A DNA stretch of 64,000 nucleotides. Source: Faecalibacillus intestinalis (GTDB lineage Bacteria; Bacillota_I; Bacilli_A; Erysipelotrichales; Coprobacillaceae). The position numbers and the translations under genes are program-made. Positions within the stretch are counted from its first letter, which is position 1. Each line of letters starts with the position of its first letter. Where the stretch lies: assembly GCF_003024685.1 (NCBI RefSeq), contig NZ_PYLQ01000001.1, forward strand, positions 62,001-126,000, in the 5' to 3' direction. The notes beneath the pieces are model-generated. The model was not told the DNA's origin and made no database searches. It was given only the letters and a program-made list of their open reading frames with translations. This document shows, piece by piece, positions 1 through 64,000 of the stretch.

Positions 1-294
1 GAACATATTACAGATGTACATGAATTAGCTAAAAAAGTTGAAGCTGCAACTGGGTTTGAAACTCGTGCAAACGTTTTAGGACATATGCAACGTGGTGGTA
101 GACCATCAGCAAGAGATAGAGTTCTTGCTTCAAGAATGGGTGTTTATGCCGTTGAATTACTTGAAGCTGGAAAAGGTGGTTTATGTGTAAGTGAAGTAAA
201 TGGTCAAATCAAAGGATTACCAATTACTGAAGTATTAGGACATAAACGTGAAACTGATTTTAGTATTTACGAAGATGCTATTAAACTTCGTTAA
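1..294 (+). CDS. pfkA: 6-phosphofructokinase, C-terminal part (cut by window edge)
   Basis: This is the C-terminal 97 codons of ATP-dependent 6-phosphofructokinase, which makes fructose-1,6-bisphosphate in glycolysis. The reading frame is open from base 1, so the gene begins outside the window. The visible part contains the family segment GHMQRGG followed by PSARDR, which in PfkA contributes to the fructose-6-phosphate/effector end of the protein. It stops at TAA 292-294. The pyruvate kinase gene follows after 39 bases with no terminator between, the common Firmicute pfkA-pyk operon. Identification rests on these motifs and on the pyk neighbour. Confidence 0.95.
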
Positions 295-333
295 TATAAA
301 CTTAAATGAAAATATGATTGTGAGGATATTAGG

Positions 334-1767
334 ATGGTATTAGAAAAAGAAAGAAAAAAGAAAACACGTATTGTGTGTACAATTGGGCCAGCTTCTGAAG
401 ACAAAAAAGTCTTAACTAAATTAGTTCAAGCTGGAATGAACGTAATGAGATTAAACTTCTCTCATGGTGATTTCGAAGAACATGGGGGAAGAATTAAAAC
501 TTTAAGAGAAATCAACAAAGAATTAAACAAAAACGTAGCTATCTTATTAGATACTAAAGGACCTGAAATTAGAACTGGTGATTTCGTTGGTGGGAAAACT
601 GAATTCAAAAAAGGTCAAGTTTCTACTATCTGTGTAGAAGATATTGAAGGAACAAGTGAAAGATTTACAATCACTTATAAAGATTTATATAAAGATGTTA
701 AACCAGGTGGTTTCATCTTAGTAAACGATGGTCAAGTAGAATTATTAGTTGATCATGTTGATGGTACTGATATCGTATGTATCTGTGCTAACGATGGTGT
801 TGTTAAAAACAAACGTGGAATCAACGTTCCAGGAATCAAATTAGGATTCGATTACTTATCAGAAAAAGATATCGGAGATTTAACTTTTGGTTGTCAACAA
901 GGTGTTGATTTCATCGCTGCATCTTTCGTAAGACGTCCACAAGATGTTTTAGATGTTAAAAAATTATTAATTGAAAACGGTCGTCCTGAAATTCAAATCA
1001 TCGCTAAAATTGAAAACAGCGAAGGTGTTGAAAACATGGATGATATCTTAAAAGTTGCTGATGGTATCATGGTTGCTCGTGGTGACTTAGGTGTAGAAAT
1101 TCCTGCTGAAGATGTACCATTAATTCAAAAAGAATTAATCAATAAATGTCGTGCTGCAGGTAAAATCGTTATCACTGCTACTCAAATGTTAGATAGTATG
1201 CAAGAAAACCCAAGACCAACACGTGCTGAAGTATCTGACGTTGCTAACGCAATCTATGATGGTACTGATGCAATCATGTTATCTGGTGAATCTGCTCAAG
1301 GTAAATATCCAGTAGAAGCTGTTGAAACTATGACTAAAATTGCTTTAAAAACTGAAGGAACTTTAGATTATGCTTCATTACAAAGAAAAGCAATCAGAAC
1401 TGCTCCATTAGATCAAAGTGAAGCTATCTGTATGTCAGTTGCTGAAATCGCATCTAAATTCAACGTTGCTGCAATCGTTGCATTCACTGATTCAGGATTT
1501 ACAGCTAGAAAAATGTCTAGATATCGTACTAAATCTATGATTATTGCTGCTACTCCAAATGAACAAACTACAAGAGCATTAGCTATCAACTGGGGTGTTA
1601 AATCAGTATTATGTAAACAAATGGATACAAGAGCTGCTATGATTGAATATGCTCAAGTTATCGCTAAAGAAAACTTAGTTGAACCAGGTGAACAAATCAT
1701 TGTTACTGCTGGTACACCAGGTGTTGCTGGAACTACTTCTTATTTAGAATTAATTACAGTAAAATAA
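334..1767 (+). CDS. pyk: pyruvate kinase
   Basis: Pyruvate kinase converts phosphoenolpyruvate and ADP to pyruvate and ATP in the cytoplasm. At 477 residues it covers the A, B and C domains. The N-terminus has TRIVCTIGPAS and MNVMRLNFSHG. The middle carries IIAKIENSEG with the catalytic lysine, then MVARGDLGVE and ITATQMLDSM. The C-terminal allosteric domain ends at LELITVK. It lacks the extra PEP-utiliser (PEPut) domain of many Bacillus enzymes, so it is the short form. Translation starts at ATG 334 behind GAGG at 322-325. It is the last gene of the pfkA-pyk unit and is followed by a strong terminator. Confidence 0.97.
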   Translation: MVLEKERKKKTRIVCTIGPASEDKKVLTKLVQAGMNVMRLNFSHGDFEEHGGRIKTLREINKELNKNVAILLDTKGPEIRTGDFVGGKTEFKKGQVSTICVEDIEGTSERFTITYKDLYKDVKPGGFILVNDGQVELLVDHVDGTDIVCICANDGVVKNKRGINVPGIKLGFDYLSEKDIGDLTFGCQQGVDFIAASFVRRPQDVLDVKKLLIENGRPEIQIIAKIENSEGVENMDDILKVADGIMVARGDLGVEIPAEDVPLIQKELINKCRAAGKIVITATQMLDSMQENPRPTRAEVSDVANAIYDGTDAIMLSGESAQGKYPVEAVETMTKIALKTEGTLDYASLQRKAIRTAPLDQSEAICMSVAEIASKFNVAAIVAFTDSGFTARKMSRYRTKSMIIAATPNEQTTRALAINWGVKSVLCKQMDTRAAMIEYAQVIAKENLVEPGEQIIVTAGTPGVAGTTSYLELITVK

Positions 1768-1780
1768 TTAAAATTAATAA

Positions 1781-1813
1781 AAAAAGCTCCGTTTCATTTG
1801 AAACGGAGTTTTA
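1781..1813. terminator. bidirectional Rho-independent terminator (pyk / S24 repressor)
   Basis: Arms CTCCGTTTC (1787-1795) and GAAACGGAG (1800-1808) form a perfect 9-bp stem with an ATTT loop. A runs flank it on the left and T runs on the right, so it can end both pyk (+) and the repressor gene (-). Confidence 0.9.
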
Positions 1814-1816
1814 ATT

Positions 1817-2440
1817 TTAGTTTCTTTTAGAAATAACAAGGGCAAGTTTTCCAATGATTTTAAATTCATGATAATTATATTCATTAATAATAATTGGAGA
1901 ATATTTATCATTTGCAGGTTGTAAAATAATACAGTTTTGTTTAGAATCATTAAAATATTTTTTACATGTTGCAATATTATCTTCAATGCCAAAACATCCC
2001 ACATCACCATTATTAAGTTGCTGTGTCTTTTCAAAAATAATAAGATCCCCAGATTGAATATTTTCATCAATCATACTATCTCCATCAGCATATTGACAAA
2101 AGTAATCCTTTCGAGAACTTAATAGAGATTCAGGTAAAGAAATATATTCTTCAATATTGTCTTCAACAAAAATACCATCTCCACAACAAACATCACTATA
2201 TAAGGGAATATCTATATTATGACTATGTCCATGATAGGCTGGCTCATCAATACCTAATAAATAATTAGGAGTAACATTAAATATTTCTGCAAGTCGGGAA
2301 AGTGTTTCCTTTTTTAAATTAGGAACACGTCCGTTTTCATATTTAGCAATTGCTGATTTTTGAACACCGAGCATTTCTCCTAGTTGTTGTTGAGTCAAAC
2401 CCTTTTCTTTTCTTAATTTTTTAATACGTTCACCTGTCAT
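1817..2440 (-). CDS. XRE-family repressor with S24 (LexA-like) self-cleavage domain
   Basis: A 207-residue DNA-binding repressor of the phage CI / ImmR / LexA-like type. Residues 3-63 are a Cro/C1 helix-turn-helix (GLTQQQLGEMLGVQKSAIAKY). Residues about 78-204 are an S24 peptidase-like domain: nucleophile Ser122 in GDSM and Lys160 in ATCKKYF match the Ser-Lys dyad. A Cys86-Gly87 pair ahead of the domain is a candidate autocleavage site; Ala-Gly is usual, and Cys-Gly is known from phage phi80 CI. It is divergent from a 37-residue membrane peptide gene, and both promoters carry copies of one dyad motif, so it probably represses itself and that gene and lets go upon DNA damage. No phage genes are nearby, so a domesticated regulator is possible. 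It is not canonical LexA, whose HTH differs. Confidence 0.88.
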   Translation of the reverse strand: MTGERIKKLRKEKGLTQQQLGEMLGVQKSAIAKYENGRVPNLKKETLSRLAEIFNVTPNYLLGIDEPAYHGHSHNIDIPLYSDVCCGDGIFVEDNIEEYISLPESLLSSRKDYFCQYADGDSMIDENIQSGDLIIFEKTQQLNNGDVGCFGIEDNIATCKKYFNDSKQNCIILQPANDKYSPIIINEYNYHEFKIIGKLALVISKRN

Positions 2441-2453
2441 CTTATCACTCCTT

Positions 2454-2460
2454 GTGTCTT
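2454..2460. promoter_or_regulatory. operator half-site O1 for the S24 repressor
   Basis: GTGTCTT lies between the repressor's -10 box (2472-2477) and its start codon (2440). It is identical to the left arm of O3 at 2553. The matching right arm is weak, so this is scored only as a half-site. Its position would allow autorepression. Confidence 0.45.
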
Positions 2461-2471
2461 AATATTACCAT

Positions 2472-2477
2472 ATTATA
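2472..2477 (-). promoter_or_regulatory. -10 box of the S24 repressor promoter
   Basis: Read on the minus strand this is TATAAT, 31 bases upstream of the start codon. No good -35 hexamer is seen at 17 bases. Confidence 0.5.
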
Positions 2478-2495
2478 GACTATGTAGTAAACAAA

Positions 2496-2512
2496 ATATC
2501 TAAAAAAGACAC
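2496..2512. promoter_or_regulatory. operator O2 for the S24 repressor
   Basis: ATATCTA-3-AAGACAC matches the O3 dyad architecture (7-bp arms, 3-bp centre). The right arm is perfect and the left arm keeps the TATCT core. It sits just upstream of the -35 box of the divergent small gene (2520). Confidence 0.55.
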
Positions 2513-2519
2513 AAAAGTA

Positions 2520-2548
2520 TTGACGAAACTTAGTGACGGAGTTATATT
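2520..2548 (+). promoter_or_regulatory. sigma-A promoter of the 37-residue peptide gene
   Basis: TTGACG (2520-2525), 17-base spacer, TATATT (2543-2548). The expected transcription start, about 2555, falls inside operator O3. Confidence 0.75.
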
Positions 2549-2552
2549 ATAA

Positions 2553-2569
2553 GTGTCTTAAAAAGATAC
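2553..2569. promoter_or_regulatory. operator O3 for the S24 repressor
   Basis: GTGTCTT-AAA-AAGATAC is a 17-bp dyad with one mismatch between arms. It lies exactly over the predicted start site of the small peptide transcript, a classic repression position. Confidence 0.65.
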
Positions 2570-2625
2570 AATAATAAAAATAAATTTTAAAAGTTGAAAT
2601 TAAAGAAACAAAAGGAGGAACTATT

Positions 2626-2739
2626 ATGGAAAAATTATCAAATAAGGGATTAGTTACAATCATTTTAGGTGCATTAATGATGGGATCGGTAGTAGTTCAA
2701 TGTGTTTCGCGTATCATTGATGCGATACTTATTTTTTAA
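2626..2739 (+). CDS. 37-residue single-pass hydrophobic peptide under S24-repressor control
   Basis: A short gene with one of the strongest ribosome-binding sites in the window (AAAGGAGGA, 2611-2620). The peptide starts MEKLSNKG, has a hydrophobic span at about residues 9-24 (LVTIILGALMMGSVVV) and ends RIIDAILIF. Positive charges at the N-terminus suggest an N-in orientation. It has its own sigma-A promoter and overlapping operator, and a short hairpin plus T run (2711-2736) over its 3' end may terminate it. Size, charge and repressor control recall SOS-induced membrane peptides such as TisB, but there is no sequence-level identification. Function is unknown: toxin-like depolarising peptide, membrane regulator or phage-remnant peptide are all possible. 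Confidence 0.7.
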   Translation: MEKLSNKGLVTIILGALMMGSVVVQCVSRIIDAILIF

Positions 2740-2745
2740 AAAATC

Positions 2746-2773
2746 TTGCTTTTTATATGCAAATAGTTATAAT
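2746..2773 (+). promoter_or_regulatory. promoter of the DegV gene
   Basis: TTGCTT (2746-2751), 16-base spacer, TATAAT (2768-2773), with the start codon at 2819. Confidence 0.65.
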
Positions 2774-2818
2774 AAGTTCCATTAGTATGAAGTTCAAAGT
2801 AACCTTAAGGAGATACAA

Positions 2819-3682
2819 ATGGAAAAAATTGCAATTATAACAGACTCATGTAGTGATATAAAAAAAGAATATAGAGAGTTATATGATATACATGTTTTAC
2901 CAATACAAATTCAATATGATGGAAAGAGTTATAGAGATGGTGTAGATATTACTTCTACTGATATTTATGCGATTCAAGATGAAAAAGTAATTAAAACTTC
3001 TTCACCAGTTGGAGAAGATTTGTTTAATTTGTTAGATCAACTAAAAGATAAAGGATATACTCATGTTATAGGTTTATTTTTATCTAGTGGTATATCTGGG
3101 ACAGGTAATCAAATGAGGTTATTTTGTCAAACTTATGAGAAATTAAAATGTTATATTGTTGATAGTCAAAGTGCATCAGTGGGATTAGGAGTTATTGCTG
3201 TTAGTCTTGCTAAATATAGAGAAGAAGGAAAATCTTTTGATGAATTAATTGAAATTGCAGATTTTTTGTGCTATCAAAATTATGCTTATTTTTCAATAGA
3301 TGATTTAAATTATTTACAAAAAGGTGGACGCATTGGCAAGGCTTCGGCATTTTTAGGAACAACACTAAAGATTAAACCAATTCTTTCTTTTGAAAAAGAA
3401 AATGGAGAAATTTATGTTCCAGCTAAAGTGAGAGGTTCAAAGAAAGTGAAATCAAAATTGATAGATTTAATAGAAAGTCATCTTGAAGAAAATCCACATC
3501 AAAAATTTGCATTGGCTATTGCAGATGCTAATAATTTGGAAGAAAGAAATATTTTGGAAGGAATGTTAAAAGAAAGGTTTCCTCAATTTACATATATAAT
3601 TGATGGTCATGTTGGTGCTGCTTTATCTTGTTATCTTGGTTCAGGACTTTTAGGAGTAGCAATTCAATTTTTACCAGAATAA
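2819..3682 (+). CDS. DegV family fatty-acid-binding protein (FakB-like)
   Basis: A 287-residue DegV protein. Family members bind a single fatty acid and, as FakB, present it to the kinase FakA for entry into phospholipid synthesis. Seen here: IITDSCSD at the N-terminus, TSSPVGEDLF, LFLSSGISGTGNQM with the conserved serine/threonine that holds the carboxylate, VDSQSASVGLG, and LQKGGRIG. Length is normal (about 280). It is monocistronic with its own promoter, SD AAGGAG (2807-2812) and a strong terminator. No fakA gene is visible, so the kinase partner is inferred. Confidence 0.92.
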   Translation: MEKIAIITDSCSDIKKEYRELYDIHVLPIQIQYDGKSYRDGVDITSTDIYAIQDEKVIKTSSPVGEDLFNLLDQLKDKGYTHVIGLFLSSGISGTGNQMRLFCQTYEKLKCYIVDSQSASVGLGVIAVSLAKYREEGKSFDELIEIADFLCYQNYAYFSIDDLNYLQKGGRIGKASAFLGTTLKIKPILSFEKENGEIYVPAKVRGSKKVKSKLIDLIESHLEENPHQKFALAIADANNLEERNILEGMLKERFPQFTYIIDGHVGAALSCYLGSGLLGVAIQFLPE

Positions 3683-3712
3683 AAAATATTCAGGGTGTCC
3701 TGAATATTTTTT
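3681..3712. terminator. bidirectional terminator (DegV / cytidylate-kinase-like)
   Basis: AATATTCAGG-GTGT-CCTGAATATT with flanking A and T runs. It ends two convergent genes. Confidence 0.92.
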
Positions 3713-3715
3713 ATA

Positions 3716-4309
3716 TTATTTCCATAATTTTCCGTTTTGATAAACTTTAACAATTAATTGAGCGATTTCATCAATTCCCATATCACTATTAATACATAAA
3801 TCATAGTCTTTCATATTTGCCCAAGTATTTGTTGTGTAATAATTATAATAACTCTTTCTTTGTTTATCTCTTTTTTGAACATATTTTTTAGTATTTTCAT
3901 GTTCTTCTTTATAATCTTTTTCAACACGTTCAATTCTAGATTCTAAAGGAGCATACACAAATATTCTTAAAACATGAGGATAGTCTTCTAAAATATAGTT
4001 TGCACATCCATTAACAATAATACAATCTTCTTTTTCAGCAAGATGTTTAATGATTTTGGCTTGTGTAGCATAAACTTGGTCATTAATTGGTAAAACAAGA
4101 GGACCATTATTAAGTGAATAAGCAAAACTTGATGATTTTTCTTGGGATGCTTTACGAATTGTATCAATATCAATACCTAATTGGCGCGCTGTTTCATCAA
4201 TAAGTTCATTATCATAGAAAGCAATATTTAAGGCTTCAGCTACTTTTTTAGCAATCAATCTTCCTCCAGAACCATATTCTCTTGTAATAGTAATAATTTT
4301 TTGAGTCAT
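3716..4309 (-). CDS. cytidylate kinase-like family protein
   Basis: A 197-residue P-loop protein of the cytidylate kinase-like group (Cytidylate_kin2 type). The N-terminus ITITREYGSGGRLIAKK has the modified glycine-rich loop of this group. It continues with YDNELID, then a variable helical region, VNGCANYIL and a lid-like RIERVEKDY. Many Firmicutes carry such stand-alone proteins besides true Cmk. The nucleotide substrate is not proven and CMP kinase activity is only inferred. Start ATG 4309 lies behind a strong AAGGAGG. It is monocistronic between two terminated or divergent neighbours. Confidence 0.85.
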   Translation of the reverse strand: MTQKIITITREYGSGGRLIAKKVAEALNIAFYDNELIDETARQLGIDIDTIRKASQEKSSSFAYSLNNGPLVLPINDQVYATQAKIIKHLAEKEDCIIVNGCANYILEDYPHVLRIFVYAPLESRIERVEKDYKEEHENTKKYVQKRDKQRKSYYNYYTTNTWANMKDYDLCINSDMGIDEIAQLIVKVYQNGKLWK

Positions 4310-4409
4310 AATAAGAACCTCCTTATATAGTATATTATATCATATTTTTTAAATAACTCTAACTAAATAGTGTATAATAATAGATAGATGTATAAGGAGG
4401 TTTTTTATA

Positions 4410-5699
4410 ATGTGGTTTAATGAAAGTGTATTTTATCAAATTTATACTCTTAATTTTTGTGGGGCTCCTCGTGATAATGATGGAATTGTGGAACACCGTA
4501 TTTTAAGATTGAATGATTTTATGGATTATTTTGAAGATTTAGGGATAAATGCTATTTATTTTAATCCTGTATTTTCAAGTGATCATCATGGTTATGATAC
4601 AAGAGATTATTGTAAAATTGATGAACGTTTAGGAACAAATGAAGATTTTATTGAAATTTGTAAAAATTTACATGATAGAGGGATGCGTGTTGTTTTAGAT
4701 GGTGTTTTTAATCATGTAGGAAGAGGCTTCTTTGCTTTTCAAGATGTTTTAAATAATAGAGAAAATAGTCAATATAAAAATTGGTTTAGAATTGATTTTA
4801 ACGGCAATTCACCTTATGATGATGGTTTTTATTATGAGGGATGGGAAGGACATTATGAATTAGTTAAATTAAATTTAGATTATCCAGATGTTCAAAATTA
4901 TTTATTAAGTGCTGTTGATTATTGGATTGATGCCTTTGATATTGATGGTATTCGTTTAGATGTTGCCTATAGTTTACCAAGATGGTTTATGGCAATGTTA
5001 AAAGATCATTGTAGACAAAAAAAGGCGGATTTTTTCTTGTTAGGTGAAGTTTTAGGTGATAATGCAGGATATATGTTTAGTGAAGCACATTTAGATAGTA
5101 TTACTGATTATCCTGGTTTTAAAGGACTTTGGTCTTCGTTTAATTCATTAAATATGTTTGAAATGGCTCATACAATAAAACGTAATTATGGAGAAATGTA
5201 TAAAGGACAAACATTATTTAGTTTTGTTGATAATCATGATGTAGAAAGAATAGCATCTAAATTAACAGATTTAGAAAAATTACCACTTATTTATGGTATG
5301 TTATTTTCTTTACCAGGAATACCATGTATCTATTATGGAAGTGAATGGGGACAAACCGGAAAGAAAGAACAGGAAAGTGATGATTCTTTAAGACCAGAGT
5401 TTACCAAACCAATGCCTAATGGTTTAACAAAATATATAAAAAAATTGATTTCTATTAGAAATCAATCATCTGCTTTACAAAAAGGTGAGTTTAAAGAATT
5501 GGTTTTAACAAATAAACAATTTGTTTTTGAAAGAAATGATCAACAAGAAAGAATTATTGTAGCATTAAATTTAGATGATCAAGAATTTACCATTTCTTTA
5601 AATGAAAATCTTATTTCTTTAATTGATCAACAAGAAATTGAAAATCAAGGACAAATAGTATTAAAACCCAAAACAATTCATTATTTTAAAGTAAAATAA
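4410..5699 (+). CDS. GH13 alpha-amylase family glycosidase (intracellular neopullulanase/cyclomaltodextrinase-like)
   Basis: A 429-residue glycoside hydrolase of family GH13, likely cutting alpha-1,4-linked maltodextrins in the cytoplasm. There is no signal peptide. The (beta/alpha)8 barrel shows all conserved regions: DGVFNH (97-102), GIRLDVA with nucleophile Asp184, LGEV with acid Glu213, and FVDNHD with Asp277. A beta-sandwich C-domain ends the protein. The N-terminal CBM34 domain of classical neopullulanases is absent. The SD AAGGAGG (4394-4400) is very strong. It stands alone with a terminator, so it looks like a housekeeping dextrin enzyme. Exact specificity cannot be read from sequence. 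Confidence 0.92.
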   Translation: MWFNESVFYQIYTLNFCGAPRDNDGIVEHRILRLNDFMDYFEDLGINAIYFNPVFSSDHHGYDTRDYCKIDERLGTNEDFIEICKNLHDRGMRVVLDGVFNHVGRGFFAFQDVLNNRENSQYKNWFRIDFNGNSPYDDGFYYEGWEGHYELVKLNLDYPDVQNYLLSAVDYWIDAFDIDGIRLDVAYSLPRWFMAMLKDHCRQKKADFFLLGEVLGDNAGYMFSEAHLDSITDYPGFKGLWSSFNSLNMFEMAHTIKRNYGEMYKGQTLFSFVDNHDVERIASKLTDLEKLPLIYGMLFSLPGIPCIYYGSEWGQTGKKEQESDDSLRPEFTKPMPNGLTKYIKKLISIRNQSSALQKGEFKELVLTNKQFVFERNDQQERIIVALNLDDQEFTISLNENLISLIDQQEIENQGQIVLKPKTIHYFKVK

Positions 5700-5722
5700 A
5701 AGGTTCGAAAGAACCTTTTATT
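5696..5722. terminator. bidirectional terminator (amylase / def)
   Basis: AAAGGTTC-GAAA-GAACCTTTT stem-loop with flanking A/T runs between convergent genes. Confidence 0.88.
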
Positions 5723-6291
5723 TATTCAATAACCATAGCATTTTCAATTGGTACTAATGGATATTCTTTATTAATATGATCATAATATAAAACACCATCA
5801 AAATGATCAAGTTCATGTTGTAAACAAATAGCTAAAAATCCTCGAGCAACAATTTTTACATCTTTGTTTGTAAGTACGTCAAATCCTTCAACAGTGATTT
5901 TAGCATGACGTGGAACATAACCTTTTACATCTTCAGGAACTGATAAACATGCTTCTCCAGTTTTTAAATAAGATTGTTTAGGTGTATAAGAAACAATCTT
6001 AGGATTCGCTAAAGCATAATCAGAAGATTTTGTTACATTTCCTTCTTCATCATAATCTAAAACATGGATGGCACACATTCTTTTTGGAATACCAAGTTGA
6101 ATAGCTGCAATACCTACTGCAGGTCTTAAATCATATTTTTCAGAAAGTTCTTCATCTTGGCTTGCAACTAAAAATTCATGCATTTTCATGAGTAAATCAT
6201 GATTTTCTTTGGATAGAGGAAGTTCAACCTCTTTTGACACTGTTCTAATTAATTCGTTTGAATCATCTATAATATCTTTCATTAATAACAT
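5722..6291 (-). CDS. def: peptide deformylase
   Basis: Removes the N-formyl group from nascent proteins at the ribosome. The three family motifs are present: GIAAIQLG (motif I), GEACLSVPE with metal ligand Cys115, and LQHELDH with ligands His159 and His163 and catalytic Glu160. Length (189 residues) fits type II enzymes of Gram-positives. An in-frame GTG at 6300 overlaps the SD sequence GAGGTG itself. The ATG at 6291 has correct spacing to that SD and is chosen. Motif II reads EACLS rather than the usual EGCLS, a common type II variation. It is monocistronic. Confidence 0.95.
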   Translation of the reverse strand: MLLMKDIIDDSNELIRTVSKEVELPLSKENHDLLMKMHEFLVASQDEELSEKYDLRPAVGIAAIQLGIPKRMCAIHVLDYDEEGNVTKSSDYALANPKIVSYTPKQSYLKTGEACLSVPEDVKGYVPRHAKITVEGFDVLTNKDVKIVARGFLAICLQHELDHFDGVLYYDHINKEYPLVPIENAMVIE

Positions 6292-6344
6292 TTTTTTCAC
6301 CTCATTCGTGGTTATTATAACATATTTTGAGGTGATTGAAATAT

Positions 6345-6533
6345 CTAAGGTCTAATTCTTGAATTACCACAAATGATTAATAATAAGAAAACAACTAAAA
6401 CAATTGCAAACCAACTACATCCTGTATTGTTGCAACCAAAGCCACCCATAATAGGTGTATAGCCGCATGTGTTACATCCACCACAGCCAAATGGATTATT
6501 GACATATCCATTGCAGTTATAATCACAGTTCAT
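6345..6533 (-). CDS. YjcZ-like small Cys/Gly/Asn-rich membrane protein
   Basis: A 62-residue protein with a cysteine/glycine/asparagine-rich N-terminal half (eight cysteines in the first 40 residues, including CGGCNTCG) and one C-terminal transmembrane segment (WFAIVLVVFLLLIICG). The hydrophobic tail and overall design resemble the YjcZ/YqfX sporulation micro-proteins of Bacillus, whose function is unknown. An excellent SD (GGAGGG, 6544-6549 region on the minus strand) supports real translation. The paired cysteines might bind metal or form disulfides if exposed outside the membrane; this is inference. Confidence 0.72.
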   Translation of the reverse strand: MNCDYNCNGYVNNPFGCGGCNTCGYTPIMGGFGCNNTGCSWFAIVLVVFLLLIICGNSRIRP

Positions 6534-6654
6534 TGTTTATCCCTCCTTTACTATTACCATATTATGATTCCAAATAATTGTATGGGGGATTTATCATAAG
6601 TCATTTATTTTTATACTTTTTTAAGTTATAATATTTTACTGAAATGAGGTGTAA

Positions 6655-6918
6655 ATGATGGACTATAATTATCCACTAGACTATACATGGTCAACAAAAG
6701 ATATTATTGATGTTATGTCTTTATATAATGCAGTAGAAAAAGCATATGAAGAAGGAATAAGTAAAACAGATTTTTTAAATGCTTATAGAAAATTTAAAAA
6801 TGTTGTTGGGACAAAGAGTGAAGAAAAGCAAATTGATAAAGAATTCCAAGATGTTTCTGGATATTCTATTTATAAAGTTTTTAAAGCAAGTCAAGAAAAT
6901 GATTGGATCAAATTATAA
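6655..6918 (+). CDS. UPF0223 family protein (YktA-like)
   Basis: An 87-residue cytoplasmic protein matching UPF0223 along its whole length: YPLDYTWSTKDIIDV at the N-terminus, YNAVEKAYEEG, and the hallmark EEKQIDKEFQDVSGYSIYKV. Function is unknown in all organisms I know of. Two consecutive ATGs (6655, 6658) follow the SD GAGGTG (6646-6651), so the first may not be used. It opens a seven-gene operon running to coaD, and its stop overlaps the next start (TAATG). Confidence 0.9.
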   Translation: MMDYNYPLDYTWSTKDIIDVMSLYNAVEKAYEEGISKTDFLNAYRKFKNVVGTKSEEKQIDKEFQDVSGYSIYKVFKASQENDWIKL

Positions 6919-8144
6919 TGACAAAAAGAATAAAAGCTTTTTTTAGAAAAAAAGGGGCAGATAAGCCTATCTTTTTTGCAGTTTTTGTATTGATTTGTTT
7001 AGGAATTGTAATGATTGGTTCAGCATCAATTGGAGCGGTCTCTTCAAAAGGAACGGCATTTGCAATAAAAAATATGATTACACAATCTATTTATGTAGCA
7101 ATAGGTGTTTTTATTATGATGGTTCTTACAAAGGGTTTTAAATTGAAAATGATTAATTACAGAAGTTCAATGGCTGTATATATTATGGGAATCATCTCAA
7201 TGTGTGGTTGTGTTTTTTGGACGACTAAAGGTTCACATGCTTGGATTCATTTAGGTTCTTTTACAGTACAGCCAGCAGAATTTATGAAAATTGGTATGGT
7301 TCTTATTTTATCTTATATGCTTACAGAAACTGATTCAGCATTTGTAGTAAAAGGAAAATTTAGAACTGCTGAATTAAAAAGTAAATTTTATAAAGATAAA
7401 TTTAACAAATGTGTTTTGTTCCCTTTAGCTCTTATGGTTTTTGCATTTGGAATAGGAGTTATTGTACAAAAGGATTTAGGAAGTTCTCTTATTCTAGCAG
7501 CAATTTGTTTTATTTGTTTTATGTCAACACCAAGAGATTATTATAAAAAATATAAAAAACTCGTTTGGATTGCTTTAGCTGTAGCGGTTATTATTTTAGG
7601 ATTCTTAATCACAGCTGTTTTACAGGGATATCAATTACAACGTATTGATTCTTGGTTAAAACCATTAAAAATAGAAAATATTTATGATAGTTCATGGCAA
7701 CTTGTCAATTCTTTGATTGCTTTTACAGATGGTGGTATTTTTGGACTTGGATTAGGAAATTCTATTCAAAAATATGATTATATTCCAGAGGCACATAATG
7801 ATTTTATAGGGGCCATTATTTATGAAGAACTTGGTATTTTTGGGTTGGCTTTAATGATTATTCCAACAGCTATTATTATTTTTAGATTATTAAAATATGC
7901 AGATCAAATTCAAAATAATAAATCAAGAGTTATTTTGATAGGAATAGCTTCATATTTTATGTTACATTTATTTGTTAATTTAGGTGGCGTTTCAGGATTG
8001 ATTCCAATGACAGGTGTTCCATTATTATTAGTATCATCTGGGGGATCTTCAACGATTGCTGCTTTAATAGCAATAGGTATTGCCCAAGCAATTATTTCCA
8101 AGTTCAACAAAGAACAACTAGAAAAAACAGACACACAATTATAA
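6918..8144 (+). CDS. ftsW: SEDS-family peptidoglycan glycosyltransferase (FtsW/RodA/SpoVE)
   Basis: A 408-residue polytopic membrane protein with about ten transmembrane helices. SEDS proteins polymerise lipid II into glycan strands, with a class B PBP as partner. Motifs: HAWIHLGSFTVQPAEFMKI, VQKDLGSS with the conserved functional Asp, PEAHNDFIGAIIYEELG, and TGVPLLLVSSGGSS. The ATG at 6918 overlaps the upstream stop and is preferred over an in-frame TTG at 6903. An FtsW assignment is suggested by the ylbD-coaD neighbours, as ftsW sits near this block in Bacillus. Motifs alone do not separate FtsW from RodA. Confidence 0.93.
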   Translation: MTKRIKAFFRKKGADKPIFFAVFVLICLGIVMIGSASIGAVSSKGTAFAIKNMITQSIYVAIGVFIMMVLTKGFKLKMINYRSSMAVYIMGIISMCGCVFWTTKGSHAWIHLGSFTVQPAEFMKIGMVLILSYMLTETDSAFVVKGKFRTAELKSKFYKDKFNKCVLFPLALMVFAFGIGVIVQKDLGSSLILAAICFICFMSTPRDYYKKYKKLVWIALAVAVIILGFLITAVLQGYQLQRIDSWLKPLKIENIYDSSWQLVNSLIAFTDGGIFGLGLGNSIQKYDYIPEAHNDFIGAIIYEELGIFGLALMIIPTAIIIFRLLKYADQIQNNKSRVILIGIASYFMLHLFVNLGGVSGLIPMTGVPLLLVSSGGSSTIAALIAIGIAQAIISKFNKEQLEKTDTQL

Positions 8145-8173
8145 ATGTTTCATATGATATATTAGGTGATTTG

Positions 8174-8461
8174 ATGGATAATTTAAAAGAGTTTAAAGCT
8201 TTTTTAAAGACAATACCAAGTATTAAAGAAGATGTATTAAATCATCGCTATACTTGGCAAGAAATATATGAAATCTATACAATGTATGGAGAAGATGATC
8301 ATTTTTTCAAACCGTATAAGGAACATCCAATAGAAAATATGAATGTTTTAGAAATTATCAAAAATGTCGATTTGGAAGCATTATCTTCTTCTTTGCAATC
8401 AATCGAAAAAGTTTTAGGAATTGTTTCTAATCTTTTAGATAAAAATAAAGAAGGTAAATAA
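8174..8461 (+). CDS. ylbD: YlbD-like protein (spore coat protein family)
   Basis: A 95-residue homologue of the N-terminal part of Bacillus YlbD, a spore-coat-associated protein. Matching features are EFKAFLKTIPSIKEDV, the run YTWQEIYEIY and the acidic motif YGEDDHFFKPYK. The Bacillus protein is longer (about 130 residues); the missing tail is low in conservation. Start ATG 8174 follows AGGTGA; the TTG just ahead is too close to that SD. The gene lies in conserved order with ylbE and ylbF. Its presence hints at a sporulating lineage but does not prove sporulation. Confidence 0.85.
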   Translation: MDNLKEFKAFLKTIPSIKEDVLNHRYTWQEIYEIYTMYGEDDHFFKPYKEHPIENMNVLEIIKNVDLEALSSSLQSIEKVLGIVSNLLDKNKEGK

Positions 8462-8640
8462 TGAAAGAAGATGTTTTAGATTATATACGTAAGCATCCTG
8501 TTTGGTATGTTACATTATGTCATTATCCAGAAAAATATGATGATTTATTAGATGAAATACATCAAAAAAAACAAAGTACAGTTTTAGAAAAGCTAGAAAG
8601 AATATCAATACTAATGAGTATGTTGGAGATGTTACAATGA
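8461..8640 (+). CDS. ylbE: YlbE-like small protein
   Basis: A 59-residue gene between ylbD and ylbF. Translation gives MKEDVLDYIRKHPVWYVTL, a short linker, then a C-terminal helix ending SILMSMLEMLQ. The xxPxWYxxL motif and the methionine/leucine-rich end match the YlbE-like family, as does the gene order. Start ATG 8461 overlaps the ylbD stop (TAATG) and its stop overlaps the ylbF start (ATGA), so translation is coupled on both sides. Function is unknown. Confidence 0.85.
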   Translation: MKEDVLDYIRKHPVWYVTLCHYPEKYDDLLDEIHQKKQSTVLEKLERISILMSMLEMLQ

Positions 8641-8984
8641 ATGAAACAATATATGATTTAATAGATGCTATCAAAGAAGATAAGCGCTATCTACAATTTA
8701 AAGAGCAATCTTTAAAATTATTAAATCAAGAAACAAAAGAATTATTAGATAATTATCAAAATCTTTTACAAGAATTAGATGATTTGAAAAAGTTTGAAAA
8801 ATATATTGATTTGACACAGAAAAGACAAGAATTAAATGAAGTAAGAAAAAGAATGTCACAAAATGAAAACATTCAAAAATATTATCAAAGTTATTATAAA
8901 ATCAATGAATTACTCGATGAAGTAACAAAAATTGTTTTTAAAGATATTAGTGATTCATTAGATACATCAGGGTATAAATTATGA
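8637..8984 (+). CDS. ylbF: YlbF/RicF family protein (RNase Y specificity / Y-complex)
   Basis: A 115-residue, nearly all-helical protein of the YlbF/YmcA family. In Bacillus subtilis YlbF (RicF) joins RicA and RicT in an Fe-S-carrying complex that directs RNase Y processing and is needed for competence, biofilm and sporulation. Seen here: long amphipathic helices with YDLIDAIKEDKRYLQFKE and the centre motif KKFEKYIDLTQKRQ. No cysteines are present, so a direct Fe-S ligand role by this subunit is not evident. Its ATGA overlaps on both sides indicate coupling with ylbE and rsmD. The ylbG gene of Bacillus is missing from the cluster. Confidence 0.88.
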   Translation: MNETIYDLIDAIKEDKRYLQFKEQSLKLLNQETKELLDNYQNLLQELDDLKKFEKYIDLTQKRQELNEVRKRMSQNENIQKYYQSYYKINELLDEVTKIVFKDISDSLDTSGYKL

Positions 8985-9529
8985 GAGTGATTGCAGGAAA
9001 GTATAAAAAAAGACAATTAAAAGTTCCTAAGAGTCAATTAACAAGACCGACAACAGATAAAAATAAGGAAAACCTTTTTAATATGATTGGGCCATATTTT
9101 CAAGGAGGAACGGTATTAGATTTATTTGGAGGTAGTGGTGGACTTGGAATAGAAGCTATTTCTAGAGGATGTGATACACTTTATAGTGTGGATCATCAAT
9201 ACGAAGCTTTTAAAACAATTAAAGAAAATTTTTCTCTTTTAAAATTGGAAAATTGTTTTCCTTTGAAAATGGATTATAAAAAAGCTTTAAAATATTTGTA
9301 TGAAAAAGGTATAAAGTTTGATTATGTTTTTTTAGATCCACCTTATGGAAAAGGTCTTGTTGATGATATTCTTCAATATTTAGTTGATCACCAAATGTTG
9401 AATCCACAAGCGTGTATTGTAGTAGAAGAATTAAAAGAAGTTGAGTTTAAAGAAATAGAAGGAATTGAGTTAAATAAAAGAAAAGAGTATGGAATTACAG
9501 CTCTTAATATTTTTTATTATGAGGATTAA
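8981..9529 (+). CDS. rsmD: 16S rRNA (guanine966-N2)-methyltransferase RsmD
   Basis: Methylates G966 of 16S rRNA during small-subunit maturation using S-adenosylmethionine. The 182-residue protein begins MRVIAGKYKKR, the typical RsmD start, then RPTTDKNKE, the SAM-binding glycine loop VLDLFGGSGGLGIEA (45-59) and the catalytic DPPY at 119-122. It overlaps ylbF by four bases and is followed by coaD three bases after its stop, the usual rsmD-coaD pair. Confidence 0.96.
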   Translation: MRVIAGKYKKRQLKVPKSQLTRPTTDKNKENLFNMIGPYFQGGTVLDLFGGSGGLGIEAISRGCDTLYSVDHQYEAFKTIKENFSLLKLENCFPLKMDYKKALKYLYEKGIKFDYVFLDPPYGKGLVDDILQYLVDHQMLNPQACIVVEELKEVEFKEIEGIELNKRKEYGITALNIFYYED

Positions 9530-9532
9530 ATC

Positions 9533-10018
9533 ATGAAGAAAATTGCTGTATATAATGGATCGTTTGATCCAGTTACAAATGGACATTTAGATATTATTGA
9601 ACGTGCTGCAAAGATATTTGACATATTATATGTAACGGTAGCTATTCATCCAACAAAAGTAGGTTTGTTTACGATTGAACAAAGAAAAGAACTTTTAAAA
9701 AAAGCAACAGCTCATTTAAAAAATGTAATTGTTGATTCAACAGATGAACTTTTTATGGATTATGTAAAAAAAGTCAATGGACAAGTGCTTATCCGTGGCT
9801 TACGTTCAACAACAGATTTCGATTATGAATTACAATATGCACAATCTAATCAATATTTAAATAGTCAAATAGAAATAATGTATTTAATGACAAAGCCATC
9901 ACATTCTTTTATCTCATCATCTGTCGTTAAAGAAATAGCTAGTTATCATAAGCCACTTACAGGCTTAGTGCCAGAGTGTGTTGAAGATGCATTAAAAAAA
10001 GTATATCAAGATCAATAA
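9533..10018 (+). CDS. coaD: phosphopantetheine adenylyltransferase
   Basis: Fourth step of coenzyme A synthesis: transfers AMP from ATP to 4'-phosphopantetheine. At 161 residues it is full length. The nucleotidyltransferase (T/H)xGH motif is in NGSFDPVTNGHLDII, RGLRSTTDFDYE is the substrate loop, and HSFISSSVVKEI is the C-terminal ISSS signature. The last gene of the operon; SD GAGGA lies 9 bases ahead of ATG 9533. Confidence 0.97.
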   Translation: MKKIAVYNGSFDPVTNGHLDIIERAAKIFDILYVTVAIHPTKVGLFTIEQRKELLKKATAHLKNVIVDSTDELFMDYVKKVNGQVLIRGLRSTTDFDYELQYAQSNQYLNSQIEIMYLMTKPSHSFISSSVVKEIASYHKPLTGLVPECVEDALKKVYQDQ

Positions 10019-10039
10019 ATCGCTTCGGCGATTTTTTTT
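10017..10039 (+). terminator. terminator of the UPF0223-coaD operon
   Basis: AATCGC-TTCG-GCGATT, a UUCG tetraloop hairpin followed by a run of eight T. Confidence 0.95.
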
Positions 10040-10105
10040 AGTCCAATTTGTTCTAAAATCATAGAGTAGATTGTAAATAATATACACTGATAAAGAGGTG
10101 ATTAA

Positions 10106-10789
10106 ATGAATATTTTTATTGGAGAAAATAATTTAAAAGATTATGTTTTTTTAAAATCGATTATTGAAAAATGGGGTATAGAAAAACAACAAGAAATCTA
10201 TTTTCATTGGTATAAACAGCTTTATTATCAATTACCAAAATGTTTAAAAAACTGTGATCTTGTATTTTTAGAATTAGATATGAAACATATCAATGGTTTT
10301 GAATTTGCAAAGATCTTAAGAAAAAAGGATTTATCAATACCGATTGTTTTTCAAACAAAAAATACACATTATGGGATAGCAAGTTATCAAGTACAAGCGA
10401 TGCACTACTTATTAAAGCCGCTTGATCAACAAGAAATATATAAAATACTTGATTGCGTTTTATTACATCAACATTCTAAGACATTTATTTATCAGTTTAA
10501 AAAAGAAGTTCACAAAATACCTTATGAAGACATTATTTATATAGAAGCTTATCAACACCATGTTATGATTCATCAAAATGATATGACAAAAAGAAATTAT
10601 CTCAGTTTAAAAGAAATAGCTTTACAATTAGATGATTCTTTTTGTCGTTGTCATCGAAGCTATATTGTTAATTTAAAATATGTTGAGAGAATAGAAGGAA
10701 TGAATTGTATCACTAAAAATAAACAAGTTATTCCTATTTCTAAGAAATACAAAAATGATTTTATTGAAAAAATCGTGAGACAAATGTGA
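10106..10789 (+). CDS. LytTR-family response regulator (orphan)
   Basis: A 227-residue regulator with a receiver-like domain (1-115) and a C-terminal LytTR DNA-binding domain (about 125-225: PYEDIIYIEAYQHHVMIH, SFCRCHRSYIVNLKYV). The receiver keeps a possible phospho-acceptor Asp58 (LELDM), Thr84 and Lys104 (LLKPLD). The N-terminal acidic pair, normally CDD, is GEN with only Glu7, so metal binding and phosphorylation may be altered. No histidine kinase is adjacent. An array of six 11-bp repeats starts at its last codons and leads into comFA. By analogy with ComE (a LytTR competence regulator), control of the comF genes is plausible but unproven. Confidence 0.9.
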   Translation: MNIFIGENNLKDYVFLKSIIEKWGIEKQQEIYFHWYKQLYYQLPKCLKNCDLVFLELDMKHINGFEFAKILRKKDLSIPIVFQTKNTHYGIASYQVQAMHYLLKPLDQQEIYKILDCVLLHQHSKTFIYQFKKEVHKIPYEDIIYIEAYQHHVMIHQNDMTKRNYLSLKEIALQLDDSFCRCHRSYIVNLKYVERIEGMNCITKNKQVIPISKKYKNDFIEKIVRQM

Positions 10790-10842
10790 AACAAATTTGA
10801 GACAAAAATGAGACAAATTTGAAACAAATTCGAGACGAATTA
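10777..10842. repeat. six tandem 11-bp repeats, consensus GARACAAATTT
   Basis: Six head-to-tail 11-base units start at 10777, 10788, 10799, 10810, 10821 and 10832. Five conserved positions (G1, A2, A4, C5, A7) are invariant, and most units read GAGACAAATTT or GAAACAAATTT. The array overlaps the last codons of the LytTR gene and ends about 39 bases before the comFA start. The 11-bp pitch is about one helical turn, which places each unit on the same DNA face, as expected for cooperative protein binding. Confidence 0.9.
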
Positions 10843-10880
10843 TTTTGTAAAATGTATTAAAATAGATGTAGGTGAAGAAG

Positions 10881-11996
10881 ATGAAATGTTCGAGATGTCA
10901 AAATGAAGATGTTCAATATTTTTTTGAAAACAATGGGCGTATTTATTGTAGAAAATGTATTGCTTTTTCTACAAAGACAGTTAACTTAAAATCTGTTAAA
11001 AATGAAAAGAAAATATACTATCATTTAAATTATTCATTAAACTTAGAACAAGAAAGAACTTCAAGATTATTGATAGAAAGATATCAAAATCATCAAAATT
11101 CAGTATTAAAAGCAGTAACAGGAGCAGGTAAGACGGAAATGATTTATGGTGTCATTGAATATGCATTGAATTTAGGACATCATGTTTGTTTGACGATGCC
11201 AAGAAAAGAATTGGTTATAGAATTAGCAAAGAGAATTCAAAAACAATTTTTTAATATTCAGCCCATTCTTGTTTATGGAGGACATACAGAGTGTTTAGAA
11301 GGACAATTTATTATTTGTACAACACATCAGCTGTATCGGTATCCACGAATGTTTGATTTATTGATTTTAGATGAGTATGATGCTTTTCCATATCGTGATA
11401 ATGAAGTTTTGGAAAATATATTAATGAATAGTATAAAGGGAAATTATGTGTTTATGTCTGCAACGATTGAAAGTGGAGATGTACAAGTCTTACAAAGGTT
11501 TCATCATCAACCATTACCAATTCCTACTTGTAAGGTAATGGGAAACTTTATGATGTTGTGTCATCTTGTTTATCAATTAAAAAAGTATCAAAAAGATAAA
11601 AAACCGGTATTTCTTTTTGTACCACGTATTGAAATGACAAGACAAGTACAAAAATTTCTTAAATTCTTTTCTATTAAAAGTCACTGTGCTACATCAAAAG
11701 AAAAAAATATTCATCAATCATTAGAAATGATTAAATCCCATGAAATAGATGTTATTGTATGTACAACAGTTTTAGAAAGAGGAATGACTGTTGAAAATGT
11801 ACAAGTTATTATTTTACATGGTGAACATCCCCTTTTTGATAAAGAAACACTTATTCAAATAGCAGGGCGAACAGGGCGAAAAGTACCCTATACAAATGGA
11901 GATATTATCATTTATACAAATAGACAAACGAAGGCTATTAAAGAATGTATCAAGGATCTTCAACAAAGCAATGCCTTATCTGCCATAAAGAGTTAA
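10881..11996 (+). CDS. comFA: ComFA-like DNA translocation ATPase/helicase
   Basis: DEAD-box type ATPase that helps pull single-stranded DNA through the membrane in natural transformation. The 371-residue protein opens with a four-cysteine zinc finger (Cys3, Cys6, Cys23, Cys26), as in ComFA. It then has Walker A AVTGAGKTE (78-86), the Walker B/DEAD box LDEYD, SATIES and the C-terminal RecA-like motif QIAGRTGR. It is shorter than the Bacillus protein (about 460). An in-frame GTG at 10872 sits inside the SD AGGTGA; the ATG at 10881 is chosen. It overlaps comFC by 52 bases. Regulation may run through the 11-bp repeat array just upstream. Confidence 0.93.
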   Translation: MKCSRCQNEDVQYFFENNGRIYCRKCIAFSTKTVNLKSVKNEKKIYYHLNYSLNLEQERTSRLLIERYQNHQNSVLKAVTGAGKTEMIYGVIEYALNLGHHVCLTMPRKELVIELAKRIQKQFFNIQPILVYGGHTECLEGQFIICTTHQLYRYPRMFDLLILDEYDAFPYRDNEVLENILMNSIKGNYVFMSATIESGDVQVLQRFHHQPLPIPTCKVMGNFMMLCHLVYQLKKYQKDKKPVFLFVPRIEMTRQVQKFLKFFSIKSHCATSKEKNIHQSLEMIKSHEIDVIVCTTVLERGMTVENVQVIILHGEHPLFDKETLIQIAGRTGRKVPYTNGDIIIYTNRQTKAIKECIKDLQQSNALSAIKS

Positions 11997-12574
11997 ATCA
12001 ACAACAAGATCTTTTTCACTTGGTGAATAATTCTTCTCTTTGTTTAAGCTGTATAAGAAAATTTAAAATAATAAATAGTGATATAAGGATTCAAGGATAT
12101 CATGTCAAGGTTTTATATGAATACAATGATTTTTTTAGACAACTCCTTTTTCAATATAAAGCATTAGATGATTATGCTTTAAAAGATTGTTTTATAGAAT
12201 CATTTCAAGAATTAAAAAGGACCTACAAAAATTATATCATTGTTGTTATTCCTAGTAGTCAAAAAGATAATAAAAGACGTGGCTTTTGTCCTAATGTTGA
12301 AATTGTTAAGACATTTTCTCAACATATTTTTACAGGTTTGTATAAAAAAGAAGACTACAAACAGACAAAACAAAAAGATCGAAGCCAAGTAAAGAAAATA
12401 TTATCTATTAAAGAGGGAAATCTTCTTTATAAGAAGAATGTTTTAATATTTGATGATGTGATGACTTCATCAAATACTTTACAAGCAGCATTTCAGCAAG
12501 TAGAAAAATATCACCCTAAACAAATAAAAGCATTAGTATTGGCTTGCCCTCATATTGATTATTTTAAAAAATAA
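11945..12574 (+). CDS. comFC: ComFC-like phosphoribosyltransferase-fold competence protein
   Basis: A 209-residue ComF/GntX-type protein. The N-terminus has a zinc-binding CLICHKEL...CLSCIRKF (two CxxC pairs); the C-terminal half is a type I phosphoribosyltransferase domain with VVIPSS, KRRGFCPN and the PRPP loop VLIFDDVMTSSNT. ComFC is required for transformation in other species through an incompletely understood role in DNA uptake or recombination. No later start codon precedes the first zinc motif, so the 52-base overlap with comFA in another frame appears real and suggests translational coupling. Confidence 0.92.
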   Translation: MYQGSSTKQCLICHKELNQQQDLFHLVNNSSLCLSCIRKFKIINSDIRIQGYHVKVLYEYNDFFRQLLFQYKALDDYALKDCFIESFQELKRTYKNYIIVVIPSSQKDNKRRGFCPNVEIVKTFSQHIFTGLYKKEDYKQTKQKDRSQVKKILSIKEGNLLYKKNVLIFDDVMTSSNTLQAAFQQVEKYHPKQIKALVLACPHIDYFKK

Positions 12575-12806
12575 TCAATTCTATTGTAGACACTAAGAAA
12601 ACCACTAACCAATAGTAAGGGTAAGCTTTATGCTTTTGCTAGAAATGTTTTTTATTACTTTTTCAACAAATATGTAAAATAGTGTGAACTATTTGACAAT
12701 AGAGATGACATTTTTTTGTTATAAATGACACGTAAAATTTATTTGTCGAATGAAAATGATAACTTTTTTATAAAATATTAAATATACTGAAATAGACAAG
12801 GAAAGG
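12575..12806. other. 232-base intergenic region with csp leader
   Basis: No gene seen. An extended -10 element (TG-N-TATAAA, 12717-12725) would give a 5' leader of about 75 bases for the cold-shock gene, consistent with the long structured leaders known for csp mRNAs. A weak hairpin near 12628-12646 might end the comF transcript. Neither is strong. Confidence 0.4.
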
Positions 12807-13013
12807 ATGATGAAAGTGCAAGGAAGAGTCAAATGGTTTAATGCCGAAAAGGGATTTGGATTTATTGATCGAGGAGAAGGAAAAGATGTCTTTGTTCATT
12901 ATAGCCAAATTGTTCAAAATGGATATAAAACACTTAATGAAGGCGAATTAGTTGAGTTTGAATTATATCAAAGCGAACGCGGTATGCAGGCAAAACATGT
13001 CGTAAAAATCTAG
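12807..13013 (+). CDS. csp: cold-shock domain protein (first copy)
   Basis: A single cold-shock domain RNA/ssDNA chaperone. Both RNA-binding motifs are present: KGFGFID (RNP1) and VFVHYSQI (RNP2), with VKWFNAEKG ahead. Three possible starts follow the SD AAGGAAAGG: ATG 12807, ATG 12810 and GTG 12816. The GTG gives the most usual N-terminus (VQGRVKWFN) and the best SD spacing; the full frame is listed. Monocistronic and followed by its own terminator. Confidence 0.93.
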
Positions 13014-13036
13014 AGATAATCTCTAGATTTTTATTT
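13004..13036 (+). terminator. terminator of csp
   Basis: AAAATCTAGAG-ATAAT-CTCTAGATTTT hairpin with T-rich tail; the stem begins inside the last codons and stop. Confidence 0.88.
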
Positions 13037-13080
13037 TAAGTAGGGATATTTAAATTTTGCTTTTAATAATCACAATTATT

Positions 13081-13089
13081 TGATATAAT
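13081..13089 (+). promoter_or_regulatory. extended -10 promoter of secA
   Basis: TG-A-TATAAT. No clear -35, as is common with a TGn extension. Confidence 0.6.
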
Positions 13090-13125
13090 TAAACTTGATT
13101 ACAAGCGTAAAAGGAGCGTGTATGT

Positions 13126-15759
13126 ATGGCTAGTAGAAAGCAAGAAATAAGAAAAGAAATTAAAAAGAAAAACGCTAAATTAGGAATCGATGTTGAAGCA
13201 GCTAAAAATATTGTTGATTTACAAGATCAACAAGGTGAAGATATACATGTAGAAGATTTTAAAAATGAAGAATATAATGGAGAAGTTATTCCATTTTCTA
13301 CAACACCTCAAAAAACAAAAAAAGGCTTTGTTTCAAAAATTAAAGGTGTTTTCGATGATGAAAGAAAACAACTTAAAAAATTAGATAAGATTGCTCAAGA
13401 AATTATTTCTTTAGAAGATAAGTATAGTGCTTTGTCTGATGAAGAATTAGCAAATCAAACAAATGTATTAAAAGAAAAATTAAATAGCGGTAGTGAATTA
13501 GATGATATTTTAGTTGATGCTTTTGCAGTTGCAAGAGAAGCTGCATGGCGTCAAATTCATTTAAAAGCTTTTAAAGTTCAATTAATGGGTGGTATTGCAT
13601 TACATAATGGTGATATTGCTGAAATGAAAACAGGTGAAGGTAAAACATTAACTTCTATTTTCCCAGTTTATTTAAATGCATTAACTGGAAAAGGAGTTCA
13701 TGTTATTACTGTTAATGACTATTTGGCTGAACGTGATGCTAGAAATAATGGTAAAGTATTAGAATTTTTAGGATTAACAGTTGGATTAAATAAAAGAGAA
13801 TTAACACCTCAACAAAAACAAGAAGCACATGGTTGTGATGTTACTTATACAACAAATGCTGAATTAGGTTTTGACTATTTAAGAGATAATATGGTTACTT
13901 CAATGGAAGATAAAGTATTAGTTAAAGGACTTAACTATGCTTTGATCGACGAAGTTGACTCTATTTTAATTGATGAATCAAGAACACCATTGATTATTTC
14001 AGGTGGTAAGAAAAATACAGCTGCTTTATATTTACAAGCAGATCGTTTTGTTAAATCATTAATTGCTGAAAAAGATTATGAAGTTGATATTGAAACAAAA
14101 ACTGTTTCATTAACTCCAAAAGGAATCGAAAAAGCAGAAAAAGGATTTAAGATTGATAACTTATATGATATTCAACATACTTCATTAGTTCATCATATCA
14201 ATCAAGCATTAAAAGCAAACTATGCGATGACTCGTGATGTTGAATATATGATTGCGACAGATGATGGTACAAGAGATATTCGTAATGCAAAAATCATGAT
14301 CATTGATCAATTTACTGGACGTGTTATGCCAGGTCGTGCTTATTCTGATGGGTTACATCAAGCAATTGAAGCTAAAGAAGGTGTTCCAATTAAAGAAGAA
14401 ACAGAAACAAGAGCAACAATCACATATCAAAATTTCTTCAGACTATTTAATAAATTAGCAGGGATGACTGGTACTGCAAAAACAGAAGAAGAAGAATTTA
14501 TGATGATCTATAACATGCGTGTTATTGAAATTCCAACAAATAAACCGGTTATTCGTGATGACCGTAATGATAAGATCTATTCTACAAAAACAAATAAATT
14601 TAAAGCATTATGTGATGAAGTTGTTGCAAGACATGCTTATGGTCAACCAATTCTAATTGGGACTGTATCGGTTGAAACTTCAGAAATTTTATCAAAAATG
14701 TTAGATAAAAGAGGAATTAAACATAATACATTAAATGCGAAAAACCATGCTAAAGAAGCTGAAATCATTGCAAGAGCAGGTCAAAAAGGTGCGGTGACAA
14801 TCGCTACAAACATGGCTGGTCGTGGTACTGACATTAAACTTGGTAAAGGTGTACCTGAAATTGGTGGTTTAGCAGTTATTGGTTCTGAAAGACATGAATC
14901 TAGACGTATTGATAATCAGTTACGTGGACGTTCTGGACGTCAAGGTGACCCAGGATATTCTGTATTCTATGTTTCGTTTGATGATGAATTAATGCAAAGA
15001 TTTGCTGGTGAAAAATTACAATCATTTAGTAATTATTTAGATGATGATATGGCTATTGAAAATAAAATGGTTTCAAAAGCTATCGAAAATGCACAAAAAC
15101 GTGTTGAAGGTCAAAACTTTGATTCACGTAAACATATTCTTGAATATGATGATGTTATGAGACAACAACGTGAAATTATGTATAAAGAACGTGATGAAAT
15201 CATGTCATTAGATAATTTAGATGATATTATCAAAGGTATGTTCAATCAAGCAATTGAAATGACAATCAATAGATGTACAACTCATGGTAAACATGATGAA
15301 GTTGATGTGGATGCTGTTTTAGATTTTGTAGCTAAAAATTATATGTTACTTGCTGAAATTGATGCTAAGAATAAAGATGTTGTTAAAAATGATCCTAAGA
15401 AATTATTAGAAACTTTAACAGAAATTTGCTTCTCTCAATATCAAATGAGATTAAATAAAGATATTGATCATGCAAAAATCGTTAATTATGAAAGAAGTGT
15501 TTTATTAGGAGTTATTGATTATACTTGGATCAATCATATTGATGCAATGACTAAACTTAGAAATGGTATTTATTTACGTGCGTATGCACAAAAGAATCCA
15601 CTTTCTGAATATACAGAAGAAGCGTTCTATATGTTTGAACAAATGAAACTTTCTATTGTTGATATGATTTCTAAAAATATTGTGCATATGGGTATTCGTC
15701 CTGGTAGTTCAGCAGAAGAAAATATTCCTCATTTAAAATTAGAAGTAGAATTTAAATAA
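13126..15759 (+). CDS. secA: preprotein translocase ATPase SecA, with N-terminal extension
   Basis: The motor ATPase that drives proteins through SecYEG. At 877 residues it has all core parts: Walker A in MKTGEGKT (about 166-173), DEVDSILIDE, the TRATITYQNFFR and GMTGTA motifs, TNMAGRGTDIKL and LRGRSGRQGDPG. Two oddities are seen. First, about 66 extra charged residues precede the usual start (canonical homology begins near GFVSKIKGVF, 67-76). Translation of the extension is supported by the SD AAGGAG (13111-13116) ahead of ATG 13126. Second, the C-terminus ends LKLEVEFK without the cysteine-rich SecB/zinc tail. Overlaps prfB by one base (TAATG). Confidence 0.96.
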   Translation: MASRKQEIRKEIKKKNAKLGIDVEAAKNIVDLQDQQGEDIHVEDFKNEEYNGEVIPFSTTPQKTKKGFVSKIKGVFDDERKQLKKLDKIAQEIISLEDKYSALSDEELANQTNVLKEKLNSGSELDDILVDAFAVAREAAWRQIHLKAFKVQLMGGIALHNGDIAEMKTGEGKTLTSIFPVYLNALTGKGVHVITVNDYLAERDARNNGKVLEFLGLTVGLNKRELTPQQKQEAHGCDVTYTTNAELGFDYLRDNMVTSMEDKVLVKGLNYALIDEVDSILIDESRTPLIISGGKKNTAALYLQADRFVKSLIAEKDYEVDIETKTVSLTPKGIEKAEKGFKIDNLYDIQHTSLVHHINQALKANYAMTRDVEYMIATDDGTRDIRNAKIMIIDQFTGRVMPGRAYSDGLHQAIEAKEGVPIKEETETRATITYQNFFRLFNKLAGMTGTAKTEEEEFMMIYNMRVIEIPTNKPVIRDDRNDKIYSTKTNKFKALCDEVVARHAYGQPILIGTVSVETSEILSKMLDKRGIKHNTLNAKNHAKEAEIIARAGQKGAVTIATNMAGRGTDIKLGKGVPEIGGLAVIGSERHESRRIDNQLRGRSGRQGDPGYSVFYVSFDDELMQRFAGEKLQSFSNYLDDDMAIENKMVSKAIENAQKRVEGQNFDSRKHILEYDDVMRQQREIMYKERDEIMSLDNLDDIIKGMFNQAIEMTINRCTTHGKHDEVDVDAVLDFVAKNYMLLAEIDAKNKDVVKNDPKKLLETLTEICFSQYQMRLNKDIDHAKIVNYERSVLLGVIDYTWINHIDAMTKLRNGIYLRAYAQKNPLSEYTEEAFYMFEQMKLSIVDMISKNIVHMGIRPGSSAEENIPHLKLEVEFK

Positions 15760-16877
15760 TGGAATTATATGAAATAAAAAATGGGCTTGATAAAGCCCAT
15801 TTATTAATAGACGAATATAGAAAATCTGCACAAATTGATGAAAAATTAAGAGAAATAGAAGGTCTTTCATATCAAACAATGCAAGATGGCTTTTGGGATG
15901 ATCCAACAAAAGCTAAAAAGATCTATGACGAATTAAATGATATGAAAAAAATTACTGATGAATATGAAAATCTTTGTCAATCATTAAATTCATTAGATGA
16001 AACATATACATTAGTTAAAGAAACGGATGATCAAGAATTTCAAACTATTTTAGAAAGTGATTATCAAGATTTTGAACAAAGAATGAGTGAATTTGAAAAA
16101 ATTTTACTTTTATCTGGAAAGTATGATAGTGCTAATGCCATCGTAGAAATTCATCCAGGTGCAGGAGGTACAGAAAGCCAAGATTGGGCAGAAATGTTGT
16201 ATCGTATGTACCAAAGATATTGTTCATCGAAAGATTTTAAAATAGAAGTTTTAGATTATTTAGATGGAGATGTTGCAGGTATTAAATCAGTTACTTTCTT
16301 GGTTAAAGGAAAATATGCTTATGGACATTTAAAGGCTGAAAAAGGTGTTCATCGACTTGTTAGAATATCTCCATTTGATTCTTCCAAAAGACGTCATACT
16401 TCATTTGCATCCATTGATGTTATTCCTGAATTAGATGATACAATTGAAATTGACATTAAACCAGAAGATTTAAGAATTGATACTTATCGTGCAAGTGGAG
16501 CAGGTGGACAACATATTAATAAAACAGATTCAGCAGTTAGGATTACCCATATTCCTACAGGAACAGTCGTTACTTGTCAAAGTCAAAGAAGCCAAATTCA
16601 AAATAGAGAACAAGCGATGATGATGTTAAAAAGTAAGTTATTTGCTTTAATGGAAGAAAAACAAGCAAAAGAATTAAAAGAAATACAAGGTGAGCAGAAG
16701 GAAATTGCTTGGGGTTCACAAATTCGTTCTTATGTTTTACATCCATATTCTTTAGTAAAAGATAATCGTTCATTATATGAGTCTAATAATCCTAAAGATG
16801 TTTTAGATGGAAACTTAGATGATTTTATTTATGCATATTTGAAATCTCGTATACAGGAGGGTGGTCATGAAGAATAA
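15759..16877 (+). CDS. prfB: peptide chain release factor 2, no programmed frameshift
   Basis: RF2 reads UGA and UAA stop codons and releases the finished protein. The 372-residue frame has the RF2 anticodon-like SPF (RISPFDSSKRRHTSFAS) and the catalytic GGQ (ASGAGGQHINKTDSAVRITH). Most bacterial prfB genes carry an in-frame UGA near codon 25 and need a +1 frameshift. Here the frame is continuous from ATG 15759, so that autoregulation is absent. A strong hairpin covers codons 7-15 instead. Conserved secA-prfB order; the start overlaps the secA stop. Confidence 0.95.
   Translation: MELYEIKNGLDKAHLLIDEYRKSAQIDEKLREIEGLSYQTMQDGFWDDPTKAKKIYDELNDMKKITDEYENLCQSLNSLDETYTLVKETDDQEFQTILESDYQDFEQRMSEFEKILLLSGKYDSANAIVEIHPGAGGTESQDWAEMLYRMYQRYCSSKDFKIEVLDYLDGDVAGIKSVTFLVKGKYAYGHLKAEKGVHRLVRISPFDSSKRRHTSFASIDVIPELDDTIEIDIKPEDLRIDTYRASGAGGQHINKTDSAVRITHIPTGTVVTCQSQRSQIQNREQAMMMLKSKLFALMEEKQAKELKEIQGEQKEIAWGSQIRSYVLHPYSLVKDNRSLYESNNPKDVLDGNLDDFIYAYLKSRIQEGGHEE
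15779..15802 (+). promoter_or_regulatory. perfect 10-bp hairpin inside the first codons of prfB
   Basis: AAATGGGCTT-GATA-AAGCCCATTT, followed by TTATTAA-like sequence, begins 20 bases after the secA stop. It resembles a terminator with a weak U tract or a translation-control stem. It is coding, so selection on both peptide and RNA is implied; the role is inference. Confidence 0.6.
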
Positions 16878-17730
16878 ATTTTTAAAAAAATGTTTAGAAA
16901 TTGCTGTGATTGTTATTGGTAATGCTATTCTAGCATTTGGAATTTGTGCTTTCATTACCCCTCACGGGATTATTGTTGGTGGCGCTTCTGGGTTAGGATT
17001 AATTGTCAAACAAATAACAGGAATTCCTTTATCGCTTGTTGTTTATGTAATCAATATTATTATGTTTATTGCAGGCTATTTTTTTCTAGGAAAATCTTTT
17101 GCAGCTAAAACATTATTAAGTACAATTATTTTCCCAACATTTTTAACAATATTTGAAAATACTCCGGGGGTTACACATCTTACAAATGATTTACTCTTAT
17201 CCTCTGTTTATGCAGGAATTTTTGTAGGTGGAGGATTAGGACTTGTTTTAAGAATAGGAGCAAGTACCGGAGGAATGGATATACCACCATTAGTTCTAAA
17301 TAAAAAAACAGGTATTTCTACGACTGTACTTATTAATGGCTTTGATTGTATTATCCTAGCTTTACAAGTTCCTTTTTCAAATGTTGAACAAATTCTTTAT
17401 GGTATTTTAGTTGTTTTGATTACTGCTTTGGTCATGGATAAAATGATTTTATTAGGTGAATCTAAAATTCAAGTATTGGTCATTTCACCAAAATGGAATG
17501 AGGTTCAAAGTATGCTTTATGATCAAATAGATCGAGGATGCACGCTTATGAATATTACCACAGGTTATAAAAAACAAGATATGTATGCGGTGATGTCTGT
17601 TGTCAGCCGCCGAGAATTAGTGACACTTACCAATGAAATTTTAAAAATTGATGAGGCAGCATTTATTATTACAAATGAGACACATAATGTAAGAGGAAGA
17701 GGATTTACATTACCTAATATAGATTTATAA
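16867..17730 (+). CDS. YitT family membrane protein (DUF161 + DUF2179)
   Basis: A 287-residue membrane protein with five to six transmembrane helices in the first about 190 residues (GNAILAFGICAFITPHGIIVGGASGLGLI, GASTGGMDIPPL) and a C-terminal cytosolic DUF2179 domain (VLVISPKWNEVQ, CTLMNITTGYKKQDM, AFIITNETHNVRGRGF). Family function is unsettled; transport is often assumed. ATG 16867 lies six bases behind AGGAGG and is preferred to GTG 16861. It overlaps prfB by 11 bases, making a secA-prfB-yitT unit. Confidence 0.92.
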   Translation: MKNKFLKKCLEIAVIVIGNAILAFGICAFITPHGIIVGGASGLGLIVKQITGIPLSLVVYVINIIMFIAGYFFLGKSFAAKTLLSTIIFPTFLTIFENTPGVTHLTNDLLLSSVYAGIFVGGGLGLVLRIGASTGGMDIPPLVLNKKTGISTTVLINGFDCIILALQVPFSNVEQILYGILVVLITALVMDKMILLGESKIQVLVISPKWNEVQSMLYDQIDRGCTLMNITTGYKKQDMYAVMSVVSRRELVTLTNEILKIDEAAFIITNETHNVRGRGFTLPNIDL

Positions 17731-17760
17731 AAAAAAGTGCTATTTTCTTAGCACTTTTTT
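17731..17760. terminator. bidirectional terminator (yitT / zinc-ribbon gene)
   Basis: AAAGTGCTA-TTTTCT-TAGCACTTT with long A and T flanks; shared by convergent genes. Confidence 0.92.
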
Positions 17761-18177
17761 TAGTAAATGTGTTTTACGTAAAGTTTTTTTACGTTTTCTT
17801 TTTTTATCGTTTTGTATATGTGATTGATAAATAAGAGATTCAAGTTTTCTTTTTTTATCTAGAATTTCTTTTTCTTCAGTCTTTTTTCTTTCTAATTCTA
17901 TGTGTTGATGATAATCAATCGCATATTGCCTTACAGTTTGTCTTAAAGAATTTAAATCATCATCCTTTTTTAAATGTTGATTTTGATGATCGACATCAAC
18001 ATAAAGTTCTACATAACCACATTTAGGACAGTAACATGATTTAATTTCTTTATGTTCTTTATTGAATTGATCTTTTTTTATAATTAATTCTAGATAGCTT
18101 AAAGTATTGATTCCTTTGTCTTTTACATAACAATTGGTAGATAGTTCATTATTGCATCTAGGGCATATTCTTTTCAT
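17740..18177 (-). CDS. zinc-ribbon protein with basic coiled-coil tail
   Basis: A 145-residue protein I cannot name. Two cysteine pairs, CPRC (5-8) and CPKC (about 50-53, in CYCPKCGYVELY), form a probable zinc ribbon. The rest is a charged helix, likely coiled coil, ending in a strongly basic KKRKRKKTLRK tail that could bind nucleic acid. Start ATG lies behind AGGAGTGG. No operon partner: it is between a shared terminator and the divergent ftsE promoter. A nucleic-acid-binding role is inference only. Confidence 0.7.
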   Translation of the reverse strand: MKRICPRCNNELSTNCYVKDKGINTLSYLELIIKKDQFNKEHKEIKSCYCPKCGYVELYVDVDHQNQHLKKDDDLNSLRQTVRQYAIDYHQHIELERKKTEEKEILDKKRKLESLIYQSHIQNDKKRKRKKTLRKTHLLKKVLRK

Positions 18178-18259
18178 TTAGCCACTCCTTCAATAAACAT
18201 ATTATAACATGAAAAAACATAATTAATAGACTTAATATTCAAACAAAACTTACAAATTG

Positions 18260-18268
18260 TGCTATAAT
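18260..18268 (+). promoter_or_regulatory. extended -10 promoter of ftsEX
   Basis: TG-C-TATAAT, 21 bases ahead of the ftsE start codon. Confidence 0.65.
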
Positions 18269-18289
18269 ACTCCTGGGAGCTGAATAGAA

Positions 18290-18973
18290 ATGATAAAACT
18301 AACAAATGTTACAAAAATTTATAAAACAGGAGTAAGGGCACTTAATGATGTAAATCTTACAATTGAACCTGGAGAATTTGTATATGTTATCGGTACAACT
18401 GGTGCAGGAAAATCTACTTTTATTAAGTTATTATATCGTGAAGAAAAACCAACTTCAGGAAAAGTTGAAGTTGTAGGACAAGATGTTTCAAAAATTAAAA
18501 ATAGTAAAGTACCTTATTTTAGAAGAAATATAGGTGTTGTTTTTCAAAATTTTAGATTATTACCTAAAAAAACAGTTTTTGAAAATGTTGCCTATGCCTT
18601 AGAAGTTATTGATACACCACGTGTAGAAATTAGAAGACGTGTAAGAGCAACATTAGAGCTTGTTGGTTTGGAAGATAAGGTCAATGCTTTCCCTCATGAA
18701 TTATCAGGTGGTCAACAACAAAGAGTTGCAATTGCTAGAGCAATTGTAAATCGTCCAAAAGTTTTAATTGCTGATGAACCAACAGGAAACTTGGATCCAG
18801 AAACTTCAAAAGAAATTATTAATGTATTAATGCGTATTAATGAAGAACAAGGGACAACTGTGTTAGTTGTAACTCATGATCAAAAGATTGTACAAGAACA
18901 TAAAAAACGTACAATTTTAATGGAAGATGGTTGCATTAATGCTGATACATCTTTAGGAGGATATGATTTATAA
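18290..18973 (+). CDS. ftsE: cell division ATP-binding protein FtsE
   Basis: ABC-type ATPase that with FtsX activates septal peptidoglycan hydrolases. The 227 residues contain Walker A IGTTGAGKST, Q-loop VVFQNFRLLP, signature LSGGQQQRVAIARA, Walker B VLIADEPTGNLD and the H-loop VVTHD. The FtsE-specific KTVFENVAYALEV is present. It overlaps ftsX by one base (TAATG), so the two are coupled. Confidence 0.96.
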   Translation: MIKLTNVTKIYKTGVRALNDVNLTIEPGEFVYVIGTTGAGKSTFIKLLYREEKPTSGKVEVVGQDVSKIKNSKVPYFRRNIGVVFQNFRLLPKKTVFENVAYALEVIDTPRVEIRRRVRATLELVGLEDKVNAFPHELSGGQQQRVAIARAIVNRPKVLIADEPTGNLDPETSKEIINVLMRINEEQGTTVLVVTHDQKIVQEHKKRTILMEDGCINADTSLGGYDL

Positions 18974-19884
18974 TGAAAGAATTAATAAGTTGTATAAAAA
19001 ATTTACCAAAACATTTTAAAGAATCATTGGTTAATTTATGGAGAAATGGTGCAATGTCTTTTTCTTCAATTTTTGCTGTAACAATTACTTTATTACTTAT
19101 TGGTGTTATTAGTGTTTTAGCACTTAATGTTCAAGATATTTCAGCAAATATTGAAGATGGTGTGCGTATTTATGTTAAATTAGAAAGATCGATTGATGAA
19201 AATGCTGAAAAAGAAGTAGGAAATCAAATCAAAAAACTTAAAGGTGTTGAATCTGTTACATATTCATCAAAAGATGAAGAGTTGAATAAACTTATCGATA
19301 AACAAGGTAAAGATGGTAAGGAGTTATTTGAGTCTTATCGTGAAGATAATCCTTTAGGTTCTGCTTATGAAGTAGAAGCAAAAGATCCAACAAAACTTGC
19401 AAGTTTAGCTAAAAAAATTCAAGATATTCCTAATGTGAATTCTGTTAATTATGGTGGTGATTCTACACAAAGTATGGTCACAACATTGAATACAATACAA
19501 AAAGCTGGATCAGTTTTTATTGTTGGTTTAGTTATTGTCGCCTTATTCATGATATCTAATACAATTAAAATTACAATTACAGCAAGATCTACTGAAATTT
19601 CAATTATGAGAATGGTTGGAGCAAGTAACTGGTACATTCGTATTCCATTTATGTTAGAAGGTATGCTCATTGGATTGTTTGGAGCAATTATTCCAATTCT
19701 TGTTCTTGTTTATGGTTATGGAGCGTTATATAACTATACAGGTGGTTCATTAATGTCATCAATGCTTGTATTAAAAGCCCCAATGCCATTTATTAGAGAT
19801 TTCTCATTTATTTTAGCTGGCTTAGGTGCTGGAGTAGGTTTAATTGGAAGTTTTGTTTCAATGAGAAGATTCTTAAAATTCTAA
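18973..19884 (+). CDS. ftsX: cell division membrane protein FtsX
   Basis: Membrane partner of FtsE. The 303 residues show the FtsX layout: a short cytoplasmic N-terminus (LWRNGAMSFSSIFAVTITLLL), one transmembrane helix, a large extracellular loop (about 45-165, with VRIYVKLE and VESVTYSSKDEEL), then three helices with NTIKITITARSTEISIMRMVGASNWYIRIPF, the typical coupling segment. The extracellular partner (a CHAP or NlpC hydrolase such as PcsB/CwlO) is not in the window. Confidence 0.95.
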   Translation: MKELISCIKNLPKHFKESLVNLWRNGAMSFSSIFAVTITLLLIGVISVLALNVQDISANIEDGVRIYVKLERSIDENAEKEVGNQIKKLKGVESVTYSSKDEELNKLIDKQGKDGKELFESYREDNPLGSAYEVEAKDPTKLASLAKKIQDIPNVNSVNYGGDSTQSMVTTLNTIQKAGSVFIVGLVIVALFMISNTIKITITARSTEISIMRMVGASNWYIRIPFMLEGMLIGLFGAIIPILVLVYGYGALYNYTGGSLMSSMLVLKAPMPFIRDFSFILAGLGAGVGLIGSFVSMRRFLKF

Positions 19885-19909
19885 AAGATTATCGAAAGAT
19901 AATCTTTTT
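19883..19909 (+). terminator. terminator of ftsEX
   Basis: AAAGATTATC-GAAA-GATAATCTTT plus T run, a GNRA tetraloop hairpin starting on the stop codon. Confidence 0.93.
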
Positions 19910-19959
19910 CTTTATCTTTTTTTTTAATTTTTATATAATAAAAAAGCGAGGTATAAAAA

Positions 19960-21204
19960 ATGTCAAAAAATAGTTTTTTAAAAGAAGCAATGTATGAAAA
20001 TCATCCTCAATATCAACAAGCAATTTCAAGAAATGAAGCACTTTATCAAAGAAAAAATGATTTAAGAAGTCCTTTTTCTAGAGATTATAATCGTATTATT
20101 TTTTCTCTTGCTTATCGTAGATTGAAACATAAGACACAAGTTTTTTTTGCAGTTGAAGATGATCATGTTTGTACAAGAAGTGAGCATGTAAATCTTGTAG
20201 ATTCAGTAAGTTATACCATTGCTCATTATTTAGGATTAAATACAGAACTTACAAGAGCAATTGCTGTTGGACATGATTTAGGACATGCACCTTTTGGACA
20301 TGGTGGAGAAAAGATCATTAATCAGATTTCTAAAGAACATGGTCTACAAGATTTTTGGCATGAAAAAAATAGTTTATATTTTGTAGATCAAATTGAAACT
20401 TTGGAAGATGATCATCATGTTCGTAGAAATTTAAATTTAACGTATGCTGTAAGAGATGGAATTATTTCTCATTGTGGAGAAATGAATCAAAAAGCAATTA
20501 TTAAAAGGAATGAATCTATTGATTTAAAAGATTATTTATATCCTGGGCAATACAATCCTTATACTTGGGAAGGCTGTGTTGTTAAAATGTCAGATAAAAT
20601 TGCTTATCTTGCTAGGGATATTGAAGATGCTTTACGATTAAATATTATTGATGAACAGCTTGTAGAAGATTTAAGAAATCATCTAAATCAATTAACAAAC
20701 TCTCATTTTGATGCTATTAATAATGGAACAATTGTTAATTATTTTATATTAGATGTTTGTCAAAATTCTTCTATAGAGAAAGGAATATGCTTATCAGATG
20801 AAGCTTTTGAAGTCATGAAGTATATTATGAAATTCAATTATCAAAATATTTATCTAATTGATCGTATAGAAGTCCACACAAATTATGTACAACTTATTTT
20901 AAATTCTATTTTTCAATTTTTATATAAATATGATAAGATAGCAAATGATAAACAAATAAATGTTTTAGAAGCTTTAAAGAAAGATCAAAAAAAATATCCT
21001 GTAACTATTCAAGGATATATGCATTGGTTAGAAAAGTATAGTCAAATGAAGTATTTTAATAGAAATCCATTATATCAAAATCATATTATTTATGATTTTG
21101 AACACGATAAAAATGCAATGGCTAAAAGTATTATAGATTATTTATCAGGAATGTCAGATGCTTATATATTAAAAATATTCAATGAATTTATTTCATTTTC
21201 ATAG
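19960..21204 (+). CDS. dGTPase-like deoxynucleoside triphosphate triphosphohydrolase
   Basis: HD-domain enzyme that splits dNTPs to deoxynucleosides and tripolyphosphate, controlling dNTP pools. The 414 residues contain the first metal histidine in CTRSEHV (His76), the HD pair in [16 protein letters not shown] (His105-Asp106) and a later [15 protein letters not shown] with the closing aspartate. Length and the [11 protein letters not shown] segment fit the Dgt family. Monocistronic or co-read with metA 14 bases downstream. Confidence 0.92.
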
Positions 21205-21218
21205 AGAGGAAGTTACAT

Positions 21219-22163
21219 ATGCCAATAAAAATACCAAATGATTTACCAGCAAGTAAAATATTAAAAGAAGAAAATATCTTTGTTATGGATGAAACAAGAG
21301 CTTTATCACAAAGAATTCGTCCATTAAAATTAATTATTGTTAATATTATGCCAACTAAAATCGTGACAGAAACACAGCTATTAAGATTGCTTTCTAATAC
21401 ACCTTTACAAATTGAAGTAGATTGGTTATGTATGGAAAGTCATAATTCTAAAAATACACCACAAGAACATTTAATGGAATTTTATAAAACCTTTAATGAA
21501 ATTAAAGATAATAAGTATGATGGTTTAATTGTAACAGGTGCTCCTGTTGAAAAATTAAAATTTGAGGATGTAGATTATTGGGATGAACTTACAAAGATTT
21601 TTGATTGGGCCAATACAAATGTCTTTTCTTCATTCTTTATTTGTTGGGCTTCTCAAGCATCTTTATATTATTATTATGGTGTTGAAAAATATCAATTGAA
21701 AGAAAAATTAACAGGTGTTTATCATCATCATACAAATCCAGAAAAGATGAGAAGAAGAATTCTAAGAGGTTTTGATTATCAATTTTATGCACCCCATTCA
21801 AGATATACTTCTGTTAAAAAAGAAGATATTGAAAAAATTGATTCATTAGATATTTTAGCTTCTTCAAACGATGCGGGTGTTTATTTGGTAGCAGAAAAGG
21901 ACGGGTCAAGATTTTTTGTTACAGGACATCCAGAATATGATCCAGATACATTAGATAAGGAATATCATCGTGATTTAGCTAAAGGTGGGGATTGTGTAAT
22001 GCCTAAAAACTATTATAAAAATGATGATGTCAATGATGAAATCTTAGTTAAGTGGCGTAGTCATGCCTATTTATTATTTTCAAATTGGCTTAACTATTAT
22101 GTATATCAAAATACACCATATAACTTAGATGATTTATTAAAAATGAAGACGACTAACAAATAG
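21219..22163 (+). CDS. metAA: homoserine O-acetyltransferase (MetA family)
   Basis: Activates homoserine for methionine synthesis. The 314-residue MetA-type enzyme has nucleophile Cys142 (FICWASQAS) and the His237/Glu239 pair (VTGHPEYDP). Residue 111 is Glu (TGAPVEKL). In this family Glu111 favours acetyl-CoA while Gly111, as in E. coli, favours succinyl-CoA, so acetylation is predicted despite the common name homoserine succinyltransferase. It follows the dNTPase by 14 bases and ends in a strong terminator. No SAM riboswitch or T-box is seen ahead of it. Confidence 0.94.
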
Positions 22164-22178
22164 TCGTCTTGTTTTTAT
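22146..22178 (+). terminator. terminator of metA
   Basis: AAGACGACTA-ACAAA-TAGTCGTCTT then GTTTTTAT; the left arm is within the last codons. Confidence 0.93.
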
Positions 22179-22197
22179 CTTCAAAATGTGGTAAATT
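22169..22197 (+). promoter_or_regulatory. promoter of tRNA-Leu
   Basis: TTGTTT (22169-22174), 17-base spacer, TAAATT (22192-22197). It overlaps the T tract of the metA terminator. Confidence 0.55.
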
Positions 22198-22210
22198 AAA
22201 TATGTTAGAT

Positions 22211-22295
22211 GCGGCCGTGGTGAAATTGGTATACACGTAGGTTTGAGGGACCTATGGCTTATGTCGTGCCGGTTCAAGTCCGGTCGGCCGCACCA
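22211..22295 (+). tRNA. tRNA-Leu (anticodon GAG), CCA encoded
   Basis: Acceptor strands GCGGCCG and CGGCCGC pair fully and the gene encodes its own ACCA end. The anticodon stem TAGGT/ACCTA closes the loop TTGAGGG, putting GAG at 22245-22247 (Leu CUC/CUU codons). A long variable arm is present, as in class II leucine tRNAs, and the T arm reads GCCGG-TTCAAGT-CCGGT. Solitary gene with its own terminator. Confidence 0.96.
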
Positions 22296-22308
22296 TAGAG
22301 TTGATAAG

Positions 22309-22334
22309 CTTATCTTTAAAGATAAGTTTTTTTG
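22309..22334 (+). terminator. terminator of tRNA-Leu
   Basis: CTTATC-TTTAAA-GATAAG followed by eight T. Confidence 0.85.
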
Positions 22335-22341
22335 TATAAAA

Positions 22342-22365
22342 AAAGAATAGAAATTTCTATTCTTT
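22342..22365 (-). terminator. terminator of pepV
   Basis: A 24-bp perfect palindrome (arms AAAGAATAGAAA / TTTCTATTCTTT) covers the pepV stop; a T run follows on the minus strand. Confidence 0.85.
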
Positions 22366-23724
22366 AATTAAATCATAAATTGCTTTAGCAAAGATTTCTG
22401 TTGATTTTAATAATGAGTCAATCTTTATGTTTTCATTGTTACCATGAATTGCGTTATCTTCATCTTTGAATTCACATCCAAAAGCTACACAATTTGGCAT
22501 TGATTTAGCATAAGTTCCTCCCCCAATTGCTTGTGGTTGACTTTCTGTATCATCTGAAACTTCAACATAAGCTTTATGAAGTTTTTGAACAAGTTCACTG
22601 TTTGGATCTATATAAAGTGGTTCATGAATATCACTTTCTAAATTTAATCCAAGAGACTGACATAATTCTTTTACACTATCACACATTTTCTTTAAATCAA
22701 TTTCATGAGGACAACGTAAGTCTAATTCAATATCAGCATCTTCTTTAACATATTTGACAACACCTAAATTCATTGTTAATTTACCCATTAATCCTTCATG
22801 ATTAATTTGTAAACCTTTTCCATAATAATCATTTAAATACGTTGCAATAAAATGTACAAGTTTATTATTAATAACAGTATCTAAATAAGTTGCAAGTAAA
22901 CTTACAGCGTTAATTCCTTCTTCTGGTAAAGAAGCATGTGCGCTTTTTCCTTTTAAGACAAGCTTTGTACAATTTCCTTCTTCTTCAATGATACCAGTTA
23001 CATGATGATCACTTAAAAATTGTTTAAATGATTCTTCATATTGTTTATGATTCCCTTCGATAATTGCTTCACATTCACCAGGAACAATATTTACACGATC
23101 ACCAGCTACCATTGCAATCAATCCATCTTTTTTTACATTTCCTGTTATATGGAAACGAACAATTCCTTTTTCACCATAAACAACAGGGAATTCAGCATCA
23201 GGAGTAAATCCCATAGATGGATATGGATTCTTAGTAAAGTAATGTTCAACGCAAGAAGATCCACGTTCTTCATCACAACCAAAAATAACACGAATTTTCT
23301 TTTTAACAGGTAAATCTAAATCATGAATGATTTTAGCAGCATAATATCCAGCAAGTAAAGGTCCTTTATCATCAGCAACACCTCTACCATAAAGTTTACC
23401 ATTAGCTTGAACCACTTTAAATGGATCGCTGTCCCATCCTCTTGAATCAACAGGAACAACATCCAAATGACCTAAAATACCAAAACTTTCTTCTTGATCA
23501 CCAATATCTATATGTCCAGCATAACCATTTTCATCATGTACAACAAAACCATCTCTTTTTCCAATTGCTAACATAGTATCAAGAGCTTGTCTACATTCAC
23601 TTCCATAAGGTTGGTTTTCACCAATTGTTTTTTCATTATAAACGGAAGGAATTGCACATAATGTTTCAATATCTTGAATAAGCTGTTCCTTTCTTTTTTC
23701 GACTTCTTCTTTAAAGTTAATCAT
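22357..23724 (-). CDS. pepV: dipeptidase PepV / Sapep (M20 family)
   Basis: Zinc metallopeptidase releasing amino acids from dipeptides in the cytoplasm. The 455 residues carry the M20 metal-ligand set: GHLDVVP (His86, with Asp88), GRGVADDKGP (bridging Asp118/119), CDEERGSS (catalytic Glu152, ligand Glu153) and IHGNNE near the C-terminus. The PepV lid domain lies in the middle. Start ATG is behind GAGGTGATTTTAAT. Monocistronic. Confidence 0.94.
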   Translation of the reverse strand: MINFKEEVEKRKEQLIQDIETLCAIPSVYNEKTIGENQPYGSECRQALDTMLAIGKRDGFVVHDENGYAGHIDIGDQEESFGILGHLDVVPVDSRGWDSDPFKVVQANGKLYGRGVADDKGPLLAGYYAAKIIHDLDLPVKKKIRVIFGCDEERGSSCVEHYFTKNPYPSMGFTPDAEFPVVYGEKGIVRFHITGNVKKDGLIAMVAGDRVNIVPGECEAIIEGNHKQYEESFKQFLSDHHVTGIIEEEGNCTKLVLKGKSAHASLPEEGINAVSLLATYLDTVINNKLVHFIATYLNDYYGKGLQINHEGLMGKLTMNLGVVKYVKEDADIELDLRCPHEIDLKKMCDSVKELCQSLGLNLESDIHEPLYIDPNSELVQKLHKAYVEVSDDTESQPQAIGGGTYAKSMPNCVAFGCEFKDEDNAIHGNNENIKIDSLLKSTEIFAKAIYDLIKE

Positions 23725-23825
23725 ATTAAAATCACCTCAGCATATATTATACATTTTTCATAATAATTTTTAAACACATTTGATAAAATAATGTTATGAT
23801 AAAGACAGTATAGGGGGAAATATCA

Positions 23826-24236
23826 ATGGAAAATATAAGATTTCATATTACAGTAAAAGGAATTGTTGTTTTTAAACAAAAAGTATTATTAATGAAAAGA
23901 GTTAGACCATCTAGTGATGGACTAGGATATTGGGAGCTTCCTGGGGGCGGTTTAGAATATGGGGAAACACCGAATGAAGCTTTAAAAAGAGAATTGAAAG
24001 AAGAAACGGGTTTAACGATCGATGTTGTTAAACCAGCATATACTTTTACCAAAATAAGAAAGGATTATCAAACAGTAGGTATTGGTTATTTAGCATCTAC
24101 AGATGATGATCATGTTTCTATTTCTTTTGAACATACGGATTATAAATGGTGTTCAATTGATGAATTAAAAGATTATTTATGTGATGAAATTTACCAAGAT
24201 ATTATCTATACGTTAAAAGAATATACAAGTATTTAA
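23826..24236 (+). CDS. Nudix hydrolase
   Basis: A 136-residue single-domain Nudix enzyme. The box at residues 41-63 matches the consensus exactly (G, five residues, E47, seven residues, R55-E56-L-x-E59-E60-x-G). Family members hydrolyse nucleoside diphosphates linked to another group; the substrate here cannot be told. LPGGGLEYGE and the KRVRPSSDGLGYWELP lead resemble the NUDIX group acting on (d)NTPs or ADP-sugars. It sits 10 bases ahead of tex with an SD between, so they are probably co-transcribed. Confidence 0.9.
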   Translation: MENIRFHITVKGIVVFKQKVLLMKRVRPSSDGLGYWELPGGGLEYGETPNEALKRELKEETGLTIDVVKPAYTFTKIRKDYQTVGIGYLASTDDDHVSISFEHTDYKWCSIDELKDYLCDEIYQDIIYTLKEYTSI

Positions 24237-24246
24237 AGAGGTTTAT

Positions 24247-26385
24247 ATGAATCAAGAAATTATTAAAACAATAAGTGAAGAATTAAATGTAAGAGTACAT
24301 CAAATTGAAGCAGTGTTATCTTTATTAGAAGAAGGTAATACAGTTCCTTTTATAGCACGTTATCGAAAAGAAAAGACGGGTGCTTTAGATGAAGATCAAA
24401 TACGTACAATTGATAAATATTATCAATATCAAGTGAATTTATTAAAAAGAAAAGAAGATGTTATTCGTTTAATTGATGAAAAAGGAATGTTAAATGAAAA
24501 ATTAAAAACAGATATTTTAAAAGCTACACAATTAAGTGAAGTTGAAGATCTTTATCGTCCTTATAAAGAAAAAAGAAAAACAAAAGCAACAGCCGCTAAA
24601 GCAAAAGGATTAGAACCTTTAGCTAAATGGATCTTAGCTTTAAATAAAGGAGATATTTTAGTAGAAGCTAAAAAATATTTAAATGATGATGTTTTAAATG
24701 TAGAAGATGCCATTCAAGGAGCTTTAGATATTATTGCTGAAGATATTGCTGATGATATTAAATATCGTAAGTTTTTAAAAGATATGCTATATAAAGGTGG
24801 TATTTTAAAAACAAGTGAAAAGAAAAAACATGATGATGAAAATAAAGTTTATGAAATGTATTATAACTATCAAGAAAAAGTAAAAACTTTAGTATCACAT
24901 CGTATTTTAGCAATCAATCGAGCTGAAAAAGAAAAAGTAATCAATGTAAATATAGAAGGAGATAAAGATTATTATTTACAATACATTACAAGAGGTGTTA
25001 CAAAAAACAGAGAAACAAATCTTTTACCATATATTCAAAAAGCAGTAGAAGACAGTTATCAAAGATTATTATTCCCTTCTATTGAAAGAGAAATAAGAAA
25101 AGAATTAACAGAAAAAGCTAATGAACAAGCATTAAAAGTCTTTTCAGTCAATTTAGAAAATCTTTTATTACAAGCACCATTAAAAAATAAAATGGTCTTA
25201 GGTGTTGATCCTGCTTATCGAACAGGATGTAAATTAGCAGTTGTTGATCAAACGGGTAAAGTCTTACACATTGATAAAGTCTTTATTACTTTACCTAAAG
25301 ATAATTATGATAAAGATATTAAAACTTTATTAGATATTATTTCAAAATATAAAATTGAAATTATTGCTATTGGAAATGGAACTGCTTCAAGAGAATCAGA
25401 AGCCTTTATTGCCAAACTTATTCAAGAACATCATTTGAATGTAGAATTTGCTATTATTTCTGAAGCAGGTGCTTCTGTTTATTCAGCGAGTCAAATTGCT
25501 AAAGAAGAATTTCCAGATTATCATGTAGAAGAAAGATCTGCAGTATCAATTGCAAGACGTTTACAAGATCCACTTGCTGAACTTGTTAAAATTGAACCCA
25601 AAGCAATTTCAGTTGGACAATATCAACATGATATTCCTGAAAAAGATTTAGAAGAACAATTGGATTTCGTTGTTGAAAAAACAGTAAATAATGTAGGTGT
25701 TGATATCAATACAGCTTCTAAGTCATTACTTAAATATGTTGCAGGATTAAATGCTGGTGTAGCACAACAAATTGTTTTATATCGAAATGAACATGGTAAA
25801 TTTCATAATCGAAATGAAATAAAAAATGTAAAAAAATTAGGAGCTAAAACATATACACAAGCAATAGGTTTTTTACGTATCTTAGATGGTGATCTTCCAT
25901 TAGATGCTACTGCTATTCATCCTGAAAATTATCAACAAGCTTTAGATTTATTAAATTTATGTCAATTATCATTAGCTGATTTAGGAACAGTGGAACTTAA
26001 AGATAAATTATTAAAAATTAATAAAAAAGAAGTTATAGAAACTTTAGAAATTGACCAATATACATTAGATGATATTATTGATTGTTTAATTAAACCAAAT
26101 CGTTCAATTAGAGATCAATATCAAACACCACTTTTAAAAAAAGATATTCTTCATATAGAAGACCTAAAACCAGGAATGGTTTTAGAAGGAACTGTTAGAA
26201 ATGTTGTTGATTTTGGAGCTTTTGTGGATATTGGCTTAAAAAATGATGGTTTAGTGCATATATCAAAAATGTCAAAACAAAGAATTAAACATCCATTAGA
26301 TGTTTTAAGTATAGGGGATATTGTAGAAGTCAATGTCATAGATGTTGATTTAAATAAAAAAAGAGTAAGTTTAAGTATGATCTAG
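24247..26385 (+). CDS. tex: Tex-family RNA-binding transcription accessory protein
   Basis: A 712-residue Tex/YqgF-like protein. Domains in order: an N-terminal helical region with EEGNTVPFIARYRKE, a YqgF/RNase-H-like fold (about 315-440, VLGVDPAYRTGCKLAVVD), tandem helix-hairpin-helix (LLKYVAGLNAGVAQQIVLYR) and a C-terminal S1 RNA-binding domain (about 636-710, LKPGMVLEGTVRNVVDFGAFVDIG). The catalytic acids of YqgF are usually lost in Tex. Role: nucleic-acid binding linked to transcription and stress; not fully defined in Firmicutes. Confidence 0.95.
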   Translation: MNQEIIKTISEELNVRVHQIEAVLSLLEEGNTVPFIARYRKEKTGALDEDQIRTIDKYYQYQVNLLKRKEDVIRLIDEKGMLNEKLKTDILKATQLSEVEDLYRPYKEKRKTKATAAKAKGLEPLAKWILALNKGDILVEAKKYLNDDVLNVEDAIQGALDIIAEDIADDIKYRKFLKDMLYKGGILKTSEKKKHDDENKVYEMYYNYQEKVKTLVSHRILAINRAEKEKVINVNIEGDKDYYLQYITRGVTKNRETNLLPYIQKAVEDSYQRLLFPSIEREIRKELTEKANEQALKVFSVNLENLLLQAPLKNKMVLGVDPAYRTGCKLAVVDQTGKVLHIDKVFITLPKDNYDKDIKTLLDIISKYKIEIIAIGNGTASRESEAFIAKLIQEHHLNVEFAIISEAGASVYSASQIAKEEFPDYHVEERSAVSIARRLQDPLAELVKIEPKAISVGQYQHDIPEKDLEEQLDFVVEKTVNNVGVDINTASKSLLKYVAGLNAGVAQQIVLYRNEHGKFHNRNEIKNVKKLGAKTYTQAIGFLRILDGDLPLDATAIHPENYQQALDLLNLCQLSLADLGTVELKDKLLKINKKEVIETLEIDQYTLDDIIDCLIKPNRSIRDQYQTPLLKKDILHIEDLKPGMVLEGTVRNVVDFGAFVDIGLKNDGLVHISKMSKQRIKHPLDVLSIGDIVEVNVIDVDLNKKRVSLSMI

Positions 26386-26393
26386 GTGATGAT

Positions 26394-27065
26394 GTGTATA
26401 GAATATATGCTTTGATATTATGTTTATGTCTTGTGGGATGTACACAAAAAAAAGATATCGAGGTATCAACTCAAAAGGAAAATTTTAGTTATGAAGAGGT
26501 TTCAGAAAATTTTTCAAAGTTGCAATGTGGGGATATTATTAATATTGAAAATAGCCATTATATTTCAAATATTGCGATTCCTGGTAGGTGGAAACATACA
26601 CTTATCTATTTAGGAAGTCTAAAACAAGTTCAAGAACTTTTGGATACTTCTTTTCCATATTATGAAAAAATCGTGAAGATGTATAAAACGCAAAAGGAAA
26701 TACTTGTTTTAGATGCAAATGTTGGAGGCGTACAGATACGTACCTTTGATCAAATGGCTAATTTAAAAAATGAGTCATATTTAAAAGCCATGACATGTTT
26801 TCGTTTTTTAAAAGAGAATACTTTTATTAAAGATTTTTTGAAAAATGCTTTAGATTATTTAAATTATCCTTATGATTATCAAATGGATTTATCAAGTGAT
26901 CAAGAATTATATTGTAGTGAGCTGGTGGTTTGTTCATTAAAAAAAATGAATATCACTCTTTCTAAACAAACACAAGTTTTTAAATATCGTATTATTTCAC
27001 CAACAGATTTAATAGAAGAACTTGTAGAAAAAAAATTGGTGAAAAATGTTTTAATTTTAGAATAA
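26394..27065 (+). CDS. lipoprotein with YiiX/YycO-like permuted NlpC/P60 cysteine hydrolase domain
   Basis: A 223-residue surface lipoprotein. A signal peptide with lipobox LVGC predicts lipidation at Cys16. The rest matches the circularly permuted papain-like (YiiX/YebB/YycO) fold: QCGDIINIE, RWKHTLIYLG with His68, and LYCSELVVCSL with the presumed nucleophile Cys174. Such enzymes act on amide or ester bonds in the envelope; the substrate is unknown. The GTG start at 26394 follows AGGTGATGAT; nearby ATGs are in another frame. It is nine bases after tex, so likely co-transcribed. Confidence 0.85.
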   Translation: MYRIYALILCLCLVGCTQKKDIEVSTQKENFSYEEVSENFSKLQCGDIINIENSHYISNIAIPGRWKHTLIYLGSLKQVQELLDTSFPYYEKIVKMYKTQKEILVLDANVGGVQIRTFDQMANLKNESYLKAMTCFRFLKENTFIKDFLKNALDYLNYPYDYQMDLSSDQELYCSELVVCSLKKMNITLSKQTQVFKYRIISPTDLIEELVEKKLVKNVLILE

Positions 27066-27134
27066 TGTAGTTGTCTAGATAAGCAATATGATGTAGAATA
27101 TTAAGTAGATAAAAAAGAAGGAGAAGAAGTGTTC

Positions 27135-27344
27135 ATGGCTATTGGTATTGTAAAGAATTTTAACAAAGATAAAGGTTTTGGATTTATCAACATGGAAGGT
27201 GAAGAAAGAGATATTTTCTTCCACTATTCACAACTTGTTCAAGAAGGATTTAAAACAATTGATCCTGGACAAAAGGTTGAGTTTGAATTAGTTGAAGGAG
27301 ATCGTGGTCTTCAAGCACATCAAGTTGTTAAAATTACTGAATAA
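27135..27344 (+). CDS. csp: cold-shock domain protein (second copy)
   Basis: A 69-residue cold-shock domain with FNKDKGFGFIN (RNP1) and DIFFHYSQLV (RNP2). It differs clearly from the copy at 12.8 kb: the usual Trp of VKWFN is replaced in VKNFN, which removes one stacking aromatic. The start is uncertain. ATG 27135 is preferred by homology, but GTG 27129 has better spacing to AAGGAG (27118-27123). Confidence 0.92.
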   Translation: MAIGIVKNFNKDKGFGFINMEGEERDIFFHYSQLVQEGFKTIDPGQKVEFELVEGDRGLQAHQVVKITE

Positions 27345-27368
27345 GGACAGTGTCCTTATTCTTTTGTT
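27339..27368 (+). terminator. terminator of second csp
   Basis: GAATAAGGAC-AGT-GTCCTTATTC then TTTTGTTTT; overlaps the stop codon. Confidence 0.88.
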
Positions 27369-27383
27369 TTAAGGGGGTATTTT

Positions 27384-28241
27384 ATGAACGATACAAAAAA
27401 AGGAATGTTATTTATTATAATGGCAGCGTTCTTTTTTGCAAGTATGAATGTTTTTGTTAAGTTATCAGGTGATTTATCATCTATTCAAAAAAGTTTTTTT
27501 CGTAATTTAATTGCAGCACTTTTTGCATTTATTATTCTAATTAAAAGTAAAGAAGGTTTTACCTATCAAAAGAAGGATATACCGATGTTGCTTTTACGTT
27601 CTACTTTTGGAACGTTAGGTATCTTATGTAATTTTTATGCAGTAGATCATTTATTAGTAAGTGATGCATCTATGCTTAATAAGTTATCACCATTTTTCGT
27701 TATTATCTTTTCTTCATTATTTTTAAAAGAAAAAGCAAATACGATTCAAAAAGTAACAGTTGTGATTGCTTTTATAGGAAGTTTATTTGTAATTAAACCT
27801 TCTATTCATTTTGTAAGTAATATCAATTCGTTTATTGGAGTTTTAGGAGCGATGGGAGCAGGGATTGCTTATACATGTGTTAGAAAATTAGGACAACAAG
27901 GTGTTGCTGGAGCAAAAATTGTTTTCTTTTTCTCATTATTTTCATGTTTATCTGTTGTACCTTATTTAATTTTTCATTTTCAACCTATGACACTTCAACA
28001 AATTGGTTGTTTACTCATGGCAGGATTAATGGCAGCAGGAGGACAATTTTCAATTACGAATGCTTATACATATGCACCTGCTAAAGAAATATCGATATAT
28101 GATTACACGCAAGTTATTTTTGCAGCTGTACTTGGCTTTTTCTTATTAAATCAAGTACCTGATGTTTATAGTGTAATCGGTTATATAATTATCATCGGAG
28201 TTGCTTTTTGGAATTTTATGAAACAAAAAAGATGCGTTTAG
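27384..28241 (+). CDS. EamA/DMT-superfamily transporter
   Basis: A 285-residue membrane protein with ten predicted helices formed by two EamA repeats (first about 5-138, second about 150-280). Typical marks are the FFASMNVFVKLSG start, LRSTFGTLGILCNFYAVDHL and KLSPFFVIIFSSLFLKEK at the end of repeat one. Substrates of this superfamily are mostly metabolites or drugs; none can be assigned here. Convergent with glycerate kinase, with the two stop regions overlapping by four bases. Confidence 0.9.
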   Translation: MNDTKKGMLFIIMAAFFFASMNVFVKLSGDLSSIQKSFFRNLIAALFAFIILIKSKEGFTYQKKDIPMLLLRSTFGTLGILCNFYAVDHLLVSDASMLNKLSPFFVIIFSSLFLKEKANTIQKVTVVIAFIGSLFVIKPSIHFVSNINSFIGVLGAMGAGIAYTCVRKLGQQGVAGAKIVFFFSLFSCLSVVPYLIFHFQPMTLQQIGCLLMAGLMAAGGQFSITNAYTYAPAKEISIYDYTQVIFAAVLGFFLLNQVPDVYSVIGYIIIIGVAFWNFMKQKRCV

Positions 28242-28254
28242 TGACGCATCTTTT
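28227..28254. terminator. bidirectional terminator inside both gene ends (EamA / glycerate kinase)
   Basis: AAAAGATGCGT-TTAGTG-ACGCATCTTTT. The hairpin encodes the last codons and stops of both convergent genes. Confidence 0.9.
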
Positions 28255-29368
28255 GTCCTAATTGGATACTTCTTGTAAGCCTAAAAGCAGCTTTATAAAC
28301 ATTTTCACTGGCGTTTTCTAAAGCATTTTCTAAAGAGCAGCAATGATCAATACAACTTTCAATCGTTGTAATATAATTATAAATATCACCAACATTTTCT
28401 CCAATAGAGACAACAATACAAACTGTGTCAACACCATATTTTTTTGCTCTTTGACTCACTCCAGTAGGTACTTTTCCATACATTGATTGATGATCAATAC
28501 GTCCTTCACCGCTAATAACAAGATCACAATCTTTGACGTATTCATCAAAATGAACAACATCTAAAACAGTTTCAATTCCACTTTGTAGTTTAGCATTTAA
28601 AAACGTCATTAAACCAAATCCCAAACCACCAGCAGCTCCAGAACCAGTTTCTTCACTATAATCTTGATAGCCTTTTTTAATACATATTTCTACAAGATGT
28701 TTTAATCCTTGATCTAAAAATTGAATATCCTTTTCATTAGCTCCTTTTTGAGGGCCATAGATAGTACTGGCACCTGTTTTACCACAAAGTGGATTTGTTA
28801 CATCACACATGACGATGATTTGTGTATCTTTTATTCGAGAATCAAGTTGATGAGTATCAATATCTTCAATGAAAGGTAAGTTTTCAGGAATAGGTTCTAA
28901 AACTTGGTGATTTTTATCTAAAAAACGAATTCCTAAATGATGAGCCATTCCAATCCCACCATCATTGGTAGCTGAACCACCAATTCCAAGATAGATTTTT
29001 TGACAATGACGATCTAGTGCATCTTTAATAAGTTCACCAGTTCCTTTTGTATTTGCTTCTCTAATTTTCTTTTCTTTAACAAGAGGCAGTCCAGAAGCAC
29101 TTGCCATTTCAATAATAGCTCCTTGACTAGTGATACCATAGCTTGCTTGAATAAGCTCTTGTAAGGCATTATGACAGTCAATTGTTATATATTGACCATT
29201 TAAGGATTCAACAATAGCTTGTGTTGTTCCTTCTCCTCCATCAGCCATTGATAGCGTTTTAAAAGAAACATCTTCAAAAACTTCTTTAAATCCTTTTTGA
29301 ATACTTTTAGATATTTCTAAAGAAGATAAACTTCCTTTATAAGAATCACTTGCAATTAATATTTTCAT
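28238..29368 (-). CDS. glxK: glycerate kinase (type I)
   Basis: Phosphorylates D-glycerate, feeding it into lower glycolysis (2-phosphoglycerate in the GarK/GlxK family). The 376 residues show the family marks MKILIASDSYKGSLSS, MADGGEGTTQAIVESL, GLGGSATNDGG-like GIGGSATNDGGIGMA and GAAGGLGFGLM. SD AGGAGG directly follows the addA stop, nine bases upstream, so it is probably read with addB-addA; no metabolic link to them is apparent. Confidence 0.94.
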   Translation of the reverse strand: MKILIASDSYKGSLSSLEISKSIQKGFKEVFEDVSFKTLSMADGGEGTTQAIVESLNGQYITIDCHNALQELIQASYGITSQGAIIEMASASGLPLVKEKKIREANTKGTGELIKDALDRHCQKIYLGIGGSATNDGGIGMAHHLGIRFLDKNHQVLEPIPENLPFIEDIDTHQLDSRIKDTQIIVMCDVTNPLCGKTGASTIYGPQKGANEKDIQFLDQGLKHLVEICIKKGYQDYSEETGSGAAGGLGFGLMTFLNAKLQSGIETVLDVVHFDEYVKDCDLVISGEGRIDHQSMYGKVPTGVSQRAKKYGVDTVCIVVSIGENVGDIYNYITTIESCIDHCCSLENALENASENVYKAAFRLTRSIQLGQKMRH

Positions 29369-29377
29369 AGAAACCTC

Positions 29378-32300
29378 CTAAAGTGTAACATAACGATGAA
29401 TGTGTAAATAATAAACAATAGCTTCCACTTCTTTATTTGGAAATATTTGCTTCATAATCTTTTTATAATAATACATTTGACCTTGATGAAGTTCTTTTAA
29501 GAGTTCATCAGAACTATTTTTAGCTAATGTATCTGTCTTATAATCAATGATTGTTATTTTATCTTCGTTAATACATAAAACGTCAAAAATACCATGAATA
29601 ATTTGTTTATTTTCATTTAAAAATGAAAATTCTTTTTCTTTATAACAATATGAGCTTTTTAACATCAATTGATAAATATCACTTTCAATAAAGCTTTCTA
29701 AATGAACCTTATATTGATTTAAAAGAGTTCTCGCTTCTTCATTAAATAAAGATCTTTGTATAATATTTTGAAAACACTCTTCAAAATTTAATTCTTTATC
29801 TAAAGGATACAATTCTAAAAATAAATGAACAAGAGTTCCTCGATCAGTTGCTTTCATTAATGATTCATTTTCTTCATCATCTCTTTCAAAAAAACGATTT
29901 CCATCATCAATAATAGAAGTAACTGCTACTGTTTTATCAAAAGGTGCTTTGTTTTGATAATTAAATTGACTATTTTTTAAATAAAGTTCTCGATCATTAT
30001 TTTCTATTTGACTTGTTGGATAGATATATTCATCAATTGTATGAACATCAATAATTGATGTATGAAATTTAGAATGACAGGTATTAAGTTGCATCGTGTT
30101 TTCTTGATAAAGTTTTAATTGTAAAGCGTTATTTTTTACTTGATCCAAATCATAATAATTTTTAATTTTTTCATCAAATAATGATAAATCAATACATTGT
30201 TGAATAAAATCAGGATGACGTATTAAAGCAAGCATGATCCAATTCAACATTTGATTTGATTTACGAATCGTTGCAGGTAAAAGATGACATGAAGCATCCA
30301 GCGCGTAATCAATGACTTGCTTTTGCCATTTTTCAATCATATTAATCTCTTTTAAACCACCCGTTAAAACCAACTTTTGAGATGCTCTTGTAAGAGCTAC
30401 ATAAAGAATACGCATTTCTTCATTAATGGTTTCATTATCAAGAACTGTTGAAAAGATACCACGTAAAGGATGTGGATATTCAATAAGGACATTTTGAAAA
30501 TCTCCTAAATTTTGTTTTTGATGAGGATTTAAAATGATTCCTAAATTTTTATCTTGAATTAAAGGTGCTTTTCCATCAGAAAAATTAAATTGATGGTTCA
30601 TTTGATTAACGATTACGATAGGAAATTCAAGTCCCTTTGATTGATGGATCGTCATAAAAGTAACAGCATCACCATCACTTGAAAGAGTAGCAGGTTTATA
30701 ATCAATTCCTAAAGTCATTGTTTGTTCAAATTTATGAACGATTTGATATAAAGAAAGACCTTCATCTGCTTTCAACATTTCAATTAAAAGTTGAACATTG
30801 GCATAGCGTTGTTTACCATTATAAAGAGAACTGATAAATAGATCGTATTCGTTTTCTTTAATAAATTTTTCTAAAACTTCATATACTGGATGATTTCTAG
30901 CAAATTCTTGCATTTCATGATAATAGTTTAAAAAATCAATCGCTTCTTGATCGGCTGCTTGTTTTAAAGAATCATACATAGATGTATTTTCTATTTTATG
31001 AAGGTAAAGCCAGTTTTCATCAAAGCGTGTTTTTTTATAATTTCCTTTAAGTAATGAAATAAGTGCCAAATCATCTAAACAATTATCTAATGCTTTTAAA
31101 AAGTAAACACAATCTAAAATTTCATTACTTTCAAAAAATCCTTTAGTAAGAACAATTAAATTAGGAATAGAAATAGCATCAAAGACCTTTTTATAAGTTA
31201 TAAAATTAGCAACATTTCTCATCAAAACAACAACATCTTGATACTTTGCTAAACGATTTCCAGTATAAAAATCAAGTTCAAGATGACCAACCATCTCATG
31301 AATTTTTTTACCAATCATTTTTGCTTCATATTCAATCATATCCACTGTTTCATCTTCGGGTTTTAAAACCAGCATGATTTCACTATCGAAACGTTTTTCT
31401 TGATCGTAACGTAACATGGCTTTTTGTAATTTTTCATCAGTATCACATTTTTCTTTTCGTAAAAAGTCGTAATTTAGTTGGGCATGAGGATCATTGTCGT
31501 ATTCCAAACCACCATAACGACGATCCATAATCGCATTAAAGATATAGTTAATACTATCTAAAACAATTTTATTTGAACGATAATTGAATTTTAAATCGAT
31601 TCTTTGATTATTATCTTCAAGACCATAAGTGAGATATTTTTCATTAAAAATATCTAAATCTGCTTTTCTAAAACGATAAATCGATTGTTTCATATCCCCA
31701 ACCATAAAACGATTAATTTCAGGTTCTTGAAAACGAGAAATTAATAAAATCAAATTTTCTTGAATTTCATTTGTATCTTGGTATTCATCAATCATAATTT
31801 CATGAAATTGTTGATAAAGAGTTTGAGCAACTCCTTGATTTTCACTTAATAATTGAAGGGTATATTGTTCAAGGTCATTAAAATCTAAATAAGAAAGAGA
31901 TTTTTTATAAGCTTGGTATTTTTTTTGAAATTCTTTAAGATATTTTAAATAGATTTCTAAATGGCGATAAGAAACTTTTAAAACCTCACTTAATTCTTCA
32001 ATCGAAGAAGGCATACATTTTTGATAAGCTTTACTAAAAGTGTTTTTAGTTTGATCTAATAAGGATTTATATGTTTCTTTGATTGAATCATCAACATCTT
32101 TATAACTAGCTGCACGATGTTTTTCAATTTCTATACCCATTGAAAAATATTTTCCTTGATTAATACATTCTTTTAAATTTTGAAAATAATTTTCTAAAAC
32201 AGTATGTGGTGCAGGTAATTTCTTTGTTTCTTCAAAGTAAAAACCTAAACCATATGTTTGACAATAATCTTCAAGCTTTAAATAACTATCATAGGCTTCT

Positions 32301-32974
32301 TGAAAAGCTTCGTGTAATAATTTTTTTAATGGTTTTTCAAAAGGCGTATCTTCAATTGTTTGATCGTTGATGACACGATCATAAAGTTTTATTTTCACTT
32401 GATCTAAATAATCATCAAAATGATATACAGTATGTGATAAATTATCTAATTGAAAAAGAATTTCTTTAAAAGAATTAAATTGATAACCAGTATAATTTTC
32501 TTGATAAAAATCATAAAATTCTTTTTCTTGAACCCATTTTTCAAGACATTGATTTAAAATATTTTCTTTAATTAAAGTAGGATTTTCAAGAATTTCAAAT
32601 TTAGAATCCAAATGAATTGTATAGCCATATTGACTTAATAAATCACTACAAAAAGAATGGAAATTTGTAATATAAGCATCATTTAATAATATCTTTTGTT
32701 TTTCTAAATGTACTTTTAAAGAATCATCAACAACATGAATTCTTTTATTTAAACTTTCTACGAGTCTTTGTTTCATTTCTAAAGCAGCTGCTTTCGTAAA
32801 AGTTAAAACAAGTAAAGAATCTACACTTACATGATCATCTTCAATTAAAGACATCATACGATTAACAAGAATTTTTGTTTTTCCAGAGCCAGCAGGTGCT
32901 GAAACTAAAATAGAACTTCCACGACTATAAACAGCGAGATTTTGTTCATCATTTAAACTTTTATCTTTCTTCAT
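29378..32974 (-). CDS. addA: ATP-dependent helicase/nuclease subunit A
   Basis: Helicase-nuclease subunit of AddAB (RexAB), which resects double-strand DNA ends for RecA-dependent repair. The 1198 residues include Walker A APAGSGKTKILVNRM, LTFTKAAALEM, IDEYQDTN, GDMKQSIYRFR, TIHQSKGLEFP, ALTRASQKL, and a C-terminal RecB-type nuclease with GTLVHLFLE and IDYKTD. Start ATG lies inside the end of addB (14-base overlap) behind AGGAGG, so the two are translationally coupled. Confidence 0.96.
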   Translation of the reverse strand: MKKDKSLNDEQNLAVYSRGSSILVSAPAGSGKTKILVNRMMSLIEDDHVSVDSLLVLTFTKAAALEMKQRLVESLNKRIHVVDDSLKVHLEKQKILLNDAYITNFHSFCSDLLSQYGYTIHLDSKFEILENPTLIKENILNQCLEKWVQEKEFYDFYQENYTGYQFNSFKEILFQLDNLSHTVYHFDDYLDQVKIKLYDRVINDQTIEDTPFEKPLKKLLHEAFQEAYDSYLKLEDYCQTYGLGFYFEETKKLPAPHTVLENYFQNLKECINQGKYFSMGIEIEKHRAASYKDVDDSIKETYKSLLDQTKNTFSKAYQKCMPSSIEELSEVLKVSYRHLEIYLKYLKEFQKKYQAYKKSLSYLDFNDLEQYTLQLLSENQGVAQTLYQQFHEIMIDEYQDTNEIQENLILLISRFQEPEINRFMVGDMKQSIYRFRKADLDIFNEKYLTYGLEDNNQRIDLKFNYRSNKIVLDSINYIFNAIMDRRYGGLEYDNDPHAQLNYDFLRKEKCDTDEKLQKAMLRYDQEKRFDSEIMLVLKPEDETVDMIEYEAKMIGKKIHEMVGHLELDFYTGNRLAKYQDVVVLMRNVANFITYKKVFDAISIPNLIVLTKGFFESNEILDCVYFLKALDNCLDDLALISLLKGNYKKTRFDENWLYLHKIENTSMYDSLKQAADQEAIDFLNYYHEMQEFARNHPVYEVLEKFIKENEYDLFISSLYNGKQRYANVQLLIEMLKADEGLSLYQIVHKFEQTMTLGIDYKPATLSSDGDAVTFMTIHQSKGLEFPIVIVNQMNHQFNFSDGKAPLIQDKNLGIILNPHQKQNLGDFQNVLIEYPHPLRGIFSTVLDNETINEEMRILYVALTRASQKLVLTGGLKEINMIEKWQKQVIDYALDASCHLLPATIRKSNQMLNWIMLALIRHPDFIQQCIDLSLFDEKIKNYYDLDQVKNNALQLKLYQENTMQLNTCHSKFHTSIIDVHTIDEYIYPTSQIENNDRELYLKNSQFNYQNKAPFDKTVAVTSIIDDGNRFFERDDEENESLMKATDRGTLVHLFLELYPLDKELNFEECFQNIIQRSLFNEEARTLLNQYKVHLESFIESDIYQLMLKSSYCYKEKEFSFLNENKQIIHGIFDVLCINEDKITIIDYKTDTLAKNSSDELLKELHQGQMYYYKKIMKQIFPNKEVEAIVYYLHIHRYVTL

Positions 32975-35744
32975 TTTGACCTCCTAATTCAATTTGATGA
33001 TCTTCATTATAAAAAATATCATAATTACAAATGGCTTTATAATGACAAAAACGACAAGGATTAATATGCATATCAATGTTTGGATTATCACTACGTGTTG
33101 GATAAATACGAATATCTCCAGTAATCATTTGTTGGTAAAGACTTTGAATGTGTAAAGTGATTTCTTGTAAAAGGGTATCTAATTCATCATGAGAAATAAT
33201 TTTAGCGTTACTATAAGGACTACCATCTTTTTTAAGTTTGATCTTGATAATATCACTTTCTTGTTCTATTTCATGATCAATTTCTAAATAAGTGTCATCT
33301 ACACTATAGCCGTCCATTTTATAAAGTTTAAAAAAATTTTCAGGATCTTGTTTTTCTAAAATAGAAATCTCACTTTTTAATATCCTTTTCTTTGTATTAA
33401 AATACAAAACAGCGCCTTTATCATAGTTTTTATTCTTTGATAACATTTCTAAATAAATCAACATTTGCATATTAAATCCTAAACGTGCTAGTTCTAAATT
33501 CAATTCTTTATTCGAAGATTTATAATCAATGACTTTTAAATAATTTTGATATAAATCTACACGATCAATAAAACCTTTAAGTTCAATATCTTGGATCTTA
33601 TCATAAACTCTTTCTTCACAAGCAGAGAGTTCAAATAAACCATGTTGCATCTGTTTTGCTAGAACAATAATTGTATTATATAAATCATCTTCAATCAGTT
33701 TTAAAAAGAATTGATTTTTTTTCAAAGCATATTTCTTTAACATATGAGTCTTTAAATAGTTTTGAATACTTAAATGAATATCTTCTTTTAAGGAATCAAA
33801 GTTTTTAGCTTGATAGTTATTGAAATAATGATGATTTTTTTCTAAAACATAATGAACTAAAGTACCGATTTCATTACTTTGTATTAAAGAATTATTTATA
33901 GAATCTACTTTTAATATATATTGTAGATAGTATTTATAAGGGCATTGGTTATAGACCTCTAATTTACTTGCGGAAAGAGGATTATGTTGATGATTGATAT
34001 GCATTGGTAATACTTGATGATGGGATTGTTTGTAAACCAATAGATGATGATTTAAAACAGATAATGAATCATCTTGATGTCCTTTTAAATAATAATCTTC
34101 TTTTAATGAAGGATGAATAAGTATATGTTTTTTAAAAGTTGGTATCGTAAATAATTTCGTTAATTTTTGAATAATCGATGAAACAACCAAATCTCCACCA
34201 TTTAAATCTCTTAATGCATAACTTAAAATGATTTTTTGATGATGACAAGAAAAAAGGTGTCTTAAAGTATTTTGATGTTTATTTAGTGCATCATAGGTTG
34301 TAGGATACTTTAATGCAAGTGCTTCTTGATTTAAAAGTAAATTGGTATTTTTAAATTCTTGAGGAATAATTGTTTCATTTAAACCTAAACAATAAACATA
34401 TTTTGCTTGTAAGAGTTCACTGTAAGGTTGATTGTAATTAAGTAAATAAAGACTGTCATAGCTTTCCTTAAGAGAATGTGTTTTTTTAGAAAACATTTCT
34501 TGAAGTAAACTTAAATATTCTTTTAAAGAAAGAGGTTCAGTTCCTTCAAGTTTTAAACTTGAAAGTAAAGCATAAACAAGTTCATTTTTACAAAAAGAGT
34601 GTTCAATAAAATCAATCAAAGATAAAGAATAGGATGATAAATCATGACCTTGAATATTTAAAACTGCTTTTTTTAATACTAGATAATTTTCATCATCAAT
34701 AAAACCTTGTAAAGTATATAAATTTTTTAAATAAGATACATATTGATGATCTTGAAAATTTAATAAATATAAAGAACTGATTGCATCTAAAAGATATGTT
34801 TCATCTTTACTTAGGCAATATTGTAAAAGCATATTAACGACTTGAAAAGCTTGATTAGTGATTGTTTCTTTTCGATTATATGCAAGGTTAAATTGATCTA
34901 AAATACGACAAAGATGACGATAATAATCATCATTTGGGTAATAAATCACAAAATCACGTAAAGCATTTTCTTTAAGTAATGTATTAATATCAAAAATAAT
35001 TTGTTTGACTTCTTCTTGAATCGTTGATGCTTTTAAGATTTGATAAGGATGTTCAAAGTCACTTTTTGTATGTGATGAATCAAATAAATGATTTGTGACG
35101 TAACCTGTATAATCAAGAATTTCATTTTCTTTTGTATCTTGATAAATAAAAACATGACCATATTGATCAAGCTTTTGAATAAGTGCTTGATTTTTAGGAA
35201 TTGTTATTTGATTTGTTAGAAAATAATAATAATTGTGGCACTTTTCATCAATAAGTGAATAAATAAGATCATGTTCTAAAAAATGAGTTTGATCAAATTG
35301 ATGATATAAATTGAAAAGTGTTTTAATTTTTTCTTTTGATAAATCTGGTAACTCTTTTGTTGTTTTTTGAATATTATAAAGATAGAAATTTTTAAAAATA
35401 TCTAATATTTGTTTAGCTGTTAAAACATGATTAGCGCTTAAATGAAATAAAGAAGAGGTATCTTCTTTATTCATTTTAATAATTTCTAAAAGATTTTGAA
35501 TATCTGTTTTTTTTCTAAAATCTTGATGATATATTTGTAGAAGCTTTTGATAAAACGACGATAATGTCATGAGTTCAATATTAAAAATGGTATCTGTATG
35601 TTTTAAGAAAATTTCTTCGTAATATTTAGGATCATCAACAATGACGTAATGAATAGCAAAAGGATTTTCTTTTGCAGAGTGTAAACAATCATTTATGATT
35701 TGTTTCATTGCTGAACTATAGTGATTTGAGTTATAAATATGCAT
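32961..35744 (-). CDS. addB: ATP-dependent nuclease subunit B (AddB/RexB)
   Basis: Second subunit of AddAB. The C-terminal nuclease has IDYKSSN, and the iron-sulfur staple is visible as Cys at about residue 600 (YNQCPYKYYL) plus Cys897, Cys900 and Cys906 (NPCRFCHYKAIC). The N-terminal Walker A seen in Bacillus AddB is absent, and length (927) is well below the Bacillus 1166, so it is closer to streptococcal/lactococcal RexB. It keeps SASKLEVYNQCPYKYYLQYIL, the start of the nuclease domain. First gene of addB-addA-glxK. Confidence 0.93.
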   Translation of the reverse strand: MHIYNSNHYSSAMKQIINDCLHSAKENPFAIHYVIVDDPKYYEEIFLKHTDTIFNIELMTLSSFYQKLLQIYHQDFRKKTDIQNLLEIIKMNKEDTSSLFHLSANHVLTAKQILDIFKNFYLYNIQKTTKELPDLSKEKIKTLFNLYHQFDQTHFLEHDLIYSLIDEKCHNYYYFLTNQITIPKNQALIQKLDQYGHVFIYQDTKENEILDYTGYVTNHLFDSSHTKSDFEHPYQILKASTIQEEVKQIIFDINTLLKENALRDFVIYYPNDDYYRHLCRILDQFNLAYNRKETITNQAFQVVNMLLQYCLSKDETYLLDAISSLYLLNFQDHQYVSYLKNLYTLQGFIDDENYLVLKKAVLNIQGHDLSSYSLSLIDFIEHSFCKNELVYALLSSLKLEGTEPLSLKEYLSLLQEMFSKKTHSLKESYDSLYLLNYNQPYSELLQAKYVYCLGLNETIIPQEFKNTNLLLNQEALALKYPTTYDALNKHQNTLRHLFSCHHQKIILSYALRDLNGGDLVVSSIIQKLTKLFTIPTFKKHILIHPSLKEDYYLKGHQDDSLSVLNHHLLVYKQSHHQVLPMHINHQHNPLSASKLEVYNQCPYKYYLQYILKVDSINNSLIQSNEIGTLVHYVLEKNHHYFNNYQAKNFDSLKEDIHLSIQNYLKTHMLKKYALKKNQFFLKLIEDDLYNTIIVLAKQMQHGLFELSACEERVYDKIQDIELKGFIDRVDLYQNYLKVIDYKSSNKELNLELARLGFNMQMLIYLEMLSKNKNYDKGAVLYFNTKKRILKSEISILEKQDPENFFKLYKMDGYSVDDTYLEIDHEIEQESDIIKIKLKKDGSPYSNAKIISHDELDTLLQEITLHIQSLYQQMITGDIRIYPTRSDNPNIDMHINPCRFCHYKAICNYDIFYNEDHQIELGGQNEER

Positions 35745-35830
35745 AATGTCACCTCTTGCTTTATTTTATCATAGATGGATTTAAATATTTAGTGAAAACT
35801 ATTATTAAAAGGATAAAATAAGGAGTTAAT

Positions 35831-35856
35831 AAAAAAAGAACTGCAAGCAGTTCTAA
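35831..35856 (-). terminator. terminator of nadE
   Basis: AGAACTG-CAAG-CAGTTCT followed on the minus strand by seven T; separates nadE from addB. Confidence 0.88.
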
Positions 35857-37757
35857 ATTCTTTCGACTTCATCAAGCCATATTTGAACATTGGCATCACT
35901 TGGCATACGCCAATCACCACGAGGTGATAAAGCGACAGATCCAACTTTTGGACCATCGGGGATACAACTACGTTTAAATTGTTGACTAAAGAAACGCCAG
36001 TAGAATAAACGTAACCATTTTTTAATTGTATCTTTATCATATTTATCTTTGAAGGCAAGTTTTGTCTTTTTATAAAGTTTACGAGGTTCATCACCAAAAC
36101 GTACCATATGATAAATAAAGAAATCATGGAGTTCATAAGGACCAACGATATCTTCTGTTTTTTGAACAATTTTATCATCTTCTTGAGGAAGAAGTTCAGG
36201 AGATACAGGTGTATCTAAAACATCTTGTAAAATTGTTTCAAGAACTTGACCTTTATAAAGAGAAGAAACATAGTCTACAAGATAGCGTACAAGTGTTTTA
36301 GGAACTGAAACATTGACAGCGTACATGGACATATGATCACCATTATAAGTTGACCAACCTAAAGCAACTTCGCTTAAATCACCTGTTCCAATGACAAGTC
36401 CACCAATTTGATTTGCTTTATTCATTAAGATTTCAGTACGTTCACGGGCTTGAACATTTTCATAAGTAACATCATGTACATTTTCATCTTGATCAATATT
36501 TTTAAATTGCATTCTTACAACTTTAGCAATATTGACAGTTTGACTTGTCACTCCAAGTTCTTCCATGAGACCTAAAGCGTTATTTTTTGTACGTGATGTT
36601 GTTCCAAAACAAGGCATGGTAATTGCATAAATATTCTTTTTATCATAACCTAATTTTTCAAATGCCATGACACAAACAAGGAGTGCAAGTGTTGAATCTA
36701 AGCCACCTGAAATACCAATTACGACTTTATTTATATGAGTAGCTTTTAATCTTTGCATTAAACCTCTTGTTTGAATTTCAAAGACTTCTTTACAACGTAA
36801 TTCACGAAGTGCAGGATTACTTGGAACAAAAGGATGAGGATCATAATAATGATTTGTTTCAATATCAATCAAATCCATATCAAAGTAAACATAGTCATAT
36901 TCATGATGAGATTGATAAGTTGTCATCTTTCTTCTTTCACTAATAAGTTTTTCAACATCTAAATCACCATAAATCACTTCAGCATCAAAACCAGTACTTT
37001 CATTAATAATCGTTCCATTTTCACAAATTAAATGATGCCCAGAGAAAACTACATCGGTTGTACTTTCTCCACTTCCTGCATTACTATAAACATATCCTGA
37101 AACAAGTTTTGCTGATTGCATTGAAACAAGGTTTCTTCGATAATCTTTTTTAGCAGTTAATTCATTGCTGGCAGATGTATTGCAAATGACCGTTGCTCCA
37201 TTTAAAGCAAGTTCATTACTTGGCGCATTTGGAAGCCATAAATCTTCACAAATTTCTACACCTAATGTAAAACTTGGTAAATTTTGACAAGCAAAAACTA
37301 CTTTACGACCAAATAAAACAATTTGTCCAAAAAGCTCAATTTCAATATTATCTTCAAAACAAGGTGTAAAACGTCTGCCTTCGTAATATTCATTATAATT
37401 TGGAATATGATATTTAGGAACAATTCCTAAAATATTTCCATCATATAAAACAGCAGATACATTATATAAATTATTTTGATAATGAAAAGGTAAACCAATA
37501 ACGACAATTTGTTGGTGTCCTTTTGTATCATGCATAATTTCTTCTAATTGAACAAGACATTCATTTAAAAGACGATTTTGTAAAAATAAATCTTCTAAAG
37601 TATAACCACTTAAAACAAGTTCAGGAAAAACAATCACTTGTGCTTTCTTTTCTCTTGTTTCTTTTAAGACCTTTTTAATTTCGTTAGCATTATGTTTAAC
37701 ATTGCCAATAAGTGTATCAATTGATGCACTGGCAACTCTTATATATCCATCTTTCAT
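35853..37757 (-). CDS. nadE: glutamine-dependent NAD+ synthetase
   Basis: Last step of NAD synthesis: amidates nicotinic acid adenine dinucleotide using glutamine nitrogen. The 634 residues join an N-terminal nitrilase-type glutaminase, with the triad Glu46 (FPELVLSGYT), Lys115 (VPKYHIPNY) and Cys170 (GVEICEDLW), to a C-terminal synthetase with the PP-loop SGGLDS (350-355). Also seen: GTGDLSEVALGWSTYNGDH. The active triad is complete, so glutamine use is expected. Monocistronic, divergent from the ZIP transporter. Confidence 0.96.
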   Translation of the reverse strand: MKDGYIRVASASIDTLIGNVKHNANEIKKVLKETREKKAQVIVFPELVLSGYTLEDLFLQNRLLNECLVQLEEIMHDTKGHQQIVVIGLPFHYQNNLYNVSAVLYDGNILGIVPKYHIPNYNEYYEGRRFTPCFEDNIEIELFGQIVLFGRKVVFACQNLPSFTLGVEICEDLWLPNAPSNELALNGATVICNTSASNELTAKKDYRRNLVSMQSAKLVSGYVYSNAGSGESTTDVVFSGHHLICENGTIINESTGFDAEVIYGDLDVEKLISERRKMTTYQSHHEYDYVYFDMDLIDIETNHYYDPHPFVPSNPALRELRCKEVFEIQTRGLMQRLKATHINKVVIGISGGLDSTLALLVCVMAFEKLGYDKKNIYAITMPCFGTTSRTKNNALGLMEELGVTSQTVNIAKVVRMQFKNIDQDENVHDVTYENVQARERTEILMNKANQIGGLVIGTGDLSEVALGWSTYNGDHMSMYAVNVSVPKTLVRYLVDYVSSLYKGQVLETILQDVLDTPVSPELLPQEDDKIVQKTEDIVGPYELHDFFIYHMVRFGDEPRKLYKKTKLAFKDKYDKDTIKKWLRLFYWRFFSQQFKRSCIPDGPKVGSVALSPRGDWRMPSDANVQIWLDEVERI

Positions 37758-37860
37758 AAAATTCCTCCATTTGTCCTTATTATAACAAAAACATAATTAT
37801 TTTAGCATATCATTATGCAAAATATTCAAAATCTTTATAATAAAAGAAGAAGGGGGATTT

Positions 37861-38646
37861 ATGAATACAATACTTTATCCATTACTTGGAACCTTATTTA
37901 CATTTTTAATGACTACTTTAGGAAGTGCGTTGGTTTTTTTCTTTAAAGATGAAATCAAAGATTTTTATCAACAACTTTTTTTAGGATTTGCGGCAGGAAT
38001 TATGATTGCGGCCTCTGTTTGGTCTTTATTGATTCCTTCCATGGAAATGGCGGAAGCCAATGGTCAAAATAGTGCCCTTATTTTAGGTGGAGGATTTATC
38101 ATTGGAGCCTTATTCTTGCTTTTTTTAGATCATGTGATTCCTCATCAACACTTAAATGAAGACAAGCCTGAAGGACCTAAAAGTATGTTGGGGAAAAATA
38201 CGATGCTTGTTTTAGCAGTCACTTTACATAATATTCCTGAAGGATTTGCGGTAGGTTTGACTTTTGCGATTGCTGCAAGTAATTCAAGTATTACATTTGC
38301 TTCTGCACTTGCTTTAGCTCTTGGAATTGGACTTCAAAACTTACCTGAAGGAGCAGCTATTTCTCTTCCTTTAAAACAGGAAGGAATGTCACGTACAAAG
38401 GCTTTTGTTTATGGAAGTCTTTCAGGGATTGTTGAACCCATTGCAGGAGTTATTGCTGGTTTTACAATTCATATTATGCAAACAATATTACCTATTTGTT
38501 TATCCTTTGCTGCAGGAGCGATGATGTATGTTGTAGTAGAAGAACTCATTCCAGAAGCACAACTTGGTAAACATAGTCATGTCGGAACTTTTGGTGTTTT
38601 GAGTGGTTTTGTGATCATGATGTTAATGGATGTTTTTTTAGGATAA
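37861..38646 (+). CDS. ZIP family metal transporter
   Basis: A 261-residue membrane protein with eight predicted helices and the ZIP metal-site motifs HNIPEGFAVG (helix 4) and LGLQNLPEGAA-like GIGLQNLPEGAAISLP (helix 5). Family members (ZupT-like) import zinc and other divalent cations. The loop HVIPHQHLNEDKPEGP is a short histidine-containing cytoplasmic segment. The first motif starts with His, the second with Gln/Asn, as in the GufA-type subgroup. The next small membrane gene begins 12 bases on. Confidence 0.93.
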   Translation: MNTILYPLLGTLFTFLMTTLGSALVFFFKDEIKDFYQQLFLGFAAGIMIAASVWSLLIPSMEMAEANGQNSALILGGGFIIGALFLLFLDHVIPHQHLNEDKPEGPKSMLGKNTMLVLAVTLHNIPEGFAVGLTFAIAASNSSITFASALALALGIGLQNLPEGAAISLPLKQEGMSRTKAFVYGSLSGIVEPIAGVIAGFTIHIMQTILPICLSFAAGAMMYVVVEELIPEAQLGKHSHVGTFGVLSGFVIMMLMDVFLG

Positions 38647-38658
38647 GAGGAGATTAAA

Positions 38659-38874
38659 ATGTTCTATTTTTTATTTATGATTTTGATGTTTTACATTTTT
38701 GGAAAATTATTTTTCTTTGGCTTAAAGGCAGCTTGGGGACTTTCAAAATTTGTTTTAACGATTATTTTATTGCCGATTACTTTAATGGTGATGGTCTCAT
38801 GTGGTTTGCTTTATTTTGCCTTTGTTTTATTAATTGTTGTAGGAATTATAAGCTTTTTTAAAACAAATATCTAA
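38659..38874 (+). CDS. small two-helix membrane protein, unknown
   Basis: A 71-residue protein that is almost entirely hydrophobic, with two to three helices (residues about 3-22 and 31-65) and few charged residues (KAAWGLSK in the middle loop). I do not recognise a family. A good SD (GAGGAGATTAAA) and 12-base distance to the ZIP gene argue for co-expression, perhaps as an accessory subunit, though this is a guess. Confidence 0.6.
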   Translation: MFYFLFMILMFYIFGKLFFFGLKAAWGLSKFVLTIILLPITLMVMVSCGLLYFAFVLLIVVGIISFFKTNI

Positions 38875-38875
38875 A

Positions 38876-38894
38876 TGTCAACTGATAGTTGACA
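38876..38894. promoter_or_regulatory. perfect inverted repeat overlapping a TTGACA box upstream of the XRE gene
   Basis: TGTCAACT-GAT-AGTTGACA. The right arm contains TTGACA (38889-38894), a consensus -35 for the XRE-ICMT unit. A candidate operator for the XRE regulator itself or another repressor. The -10 is poor. Confidence 0.5.
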
Positions 38895-38960
38895 AAACGA
38901 AAAGTAGAGTTGGTAGTACTTTTTGAATAATTGTTCTAAGATAGAAACAGGAGGGAAGTT

Positions 38961-39923
38961 ATGAATTTATCAGAAAAAATAATGATGTTAAGAAAAAAAG
39001 AAGGGTGGTCACAAGAAGAATTGGCTAACCATCTTCAAATCTCAAGACAAGCTGTTTCAAAATGGGAGTCAGGTCAATCGATGCCTGATACCGATAAAAT
39101 TATTCAACTTAGCCAACTCTTTCATGTAACGACAGATTATCTATTATTAGATCAGGAAAATGAAGGGAACATTCAAACAGGAATTTATTTATCTTTGACA
39201 CAAGTACAAGAATATTTAAAGATTAGAAAACAATCATCTTTAAAAATTGCCTTTGCAACCTTTTTATGTGTGATTTCACCTATTCCATTAATTGGTTTTA
39301 CAACGCTATGTCAGTACCAACGATTTCATATGGCAGAAAATTTAGCAATAAGTATAGGTCTTAGTTTTTTAATTATTTGTATAACGATAGCAGTTATCTT
39401 ATTTTGTTTATGTGCTTTTAAAGTTAAAAAATATGATTTTTTAGAAAAAGAAGATTTTTCTCTTGAAAATAGTGTAAAAGAATACGCAGTTAAAGAAAAA
39501 GAAGCTTATCAAGATCACTATCACCGTTATCAAATTCTAGGCATTGCTCTATGTATTTTATCAGTTTTACCTATTTTTATCTTTTTAAATTATGAATTTT
39601 TAGAAAGTATTGCTGTTTGTTTTCTTTTATTGTTTGTAAGTATTGGTTGTTTTTTTCTTGTTTTAGCAGGAACTTATCAAAATGCTTTAGATAAGATTTT
39701 ACAAACAGGGGATTATACACCTGAACAAAAAAAGAAAAATGCTTTAAAATCAAAAATAAGTACCATCTATTGGCTTGTTGTTACTGCTATTTTTCTTTAT
39801 TATACTTTTGGTGAAAATGGTAATGGACAAATACAATATAGTTGGATTATTTGGGCAATAGCTGGTGTTTTATATGGTGTCGTGATGATCATTATAGATT
39901 TAATAAGTAGAAGAAGGAATTAA
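38961..39923 (+). CDS. XRE-family regulator with membrane-spanning C-terminus
   Basis: A 320-residue protein with an N-terminal Cro/C1 helix-turn-helix (about 5-60: WSQEELANHLQISRQAVSKWESGQSMPD) followed by at least five hydrophobic segments (about 96-120, 130-155, 190-210, 212-235, 270-315). Such membrane-tethered XRE regulators are common in gut Firmicutes and may sense envelope state. It shares a transcript with the methyltransferase-like gene one base downstream, and a palindrome lies in front of it. Confidence 0.85.
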   Translation: MNLSEKIMMLRKKEGWSQEELANHLQISRQAVSKWESGQSMPDTDKIIQLSQLFHVTTDYLLLDQENEGNIQTGIYLSLTQVQEYLKIRKQSSLKIAFATFLCVISPIPLIGFTTLCQYQRFHMAENLAISIGLSFLIICITIAVILFCLCAFKVKKYDFLEKEDFSLENSVKEYAVKEKEAYQDHYHRYQILGIALCILSVLPIFIFLNYEFLESIAVCFLLLFVSIGCFFLVLAGTYQNALDKILQTGDYTPEQKKKNALKSKISTIYWLVVTAIFLYYTFGENGNGQIQYSWIIWAIAGVLYGVVMIIIDLISRRRN

Positions 39924-39924
39924 G

Positions 39925-40509
39925 ATGCAAATAGTAGGATATATGATTTTGCTTGTCTTTTATCTTTGTTATTTTATAAAGATGTTTCAACAAAGAAAAC
40001 AAGGAATTCAAACAGATCATATGGGGAAAGGAAAACAAGGAATTCAAAAGAAGATAGAAATAATGATGAAAGGAACAACGATAGCTACTTTTATCATAGA
40101 AATACTAAGTATTTATTTAAATACAATGACTTTTCCATTGATAATTCGCATCATGGGAATATTTTTAGGAATCATAGGAGATATTGTTTTTATTGCTTCT
40201 GTTTTAACAATGAAAGATAGTTGGCGTGCAGGAGTGAGCTATGAAGAAAAAACAGATTTGATTACAAATGGTATTTACCAAATTAGTCGTAATCCAGCCT
40301 TTCTAGGTTTTGATCTTATTTATCTAGGGATGTGTTTAATGTTTTTTAATACAATTTTATTGATTATTTCATTGCTTGCAATGATGATGTTTCATCTTCA
40401 AATTAAATATGTTGAAGAGCCTTTTTTAAAACAAGAATTCAAAGAACAATACCTTCAATATTATCAACAAGTTAATTGTTATATAGGAAAAAGGACAGGT
40501 TTTAAATAA
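39925..40509 (+). CDS. isoprenylcysteine carboxyl methyltransferase-like membrane protein (ICMT/PEMT fold)
   Basis: A 194-residue membrane protein with four to five helices. The C-terminal half carries the ICMT/PEMT signature GIYQISRNPAFLGFDLIYLG and the following EEPFLKQEFKEQYLQYYQQVNCYIG, which in this fold binds S-adenosylmethionine. Bacterial members methylate unknown lipids or small molecules. A duplicated KQGIQ motif lies in the first loop. Its start is one base after the XRE stop, so they are coupled. Confidence 0.86.
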   Translation: MQIVGYMILLVFYLCYFIKMFQQRKQGIQTDHMGKGKQGIQKKIEIMMKGTTIATFIIEILSIYLNTMTFPLIIRIMGIFLGIIGDIVFIASVLTMKDSWRAGVSYEEKTDLITNGIYQISRNPAFLGFDLIYLGMCLMFFNTILLIISLLAMMMFHLQIKYVEEPFLKQEFKEQYLQYYQQVNCYIGKRTGFK

Positions 40510-40520
40510 CTTGTCCTTTA
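40489..40520. terminator. bidirectional terminator (ICMT-like / GNAT pseudogene)
   Basis: AAAGGACAGG / CTTGTCCTTT stem with a ten-base loop, located between convergent units. Confidence 0.78.
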
Positions 40521-41099
40521 TATGTTTTCTTCAATAAAATGTTCATATTGATTCCAATATTTTTGATAAATCCGTTTCTTTCCATCAAGATTTATTTGAT
40601 ACATTCTAAAAATAACAGGTCTGTTTTTAGGCATCCATTGTTCCTTATAAGAATAACAATAATGCATATCAACCTTTTTCATGACATTTCCACTATGAAT
40701 ATTTTTAATATCATGGGTTGCAGTCAAATAACAAAGATTATCCTTTTTTGCTTGTTGAATAACAGCTTCAACGGCTTCACTAACAATTCCTTGATGCCAA
40801 TATTCTTTTTTAAACCATAACTTAAATCATGACTATCATCTAAATCAATATTGACATAATCAATAGGAAGATTATTTTCTTTTAAACAAATAGCGTAAGC
40901 ATATCTTTGTTCTTTTTGATAAATAGAAGCGTATTTTTCTTGATAAAAGTCTTTTGCTTCTTTTAAATTCTTTACAGGAAACCAAGGAAGATAAAGATTA
41001 ACTTCCTTGTCAGAAAAGATGTCATAAAATGCTTTTTAAATCATGTTCATTAAATTTTCTTAAAATAAGTCTATTTGTTTCTAATTTTGGAGTATTCAT
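40518..41099 (-). pseudogene. GNAT N-acetyltransferase, broken by two frameshifts
   Basis: Read on the minus strand, the gene opens with MNTPKLETNRLILRKFNEHD, a typical RimJ/RimL-like GNAT start. It shifts frame at an A5 tract (41033-41037), continues YDIFSDKEVNLYLPWF through NIDLDDSHDLSYGLK, shifts again at an A6 tract (40806-40811) and then runs EYWHQGIVSEAVEAVIQQ to the end with the GNAT NIHSGNVMKKV acetyl-CoA region. One base must be removed at the first site and one added at the second, so the shifts compensate. It may be a real pseudogene or two homopolymer sequencing errors. The start overlaps the MATE stop (ATGA), so it is the third gene of marR-MATE-GNAT. Confidence 0.82.
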
Positions 41100-42457
41100 A
41101 CAGTCTCCTTACATTTTTGTTGAAGTTTTCTACCAATAGTCAACCACATTGTAATATAACAAGCGCCACCACCAATGAAATTACTGATTGCTTCAGCGAT
41201 AAAGACACCATTGATGCCAATAAATTTTGGTAAGATAACAGTTAAAGGTGCAACAATGATTACTTTTCTAAAGATAGAAAAGAAGATGGCTTGTTTTGAT
41301 TTTCCTAAACCAACGGCAGTTGATTGTCCGACCATTTGAAAAGTCATCATAAAGAATCCAAAGAAATAAAGATGTAAAGAAGTAATACCATGAGTTATTA
41401 TTTTTTGATTATGCGTAAAGATTTGAATGAAAAATTCAGGGAATAGGGTAATTGCTAGCCAAATAACAAACATCATTAAAAAAGCAACGATAGTAACAAA
41501 TTTAATTCCTGATAAAACACGTTTATATTCTTTGGCTCCATAATTGTATCCTAAAACAGGTTGACAAGCATTAGCCATTCCTTGTCCAGGAAGTTGAGCA
41601 ATTTCACGAATGGAGTTAATAATAGTCATGATGGCGATATAAAGATCTCCACCATAAGCTTGTAGCGTAGAATTACAAACAATAGTTACAATCGAATTGG
41701 TAATACCCATCATAAAACCAGCAGTTCCTAGTGAAAAAATACGTTTGACATAATAGAAATTAAGTTTAAAATATTTTTTTCTAAGTTTTAAAATAGTTTG
41801 TTTTCCTGTTAAAAACTGTAAGGTCCATAAAGCAGAAATTCCTTGAGAAATCACAGTTGCTATAGCAGCTCCTTTAACATTCATATGTAATACAAAGATA
41901 AATAAAGGATCTAAAACGATATTTAAAACAGCGCCAATAAGAACAGTCATCATTCCTACTTTCGCAAATCCTTGACTATTAATAAAACTATTCATTCCTA
42001 GACTGACTAAAACAAAAATCGTTCCAATTAAATAAATTGATAGATAGTCTAAAGCATAACTAATGGTATGTTTACTGGCACCAAAAGCCCATAAAATATC
42101 TTCTTTAAAGATAAAACTAATAATGGTCAAAATAATTCCAAAAATGACAAGCAACGCAAAAGAATTCCCCATGATTTCTTCAGCGTCATCATTTTTACCT
42201 TGACCTCTAGCAATCGAACATAAAGGAGAACCACCCATACCAAAGAGATTAGCAAAAGCCATGACAATGGAAATAATTGGTAAACAAATTCCTAGACCAC
42301 CCATAGCAAGGGTCGCTACATGAGGAATACGTCCAATATAAATACGATCAATAACATTATATAAAACATTTATTAGTTGAGCGACAATCATTGGTCCAGC
42401 TATAGACATAATATGTTTAGGAATACTTCCTATCGCAAAGTTATTTTGTGTTTCCAT
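41096..42457 (-). CDS. MATE family multidrug efflux transporter
   Basis: A 453-residue, twelve-helix MatE transporter exporting cationic drugs or metabolites using Na+ or H+. Two MatE repeats are seen, beginning near IPKHIMSIAGPMIVAQLINVLY and RIFSLGTAGFMMGITNSI, with the family QPVLGYNYGA near the middle. It is preceded by marR with a 17-base overlap and followed by the broken GNAT gene. Expression is very likely set by the MarR operator upstream. Confidence 0.94.
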   Translation of the reverse strand: METQNNFAIGSIPKHIMSIAGPMIVAQLINVLYNVIDRIYIGRIPHVATLAMGGLGICLPIISIVMAFANLFGMGGSPLCSIARGQGKNDDAEEIMGNSFALLVIFGIILTIISFIFKEDILWAFGASKHTISYALDYLSIYLIGTIFVLVSLGMNSFINSQGFAKVGMMTVLIGAVLNIVLDPLFIFVLHMNVKGAAIATVISQGISALWTLQFLTGKQTILKLRKKYFKLNFYYVKRIFSLGTAGFMMGITNSIVTIVCNSTLQAYGGDLYIAIMTIINSIREIAQLPGQGMANACQPVLGYNYGAKEYKRVLSGIKFVTIVAFLMMFVIWLAITLFPEFFIQIFTHNQKIITHGITSLHLYFFGFFMMTFQMVGQSTAVGLGKSKQAIFFSIFRKVIIVAPLTVILPKFIGINGVFIAEAISNFIGGGACYITMWLTIGRKLQQKCKETV

Positions 42458-42884
42458 TATTAAGTTCTCCTTCCATAAATAAATTGATTTGTTTAAGTAG
42501 TTGTATAATTTTTACTTGATCTTCTTTAGAAAGTGTTGATAGAAATAATTGTTCACTTTCATTAGATATTTTTTCAACTTGTAATGCTTTTTCATAACCT
42601 CGTTTGGTTAAATGAATTTGAATAGAACGTTTATCCTGGTTTTGAGTTTTCTTTTCAATATAATTCATTTTTTCCATTTTATTTAATAAAGTAGTGGTTG
42701 TCGATTTATCAATACAACAATGATTACCTAATTCTTTAGGAGATAAAGGACCATATTCTTTTAAACAAAGTAAAAACTTACTTTGCCCAGGTAAGACATC
42801 AATTTGATTTGTTTGTTGATTAATCCATCTTTTTTGTTGATTAAAACATTTAAGTAATTGATGATAAAATTTATCTTCTAACAT
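42441..42884 (-). CDS. MarR-family transcriptional regulator
   Basis: A 147-residue winged-helix regulator: LSPKELGNHCCIDKSTTTTLLNKMEKMNYIEKK is the recognition helix and wing, followed by DKRSIQIHLTKRGYEKA. It heads an operon with MATE and a GNAT gene. A perfect 24-bp palindrome covers its promoter, so it very probably represses its own operon and is released by a small ligand. Two adjacent cysteines (HCCID) sit in the DNA-binding region and might allow redox sensing; that is inference. Confidence 0.93.
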   Translation of the reverse strand: MLEDKFYHQLLKCFNQQKRWINQQTNQIDVLPGQSKFLLCLKEYGPLSPKELGNHCCIDKSTTTTLLNKMEKMNYIEKKTQNQDKRSIQIHLTKRGYEKALQVEKISNESEQLFLSTLSKEDQVKIIQLLKQINLFMEGELNNGNTK

Positions 42885-42895
42885 AGTTGCCTCCT

Positions 42896-42919
42896 ATATA
42901 GTTTGAATTCAAACTATAT
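42896..42919. promoter_or_regulatory. 24-bp perfect palindrome, MarR operator
   Basis: Half-site TATAGTTTGAA with its exact mirror (arms of 12 bases, no spacer). It extends from next to the SD of marR to its -10 box. Confidence 0.88.
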
Positions 42920-42945
42920 TTTATACTTCTTTTTCTAGATGTCAA
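42918..42945 (-). promoter_or_regulatory. sigma-A promoter of marR-MATE
   Basis: On the minus strand: TTGACA (42940-42945), 16-base spacer, TAAAAT (42918-42923). The palindrome overlaps the -10 and the start site. Confidence 0.75.
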
Positions 42946-42950
42946 TGATA

Positions 42951-42959
42951 TGTTATAAT
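42951..42959 (+). promoter_or_regulatory. extended -10 promoter of the Tim44-like gene
   Basis: TG-T-TATAAT, divergent from marR. Confidence 0.6.
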
Positions 42960-42979
42960 AAATCAAACGGAGGTTACGT

Positions 42980-43708
42980 ATGAAAAAAAGAATCATCATT
43001 TCAACATTTCTAATTATGATATGTTTACTTACAGGAAATTGTTATGCTAGAGCTGGTGGTGGCAGTGGCTCGGGAAGTAGTGGAGGTGGAGGAAGTTCTT
43101 CAAGTAGTAGTTCACCTTCATATTATCATGATCATTATTATTATGGACGTCGTTCATATAATCCAGTAAGTTCGATTGTTTCAGTAGGTTTATTGATAGG
43201 AACGATTTATGGGGTATATGCTTTTCAAAGAAGATATAAAGCTAATAAGCTTCATCAAAGAGCCAAAAAGCAATTAGCTATTTTAGATGATCAAGATGAT
43301 TTTTGGAATGAAAAAAGAATCAAAGAAGAGGTAAAAAAGAGTTATTATTTAATACAAGAAGCTTGGGGGCGTCAAGATTTAAAGACACTAAAAAAATATT
43401 TGACAGAGAATTTATATGATGCTTGGGAGGCTAAGATAAATTGGAATGAATTTCAGGGGAAGAGAAATGAATTAAGTCATATTCATCTTCTTAAACAAAA
43501 TGTAGTTAATTTATATGATAGTGAGAATGATAATGAAGATTATTTTTGGGTATATATTGAAGGAAAAATGAATGATGTAACAATAGACCAACAAAATCAA
43601 GTGATTGAAAGTTATGATGGTGTTTTTGTAGAATATTGGAAATTTAAAAGATGTGGAAAACAAATTTTATTAGATGAAGTTAGACAGCAAGATGAATATG
43701 AAAATTGA
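42980..43708 (+). CDS. secreted/membrane Tim44-like domain protein with Gly/Ser-rich linker
   Basis: A 242-residue protein. A signal peptide (1-23, ending NCYARA) is followed by a low-complexity Gly/Ser stretch and a His/Tyr patch (YYHDHYYYGRR), one transmembrane helix (about 66-82), then a Tim44/MBA1-like domain (about 105-237: KKSYYLIQEAWGRQDLKTLKKYLT and VEYWKFKRCGKQILLDEV). Bacterial Tim44-domain proteins of this design are common and of unknown function. The cell location of the C-domain is not certain; if the signal is uncleaved and the second helix used, it would face the cytoplasm. Confidence 0.8.
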   Translation: MKKRIIISTFLIMICLLTGNCYARAGGGSGSGSSGGGGSSSSSSSPSYYHDHYYYGRRSYNPVSSIVSVGLLIGTIYGVYAFQRRYKANKLHQRAKKQLAILDDQDDFWNEKRIKEEVKKSYYLIQEAWGRQDLKTLKKYLTENLYDAWEAKINWNEFQGKRNELSHIHLLKQNVVNLYDSENDNEDYFWVYIEGKMNDVTIDQQNQVIESYDGVFVEYWKFKRCGKQILLDEVRQQDEYEN

Positions 43709-43709
43709 T

Positions 43710-44225
43710 TTAAAGAAGTTGGAAATACGTAAGCATTTCTTCAACTTCTTTTAAATTATCATGTTTGTTTATTTGAATAACCCAAGTTTCTTGATGATAA
43801 GGGATAATGAGTTTATTGGGTTTTATGATAGCTTGTTTTAAGTAATAAGCGGGTATTTGAATAAGTTGAGTGCCCTTAGCGTTATAAATAATAAGAATAT
43901 CTTGCCAATAAGCAATCATTAATTTTTTATGATTTTGTTTATAGGTAACAGTGATAAGTAAAAGAATTAAAAGAACACAAATAATGACCATATCTAAGTG
44001 ATTATTTTTAAATTGAATAATCATACAAAGAGTTAAAATTATTAATAAAAAAGGAAGAGTTAATAAAAAAGCATAGGCTTGATAGTAATTAGAGATAAAA
44101 AGATGAGGTTTTTGGAAATAAACTTCTTCTTTTTTTATTTGTTTCTTAGTTTTCTTTTCAATGATTTTTTCTGTTTGTTGAGTAATTGCTTTTGTTATTA
44201 ATTCTTGAATGATATGTTGAAACAT
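43710..44225 (-). CDS. two-helix membrane protein, unknown
   Basis: A 171-residue protein I cannot name. It starts with a charged segment (about 1-45, ITKAITQQTEKIIEKKTKKQIKKEE), then two adjacent transmembrane helices (about 53-96) and a C-terminal soluble domain (about 100-171) with alternating beta-like pattern, reminiscent of PH-like YcxB domains (LMIAYWQDILIIYNAKGTQLIQIPAYYLKQAIIKPNKLII). Start ATG behind GAGGTGATTAT. A YcxB-like identity is possible but weak. Confidence 0.6.
   Translation of the reverse strand: MFQHIIQELITKAITQQTEKIIEKKTKKQIKKEEVYFQKPHLFISNYYQAYAFLLTLPFLLIILTLCMIIQFKNNHLDMVIICVLLILLLITVTYKQNHKKLMIAYWQDILIIYNAKGTQLIQIPAYYLKQAIIKPNKLIIPYHQETWVIQINKHDNLKEVEEMLTYFQLL
43712..43751. 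terminator. bidirectional terminator (Tim44-like / unknown membrane protein)
   Basis: AAAGAAGTTG / CAACTTCTTT outer arms plus GAAAT / ATTTC inner arms form a 15-bp interrupted stem. It is within the last codons of the minus-strand gene. Confidence 0.7.
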
Positions 44226-44328
44226 ATAATCACCTCATATATAAAATAACATGAAAGTAAAAAAGAAACAATGAAAGGGGTTTCTAATATTTTGAAATTA
44301 TGTTATTGTAAGAAACGGAGGAAATTTT

Positions 44329-45090
44329 ATGGACTTTGAATTATTGGAAAAAGCAGGAATGACAAAATATGAGATGGCAAAAAATGATCCATTTTGTTTT
44401 TTTATGAGAAGTATCGTTGCAGGGCTTTATTTAGGACTTGCTACTATTTTATCTTATACTTTAGCAGTGTTATTAATTGATCATCATATAATTGCATCTA
44501 AAATTGCTTTTGCAGGAGCTTTTGGAATTGGACTTGTAATTATTGTTTTACTTGGTTCAGAATTGTTTACAGGAAATTGTTTTACCACGATGTTTCCTGT
44601 TTATCATAAAAGGTTAAGATTTATTGATCTTATACCAATGTGGGGGATTTGTTATATAGGAAACTTTGTAGGCATTGCGCTGATTTGTTTTTTATTTATT
44701 AAAAGTGGTGTTAATCATGAAGCAATGAATCAATATCTTGCAAGTGTTGTTTCTAATAAGTTAAATTTTGATTATTTAGAACTTTTTATTAAAGGAATCT
44801 TATGTAATTTCATTGTTTGTGCAGCAGCATTTGTAGGAATGAAGCTAAAGGAAGAAACAGCTAAAACATTTATTATGATGATTATTGTTATGACTTTTGT
44901 TTTACCAGGATTTGAACATAGTATTGCCAATATGGGAACATTTTCGATGACTTTTACAGCTCTTGGTACAGAAATTTCTTGGAGTGGTGTGTGGTTACAT
45001 ATGTTACTTTCAACTTTAGGAAATATTATAGGTGGAAGTATTTTACTTGGATTACCAATTTATTTAATGATTAGACCTAAAAAAATCTAG
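44329..45090 (+). CDS. formate/nitrite transporter (FNT) family channel
   Basis: A 253-residue pentameric anion channel protein with six transmembrane segments. Diagnostic motifs are GSELFTGNCF (broken helix 2, cytoplasmic slit), KGILCNFIVCAAAF (helix 4) and FEHSIANMGTFS with the pore histidine of broken helix 5. FNT members carry formate, nitrite, hydrosulfide or lactate. Which one is not clear here: no pfl or nir gene is near. For a fermentative organism formate export is the likeliest use (inference). SD CGGAGGAAATTTT. Confidence 0.93.
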   Translation: MDFELLEKAGMTKYEMAKNDPFCFFMRSIVAGLYLGLATILSYTLAVLLIDHHIIASKIAFAGAFGIGLVIIVLLGSELFTGNCFTTMFPVYHKRLRFIDLIPMWGICYIGNFVGIALICFLFIKSGVNHEAMNQYLASVVSNKLNFDYLELFIKGILCNFIVCAAAFVGMKLKEETAKTFIMMIIVMTFVLPGFEHSIANMGTFSMTFTALGTEISWSGVWLHMLLSTLGNIIGGSILLGLPIYLMIRPKKI

Positions 45091-45107
45091 CTAATTGCTA
45101 GATTTTT
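45081..45107. terminator. bidirectional terminator (FNT / ChbG)
   Basis: AAAATCTAGC-TAATT-GCTAGATTTT hairpin with T run on both strands. Confidence 0.9.
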
Positions 45108-45826
45108 TTTATGTCTTGATAATTAATGAGTTCAATCTTTTTTGTCATTTCTTTTGCTTTTTGGCTACATATAATATCTAATTCATGAGCGCGTCTTAAA
45201 TTATAAGAAGATATTTGATAAAGTTTCCAATCAATCATTGCAGGATGACACATTAATTCATAATTTTTAACATCTTTATGTAAAATAGTATCAATCATTT
45301 CAAATGTAGCATCTTGGTTATAGAATAGTTCTTCAAAATAAACAGGTTCAAAATCTTTTTGTAAGTATGTTTCTTGACGAATAGGTAAATCATATTCATG
45401 AGCTAGCTTTAATGCAACATCAATATTACTATTAAGTAAATGAACATGATGATGAGAATCTAGATGGGTTGGTTTATGGCCCATGATTTTAATAAATTTT
45501 TCAATTTGAGCTTTCCATTCTTGATAAAGCTCTTCTTGAGATACGATAGCTTCTCTATTTGTATAAGTATCTCTTGATTTAAAATTTCCTTTTTCATCAA
45601 CAAAACTTACATTTGTTAAAGGTTTTCCTACTGTAATATTCAAATGAACACCTAAGCCTAAATTTGGATAGTCTTTTGTCATTTCTAAATATTTTTCAAT
45701 GTTTTCCATATTCATCATACAAGTAGTTGAAGTTAAAATACCATCTCTATGCGCTTTTAAAATACCCAAACAAACACCTTCAGATAAACCATAATCATCT
45801 GCATTTACAATTAATCTTTTAATCAT
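45098..45826 (-). CDS. ChbG/YdjC-like carbohydrate deacetylase
   Basis: A 242-residue metal-dependent deacetylase. The NodB-independent YdjC fold is shown by the N-terminal VNADDYGLSEGV (catalytic Asp and metal ligands), GVHLNIT and HLDSHHHVH. In E. coli ChbG removes one acetyl group from chitobiose or chitotriose-type sugars. No chitobiose PTS or glycosidase lies nearby, so substrate is unknown. It is monocistronic and divergent from rdgB. Confidence 0.9.
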   Translation of the reverse strand: MIKRLIVNADDYGLSEGVCLGILKAHRDGILTSTTCMMNMENIEKYLEMTKDYPNLGLGVHLNITVGKPLTNVSFVDEKGNFKSRDTYTNREAIVSQEELYQEWKAQIEKFIKIMGHKPTHLDSHHHVHLLNSNIDVALKLAHEYDLPIRQETYLQKDFEPVYFEELFYNQDATFEMIDTILHKDVKNYELMCHPAMIDWKLYQISSYNLRRAHELDIICSQKAKEMTKKIELINYQDIKKI

Positions 45827-45889
45827 AGTAAACCTCCTAGTTATATTATAAAGAAAATAAGTGAACTATGATACAAAAAATGCTAAAAT

Positions 45890-45898
45890 ACATACAAA
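45890..45898 (+). promoter_or_regulatory. extended -10 promoter of rdgB
   Basis: TG-C-TAAAAT; a start near 45904 excludes the upstream ATG 45868 and supports ATG 45916. Confidence 0.55.
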
Positions 45899-45915
45899 GA
45901 AAGAGAGATGAAAAT

Positions 45916-46500
45916 ATGAAAGAACTCATAGTGGCGACAACCAATCAAGGAAAAGTCAAAGAAATTCAAGCAATGTTAAAGGATTTAAATATTGAAGTCA
46001 AATCTTTAAAAGATGTTTATGATGATGTTCCAGATATTGTTGAAGATGGAAAAACATTTAAAGAAAATGCTTTGATTAAAGCGAAATATGTTGCTGATGA
46101 TTTACATAAAATTGTTTTAGCGGATGATAGTGGCATTGAAATCGATGCTTTTGGAAAGCTTCCAGGAATCTATTCTGCTCGCTTTTTAGGAAAAGATACC
46201 CCTTATCCAATTATCAATCAAGCAATCATTGATGCAATTGAAGGTAAAGAAAGAACATGCCGCTTTGTGTGTGCTCTAGCTTTATGTATTCCAGATCAAG
46301 AACCTATCTTGATTCAAGAAACATTTGAAGGTGAAATTCATGATCATATTGCCGGGGTCAATGGTTTTGGCTATGATCCAATTTTCTATTTCCCACCTTG
46401 TCAAAAAACAAGTGCAGAGATGACTTTAGAAGAAAAAAATAAGTACTCACATCGAGCTAAAGCGCTCAAAAAATTATATACGATTTTAAAAGAATTATAG
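45916..46500 (+). CDS. rdgB: XTP/dITP diphosphatase (RdgB/HAM1)
   Basis: Removes non-canonical purine triphosphates (XTP, dITP) from the nucleotide pool. The 194 residues match the family: IVATTNQGKVKEIQ, DGKTFKENALIKAKYV, VLADDSGIEIDAFGKLPGIYSARF, the substrate loop GVNGFGYDPIFYFP and SHRAKALKKL. An in-frame ATG at 45868 would add 16 residues with no homology; ATG 45916 gives the classical start. trmL follows 12 bases after with SD AAGGAG. Confidence 0.95.
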   Translation: MKELIVATTNQGKVKEIQAMLKDLNIEVKSLKDVYDDVPDIVEDGKTFKENALIKAKYVADDLHKIVLADDSGIEIDAFGKLPGIYSARFLGKDTPYPIINQAIIDAIEGKERTCRFVCALALCIPDQEPILIQETFEGEIHDHIAGVNGFGYDPIFYFPPCQKTSAEMTLEEKNKYSHRAKALKKLYTILKEL

Positions 46501-46512
46501 AAGGAGAAAAAA

Positions 46513-47022
46513 ATGAACCATATTGTATTAGTACATCCAGCGATTCCTCAAAATACTGGAAATATCATGAGAACATGTGTTGCAACCAACACATCACTTC
46601 ATATTATTAAACCAATGTCATTTGAATTAGATGATAAAAAAATGAAAAGAGCAGGACTTGATTATATTAAAGATCTAGATTTACATGTTTATGAATCTTA
46701 TGAAGAATTCAAAGCTAAAAACCCAGGAGAATATCATTTCTTTACACGTTATTCAAAACTTTGTTATACGGATCAAGATTATAGTGATAGTTCTAAGGAA
46801 CATTATTTATTCTTTGGACATGAACATGATGGAATTCCTAAAGAAATTTTAAAAGAAAATTTAGATCGTTGTGTACGTATTCCAATGTCAGATAAAGTAA
46901 GAAGTCTTAATTTATCTAACTGTGCAGCGCTTACGATTTATGAAGTTTTAAGACAACAAGATTATCCAAACCTTTCTAAAGTAGAAGTTCAAAAAGGTGA
47001 AGAATTTTTATATGACTTATAG
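46513..47022 (+). CDS. trmL: tRNA (cytidine(34)-2'-O)-methyltransferase TrmL
   Basis: SPOUT-class methyltransferase modifying the wobble 2'-O of tRNA-Leu isoacceptors. The 169 residues show HIVLVHPAIPQNTGNIMRTC (motif 1), LFFGHEHDGIPKEIL (motif 2) and VRIPMSDKVRSLNLSNCAAL (motif 3, knot). Order rdgB-trmL-membrane protein with short gaps suggests one transcript; it overlaps the next gene by 11 bases. Confidence 0.95.
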   Translation: MNHIVLVHPAIPQNTGNIMRTCVATNTSLHIIKPMSFELDDKKMKRAGLDYIKDLDLHVYESYEEFKAKNPGEYHFFTRYSKLCYTDQDYSDSSKEHYLFFGHEHDGIPKEILKENLDRCVRIPMSDKVRSLNLSNCAALTIYEVLRQQDYPNLSKVEVQKGEEFLYDL

Positions 47023-47677
47023 TAAAAAAGATATACTGACAAGTATATCTTTCATGCTATTTATCATTTCTTTTTCTGTTGTTTTTGTTGTCTTTTTTAA
47101 ACCACTTTATTATTTTGATATTCATCATTTAAAACTTGTTGAAAATACACATTATACATATCAACAAATTAAAGAAAATTATCAAATCTTAATACATTAT
47201 CAATCTATCTTTTATCAAGGAAAACTTGTTTTTAAAGATTTTATCATGTCAAAAGGTGGACGTATTCATTTTGAAGAAGTGAAACGCATTTTTGAAATGA
47301 TTCAAATAGTATGTTTGCTTACTTTTTGTACAACTTCTTATTTGGTTTATAGACAAATTAAACAAAAAGAATATCGCTTTTTTAAATTGACAGCCATTTT
47401 AACGATTGTCATTCCTTTGATTTTAGGCTTCTTTGCTTTTATTGATTTTGATTGTTTATTTGTGATGTTTCATCAATTGGTGTTTAGTAATGATTATTGG
47501 CTTTTTAATCCTCGTTTAGATCCAATTATTAATATTTTGCCTGAAAACTTTTTTATGCATTGTTTTATGTCGATTGTTTTTATTGTTTTATTCAGTGCAT
47601 TTATTTGTTATAAAATCTATCAACATTATCAAAAAACGATTCTAGCTATTGATAATCATGAATCGTATACTCTTTAA
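47012..47677 (+). CDS. TIGR01906/DUF1461 family integral membrane protein
   Basis: A 221-residue membrane protein with four to five helices and the family fingerprint in the first extracellular loop (YQQIKENYQILIHYQSIF) followed by HFEEVKRIFEMIQ. Function is unknown; similar proteins often sit beside DNA or RNA metabolism genes. ATG 47012 is preferred to GTG 46997, which lies inside the SD AAAAAGGTGAAG. The last 32 bases overlap, tail to tail, the convergent Mrr-like gene. Confidence 0.85.
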   Translation: MTYSKKDILTSISFMLFIISFSVVFVVFFKPLYYFDIHHLKLVENTHYTYQQIKENYQILIHYQSIFYQGKLVFKDFIMSKGGRIHFEEVKRIFEMIQIVCLLTFCTTSYLVYRQIKQKEYRFFKLTAILTIVIPLILGFFAFIDFDCLFVMFHQLVFSNDYWLFNPRLDPIINILPENFFMHCFMSIVFIVLFSAFICYKIYQHYQKTILAIDNHESYTL

Positions 47678-48317
47678 TTTGATTATATTTTTTATAACGT
47701 AATGTTTTAAAAAACATATAAATAAGTAAAAGAAGATGAAAAAGACAGAGACTCAAATAAATAAGATCACGCAATTGTAAGTATATATAGTAAAAAAGGC
47801 CAATAATGAAGATATCAACAATATAACAATAAAAAGGAATCTGACTTGAAAAAAATTTGGATTTTTTAAGCATTTTTAAAAGCTTTTGACGATCAATTAA
47901 TAAAATATCATTGATAGCAGCTAATTGATAAGCGGCTTCTGTAAAATAAGAATTGGTAATAACGATTGCTCGATCTAAATGATAGTAAGAAATACCACCA
48001 TATGCTTGTTGAATAGCGCTGACACCAATATTTTTTTGATATCTTTTACATTGAAATCCATAAAAAACATGCTTCTTTTTTGCAAGAATATCAATTCCAT
48101 AATCACCACTTGTTTGAGTGATTTTTACATCATGATAACCGCTTTTAATCAAAAGTTTTTGAACGAGTAATTCAAATTCAAAACCAGAAAGTTGATCAAT
48201 TTTATTTTCATTGATATGTAAACAAAAAATATTTTTATAAAATTGTAAAATCCAATGGATGATTGTTTTTATAAACCAATAGGGATATAAAAGAAAAAAA
48301 TTATAAATAAAAGACAT
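47646..48317 (-). CDS. membrane-anchored Mrr-like restriction endonuclease domain protein
   Basis: A 223-residue protein. Residues about 42-145 are a PD-(D/E)xK nuclease of the Mrr_cat group: LSGFEFELLVQKLLIKSG, GDYGIDI with Asp76, and the QxK form Gln89-Cys90-Lys91 in FQCKRY. A hydrophobic helix precedes it (about 6-32) and two follow (about 160-180 and 184-203). Mrr-type enzymes cut modified or foreign DNA, but many such membrane-linked versions in Firmicutes have no known role. It overlaps convergently with the preceding membrane gene, so expression of the two may interfere. Confidence 0.87.
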   Translation of the reverse strand: MSFIYNFFLLYPYWFIKTIIHWILQFYKNIFCLHINENKIDQLSGFEFELLVQKLLIKSGYHDVKITQTSGDYGIDILAKKKHVFYGFQCKRYQKNIGVSAIQQAYGGISYYHLDRAIVITNSYFTEAAYQLAAINDILLIDRQKLLKMLKKSKFFSSQIPFYCYIVDIFIIGLFYYIYLQLRDLIYLSLCLFHLLLLIYMFFKTLRYKKYNQIKEYTIHDYQ

Positions 48318-48356
48318 AAATTCACCTCTTTGAGATTATAACATAAGGAGCATTCT

Positions 48357-48959
48357 ATGAAAAAATTACTTTTTAAAATGATTATAATATTATTAGTTAT
48401 TATTACTGGTTTTTGTGGATACTATGGTTATTTAGGCTATCAAATTTACCAAGATAAAATCCAAGAACAATCTTTATCTGAAAGAGTCCATCAACTAAAG
48501 AGTAAAGAAGATTATGTCACGCTTGATCAAATTTCACCGATATATAAAGAAGCGGTATTAGAAAGCGAAGATCGACGTTTTTATCAACATGGTCCTGTAG
48601 ATTATTATGGTTTAGCACGTGCGATGTTGACAAACCTTACAACCTTTTCTTTTAAAGAGGGTGGATCGACCATTACTCAACAGCTCTCAAAAAATCTATG
48701 TCTTTCCTTTGAAAAAGATCTTTCCCGTAAATTTGCGGAGGTCTTTATCGCTAGGGATTTAGAAAAAATGTATAGTAAAGATGAAATATTAGAGATGTAT
48801 TTAAATATTACTTATTTAGGTGAAGGAAATTATGGGATTCAAGCAGCAAGTCAATATTATTATCATATTGATGCAATAGATTTAAATAAGCAACAAAGTG
48901 ATATACTAGTTAAAACTTTAAAAAGACCAAGTGTTTATAATCCATCTAAAGTGAATTAA
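48357..48959 (+). CDS. monofunctional peptidoglycan glycosyltransferase (GT51)
   Basis: A 200-residue membrane-anchored GT51 enzyme without a transpeptidase domain. One N-terminal helix (7-29), then the catalytic AVLESEDRRFYQH (Glu71 nucleophile/base, with Phe75 and His78 in the EDxxFxxH pattern), GGSTITQQLSKNL and LEMYLNITYLGEGNYGIQAAS. It polymerises lipid II like MtgA/SgtB. It is at the short end of the family. Monocistronic, with a shared terminator. Confidence 0.92.
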   Translation: MKKLLFKMIIILLVIITGFCGYYGYLGYQIYQDKIQEQSLSERVHQLKSKEDYVTLDQISPIYKEAVLESEDRRFYQHGPVDYYGLARAMLTNLTTFSFKEGGSTITQQLSKNLCLSFEKDLSRKFAEVFIARDLEKMYSKDEILEMYLNITYLGEGNYGIQAASQYYYHIDAIDLNKQQSDILVKTLKRPSVYNPSKVN

Positions 48960-48985
48960 AAGACAGCAATTAAGCTGCCTTTTTT
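48957..48985. terminator. bidirectional terminator (GT51 / perR)
   Basis: AAAAGACAGC-AATTA-GCTGCCTTTT with one mismatch and a T run. Confidence 0.78.
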
Positions 48986-49368
48986 TCTAAGCATTTTTCA
49001 CAGATACCTGACATATTGATATCAATAACATCAATATGATGCTTGTACGTTTTTTCAAATTGTTTAATAATTTTTTCATCATTATTATCAAGATCATAGA
49101 TTGTTTGGCAACAGTTACACATAAAGTGCATATGTGGTTGAATATTGCCATCATAGTGAACCATGGTATCTCCTAAATCGAGTTTCTTGATTTGTTTTGT
49201 TTCAACAAGTTGATTTAAATTACGATATACTGTTCCTAAGCTTAAATGGGGATAATCTACTTTTAAGTCCTGATAAATCATTTCTGCAGTAGGGTGATCA
49301 TATCTATGTTTTAAATTGTTGAAAATGAGTTCTCTTTGTTTAGAGTATCTAATCTTAATTTCTTTCAT
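48970..49368 (-). CDS. perR: Fur/PerR family metalloregulator
   Basis: A 132-residue Fur-type repressor: winged helix (about 5-70, with LSLGTVYRNLNQL) and a dimerisation domain with structural zinc Cys84-Cys87 (CNCC) and Cys123-Cys126 (CEKC). Regulatory ligands are likely His41, Asp73, His79, His81 and Asp92. Asp at position 92 matches PerR Asp104, where Fur usually has Glu, so peroxide sensing is favoured; this is inference. It has a perfect consensus promoter covered by a 21-bp inverted repeat, which points to autoregulation. Confidence 0.88.
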   Translation of the reverse strand: MKEIKIRYSKQRELIFNNLKHRYDHPTAEMIYQDLKVDYPHLSLGTVYRNLNQLVETKQIKKLDLGDTMVHYDGNIQPHMHFMCNCCQTIYDLDNNDEKIIKQFEKTYKHHIDVIDINMSGICEKCLEKKAA

Positions 49369-49378
49369 AAGTATCTCC

Positions 49379-49399
49379 TAATAGTAATGGTTACTATTA
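49379..49399. promoter_or_regulatory. 21-bp inverted repeat, PerR/Fur operator
   Basis: TAATAGTAA-TGG-TTACTATTA with 9-bp arms, directly downstream of the -10 box of the regulator gene. It resembles but is not identical to the Per box (TTATAATNATTATAA). Confidence 0.75.
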
Positions 49400-49427
49400 T
49401 TATAAATAAATACCATATATCTGTCAA
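49399..49427 (-). promoter_or_regulatory. consensus sigma-A promoter of perR
   Basis: Minus strand: TTGACA (49422-49427), 17-base spacer, TATAAT (49399-49404). A perfect consensus. Its -35 box lies within the last codons of the ylbJ-like gene. Confidence 0.85.
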
Positions 49428-50332
49428 ATCAATCCAAATTGAAGAAATAGTAAACAAAGAATAAAAGAAAGAATTCCATGATAGAGACGAGAAAGAAAAT
49501 ATTTTTTAAAAGAATAGGGAATAGCTTCTAAGAGATTATCAGCTTGCATCATAACGGAAAAACCACTAAAAGAGAGAAAGAAACATACAAAAGGAAGCAT
49601 TTTTTTGGACTGATGAATGATCTTTAAAGAGCCACTACTAAATTCTAAAATTCCTTTAAGATAATCAAAAGAAAATTGAGGAAAAACATCTTGTAAAAAA
49701 GAAACAAAAAATTGGAAAATCAACATATATCCTAAAATAAAGAGGAAAGCATAGACACTGGAAAGAACACTTTTTTTAAAGGCTTTTACAAAAGAAAGAT
49801 GTGGTTGTTTTAGAGTTTGTCGTACTTGTTTAAAGGTAAGTTTTTTTTGAGGATGGTGATAAAATAAGGCAAGTATGAGACTTGGTAGAAGGTGACAAAT
49901 AAAAATTAAAAGAGAATAGGGTGTGTTTAAGGAAACAAAAATAAAAGAGATGGAACTAAAAGAAGCAATGGAGAGAAGATGTTGAAGTTCATCAAGGTCA
50001 ATATAATTTAATTCATAAGCTTCTTTAATGATTTTTACATTGGTTGGATAGCCACAAAAAAAGGAAACAAAATAAAGAGAGGACATCATTGGTGTCAATG
50101 AAAATAAATTATAAAAAGGAATTTGTAAAAAATAAGCAAGGATATCTAAAATACCTAGATTTAAACAAAGTGAAACAAGAATCATGAACGGAAGTAAAGA
50201 GGGTAGAAGATTTTTAAAGACAATGGTAATGACATCATGGCTGACATCAACAATTGTTGACATATGAAAAAAAGAAAAAAGTGTTAAAAATGTGACAAAG
50301 AGTAAAGTAAAATAGTCATTATATCTTTTCAT
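49424..50332 (-). CDS. ylbJ: YlbJ-like integral membrane protein (sporulation/nucleoside-recognition family)
   Basis: A 302-residue membrane protein with eight or so helices. Family marks: VFKNLLPSLLPFMILVSLCLNLGILD, FFCGYPTNVKIIKEAYE (conserved GYP and N) and FSSISFIFVS. It resembles YlbJ, a membrane protein needed at a late stage of Bacillus sporulation. The perR promoter begins inside its last codons, so transcription of ylbJ may feed into perR. Divergent from hflX. Confidence 0.85.
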   Translation of the reverse strand: MKRYNDYFTLLFVTFLTLFSFFHMSTIVDVSHDVITIVFKNLLPSLLPFMILVSLCLNLGILDILAYFLQIPFYNLFSLTPMMSSLYFVSFFCGYPTNVKIIKEAYELNYIDLDELQHLLSIASFSSISFIFVSLNTPYSLLIFICHLLPSLILALFYHHPQKKLTFKQVRQTLKQPHLSFVKAFKKSVLSSVYAFLFILGYMLIFQFFVSFLQDVFPQFSFDYLKGILEFSSGSLKIIHQSKKMLPFVCFFLSFSGFSVMMQADNLLEAIPYSFKKYFLSRLYHGILSFILCLLFLQFGLI

Positions 50333-50372
50333 AGCGTCTCCTAATTGGTAGAATACTTAAAGAGGTGAAAGA

Positions 50373-51578
50373 ATGAAAGCAATCTTAGTATTAACATCAA
50401 CAAATCCTTTTTATGAAGAAGAATTAAAATCTTTATGTGAGGCGTGTCATATTGAAGTGGTAGATGTGGTGATTCAAAAATTAGAAAAAATAAATCCAGC
50501 AACGTATATTGGTAAAGGTAAAATTGAAGAAATTAAATTAAAACTTCAAGATGAAATGGTTATCTTTGATAATGAACTTACACCATTACAAGTAAAGAAT
50601 TTAACAGATCTTCTAGAAACAGAAGTAACAGATCGTACAGATTTAATTTTACGTATATTTGATGAACGAGCCAAAACAAAAGAGGCTAAACTACAGGTAG
50701 AAATTGCTCGTGATCAGTATTTATTACCACGTCTTGTGGGAATGCAAGAACATATGTCTCATCAACAAGGAGGTTCAGGTTTTAGGGGTTCAGGTGAAAA
50801 ACAAATTGAACTTGATCGAAGAATCATTGCAAGAAAGCTTGCCCGTTCTCGAAAAGAACTTGCTGAAATCGTCAAACAAAGACAAGTACAAAGACAAAGA
50901 AGAAAGAATAATCAAATTCCTGTTATTGCTTTAGTTGGCTATACAAATAGTGGCAAATCGACCTTATTGAATACTTTATGCCAGGATAAACAAAAGAAAG
51001 TCTTTGAAAAAGATATGTTATTTGCGACTCTAGAAACATCCACAAGACATATTAAAATGAAAAATCATGATTGTTTGCTTACGGATACGGTTGGTTTTAT
51101 TGAAAGATTGCCACATCATTTAATTCAAGCTTTTCGCTCTACTTTAGAAGAAGTCAAAGAAGCAGATTTATTTTTACATGTTGTAGATACAAGTTTTGAA
51201 GACTATCAAATGCAAGTAGAAACAACGAATGAGGTTTTAAAATCATTAGGGGTTGAAAATACACCAATGATTTATGTTTATAATAAAATTGATTTAAATA
51301 AATATGCTTATATTCAACCACAATCACCGTATGTTTTTATTTCTGCAAAATATAAAAGAGGTTTTGATTTATTAGAAGATGAAATCTCACATCTGCTCTT
51401 TAAAGATTATGAAGTATTTGAACTCTCTATTCCTTATAGTCAAGGAGAAGATTTTAAATATTTACATCAACATTGTTATGTAAAAGAAATAGAATACTTA
51501 GAAAAGAGTATTTATTTAAAAATAGAAGCAAGAAGACAAGAAATAAAGAACTATTTACATTATTGTTTAAAACATTAA
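50373..51578 (+). CDS. hflX: GTPase HflX
   Basis: Ribosome-binding GTPase that splits stalled or hibernating ribosomes. The 401 residues have the HflX N-domain (about 1-180, with NPATYIGKGKIEEI, FDNELTPLQVKNL and GGSGFRGSGEKQIELDRR) and the G domain: G1 GYTNSGKS (189-196), G3 DTVGF and G4 NKID. The C-terminal domain is short. Nearby arrangement: divergent from ylbJ, convergent with the DUF1846 gene. Confidence 0.95.
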   Translation: MKAILVLTSTNPFYEEELKSLCEACHIEVVDVVIQKLEKINPATYIGKGKIEEIKLKLQDEMVIFDNELTPLQVKNLTDLLETEVTDRTDLILRIFDERAKTKEAKLQVEIARDQYLLPRLVGMQEHMSHQQGGSGFRGSGEKQIELDRRIIARKLARSRKELAEIVKQRQVQRQRRKNNQIPVIALVGYTNSGKSTLLNTLCQDKQKKVFEKDMLFATLETSTRHIKMKNHDCLLTDTVGFIERLPHHLIQAFRSTLEEVKEADLFLHVVDTSFEDYQMQVETTNEVLKSLGVENTPMIYVYNKIDLNKYAYIQPQSPYVFISAKYKRGFDLLEDEISHLLFKDYEVFELSIPYSQGEDFKYLHQHCYVKEIEYLEKSIYLKIEARRQEIKNYLHYCLKH

Positions 51579-51580
51579 AA

Positions 51581-51604
51581 AAATAAGCCAAAATTGGCTT
51601 ATTT
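51581..51604. terminator. bidirectional terminator (hflX / DUF1846)
   Basis: AAATAAGCC-AAAATT-GGCTTATTT with flanking A and T runs. Confidence 0.92.
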
Positions 51605-53083
51605 TTGATATATACGATTAAATTGGAATTTATCTTCTGAAGTTAAACGGATACCTAAACGTTTTAAAGTATCAATATCAGTTTCAGATAAGATAACAGA
51701 TGAATGAGCTTCGCAATATTGTAATTGTTCAATACAAGATAAAGCTTTTTTAGCATTTTCATTATTATTTGCAGAAATAGATAATGAAAGTAAAACTTCA
51801 TCTGTATGTAAACGAGGATTCTTATTCTTTAAGATTCCTTTTTTTAGTTTAGATACGGGTTCAATAACTTCAGGTTCAATAAGCAAAATATCATCATCAA
51901 TATTGGCAAGATATTTTAATGCATTTAATAAACATGCTGAAGCACTTCCAAGTAAAGATGTTGTTTTACCAGTAATAATATGTCCATCATTAAGTTCAAT
52001 CGCAAATCCTGGTTCATTGGTTTGTTCTTCGATTTCTAATGCAGGATTGACACATTTACGATCTGTAGCTTTTAAAGCTAAAGAAAGCATGATGGCTTCG
52101 ATTTTAGAAATAGCTGATTTATCAACAAGACCACGTTTAAAATCAAGTTTTGTTTGATAATAACGACGAATAATTTCTTGTTTACTTGCTTCTTTACATG
52201 CTTCATCATCAATAATTGCATTTCCAGCCATATTTACACCCATATCAGTAGGTGATTTATAAGGACAAGTTGACATGATCTTTTTGAATGTTGATTCTAA
52301 AACCGGAAAGATTTCAACATCTCTATTATAGTTGACAGTTGTTTCGTTATAAGCTTCTAAATGGAATGGGTCAATCATATTGACGTCATTTAAATCTGCA
52401 GTTGCTGCTTCATAAGCTAAATTGACTGGATGTTTTAAAGGAATATTCCAAATAGGGAATGTTTCAAACTTCGCATATCCTGCTTTAATACCATGAGTAT
52501 ATTCATGATAAAGTTGTGATAAACAAGTCGCCATTTTTCCACTTCCTGGACCAGGTGCTGTTACGACAACAAGTGGTTTTGTTGTTTCAATGTAATCATT
52601 GATTCCAAATCCTTCTTCTGAAACGATTTTTTCAATATCATTTGGATAACCTGCAATAGGGTAATGCCTAAAGACTTTAATTCCTAAGTTTTCTAGTTTC
52701 TTTTGAAAAGCAATAGCATGTACTTGATTTTCAAAACGTGTAATTGTAACACTTCCAACATAAAGTCCAATGTTTTGGAAAGCATCAATCAATCTTAAAA
52801 CTTCTAAATCATAAGTGATTCCTAAATCACCACGCATTTTATTGTTTTCAATGTCATTGGCGTTAATGACAATAATAATTTCTGCATCTTGTTTCAATTC
52901 TAATAACATTTTTAATTTACTATCTGGTTCAAATCCAGGTAAAACACGAGATGCATGGTGGTCATCAAATAATTTACCACCAAATTCTAAGTAAAGTTTG
53001 TTATCAAATTGTTTGATACGTTCTTTGATATGTTTTGATTGTAATTCAATATATTTTTCGTTACTAAATCCAATTTTTCTCAT
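51599..53083 (-). CDS. DUF1846/UPF0371 family protein
   Basis: A 494-residue cytoplasmic protein conserved along its length with UPF0371: KIGFSNEKYIELQSKHI, EFGGKLFDDHHASRVLPGF, TAPGPGSGKMATCLSQLYHE (P-loop-like), and FHLEAYNETTVNYNRDVE. The GPGSGK loop hints at nucleotide or phosphate binding. Function is not established in the family to my knowledge; it is widespread in Firmicutes and Actinobacteria. Monocistronic, divergent from argF. Confidence 0.93.
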   Translation of the reverse strand: MRKIGFSNEKYIELQSKHIKERIKQFDNKLYLEFGGKLFDDHHASRVLPGFEPDSKLKMLLELKQDAEIIIVINANDIENNKMRGDLGITYDLEVLRLIDAFQNIGLYVGSVTITRFENQVHAIAFQKKLENLGIKVFRHYPIAGYPNDIEKIVSEEGFGINDYIETTKPLVVVTAPGPGSGKMATCLSQLYHEYTHGIKAGYAKFETFPIWNIPLKHPVNLAYEAATADLNDVNMIDPFHLEAYNETTVNYNRDVEIFPVLESTFKKIMSTCPYKSPTDMGVNMAGNAIIDDEACKEASKQEIIRRYYQTKLDFKRGLVDKSAISKIEAIMLSLALKATDRKCVNPALEIEEQTNEPGFAIELNDGHIITGKTTSLLGSASACLLNALKYLANIDDDILLIEPEVIEPVSKLKKGILKNKNPRLHTDEVLLSLSISANNNENAKKALSCIEQLQYCEAHSSVILSETDIDTLKRLGIRLTSEDKFQFNRIYQK

Positions 53084-53158
53084 CTTTTATTTTCTCCCCG
53101 CTCCTTATTATATATAAATTGTTTGATTTTTAAACAAAATAATAATTATTTATCAATA

Positions 53159-53187
53159 TTGAAGAAATATCAGTAATTTGATAGAAT
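53159..53187 (+). promoter_or_regulatory. promoter of argF
   Basis: TTGAAG (53159-53164), 17-base spacer, TAGAAT (53182-53187). No T-box precedes it, unlike argC. Confidence 0.6.
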
Positions 53188-53212
53188 AGATACTATTAAA
53201 AGGGGGATTACT

Positions 53213-54205
53213 ATGAATCTTAAAAATAGACATTTTTTAACATTAAAAGATTATTCTAAAGAAGAAATTAAATACTTATTAGATTTAGCACATCAATTAA
53301 AAGTAGATAAAAAAGCGGGAAAAATTGGACAACATTTATTAGGGAAAAATGTATGTTTGATTTTTGAAAAAACATCAACAAGAACACGATGTTCTTTTGA
53401 AGTGGCTGCTTTAGATGAAGGTGGACATGCGACATTTTTAAGTAACTCACAAATGGGGAAAAAAGAATCTATTGAAGATACAGCAAAAGTATTAGGAAGA
53501 ATGTATGATGGTATTGAATTTAGAGGATTTAAACAAGAAACAGTAGAAGCACTAGCAAAATATTCAGGAGTACCTGTATGGAATGGTTTAACAGATGTCG
53601 ATCATCCAACTCAAACACTTGCTGATTTTCTAACAATCGAAGAACATTTAGATAAACCATTAGAAGATATTAAATTTGTCTTTACTGGAGATATTCGTAA
53701 CAATGTTTGTTATGGTTTGATGTATGGAGCAGTCAAAATGGGAATGCATTTTGTTTGTCTAGGTCCAAAATCATTACATATCGATCCAGAAGTTTTAGCT
53801 TATTGTAAAGAAGAAGCTAAAAAATCAGGTGGAACAATTGAAGTGACAGATAATGTTGATGAAGCAGTTAAAGAAGCTGATGTTATTTATACAGATATTT
53901 GGGTAAGTATGGGGGAAGATGAAAGCTTATATAAACCAAGAGTAGAAATGTTATCACCATATAAAGTAACTCAAGAAATGATGAGTAAAACAGGTAAGGA
54001 TTCGACTTTATTTATGCATTGTTTACCTTCATTCCATGATTTTGAAACAACTGTAGCAAAAACAAAACATGAAGAAGGTATTGATATTCGAGAAGTTGAA
54101 GATGAAGTCTTTAGATCAAAAAATTCTGTAGTTTTTGATGAAGCTGAAAATAGAATGCATACAATTAAAGCTGTCATGGTCGCAACAATTGGAAAAGATG
54201 CTTAG
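53213..54205 (+). CDS. argF: ornithine carbamoyltransferase
   Basis: Joins ornithine and carbamoyl phosphate to citrulline. The 330 residues contain the carbamoyl-phosphate motif STRTRCSFE, the [10 protein letters not shown] motif and the ornithine-binding HCLPSFHD. It could be catabolic or biosynthetic; its nearness to argG/H and argCJB and absence of arcA/arcC favour biosynthesis. Monocistronic. The terminator hairpin overlaps its stop codon. Confidence 0.95.
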
Positions 54206-54216
54206 GCATCTTTTTT
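54193..54216 (+). terminator. terminator of argF
   Basis: AAAAGATGC-TTAG-GCATCTTTT plus T; the stop codon is in the loop. Confidence 0.88.
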
Positions 54217-54279
54217 AAATTTGTTTCTTTTTTAAGCAAATTATTTAATTTTGTGCTATGATAATTTTAGGTGATCAAT

Positions 54280-55038
54280 ATGAAAGGTAAGACATATGTA
54301 CTTTCTGATATTCATGGTAATTTTGAAATATTTAAAAGAATGTTAGAAAAAATACAATTTAATAGTCATGATCAACTTTATATACTTGGAGATATTTGTG
54401 ATCGCGGACCTTGCAGTTTAGATATCTATTTTTATATTCAAAAGTTTGATAATATTACTTTACTTAAAGGCAATCATGAATATATGATGCAAGAAGCTTT
54501 AAAAGAAGCAATTGATCATAATGATTTTGATTTTCCTAGTTGTGAATTTAAATTATGGGCACAAAATGGTGGAGAAAAAACAATAGAAAATATTCGAAAT
54601 TATTTATGTAAAAAGAATTTGTATCATTGTGATTATACAATTGTAAGAAATGTCTTTTTGAGAAATCTTTATAATTATCTTAAAAACTTACCTTTATATA
54701 TTGAACTTACTGTTAATCATAAAGATTATGTATTAGTACATGCAGGAATAGATCCCGAAAATTCATTAGAAGATCAAGAAGAAGATACGCTTTTATGGAT
54801 TCGAGATTATTTCTTTTTAAGTGAATGTGACTTAAAAAAGACATATATTTTTGGACATACACCACTTTGTTTTATTAATCGAGATAAAAGTTTTGATGTT
54901 TGGTATGATGATGAGTTTCATAATAAGATAGGTATAGATGGTGGTCTTGCTTTAGGAGAAAGAGGACAACTGAATTGTATATGTTTAGATGATGATAAAG
55001 TTTTTGTAATCAAAATGAGTGAGGTTAATCATGCGTAG
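54280..55038 (+). CDS. calcineurin-like metallophosphoesterase (PrpE/ApaH-type)
   Basis: A 252-residue phosphatase of the PPP type: LSDIHGNFEIF, ILGDICDRGPCSLD and LKGNHEYMM, then a C-terminal VLVHAGID and FGHTP with the remaining metal ligands. All metal motifs are intact. Members include Ser/Thr protein phosphatases and diadenosine tetraphosphatases; which is not clear. An in-frame GTG at 54271 lies in the SD AGGTGA; ATG 54280 is used. Overlaps the RpiR-family gene by eight bases. Confidence 0.88.
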   Translation: MKGKTYVLSDIHGNFEIFKRMLEKIQFNSHDQLYILGDICDRGPCSLDIYFYIQKFDNITLLKGNHEYMMQEALKEAIDHNDFDFPSCEFKLWAQNGGEKTIENIRNYLCKKNLYHCDYTIVRNVFLRNLYNYLKNLPLYIELTVNHKDYVLVHAGIDPENSLEDQEEDTLLWIRDYFFLSECDLKKTYIFGHTPLCFINRDKSFDVWYDDEFHNKIGIDGGLALGERGQLNCICLDDDKVFVIKMSEVNHA

Positions 55039-55843
55039 TGCTTTTTATAATTTAATTAATTTTATTAATACGGCTAAAGTAGATGATGTTTATGCAAATG
55101 CAGCTAAAAAGATATTAGAAAATATTAATAAAATACCAGAGTTAAATATTACAGATGTTGCAGAAATGTGTTTTGTTTCTACAGCAACAATTTCAAGACT
55201 ATGTCGAAAACTTAATTATGAAAGCTTCAGTGATTTTAAAATGGATGTGACCATGAATTTACGTTATTTTAATCATGATTCAATGCGTATGCAATTTGAC
55301 CATCAACTTCCTGTTTTACCAGTTGCAGGAAAAACAACTAAAGATTTATTTAATGATCATTTTGAAAATATTGTACAAAACTTAAGATCAACTTATGAAA
55401 TGATCGAATTTGAAGAATTAGAAAAACTGGTAGATCTTATTTATCAAAGTAATGAAATTTGTTTTGCGGGTAACTTTTTTACCCAATCTGTTTCCATGCA
55501 ACTACAAATTGAATTATCCTATTTAGGAAAGAAATGTACAGGAATGTATCCTTTACAAAGTCAAAAAGAAGTGGTTCGTGATTTAACAGGAAATGATTTG
55601 ATTATTGTTTCTTCGATTGCAGGAGGTTATTGGCAAGATCATCCAGATATGTTAAGAGAGATTGCAAAAAGTAGAGCACATAAAATATGTATTACTCAAG
55701 TAGAAAATATACCATATCAAGAGCAATTTGATATGATTATTCAAGTAGGAACAGATCATTTATCTTTGATTGGTAAGTTTTCGATTACCTATATTTTTGA
55801 ATTATTAGAAGCGCTTTATCATATAAAATATGGAAGAGCATAA
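55031..55843 (+). CDS. RpiR-family regulator (HTH + SIS domain)
   Basis: A 270-residue regulator with an N-terminal HTH_6 domain (about 1-75: NITDVAEMCFVSTATISRLCRKLNY, FSDFK) and a C-terminal SIS sugar-phosphate domain (about 115-265, with EICFAGNFFTQSVSMQLQIEL and DLIIVSSIAGG). The ligand is probably a phosphorylated sugar. It is co-read with the phosphatase gene, so a sugar-phosphate link between the two is possible. No sugar catabolic gene is adjacent. GTG 55019 is rejected in favour of ATG 55031 behind GAGG. Confidence 0.9.
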   Translation: MRSAFYNLINFINTAKVDDVYANAAKKILENINKIPELNITDVAEMCFVSTATISRLCRKLNYESFSDFKMDVTMNLRYFNHDSMRMQFDHQLPVLPVAGKTTKDLFNDHFENIVQNLRSTYEMIEFEELEKLVDLIYQSNEICFAGNFFTQSVSMQLQIELSYLGKKCTGMYPLQSQKEVVRDLTGNDLIIVSSIAGGYWQDHPDMLREIAKSRAHKICITQVENIPYQEQFDMIIQVGTDHLSLIGKFSITYIFELLEALYHIKYGRA

Positions 55844-55844
55844 G

Positions 55845-55868
55845 AAAAAGGGCAAACGCCCTTTTTAA
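55845..55868. terminator. bidirectional terminator (RpiR / argH)
   Basis: AAAAAGGGC-AAAC-GCCCTTTTT. Confidence 0.93.
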
Positions 55869-57241
55869 AATTGTTTTAAGTATTCTTCATTTAAAGCAAT
55901 AACTTTTTTCATCATATCTTGTCCACATGCACCTATAGTATTTCTTTTGTTAACGCACGTATTAACATCAATAGCTTGATAAACATCTTCTTCAAAAACA
56001 TCAGAAATATTTTTAAATTCTTCTAGAGAAAGTTCATCAAGATCTTTATTTTGACTAATTGCATATAAGACAAGTTGTCCAATAATACCATGTGCATCTC
56101 TAAAAGGAACACCTTTATTGACAAGGTAATCAGCAGCATCAGTAGCGTTTGTAAAACCACCAGTTGCTGATTTTTTCATTTTTTCTTTATTAAATGTTGT
56201 TGTTTTTAACATATCACTTAATAATTGAAGACAACCTTTAGTAGTATTTAAAGCATCAAAATACATTTCTTTATCTTCTTGCATATCTTTATTATAAGCA
56301 AGAGGTAAACCTTTCATTGTTGTTAAAAATCCCATTAAAGCACCATAAACACGTCCTGTTTTTCCTCTAATTAACTCGCAAATATCAGGGTTTTTCTTTT
56401 GTGGCATAATAGAAGAACCAGTAGAGAAAGTATCATCTAGATCAATGAATTGATATTCGTTGGTATTCCAAATAATCATTTCTTCAGATAAACGAGACAT
56501 ATGCATCATCATAGTAGACATTGCACTTAAAAGTTCAATTAAATAATCACGATCTGAAACACCATCAATACTATTTAAACAAGGTCCTTTAAAACCTAAA
56601 ATTTCAGCACTGTATTCTCTATCTAAGGGATAAGTTGTTCCAGCAAGAGCCCCAGAACCTAATGGACAATAATCCATTCTTTCGTAAATATCATGTAAAC
56701 GTGATTGATCACGCTTAAACATTTCAAAATAAGCTCCCATATGATGAGCTAAAGTAATTGGTTGTGCTTTTTGTAGATGGGTAAAACCAGGCATGATAGT
56801 ATCTACGTGTTCTTTCATGATTTTATGAATGGTTTTTAATAAATCAACAAGTAAAGTATTCAACATTTCTATTTGATCTTTTGTATAAAGTCTCATGTCT
56901 AAAGCAACTTGGTCATTTCTACTTCTACCAGTATGTAATTTTTTACCAGTATCACCAATACGATCAATTAATGTAGATTCTACAAAGCTATGAATGTCTT
57001 CAAAGCTTTCATCAATTTCTAATGTTCCATTTTCAACTTCATTTAAAATTTCTTTTAAAGTTTTTTCAATGAGTTGACCTTCTTCTTGTGTTAAGATTTC
57101 TTGTTTTGTTAGCATTTTTACATGACCAATGCTTCCTTTGATATCTTGACTGGCAAAAGTCTTATCAAATTTAATAGAAGCATTAAAATCATAAACAAGT
57201 TGGTTTGTAGGTTTAGTGAATCTTCCACCCCATAAATTCAT
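55865..57241 (-). CDS. argH: argininosuccinate lyase
   Basis: Final arginine step: cleaves argininosuccinate to arginine and fumarate. The 458 residues contain [35 protein letters not shown] and the superfamily signature [12 protein letters not shown] with the catalytic serine loop. Second gene of argG-argH, with SD AGGAGG; a hairpin lies in the 39-base gap to argG. Confidence 0.96.
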
Positions 57242-57258
57242 AAATTTCCTCCTTTAAA

Positions 57259-57283
57259 TAAAAAGAGCAGTGGGCTCTTTTTA
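57259..57283 (-). terminator. internal terminator/attenuator between argG and argH
   Basis: AAAAGAGC / GCTCTTTT stem with AGTGG loop and a T run on the minus strand. argH has no separate promoter that I can see, so partial read-through is likely. Confidence 0.75.
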
Positions 57284-58492
57284 TTTTTTGTTATTTAATT
57301 TCATTGCACGTACTTTAGTTGAAAGACCATATAAAGTAATGAATCCTTCAGCATCATGATGATCGTATAAATCACCAGTTTTAAATGAAGCGATATCTTC
57401 ATCATATAATGAGTAAGGAGAAGTTGTACCTTCTTTAATAATATTACCTTTATATAATCTAAAGTTTGTTGTACCTGTTACATATTCTTGAGTTTTATCA
57501 ACAAAAGCAGTTAGTGCTTCTCTAAGTGGTGAGAACCATTTAGCAGCATAAACAAGTTCAGCAAATTCAACAGAAACAAGACGTTTATATTTAAGTGTTT
57601 CTCTATCTAAGATAAGTTCTTCTAATTGTTGATGTGCTTCCATTAAGATAGTACCACCTGGTGTTTCATAAACACCTCTTGATTTCATACCAACAACACG
57701 GTTTTCTACGATGTCAATAATACCAATACCATGTTGACCACCGATTTCATTTAATTTTTCTAAGATTTCTCTTTGTGATAATTTTTCACCATTTAAAGCT
57801 ACAGGAACACCTTTTTCCCAATCAATTGATAAGTGAACATCTTCTTCTGGAGCTTTTTCTGGAGAATTTGATAATACTAATAAGTGATCATAATTTGGAG
57901 CACATGATGGATCTTCTAATTCTAATCCTTCATGAGAAATATGCCAAATATTTCTATCACGAGAATAGCTATTATCAGCAGAGAAAGGTAAATTAATACC
58001 ATGAGCTCTACAGTATTCAATTTCAGATTCACGAGAATCCATTGTCCATTTAGGATCACGCCAAGCAGCGATAATCTTTAAATCTGGAGCTAAAGCTTTA
58101 ATTCCTAATTCAAAACGAATTTGGTCGTTCCCTTTACCAGTAGCACCATGACAAATAGCAACAGCACCTTCTTTACGAGCAACATCAACTAATACTTTCG
58201 CGATTAATGGACGAGCAGTTGCAGTCCCTAATAAGTATTTGTATTCAAATACAGCATCTGCTTGAACAGTAGGCATAATGTAATTTTCTACGTATTCATC
58301 AACCACATTTTCAATATAAAGTTTACTTGCTCCACAAGCTTTTGCACGTTCTTCTAGGCCATCTAATTCTTCTTTTTGACCAACATCAATACAGCAACAA
58401 ATAACTTCATAATCATAGTTTTCTTTTAGCCATGGAATGATTGCAGTTGTATCTAATCCGCCAGAATAAGCTAAAACAACTTTTTCTTTCAT
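57281..58492 (-). CDS. argG: argininosuccinate synthase
   Basis: Joins citrulline and aspartate with ATP. The 403 residues begin VVLAYSGGLDTTAIIPWLKE, the PP-loop for ATP, followed by IDVGQ, ATARPLIAK, CHGATGKGNDQIRFELG and the aspartate/citrulline segment YSRDRNIWHISHEG. A promoter (58533-58561) is seen ahead. First gene of argG-argH. It is divergent from the T-box-controlled argCJB operon. Confidence 0.97.
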   Translation of the reverse strand: MKEKVVLAYSGGLDTTAIIPWLKENYDYEVICCCIDVGQKEELDGLEERAKACGASKLYIENVVDEYVENYIMPTVQADAVFEYKYLLGTATARPLIAKVLVDVARKEGAVAICHGATGKGNDQIRFELGIKALAPDLKIIAAWRDPKWTMDSRESEIEYCRAHGINLPFSADNSYSRDRNIWHISHEGLELEDPSCAPNYDHLLVLSNSPEKAPEEDVHLSIDWEKGVPVALNGEKLSQREILEKLNEIGGQHGIGIIDIVENRVVGMKSRGVYETPGGTILMEAHQQLEELILDRETLKYKRLVSVEFAELVYAAKWFSPLREALTAFVDKTQEYVTGTTNFRLYKGNIIKEGTTSPYSLYDEDIASFKTGDLYDHHDAEGFITLYGLSTKVRAMKLNNKK

Positions 58493-58532
58493 TTATAGTT
58501 TCCCCCTTGTTTTTATATTATAAATTATTATT

Positions 58533-58561
58533 ATCATAAACTACTTTTTTTAAATATGCAA
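58533..58561 (-). promoter_or_regulatory. promoter of argG-argH
   Basis: Minus strand: TTGCAT (58556-58561), 17-base spacer, TATGAT (58533-58538). No T-box element is seen in the 40-base leader. Confidence 0.65.
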
Positions 58562-58644
58562 TATCCTTGTCGAAATGTTGGATGTTAAAAAAGGTAAACG
58601 TATCTTTATTATATATAAAAAATTTTTTTCTTAATAAATCATTA

Positions 58645-58672
58645 TTGACAAAATGGAAATTTGTCATATAAT
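58645..58672 (+). promoter_or_regulatory. promoter of the argCJB T-box operon with embedded inverted repeat
   Basis: TTGACA (58645-58650), 16-base spacer, TATAAT (58667-58672). TGACAAA (58646-58652) and TTTGTCA (58660-58666) form an inverted repeat across the promoter, a candidate repressor site in addition to the T-box. Confidence 0.8.
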
Positions 58673-58681
58673 GATTTTAAA

Positions 58682-58910
58682 CTCGAGGACTAAAAGAGTA
58701 GTCTTTATGGAAATAAGAGCGATCCTATGTTGATGGAAGATAGGAATGGAAGTAAAGATGAAGCGCATTTACGAGAGAAAAGATGGAAATTAAGTATATC
58801 TTTTGGTAGATCTGCCTTAAAGATGAAAGAGGTTGTAAGGTCAACTTACAACAATTAGAGTGGTAACGCGATCAGTCGTCTCTATTTAGAGACGGCTTTT
58901 TATTTTTTAT
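58682..58910 (+). promoter_or_regulatory. T-box riboswitch, probably arginine-specific
   Basis: A tRNA-sensing leader. Stem I is closed by CTCG (58682-58685) and CGAG (58772-58775). After the GAA of its 3' side lies CGC (58764-58766), a plausible Arg specifier; an adjacent GCG (Ala) register is the alternative. The conserved T-box core AGAGTGGTAACGCG is at 58857-58870. Uncharged tRNA-Arg pairing would prevent the terminator AGTCGTCTCT-ATTT-AGAGACGGCT (58874-58897) with its T tract. Arginine biosynthesis genes directly follow, supporting the Arg reading. Confidence 0.92.
58874..58909 (+). terminator. T-box regulated terminator of argCJB
   Basis: Ten-base-pair stem (one G-U), ATTT loop, T tract. 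It competes with the antiterminator that uses the T-box core upstream. Confidence 0.92.
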
Positions 58911-58925
58911 AGGGGGAAAAGTAGA

Positions 58926-59963
58926 ATGATTAATGTTGGAATTGTTGGTTCAACTGGTTATGGAGGATGTGAACTTGTTAGATTTTTATTAACACATCCA
59001 AATGTTCATATTGAATGGGTTTCATCAAGAACATATAGTGATCAAGAATATAGTGATGTTTATAAGGGGTATTTCACTTTATTAGATCAAAAGTGTGTAG
59101 ATGAAGATATTGAAAAATATTTAGATAATGTTGATGTTGTATTCTTTGCTACACCTCAAGGGGTTTGCGCTAAGATGGTAAGTGAAGAAGTTTTAAAGAA
59201 AGTGAAAGTAATTGATCTATCTGCAGATTATCGTATTAAAGATGTAGAAACATATGAATCATGGTATGGAATTAAACATGCTTCACCTGAATTTATTAAA
59301 GAAGCTGTTTATGGATTATGTGAAATCAATAGAGAAGATGTTAAAAATGCAAGACTGATTGCTAATCCTGGATGTTATCCAACATGTTCAATTTTATCAA
59401 TTTATCCACTTGCTAAGGCAGGACTTATTGATATGGATACGTTGATTATTGATGCAAAGAGTGGAACAAGTGGTGCTGGTAGAGGAGCAAAAGTTCAAAA
59501 TCTTTATTGTGAAGTGAATGAAAGTATTAAAGCTTATGGTGTAGCAAGTCATCGTCATACACCAGAAATTGAAGAACAATTAGGGTATGTTTCTTCATCA
59601 AAAGTATTACTTAACTTCACACCTCATCTTATTCCAATGAATAGAGGAATTTTAATTACAGCTTACGCTTCATTAAAAGAAGGAGTAAGTGAGGAAGATG
59701 TTAAAAAAGCGTATGATATTTATAAAGATGAATATTTCGTACGTGTCTTAAAAGAAGGAAATGTTCCAGAAGTAAGAAATGTAAAATGTTCAAACTTTGT
59801 TGATGTTGCTTATAAAGTGGATCCTCGTACACATAGAGTGATTATGATGGGGGCTATGGATAATCTTGTTAAAGGAGCTGCTGGTCAAGCTATTCAAAAT
59901 ATGAATATTATGTTTGGTTTAGATGAAAAAACAGGGCTTATGTTAGCACCTGCTATGTTATAA
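58926..59963 (+). CDS. argC: N-acetyl-gamma-glutamyl-phosphate reductase
   Basis: Third step of ornithine synthesis, using NADPH. The 345 residues start VGIVGSTGYGGCELVRFL (NADP loop), contain FFATPQGV, and the catalytic Cys150 in ANPGCYPTCS. HRHTPEIEEQLG and FTPHLIPMNRGI complete the family marks. First gene behind the T-box; argJ follows after 12 bases. Confidence 0.97.
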   Translation: MINVGIVGSTGYGGCELVRFLLTHPNVHIEWVSSRTYSDQEYSDVYKGYFTLLDQKCVDEDIEKYLDNVDVVFFATPQGVCAKMVSEEVLKKVKVIDLSADYRIKDVETYESWYGIKHASPEFIKEAVYGLCEINREDVKNARLIANPGCYPTCSILSIYPLAKAGLIDMDTLIIDAKSGTSGAGRGAKVQNLYCEVNESIKAYGVASHRHTPEIEEQLGYVSSSKVLLNFTPHLIPMNRGILITAYASLKEGVSEEDVKKAYDIYKDEYFVRVLKEGNVPEVRNVKCSNFVDVAYKVDPRTHRVIMMGAMDNLVKGAAGQAIQNMNIMFGLDEKTGLMLAPAML

Positions 59964-59975
59964 GGGGAAAAGAGT

Positions 59976-61199
59976 ATGAAAGTAATAGAAAATGGTACAG
60001 TAACAAATCCAAAAGGATATCAAGGGGCTGGATTACATATTGGTATTAAAAAGAGAAATAAAGATTTTGCTTTAATTGTTTCTGATGTTGAAGCAAAAGC
60101 AGTAGGAACTTTTACAACAAATATGGTAAAAGCGGCTCCTGTTTTATGGGATAAACAAGTTGTAGAAAACAGTGATACAGTAAAGGCTATTGCGATTAAC
60201 AGTGGGATTGCCAATGCTTGTACTGGAAAACTTGGAAATCAAGCAAATGAAAAATTCGCAAATATTGTAGGAAATGCTTTAAATGTAGAAAAAGAAAAAG
60301 TTTTGATTTGTTCAACAGGAGTCATTGGTAAACAATTATCTACTGATCCAATTGAAAAAGGAATTGATGAAGCTTTAAAACAATTAAAAGATGATCATCA
60401 AGCAGGAATTGATGTAGCTACTTCAATTATGACAACAGATACAAAACCAAAACATTTAGCTGTTGAAATTGAAGTAAAAGGAAAAACGGTAACTATTGGA
60501 GCATGTTGTAAAGGTTCAGGGATGATTCATCCAAATATGGCAACAATGCTTGGATTTATTACAACTGATTTAAATATTTCTAAAGAATTATTAAATAAAG
60601 CATTAAAATCGGTTATTCCAGATACTTTTAATATGATTTCTGTAGATAGAGATACTTCAACAAATGATACTGTTTTATTACTCGCTAATGGTTTAGCTGG
60701 TAATGATGAAATTGTAAAAGAAGATGAAGATTATCAAACATTTAAAGAAGCTTTATATTATGTTAATGAATACTTAGCTAAATGTATTGCAAGTGATGGA
60801 GAAGGGGCTACTAAATTATTAGAAATAAATGTAAATGGTGCAAAAGATGTTAAACAAGCAAAAGTAGTTGCTAAAAGTGTTTGTACATCACCACTTGTTA
60901 AAACAGCAATCTTTGGAAATGATGCAAACTGGGGAAGACTTTTATGTGCAATGGGATATTCTGGAGAAGAATTTGATCCTTATCAAGTTGATTTGTATAT
61001 TGAAAGTGAGTTTGGTAATTTAAAACTTGTAGAAAATGGGATGGCTACTGATTATAGTGAAGAAAAAGCAACACAAATTTTATCAAGTGATTATGTTAAG
61101 ACAAATATTGATATGAAAATGGGAAATGAAAAAGCAACTGCCTGGGGTTGTGATTTGACTTATGATTATGTCAAAATCAATGCTGATTATCGTTCGTAG
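59976..61199 (+). CDS. argJ: bifunctional ornithine acetyltransferase / N-acetylglutamate synthase
   Basis: Moves the acetyl group from N-acetylornithine to glutamate, making the arginine route cyclic. The 407-residue precursor self-cleaves before the catalytic Thr190 in HPNMATML (Ala189-Thr190). Other marks: GIANACTG, MTTDTKPKH, KGSGMI and DANWGRLLCAMGYSG. Whether it also has N-acetylglutamate synthase activity cannot be told from sequence; no argA is in the window. SD GGGGAAA. Confidence 0.96.
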   Translation: MKVIENGTVTNPKGYQGAGLHIGIKKRNKDFALIVSDVEAKAVGTFTTNMVKAAPVLWDKQVVENSDTVKAIAINSGIANACTGKLGNQANEKFANIVGNALNVEKEKVLICSTGVIGKQLSTDPIEKGIDEALKQLKDDHQAGIDVATSIMTTDTKPKHLAVEIEVKGKTVTIGACCKGSGMIHPNMATMLGFITTDLNISKELLNKALKSVIPDTFNMISVDRDTSTNDTVLLLANGLAGNDEIVKEDEDYQTFKEALYYVNEYLAKCIASDGEGATKLLEINVNGAKDVKQAKVVAKSVCTSPLVKTAIFGNDANWGRLLCAMGYSGEEFDPYQVDLYIESEFGNLKLVENGMATDYSEEKATQILSSDYVKTNIDMKMGNEKATAWGCDLTYDYVKINADYRS

Positions 61200-61210
61200 G
61201 GGGAAATATA

Positions 61211-62083
61211 ATGCAACAAGAGTTTACAAAAGAAATTAATAAAGCGGAAATATTAGTTGAAGCTTTAGGGTATATGCAAAAATATGAAGGTGATATTGTT
61301 GTCATCAAATATGGTGGAAGTGCCATGACAAATGAAATCATCAAAAAAAGCGTTTTAAAAGATATTGCTGTTTTGAAATCTGTAGGGTTAAAACCAATTA
61401 TTGTACATGGTGGTGGTAAAGACATTAATAGAATGTTAGATCGTGTACAAATTAAAAGTGAATTTAAAAATGGTTTAAGAGTTACAGATTGTGATACCTT
61501 AGAAATAGCTGAGATGGTTTTATCTGGAAAGGTTAATAAAGGATTAGTGACACATCTTGAACAAATTGGGACACATGCTGTTGGTTTATCTGGTAAAGAT
61601 GGAAATATGATTACGGTAGAAAAAGTAATGCCTCAAGGTGAAGATATTGGTTACGTTGGTAAAATTACTAAAGTAGATACAACACTTATTAATGCTTTAT
61701 TAGAACAAGGATATACACCAATTATTTCAACTATTGGATTAGATGAAAAATATCATGCTTATAATATTAATGCAGATGATGTAGCTACAGCGATTGCTCG
61801 TGCTGTTAAAGCAAGTAAACTTGTTTTCTTAACAGATATTGAAGGTGTTTTACAAGATCCAAATAATCCAAATACATTGATTTCAAAGATTGATACAGCA
61901 TCTGCTAAAGAATTATTTGAAAATGGTGTTATTACTGGAGGAATGATTCCAAAATTGAAGAATTGTTTAGAGGCAGTACAAAATGATGTTAAACGTGTTC
62001 ATATTTTAGATGGAAGATTAGAACATAGTTTACTTATTGAAATCTTTACTAAAAAAGGTGTTGGAACAATGATTAAAAAATAG
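61211..62083 (+). CDS. argB: acetylglutamate kinase
   Basis: Phosphorylates N-acetylglutamate. The 290 residues contain IVVIKYGGSAM (phosphate loop), VIVHGGGKDINRML, the substrate Arg in NGLRVTD, and VFLTDIEGVL with GVITGGMIPKL. No N-terminal extension typical of arginine-inhibited hexameric enzymes beyond a short helix (QEFTKEINKAEILVEALGYM), so feedback inhibition is possible but not certain. Last gene of argCJB; argD is absent here. Confidence 0.96.
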   Translation: MQQEFTKEINKAEILVEALGYMQKYEGDIVVIKYGGSAMTNEIIKKSVLKDIAVLKSVGLKPIIVHGGGKDINRMLDRVQIKSEFKNGLRVTDCDTLEIAEMVLSGKVNKGLVTHLEQIGTHAVGLSGKDGNMITVEKVMPQGEDIGYVGKITKVDTTLINALLEQGYTPIISTIGLDEKYHAYNINADDVATAIARAVKASKLVFLTDIEGVLQDPNNPNTLISKIDTASAKELFENGVITGGMIPKLKNCLEAVQNDVKRVHILDGRLEHSLLIEIFTKKGVGTMIKK

Positions 62084-62107
62084 AACTCAAATATGAGTTC
62101 TATTTTT
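62075..62107. terminator. bidirectional terminator (argB / phosphoesterase-like gene)
   Basis: AAATAGAACTCA-AATA-TGAGTTCTATTT with A/T runs. Confidence 0.92.
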
Positions 62108-62906
62108 TTAGCTTTATAATATTGATTTCATCATATGTCATAAAACGATGTTGATCATTTGATTCTTTATGAAAACCATTAGAAATGAGAAGGGTAGTTC
62201 CATTATTAGTATGTTTACCACTTACATATTTTTTACCCATTTCTTTTGTTTCTAATCCGCCAATAAAAGGAATCTTATAGTATCCACCTAAAGTATGACC
62301 AGATAATTGAAGTTGGACAGAACTTTCTTTAATTTGTGTAAAATAATCAGGTTGATGAACTAAAGCAATTTTATAATGATCCTTATTGTCTTCGCTGATT
62401 AAACCTGAACAATCACCGGAATTTTCTAATCCTAATAAATCAATAATAGAACCTTTATAATAAATATAACGTAATTCATTATGCAAAACTTCAAATCCAG
62501 CTTCAGTTAATAAATTTGTATTATTAGTAGAATCACCTTGATCTTTTTCTCCTAAAACAGCAAATTTACCATAACGAGAGTGTATATTTTTTAATATTTG
62601 ACTTACTTGATCAGTTTCAAATGAATCATTACTATAAATATCTCCACCAAATAAAATTAAATCAACATCTTTTTTATTTAAATCTTTAACAGCTTCTTTT
62701 AAGTGATTTAAATCTTCTTTAGAAGAAAGATTTAAATCAGAAAAATAACCAATCGTAAAACCATTAAATTCTTTTGGTAATGCTTTTTGAGTAAATGCGG
62801 TTTCTTTAAAATGATATGTGTTTTGACTTTGAATATACCATTGATAAAGGCAAATAACTAAAAAACAAGAAAGAATAATTAAAATTATTTTTTTAATTTT
62901 ATTCAT
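62100..62906 (-). CDS. membrane-anchored calcineurin-like phosphoesterase fold protein with degenerate active site
   Basis: A 268-residue protein with an N-terminal membrane anchor (5-24) and the YkuE/YaeI-like metallophosphoesterase fold. Several metal or catalytic residues are changed: the DLH motif reads SDLN (Asp57, Asn59 for His), GNHD reads GEKD (Glu120-Lys121 for Asn-His), and GHTHGG reads GHTLGG (Leu206 for His). GGD (Asp89), VHQPDYF (His184) and GHT (His204) remain. The rest of the fold (GYFSDL, LILFGGDIY, AVLGEKD, QLQLSGHT, KKYVSG) is well kept, so it looks like a maintained but non-catalytic or altered family member. Its ATG overlaps the RNase J stop (TAATG). Confidence 0.83.
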   Translation of the reverse strand: MNKIKKIILIILSCFLVICLYQWYIQSQNTYHFKETAFTQKALPKEFNGFTIGYFSDLNLSSKEDLNHLKEAVKDLNKKDVDLILFGGDIYSNDSFETDQVSQILKNIHSRYGKFAVLGEKDQGDSTNNTNLLTEAGFEVLHNELRYIYYKGSIIDLLGLENSGDCSGLISEDNKDHYKIALVHQPDYFTQIKESSVQLQLSGHTLGGYYKIPFIGGLETKEMGKKYVSGKHTNNGTTLLISNGFHKESNDQHRFMTYDEINIIKLKK

Positions 62907-64000
62907 TATTTTTTATTCATTATAACAGGAATTATCATTGGATTTCTTTTTGTTTTACGATAAAAATATTGAGAAAGAACATCTCTTGTTGTATTTTTGA
63001 TTTCACCAAAAGTTGTTTTTCCTGCAAGTAATTGACTTAAAGCTTGACCTACTAAATTTTCTGCTTCACGAATCATAGGGAAACTATCTTTCATATAAAC
63101 AAAACCACGGGAAATAATAACCGGTTTAGTTAATAATTTTCCTTCATGAGAATCCATAGAAATTAAAACAGAAACCATTCCATCTTCAGATAAAATTTGA
63201 CGATCCCTTAAAACAGCTGTAGATAAACCTGAAAGATCATTACCATCAACATAAATATCATCTACATGAATTCTTGGTCCTAAACGAGCAATCCCTTTAT
63301 TTAATAAAATAGTATCTCCATTACTTAAAACAAAAGAATTTTCTTTTGGAACACCTACTTCTTGAGAAAGTTCCGCATGAATTTTCAACATACGATATTC
63401 TCCATGCACTGGGAAGAAATATTTCGGTTTTGTAAGTAATAACATTAATTTTTGTTCTTCTTGACTAGCATGTCCCGAAGTATGCAAGTTATTGAATGCT
63501 GTATTGACTAAAACTTTGGCACCTGCTCTAAATAAGCGGTTAACAACAACATTGATACTTGATGCATTTCCTGGAATTGGACTTGATGAAAAGACAACAG
63601 TATCTCCAGGTTTGATTTTAACGAATTTATGTGTTCCATTAGCAATACGACTTAACGCAGCCAAAGCTTCTCCTTGACTTCCTGTACATAGAATTAAGAT
63701 TTCATTATCAGGTAATTTTTTTGCTTCATTATTACTGATAAAGAAAGAATCAGGTGCTTTAATATAACCCATTTGTCTTGATACTTGGATGTTATTTTCC
63801 ATTGAACGACCAAAAACAAGAATTTTACGATTAAATTTAACTGCTGCTTCTACGATTTGTTGGACACGGTGAACATTGGAAGCAAAGGTTGCTACAATTA
63901 AACGTCCTTCAGTTTTTCTAAATTCTTCTTGAACAGCATATGCTACTTGCTTTTCACTTTTAGAAAAAGTAGGAACTTCAGCATTGGTAGAATCGCTTAA
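62906..64000 (-). CDS. ribonuclease J (C-terminal part, cut by window edge)
   Basis: Endo/5'-exoribonuclease of the metallo-beta-lactamase/beta-CASP family that matures and degrades RNA. The frame is open to base 64000, so the true start lies outside; 364 residues are seen. Beta-CASP marks: LSDSTNAE at the very edge, TFASNVHRVQQIVEAA, KILVFGRSMENN, CTGSQGEALAALSRIA, FSSSPIPGNASS, HTSGHASQEEQKLM and PVHGEYRML with the motif C histidine. The C-terminal dimer domain ends in RKTKRNPMIIPVIMNKK. J1 and J2 cannot be separated from this part. Coupled to the phosphoesterase-like gene. Confidence 0.95.
   Translation of the reverse strand, partial: LSDSTNAEVPTFSKSEKQVAYAVQEEFRKTEGRLIVATFASNVHRVQQIVEAAVKFNRKILVFGRSMENNIQVSRQMGYIKAPDSFFISNNEAKKLPDNEILILCTGSQGEALAALSRIANGTHKFVKIKPGDTVVFSSSPIPGNASSINVVVNRLFRAGAKVLVNTAFNNLHTSGHASQEEQKLMLLLTKPKYFFPVHGEYRMLKIHAELSQEVGVPKENSFVLSNGDTILLNKGIARLGPRIHVDDIYVDGNDLSGLSTAVLRDRQILSEDGMVSVLISMDSHEGKLLTKPVIISRGFVYMKDSFPMIREAENLVGQALSQLLAGKTTFGEIKNTTRDVLSQYFYRKTKRNPMIIPVIMNKK

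Follow-up and report, generated by a model that had tools for sequence, protein, structure and literature searches.

An XRE-S24 repressor, a divergent membrane peptide, and a protease gene with the same operator: a candidate LexA-independent damage switch in Faecalibacillus intestinalis

In Faecalibacillus intestinalis, an XRE-S24 repressor gene (minus strand) and a 37-codon gene (plus strand) stand divergently between pyk and a degV-family gene, and their operator recurs upstream of one further gene, which encodes an S41 C-terminal processing protease (Ctp). The window analyzed here is a 64,000-nucleotide stretch (G000:C1:62001-126000) of a 2.79-Mb genome in 53 contigs. The original prediction described the pair as a stand-alone damage switch with the peptide as its only visible output. 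Conservation of the pair and its operators in two genera, with no neighboring phage genes, bears out the stand-alone unit; the peptide's place as sole output is lost to the protease gene, which bears the same operator throughout the genus. Whether the whole is a LexA-independent damage checkpoint, with an inhibitor peptide and a recovery protease under one co-opted repressor, is in our judgment evenly balanced.

The divergent pair and its operators

Repressor, peptide, Shine–Dalgarno (SD) sequence, promoter, dyads, and half-site all lie where the original prediction had placed them (window coordinates):

1817–2440, minus strand: XRE-S24 repressor, 207 aa; HTH at residues 3–62, S24 peptidase at 79–199 (Pfam)
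2454–2468, no strand: O1 half-site GTGTCTTAATATTAC, where repressor transcription probably starts; 15/15 genomes have GTGTCTT or differ from it by one base
2462–2467, minus strand: candidate repressor −10, TAATAT, read by eye from aligned intergenic regions; TAATAT, TATTAT, or TAAAAT in the relatives inspected
2486–2491, minus strand: candidate repressor −35, TTTACT, read by eye; 18-bp spacer
2496–2512, no strand: O2 dyad ATATCTAAAAAAGACAC, between the two promoters; variants in 14/14 genomes with the region
2520–2525, plus strand: peptide −35, TTGACG; 94% identical over 14 genomes
2543–2548, plus strand: peptide −10, TATATT; 17-bp spacer from the −35; identical in 14/14 genomes
2553–2569, no strand: O3 GTGTCTTAAAAAGATAC, at the likely peptide transcription start; GTGTCTT-AAA-AAGATAC
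2613–2618, plus strand: SD AGGAGG, 7 nt before the ATG; a strong SD at the same place in all relatives listed
2626–2739, plus strand: single-TM peptide MEKLSNKGLVTIILGALMMGSVVVQCVSRIIDAILIF, 37 residues; homologues beside the repressor in both genera

Repressor orthologues occur in all six genomes of the window's own genus (g1), as well as in nine from another genus of the same family (g4). They are 66–98% identical, next best matches reach at most 50%, and the closest named relative is from Faecalibacillus faecis (98% identity). Every genome with a readable divergent region (14/14, including the window genome and one region split over two contigs; a 15th genome is cut at a contig end) keeps the repressor, the facing peptide gene, and the operators. 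Neighboring genes vary between g1 and g4, and downstream even inside g1, so that synteny alone does not explain the kept pair. Comparison of window positions 334–3682 with locus L005 (G004) gives 98–99.5% identity for pyk and the repressor, 41% for the peptide, and 74% for DegV; this drop suggests that recombination had an endpoint between the divergent genes or that rates were unequal.

At each of the two divergent promoters a candidate operator lies on the likely start site, and a dyad shared by both stands between them; this arrangement would provide autoregulation together with repression of the peptide gene. O3 begins five bases past the peptide −10 (its last bases are GAAAC in two g1 members) and is 92% identical over 14 genomes, against 48% for the promoter spacer and 51% for the 17 bases downstream. 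This difference and the rarity of exact sites—three for GTGTCTTNNNAAGAYAC in a pattern search of the 2.79-Mb genome, the two besides O3 being intragenic—indicate that the operator motif exceeds chance. The proposed TTGACG-17-TATATT promoter is present and conserved, but as a consensus match alone it is not significant (2 promoter-like sites observed vs. 2.9 expected in shuffles); its weight lies in conservation. The half-site in the repressor leader (2454–2460) can now be placed more exactly, directly after the conserved −10 of the repressor's likely promoter, whose −35 is TTTACT in g1 and TTGCAA in g4, with a spacer of 17–18 bp and AAGACAC after the −10 (by eye). We are highly confident that the repressor exerts local control over its own locus, peptide included.

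Peptides encoded opposite the repressor gene (14 genomes) are single-TM, 35–45 residues long, and preceded by a strong SD. The relatives' peptides are only 25–43% identical to the window peptide; common features are an M-x-[LMF][ST]-x-[RK]-G-[LIF]-x-T start and a C-terminal Asp (Asn in one). The pairing was to be doubted if relatives lacked the peptide or its SD beside the repressor; both are kept. The window peptide has a 19-residue hydropathy maximum of 2.30, with about ten residues after the hydrophobic core. Among g4 peptide genes, the median dN/dS is 0.27 (pairs not independent) and substitutions by codon position run 274:128:429, which indicates that the chromosomal peptide genes are translated and under selection. 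The peptide has no match in Pfam, NCBIfam, or PHROGs, and no library searched names its family. A SecE match to one relative's peptide (E 0.012) fell below the cut-off, and a structured RNA at the locus was set aside on the lack of any Rfam match in 1700–3000. A terminator-like stem at 2707–2725, followed by a T-rich run, overlaps the 3′ end of the peptide ORF (2 found vs. 0.1 expected). All nine g4 genomes carry a second small acidic ORF of 33–39 codons downstream of the peptide gene (L095-L103; e.g., relative +355 to +474 in L099), with a conserved C terminus (..DELDYENHIVEYDNEYPNASNAQE), no Pfam match, and only weak PHROG matches; this ORF may be a further output of the g4 switch.

A profile built from the chromosomal peptides only also finds peptides of weak similarity in prophage-like and integrative elements: G003:C82 (E 2.8e-8), G064 (E 2.1e-5), contig C45 of the window genome (E 1.2e-4), and G004:C2 (E 7.1e-4), with two more at E ~0.02 that share a [RK]G-x-x-T[IV] start. 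The E-values were calculated per genome, over short hydrophobic regions, so homology is likely for G003:C82 and tentative for the rest. Among the element contexts, L083 has an S24 repressor along with its integrase, and in L140 the integrase is accompanied by an XRE regulator. The latter, at ~67–72 kb of G000:C45 (L140:7317-11847), is an integrative element in the window genome that carries the integrase, the XRE regulator, and an AAA protein and encodes a 34-residue peptide resembling the window peptide.

The repressor joins a CI-type HTH (HTH_3, E 4.7e-17) to Peptidase_S24 (E 1e-25) and carries a Cys-Gly pair and a Ser/Lys dyad, the domains and residues of self-cleaving XRE-S24 (CI/LexA-like) proteins. 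The Ser122/Lys160 dyad and the possible cleavage pair, located at Cys86-Gly87, had both been predicted; they are present, and none of the 15 orthologues deviates. An AlphaFold2 model (mean pLDDT 85.7) matches structures of LexA, UmuD, and lambda CI, including RecA-bound ones and RecA-bound LexA among them, with a TM-score of ~0.8 by target length against LexA C-domains. The repressor is probably self-cutting. It matches phage repressor family phrog_4 at E 2.6e-47, and its nearest nonorthologues, XRE-S24 repressors of 50% identity in g4 (L277 and L278; G025:C76 and G064:C88), adjoin phage-tail-like gene clusters. Viral contigs and annotated phages held no close copies of the repressor or peptide, and repressor matches there stayed below 60% identity. 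These matches are naturally read as those of a phage repressor that has been co-opted, and the repressor/peptide unit looks like a domesticated phage switch. The description of the locus as free of phage genes holds locally; more broadly it does not, given that repressor and peptide both have relatives in phage-type elements.

A second operator at the protease gene ctp

A family-wide pattern scan that allowed one mismatch recovered the operator in g1 at one further intergenic place, C9:54996-55012, upstream of ctp (G000:C9:53480-54922). The 481-residue product has the TM anchor, PDZ domain, Peptidase_S41 domain (PF03572), and Ser/Lys dyad (Ser312/Lys337) of the Prc/Ctp family, together with PG_binding_1, and scores 274 bits against the NCBIfam prc model TIGR00225 (cut-off 218.6). 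Each of 43 family genomes has a single ctp copy above the threshold used. The ctp promoter, GTGAC(T/A)-17-TATAAT, is followed directly by GTGTCTAAAAAAGA(A/C)AC. The region upstream of ctp contains a lipoprotein-like ORF that carries an HELGH motif (L194:3557-4129) and an auxin-efflux-type transporter (L194:4177-5115); the HELGH-type ORF adjoins ctp in three other g1 genomes.

The site upstream of ctp scores 17/17 in all six g1 genomes and does not exceed 13/17 in 24 others of the family, among them nine g4 repressor carriers, in which the ctp operator is absent. Within g1 it is 96.5% identical, compared with 47.5% for the spacer and 36–37% for the following blocks (flanks overall 36–50%). When the pattern TATANT, 0–6 bases, TGTCT-5-AGA was run over g1, it recurred at the peptide promoter (5/6; the contig ends in the sixth genome) and at the ctp promoter (6/6). 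The remaining g1 matches were confined to single genomes, were mostly coding, or, in two species, lay within the leader ahead of an ACT-domain-like gene, where a riboregulator is probable. Over g4, the TATANT-coupled pattern recurred in 9/9 genomes only at the peptide promoter. A wide regulon was rejected, with other motif matches in the window genome intragenic or unconserved, and recurrent matches at contig ends of two genomes were repeats. The visible regulon would thus comprise one unit in g4 and two in g1, and the identity of the sites makes it very likely that ctp belongs to it.

Damage sensing, the proposed circuit, and its rivals

The repressor is the window genome's only LexA-model match and its only strong S24 match, as well as the only one with an XRE-type reading; two other S24 matches are weak and partial. 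It was rejected as LexA: TIGR00498 gives 79.6 bits (cut-off 110.95) with an alignment over residues 77–205 only, and the HTH is CI-type. The LexA DNA-binding domain (PF01726) has no match in the window genome, and LexA above cut-off is found in none of 40 relatives. LexA-like control of repair genes was likewise rejected, as the operator recurs in g1 only at the peptide and ctp promoters; none was seen at repair or polymerase genes, which argues against a full SOS regulon. From the residues and the protein family, DNA damage is the likely trigger of the switch.

The circuit we propose would work as follows. In an undamaged cell, the repressor would bind the dyads at the starts of its own gene, the peptide gene, and ctp, keeping all three off. 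Upon DNA damage, RecA filaments would stimulate repressor cleavage at Cys86-Gly87 through Ser122/Lys160, and peptide and protease would then be produced. The peptide would enter the membrane N-in, with its nonpolar C terminus outside, and division or growth would stop. Ctp, whose catalytic domain would lie on the same side as that C terminus, would clear the peptide, and growth would restart once repression returns. The joint rise of inhibitor and clearing enzyme would thus give a pulse, ended by returning repression. We infer repressor binding, RecA-dependent cleavage, induction, peptide activity, and the action of Ctp as the peptide's protease; peptide activity is argued by analogy, and the protease role from operator identity. 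The nonpolar C terminus carries little weight because the whole peptide is hydrophobic.

That the peptide is a division or growth inhibitor removed by Ctp is possible, if somewhat doubtful. That it has half the length of SosA and lacks an extracellular domain counts against a checkpoint, and absence of the ctp operator from nine g4 carriers means that the peptide does not require Ctp as a partner. The full proposal, which we offer tentatively, is a self-timed checkpoint in a LexA-less lineage, in which a domesticated phage repressor would induce a minimal membrane inhibitor and its protease through the same operator, the inhibitor being drawn from an unrecognized family of small membrane peptides of mobile-element early regions.

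The two-locus reading would fail if a separate regulator read a similar dyad at ctp and the repressor were limited to its own locus. The link between the loci is sequence identity, the ctp sites end in GAAAC or GACAC rather than GATAC, and the second dyad is missing there. These points are offset by the 17-bp identity, which includes the A-tract, by the same position after the −10, by the restriction of the ctp operator to genomes carrying the repressor, and by the occurrence of GAAAC at the peptide operator of two g1 members as well, so that we consider a separate regulator improbable. If instead the S24 domain answered a non-RecA signal, the unit could be an envelope-stress switch in which the peptide serves Ctp as an adaptor or regulator; both are membrane proteins, and the LexA-like IrvR of S. 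mutans is a reported exception to RecA dependence (PMC7101444). The cleavage residues are all intact here, however, and g4 keeps repressor and peptide without the ctp operator, which leaves this reading with little probability.

Other readings keep the switch and change what the peptide does. TisB had been cited for comparison; it is not the best analogue, as the protease link points to YneA/SosA-type inhibitors. A TisB/DinQ-like peptide would depolarize the membrane for dormancy or survival, and Ctp would serve envelope quality control rather than peptide removal. Peptide size, the single hydrophobic segment, and a polar Asp in the C-terminal half fit this, and E. coli has SOS-regulated single-TM peptides of this size (DinQ, PMC3567139). 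TisB and DinQ, however, are restrained by antisense RNAs; the locus has no Rfam match in 1700–3000, its peptide leader is short, and its SD is strong and open; ctp co-regulation would also go unexplained. We regard the depolarizing role as unlikely, though worth keeping in view. The pair could also be a mobile-element relic, in which an early-region membrane peptide of a phage or integrative mobile element (for exclusion, for example, or modulation of competing elements) was retained with its immunity repressor. Such an origin is favored by peptides of weak similarity encoded in the early regions of prophage-like and integrative elements, the window genome's included, and by the repressor's phage-family matches. 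A chromosomal pairing kept in two genera, purifying selection, and a host protease gene under the operator suggest a host role, and the element peptides likewise have no known function; we consider the relic reading improbable.

Relation to known circuits and implications

The checkpoint reading draws on circuits in which an S24 repressor governs a small single-TM protein and an S41 protease belongs to the wider circuit: LexA-YneA-CtpA in B. subtilis and LexA-SosA-CtpA in Staphylococcus aureus (PMC6051672, PMC6851548, PMC13396833). B. subtilis CtpA degrades the SOS-induced division inhibitor YneA (PMC6051672), and S. aureus CtpA counteracts SOS-induced SosA (PMC6851548). YneA works through its TM segment on TM7 of FtsW, and SosA, ChiZ, and SidA are predicted FtsW binders too (PMC13396833). 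The window peptide resembles YneA and SosA as a small single-TM protein divergent from an S24 repressor gene. The circuits differ in that the repressor here is XRE-S24 rather than LexA and the 37-aa peptide has no LysM or other extracellular domain and no detected homology: no extracellular C-terminal domain such as the LysM of YneA, and no Pfam match, was found in it. The protease gene itself carries the operator here, whereas B. subtilis CtpA levels are unchanged by DNA damage (PMC6051672).

The kind of system is already established by FddR of Francisella: there, a lineage lacking canonical LexA has co-opted a phage S24 repressor, which together with a divergent gene forms a minimal damage response (PMC13148647). 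FddR likewise controls its own gene and the divergent one, whose function is unknown, and some species have a second unit bearing the operator. It comes from another phylum and its operator has the form GTG-N11-CAC; its divergent gene is not described as a TM peptide, and the second unit consists of a paralogue with dinB, not a protease; EMSA and RNA-seq back FddR (PMC13148647). SidA of Caulobacter is also a small SOS-induced membrane peptide acting on division, but it is under LexA control in a Gram-negative bacterium (PMC13396833, PMC4211646). HdiR of Lactococcus, UmuDAb of Acinetobacter, and noncanonical LexA of Bacteroidetes are further LexA-independent or noncanonical S24 damage regulators (PMC8565304, PMC7273328); they control polymerase or repair genes, and no such operator-bearing gene was seen here. 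TisB and DinQ of E. coli are SOS-induced short membrane peptides as well (DinQ: PMC3567139); at the window locus Rfam gave no match in 1700–3000 that would point to an antisense RNA, and no library searched relates the peptide sequence to theirs. The open-licence texts searched contained no published description of a repressor/peptide/ctp system. The novel elements are the lineage, a divergent gene that encodes a membrane peptide, the apparent mobile-element family of that peptide, and the occurrence of the operator at the gene of a checkpoint-type protease as well.

If the proposed circuit is true, a phage repressor would have been built into a damage response in a common lineage of gut Bacillota with no LexA detected. 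Independently of Francisella, for which the route was proposed, this would be a case in which a "local unit grows into a network". The comparison of g4 with g1 shows that difference directly, as the peptide unit alone against peptide plus protease. B. subtilis makes its checkpoint-recovery protease constitutively; here the protease would be induced together with the inhibitor. The peptide would be among the smallest known damage-induced membrane effectors, and mobile elements would be a candidate pool for others.

Follow-up and report, generated by a model that had tools for sequence, protein, structure and literature searches.

What is the role of a run of near-identical 11-bp repeats lying next to the competence gene comFA of Faecalibacillus intestinalis, and which protein reads it? 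The locus is part of a 64-kb stretch of DNA, referred to here as the window. A first-pass annotation had proposed that the product of the neighbouring LytTR regulator gene binds the repeats and thereby switches on comFA-comFC. Our analysis of the window, of its genome and of related genomes points elsewhere: the array would be the operator of a class II activator, and its most likely binder, with a probability of roughly 0.6, would be a response regulator of the OmpR/PhoB family, not the LytTR protein.

The repeat array at comFA

Upstream of comFA, the forward strand carries six tandem 11-bp units without indels (10776-10841, Table 1), which read, in order, TGAGACAAATG, TGAAACAAATT, TGAGACAAAAA, TGAGACAAATT, TGAAACAAATT and CGAGACGAATT. 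This is the top-scoring tandem repeat of the window, and its identity at a lag of 11 (44/55) is the maximum found anywhere in the 64 kb, while in 60 Markov-1 simulations of the window, which served as the null, the lag-11 maximum averaged 30.7 and peaked at 34. The array is thus confirmed as real and far above chance, in agreement with the six in-register repeats first described; the register given then, GARACAAATTT from 10777, designates the same array displaced by one base. The array had also been placed between the LytTR gene and comFA. The neighbours are right, but unit 1 falls within the LytTR ORF, whose stop codon is the TGA of unit 2 (10787-10789); the first two units overlap the 3' end of that gene. 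The reported distance of about 39 bases to the comFA start is accurate, as the ATG is 39 bp from 10842; the comFA ORF itself opens at a GTG at 10872.

Table 1. Features of the comFA locus (window coordinates) and further genes preceded by the operator in the same genome
Feature	Position	Strand	Remark
Receiver + LytTR regulator gene	10106..10789	+	3' end overlaps array units 1-2
Operator array units (six)	starts 10776, 10787, 10798, 10809, 10820, 10831	+	consensus TGARACAAATT
Promoter-proximal core pair	units 5 and 6 of the comFA array	+	unit 6 overlaps the -35 region
Spacer, 16 bp	10842..10857	+	identical in 13/13 arrays of this genome and shared by most of the family's comFA promoters
Predicted -10 hexamer TAAAAT of comFA	10858..10863	+	in fixed register with TATAAT-like hexamers of other promoters
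comFA-like helicase gene (DEAD/helicase)	10881..11996	+	presumed regulated; ATG 10881 aligns with orthologues
comFC-like phosphoribosyltransferase gene (ComF family)	11945..12574	+	downstream, presumed same operon as comFA
Target at L039			ruvA-ruvB-comEA-comEC-holA
Target at L031			rlmB, then SigH-like sigma gene
Target at L032			DUF4250-ilvA
Target at L038			hisS-aspS
Rpn/YhgA-like genes or remnants			L034 by PF04754; L033, L036, L037, L040, L041 by likeness; L035 by similar leader only
Target at L042			promoter between hpf and radical-SAM gene

Position relative to the promoter

Pattern matching for two adjacent units picked out arrays at about 13 separate places in the 2.79-Mb genome that contains the window (G000), with between two and six units in each. 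Targets were read from the pattern matches and from sequence stretches, with operon membership inferred from gene order; few mismatches were allowed in such searches, so weaker sites will have been missed. The 13 arrays were located without requiring a -10 element, and in all of them a TATAAT-like hexamer begins 16 bp past the last unit. Offset 16 provides the unique best -10 hexamer in ten arrays and ties with another offset in two, and in the remaining one (L037) a better hexamer is also present at offset 11. By this spacing the last unit occupies about -39 to -29. An activator operator that covers the -35 is the class II layout, and the 16-bp distance suggests that the last unit replaces the -35 element, as such an operator does.

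We collected 35 promoters from four genomes (G000, G001, G003 and G004), three of which look spurious, leaving about 32 credible ones. Within this set a score of 5/6 or better is reached by the last unit in 100% of the promoters, by the unit before it in 91% and by the third in 49%, and rarely by units further upstream; judged by these figures, two tandem 11-bp units, TGARAC-N5-TGARAC, form the core operator. TG precedes the -10 in about half of the collected promoters. Most promoters with the operator carry two or three units, and six are peculiar to the comFA promoter of G000: at comFA, G001 has three units, G003 and G004 have two, and G002 and G005 have a pair spaced 22 bp apart. With a core of two units, and six found only here, the sharp threshold that six in-phase sites were suggested to give is speculation. 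A SigH-type -10 within the last unit (GACGAATTA) was also considered and rejected, as its G is not conserved in G003 and G004.

Reuse of the operator in the genome and the family

Three of the transcription units with the operator speak for a competence regulon, namely comFA-FC, ruvAB-comEA-comEC and rlmB with the SigH-like gene, and no array was seen at comGABC or the other T2SSE/pilus ATPase loci examined. The first-pass annotation had called for a genome-wide search upstream of other com genes and had named an absence of the motif there among the grounds for abandoning its proposal; the motif at the ruvAB-comEA-comEC promoter removes that objection. The hisS, ilvA and metK targets have no apparent connection with competence, and phosphate genes were not present among the targets examined.

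Genomes of the same genus carry the operator again at comFA, ruvA, rlmB-sigH-like, DUF4250-ilvA, hisS and Rpn genes. At comFA it is present in most of the family of the window genome (f1), mostly with the 16-bp spacing and, for the majority, with a shuffle P <= 0.03; four f1 genomes (G008, G014, G019 and G020) show no convincing copy there. In the sister family f2 it was not seen at comFA, nor was it found in the ruvA promoters. In the comFA promoters of G002, G005, G010, G026 and G034, two units 22 bp apart stand out clearly, and the unit between them is weak. Both G009 and G017 have the operator at comFA and also at ruvA, where the spacer measures 15 bp. It recurs in G017 at HAD-DUF4250-ilvA, a target in common with G000, and upstream of metK, and in G009 downstream of nfu, the place of metK in relatives.

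Some of these sites have features of their own. In G017 (L363:1490-1700; the G009 counterpart is L366:1490-1590) the operator is followed by a leader and then by metK, and by eye this leader is possibly a SAM-type riboswitch. At L042 (5380-5435, minus strand), as at L323 and L332, the operator-promoter is conserved; at L042 it lies at the 3' end of the radical-SAM gene and runs antisense through it, toward an ABC exporter of two genes that lies roughly 1 kb away. A terminator-like hairpin comes directly after it, which makes a short RNA possible. At L035:332-4105, a pilus-like operon (GspF-like and pilin-like proteins, PilT-like ATPase) converges on the operator-driven transcript, and the stretch read shows no separate operator for it.

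Candidate regulators

Both the geometry of the repeats and their distribution make an OmpR/PhoB-type regulator a better candidate than the LytTR protein. The repeats are head-to-tail hexamers or heptamers with an 11-bp period at about 32 credible promoters, and by position (the fixed 16-bp spacing) they overlap the -35, from which we infer activation. Three orthologous groups of OmpR-type regulators have a member, by reciprocal best hits, in each of the six f1 genomes tested (G000, G003, G009, G017, G022 and G024), all of them bearing the motif; such universal presence is not specific and is weak evidence for any single regulator. In G000 the three are C24:114366, C34:83245 and C50:6272, each of them a candidate. 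The first may be nominated: across f1 it shares 71-81% identity with its counterpart in G017 and has a nearly invariant recognition helix, whereas the helix is a different one in f2, where the nearest relative is only about 46% identical.

Known members of the family recognize similar sites. WalR/VicR (YycF) binds TGTWAH-N5-TGTWAH, refined as TGTWAHA-N4-TGTWAHA (PMC4168254), and the operator described here, TGARACA-N4-TGARACA, shares with it the hexamer-N5-hexamer form, the 11-bp period and the A at position 7. In contrast, the third base here is A and not T, there are up to six units, the targets include DNA-uptake and recombination genes, and for the cognate regulator there are only candidates. 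In addition, VicR accepts half-sites that are set one helical turn further apart (PMC4168254), a tolerance by which the 22-bp-spaced comFA variants would fit an OmpR-type binder. Similarly, the PHO boxes of PhoB/PhoP are 11-nt direct-repeat units, variable in number and bound head-to-tail by proteins that contact sigma (PMC4415409), although their unit sequence and targets differ. By analogy, the closest functional precedent is CovR on comR in salivarius streptococci, where an OmpR-family regulator acts at a competence promoter that has direct repeats 5 nt apart (PMC8725580); however, CovR represses comR, whereas here the structural com genes would be activated.

It is rather unlikely that the operator belongs to another kind of tandem-repeat binder, such as a RemA-like LytTR-fold ring, a MerR-like multimer of the BldC type or a one-component activator. 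RemA and BldC do bind direct-repeat arrays as multimers (PMC8481266, PMC5859096), which would suit arrays of 2 to 6 units, but the 7-bp repeats of RemA sites are AT-rich and weakly conserved and, with gaps of 3 bp, have a period of 10, as opposed to the conserved 11-bp units found here.

LytTR regulators such as ComE control competence in other bacteria. Activation of comFA and the rest of the regulon by the adjacent LytTR protein is nevertheless quite unlikely, and this protein is probably not the binder. At least four of the five genomes that have the gene preserve the order coaD-LytTR-comFA, even though their LytTR proteins are only 38-53% identical, and the 22-bp-spaced comFA pairs (G002 and G005, also G010, G026 and G034) would suit a LytTR dimer too. 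However, the gene accompanies comFA in G000, G001, G002, G004 and G005 only, a linkage confined to the genus, whereas the operator is family-wide. G003, of the same genus and 97% complete, lacks an orthologue at comFA, and none was found elsewhere in its genome, which nevertheless retains eight arrays or more. In G009 and G017, which carry the operator at comFA and at other shared targets, there is no LytTR domain (PF04397). Since these three genomes are 96-97% complete, a missing LytTR gene could sit in an assembly gap, but with three absences together gaps are an unlikely cause.

The geometry also argues against LytTR binding. LytTR sites are 9-bp repeats separated by gaps of 11-13 bp and lie mostly about 10 bp upstream of the -35 (PMC6193735). 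The core here has no 21-22 bp period, being an 11-bp tandem in G000, G003 and G004, and its last unit is on the -35 instead of a short way upstream. The resemblance to the operators of ComE, AgrA and HdrR is that direct repeats precede activator-dependent competence or bacteriocin promoters and that a LytTR gene adjoins the array, in five genomes in this case; the difference is that their 9-bp repeats are about 12 bp apart upstream of the -35 (PMC6193735). Thus, the original assignment of the array to the LytTR protein is not upheld. What survives of its proposed switch is a putative transcription-factor array at the comFA-comFC promoter, with the LytTR protein probably not the switch.

The LytTR proteins have peculiarities of their own. 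By alignment, residue 56 (window 10271-10273) is Glu at the usual phospho-Asp position in G000 and G004, and these proteins are possibly phosphorylation-independent; the receivers of G001, G002 and G005 keep the phospho-accepting Asp. An element of about 17 nt, approximately GACCAATTTGTTCTAAA, stands at window 10040-10058. It is conserved roughly 50-70 bp ahead of the LytTR gene in 5/5 genomes that have this gene at comFA (also L044, L045, L046 and L047), and the element could be the protein's own control site.

Two further explanations fare worse. Binding by Spo0A is very improbable: the reverse complement of the units, TTTGTYTCA, partly resembles the 0A box, and Spo0A is present in G000, G003 and G004, but G009, G017, G022 and G024 have the comFA operator and no Spo0A, while G041 has Spo0A and no comFA operator, a distribution that led us to reject it. 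The idea of a non-functional tandem repeat produced by slippage, which could draw on the variable comFA unit number between species (6, 3 or 2), can be discarded almost entirely, being contradicted by the fixed 16-bp register to the -10, the 13 promoters and the conservation at orthologous promoters of divergent species.

A model for the regulon

The reading that we prefer, an operator for an OmpR/PhoB-type activator, can be put in mechanistic terms. The TGARAC-N5 units would overlap the -35 of a predicted sigma-A promoter with a good -10 and no clear -35 element; a protein bound there would thus recruit the polymerase to comFA-comFC. The candidate regulator would bind head-to-tail, one monomer per 11-bp unit. 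Such operators, usually of two or three units, would mark a regulon comprising comFA-FC, comEA-comEC behind ruvAB, the SigH-like sigma gene behind rlmB, the Rpn genes and a few metabolic operons, and the four extra comFA units in the species of G000 may confer higher occupancy or affinity. It is tempting to extend this, tentatively and at less than even odds, to the whole family: one ancestral OmpR-type regulator might directly command DNA uptake, Holliday-junction processing, a SigH-like sigma factor and the Rpn (phage-defence/recombination) nucleases through such operators, with the copy number of the units (2 to 6) setting the promoter response, in a competence circuit not reliant on ComK, ComR or ComE.

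A tandem response-regulator operator is a known kind of element. In the literature searched (subscription literature was outside its scope), we found no description of this motif and regulon in family f1, nor of competence regulation in that family. A precise, conserved operator provides both a regulon list and a direct route to the regulator, which in turn would show in what circumstances DNA may be taken up by these common gut bacteria. Published work connects Rpn proteins with RecA-independent horizontal transfer (PMC5350276) and with phage defence (PMC10327210). With com and Rpn genes under a shared operator, DNA uptake would be linked to nucleases of defence or recombination.

The Rpn genes (YhgA-like, PF04754/DUF4351) merit a separate remark. 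A base-paired leader was suspected by eye at these genes, and folding of one case (z = -1.1) gave it no support. They are multicopy, each copy with the operator (L033, L034, L036, L037, L040 and L041; L324 and L326-L329), and several copies look broken in G000, while G004 has full-length ones.
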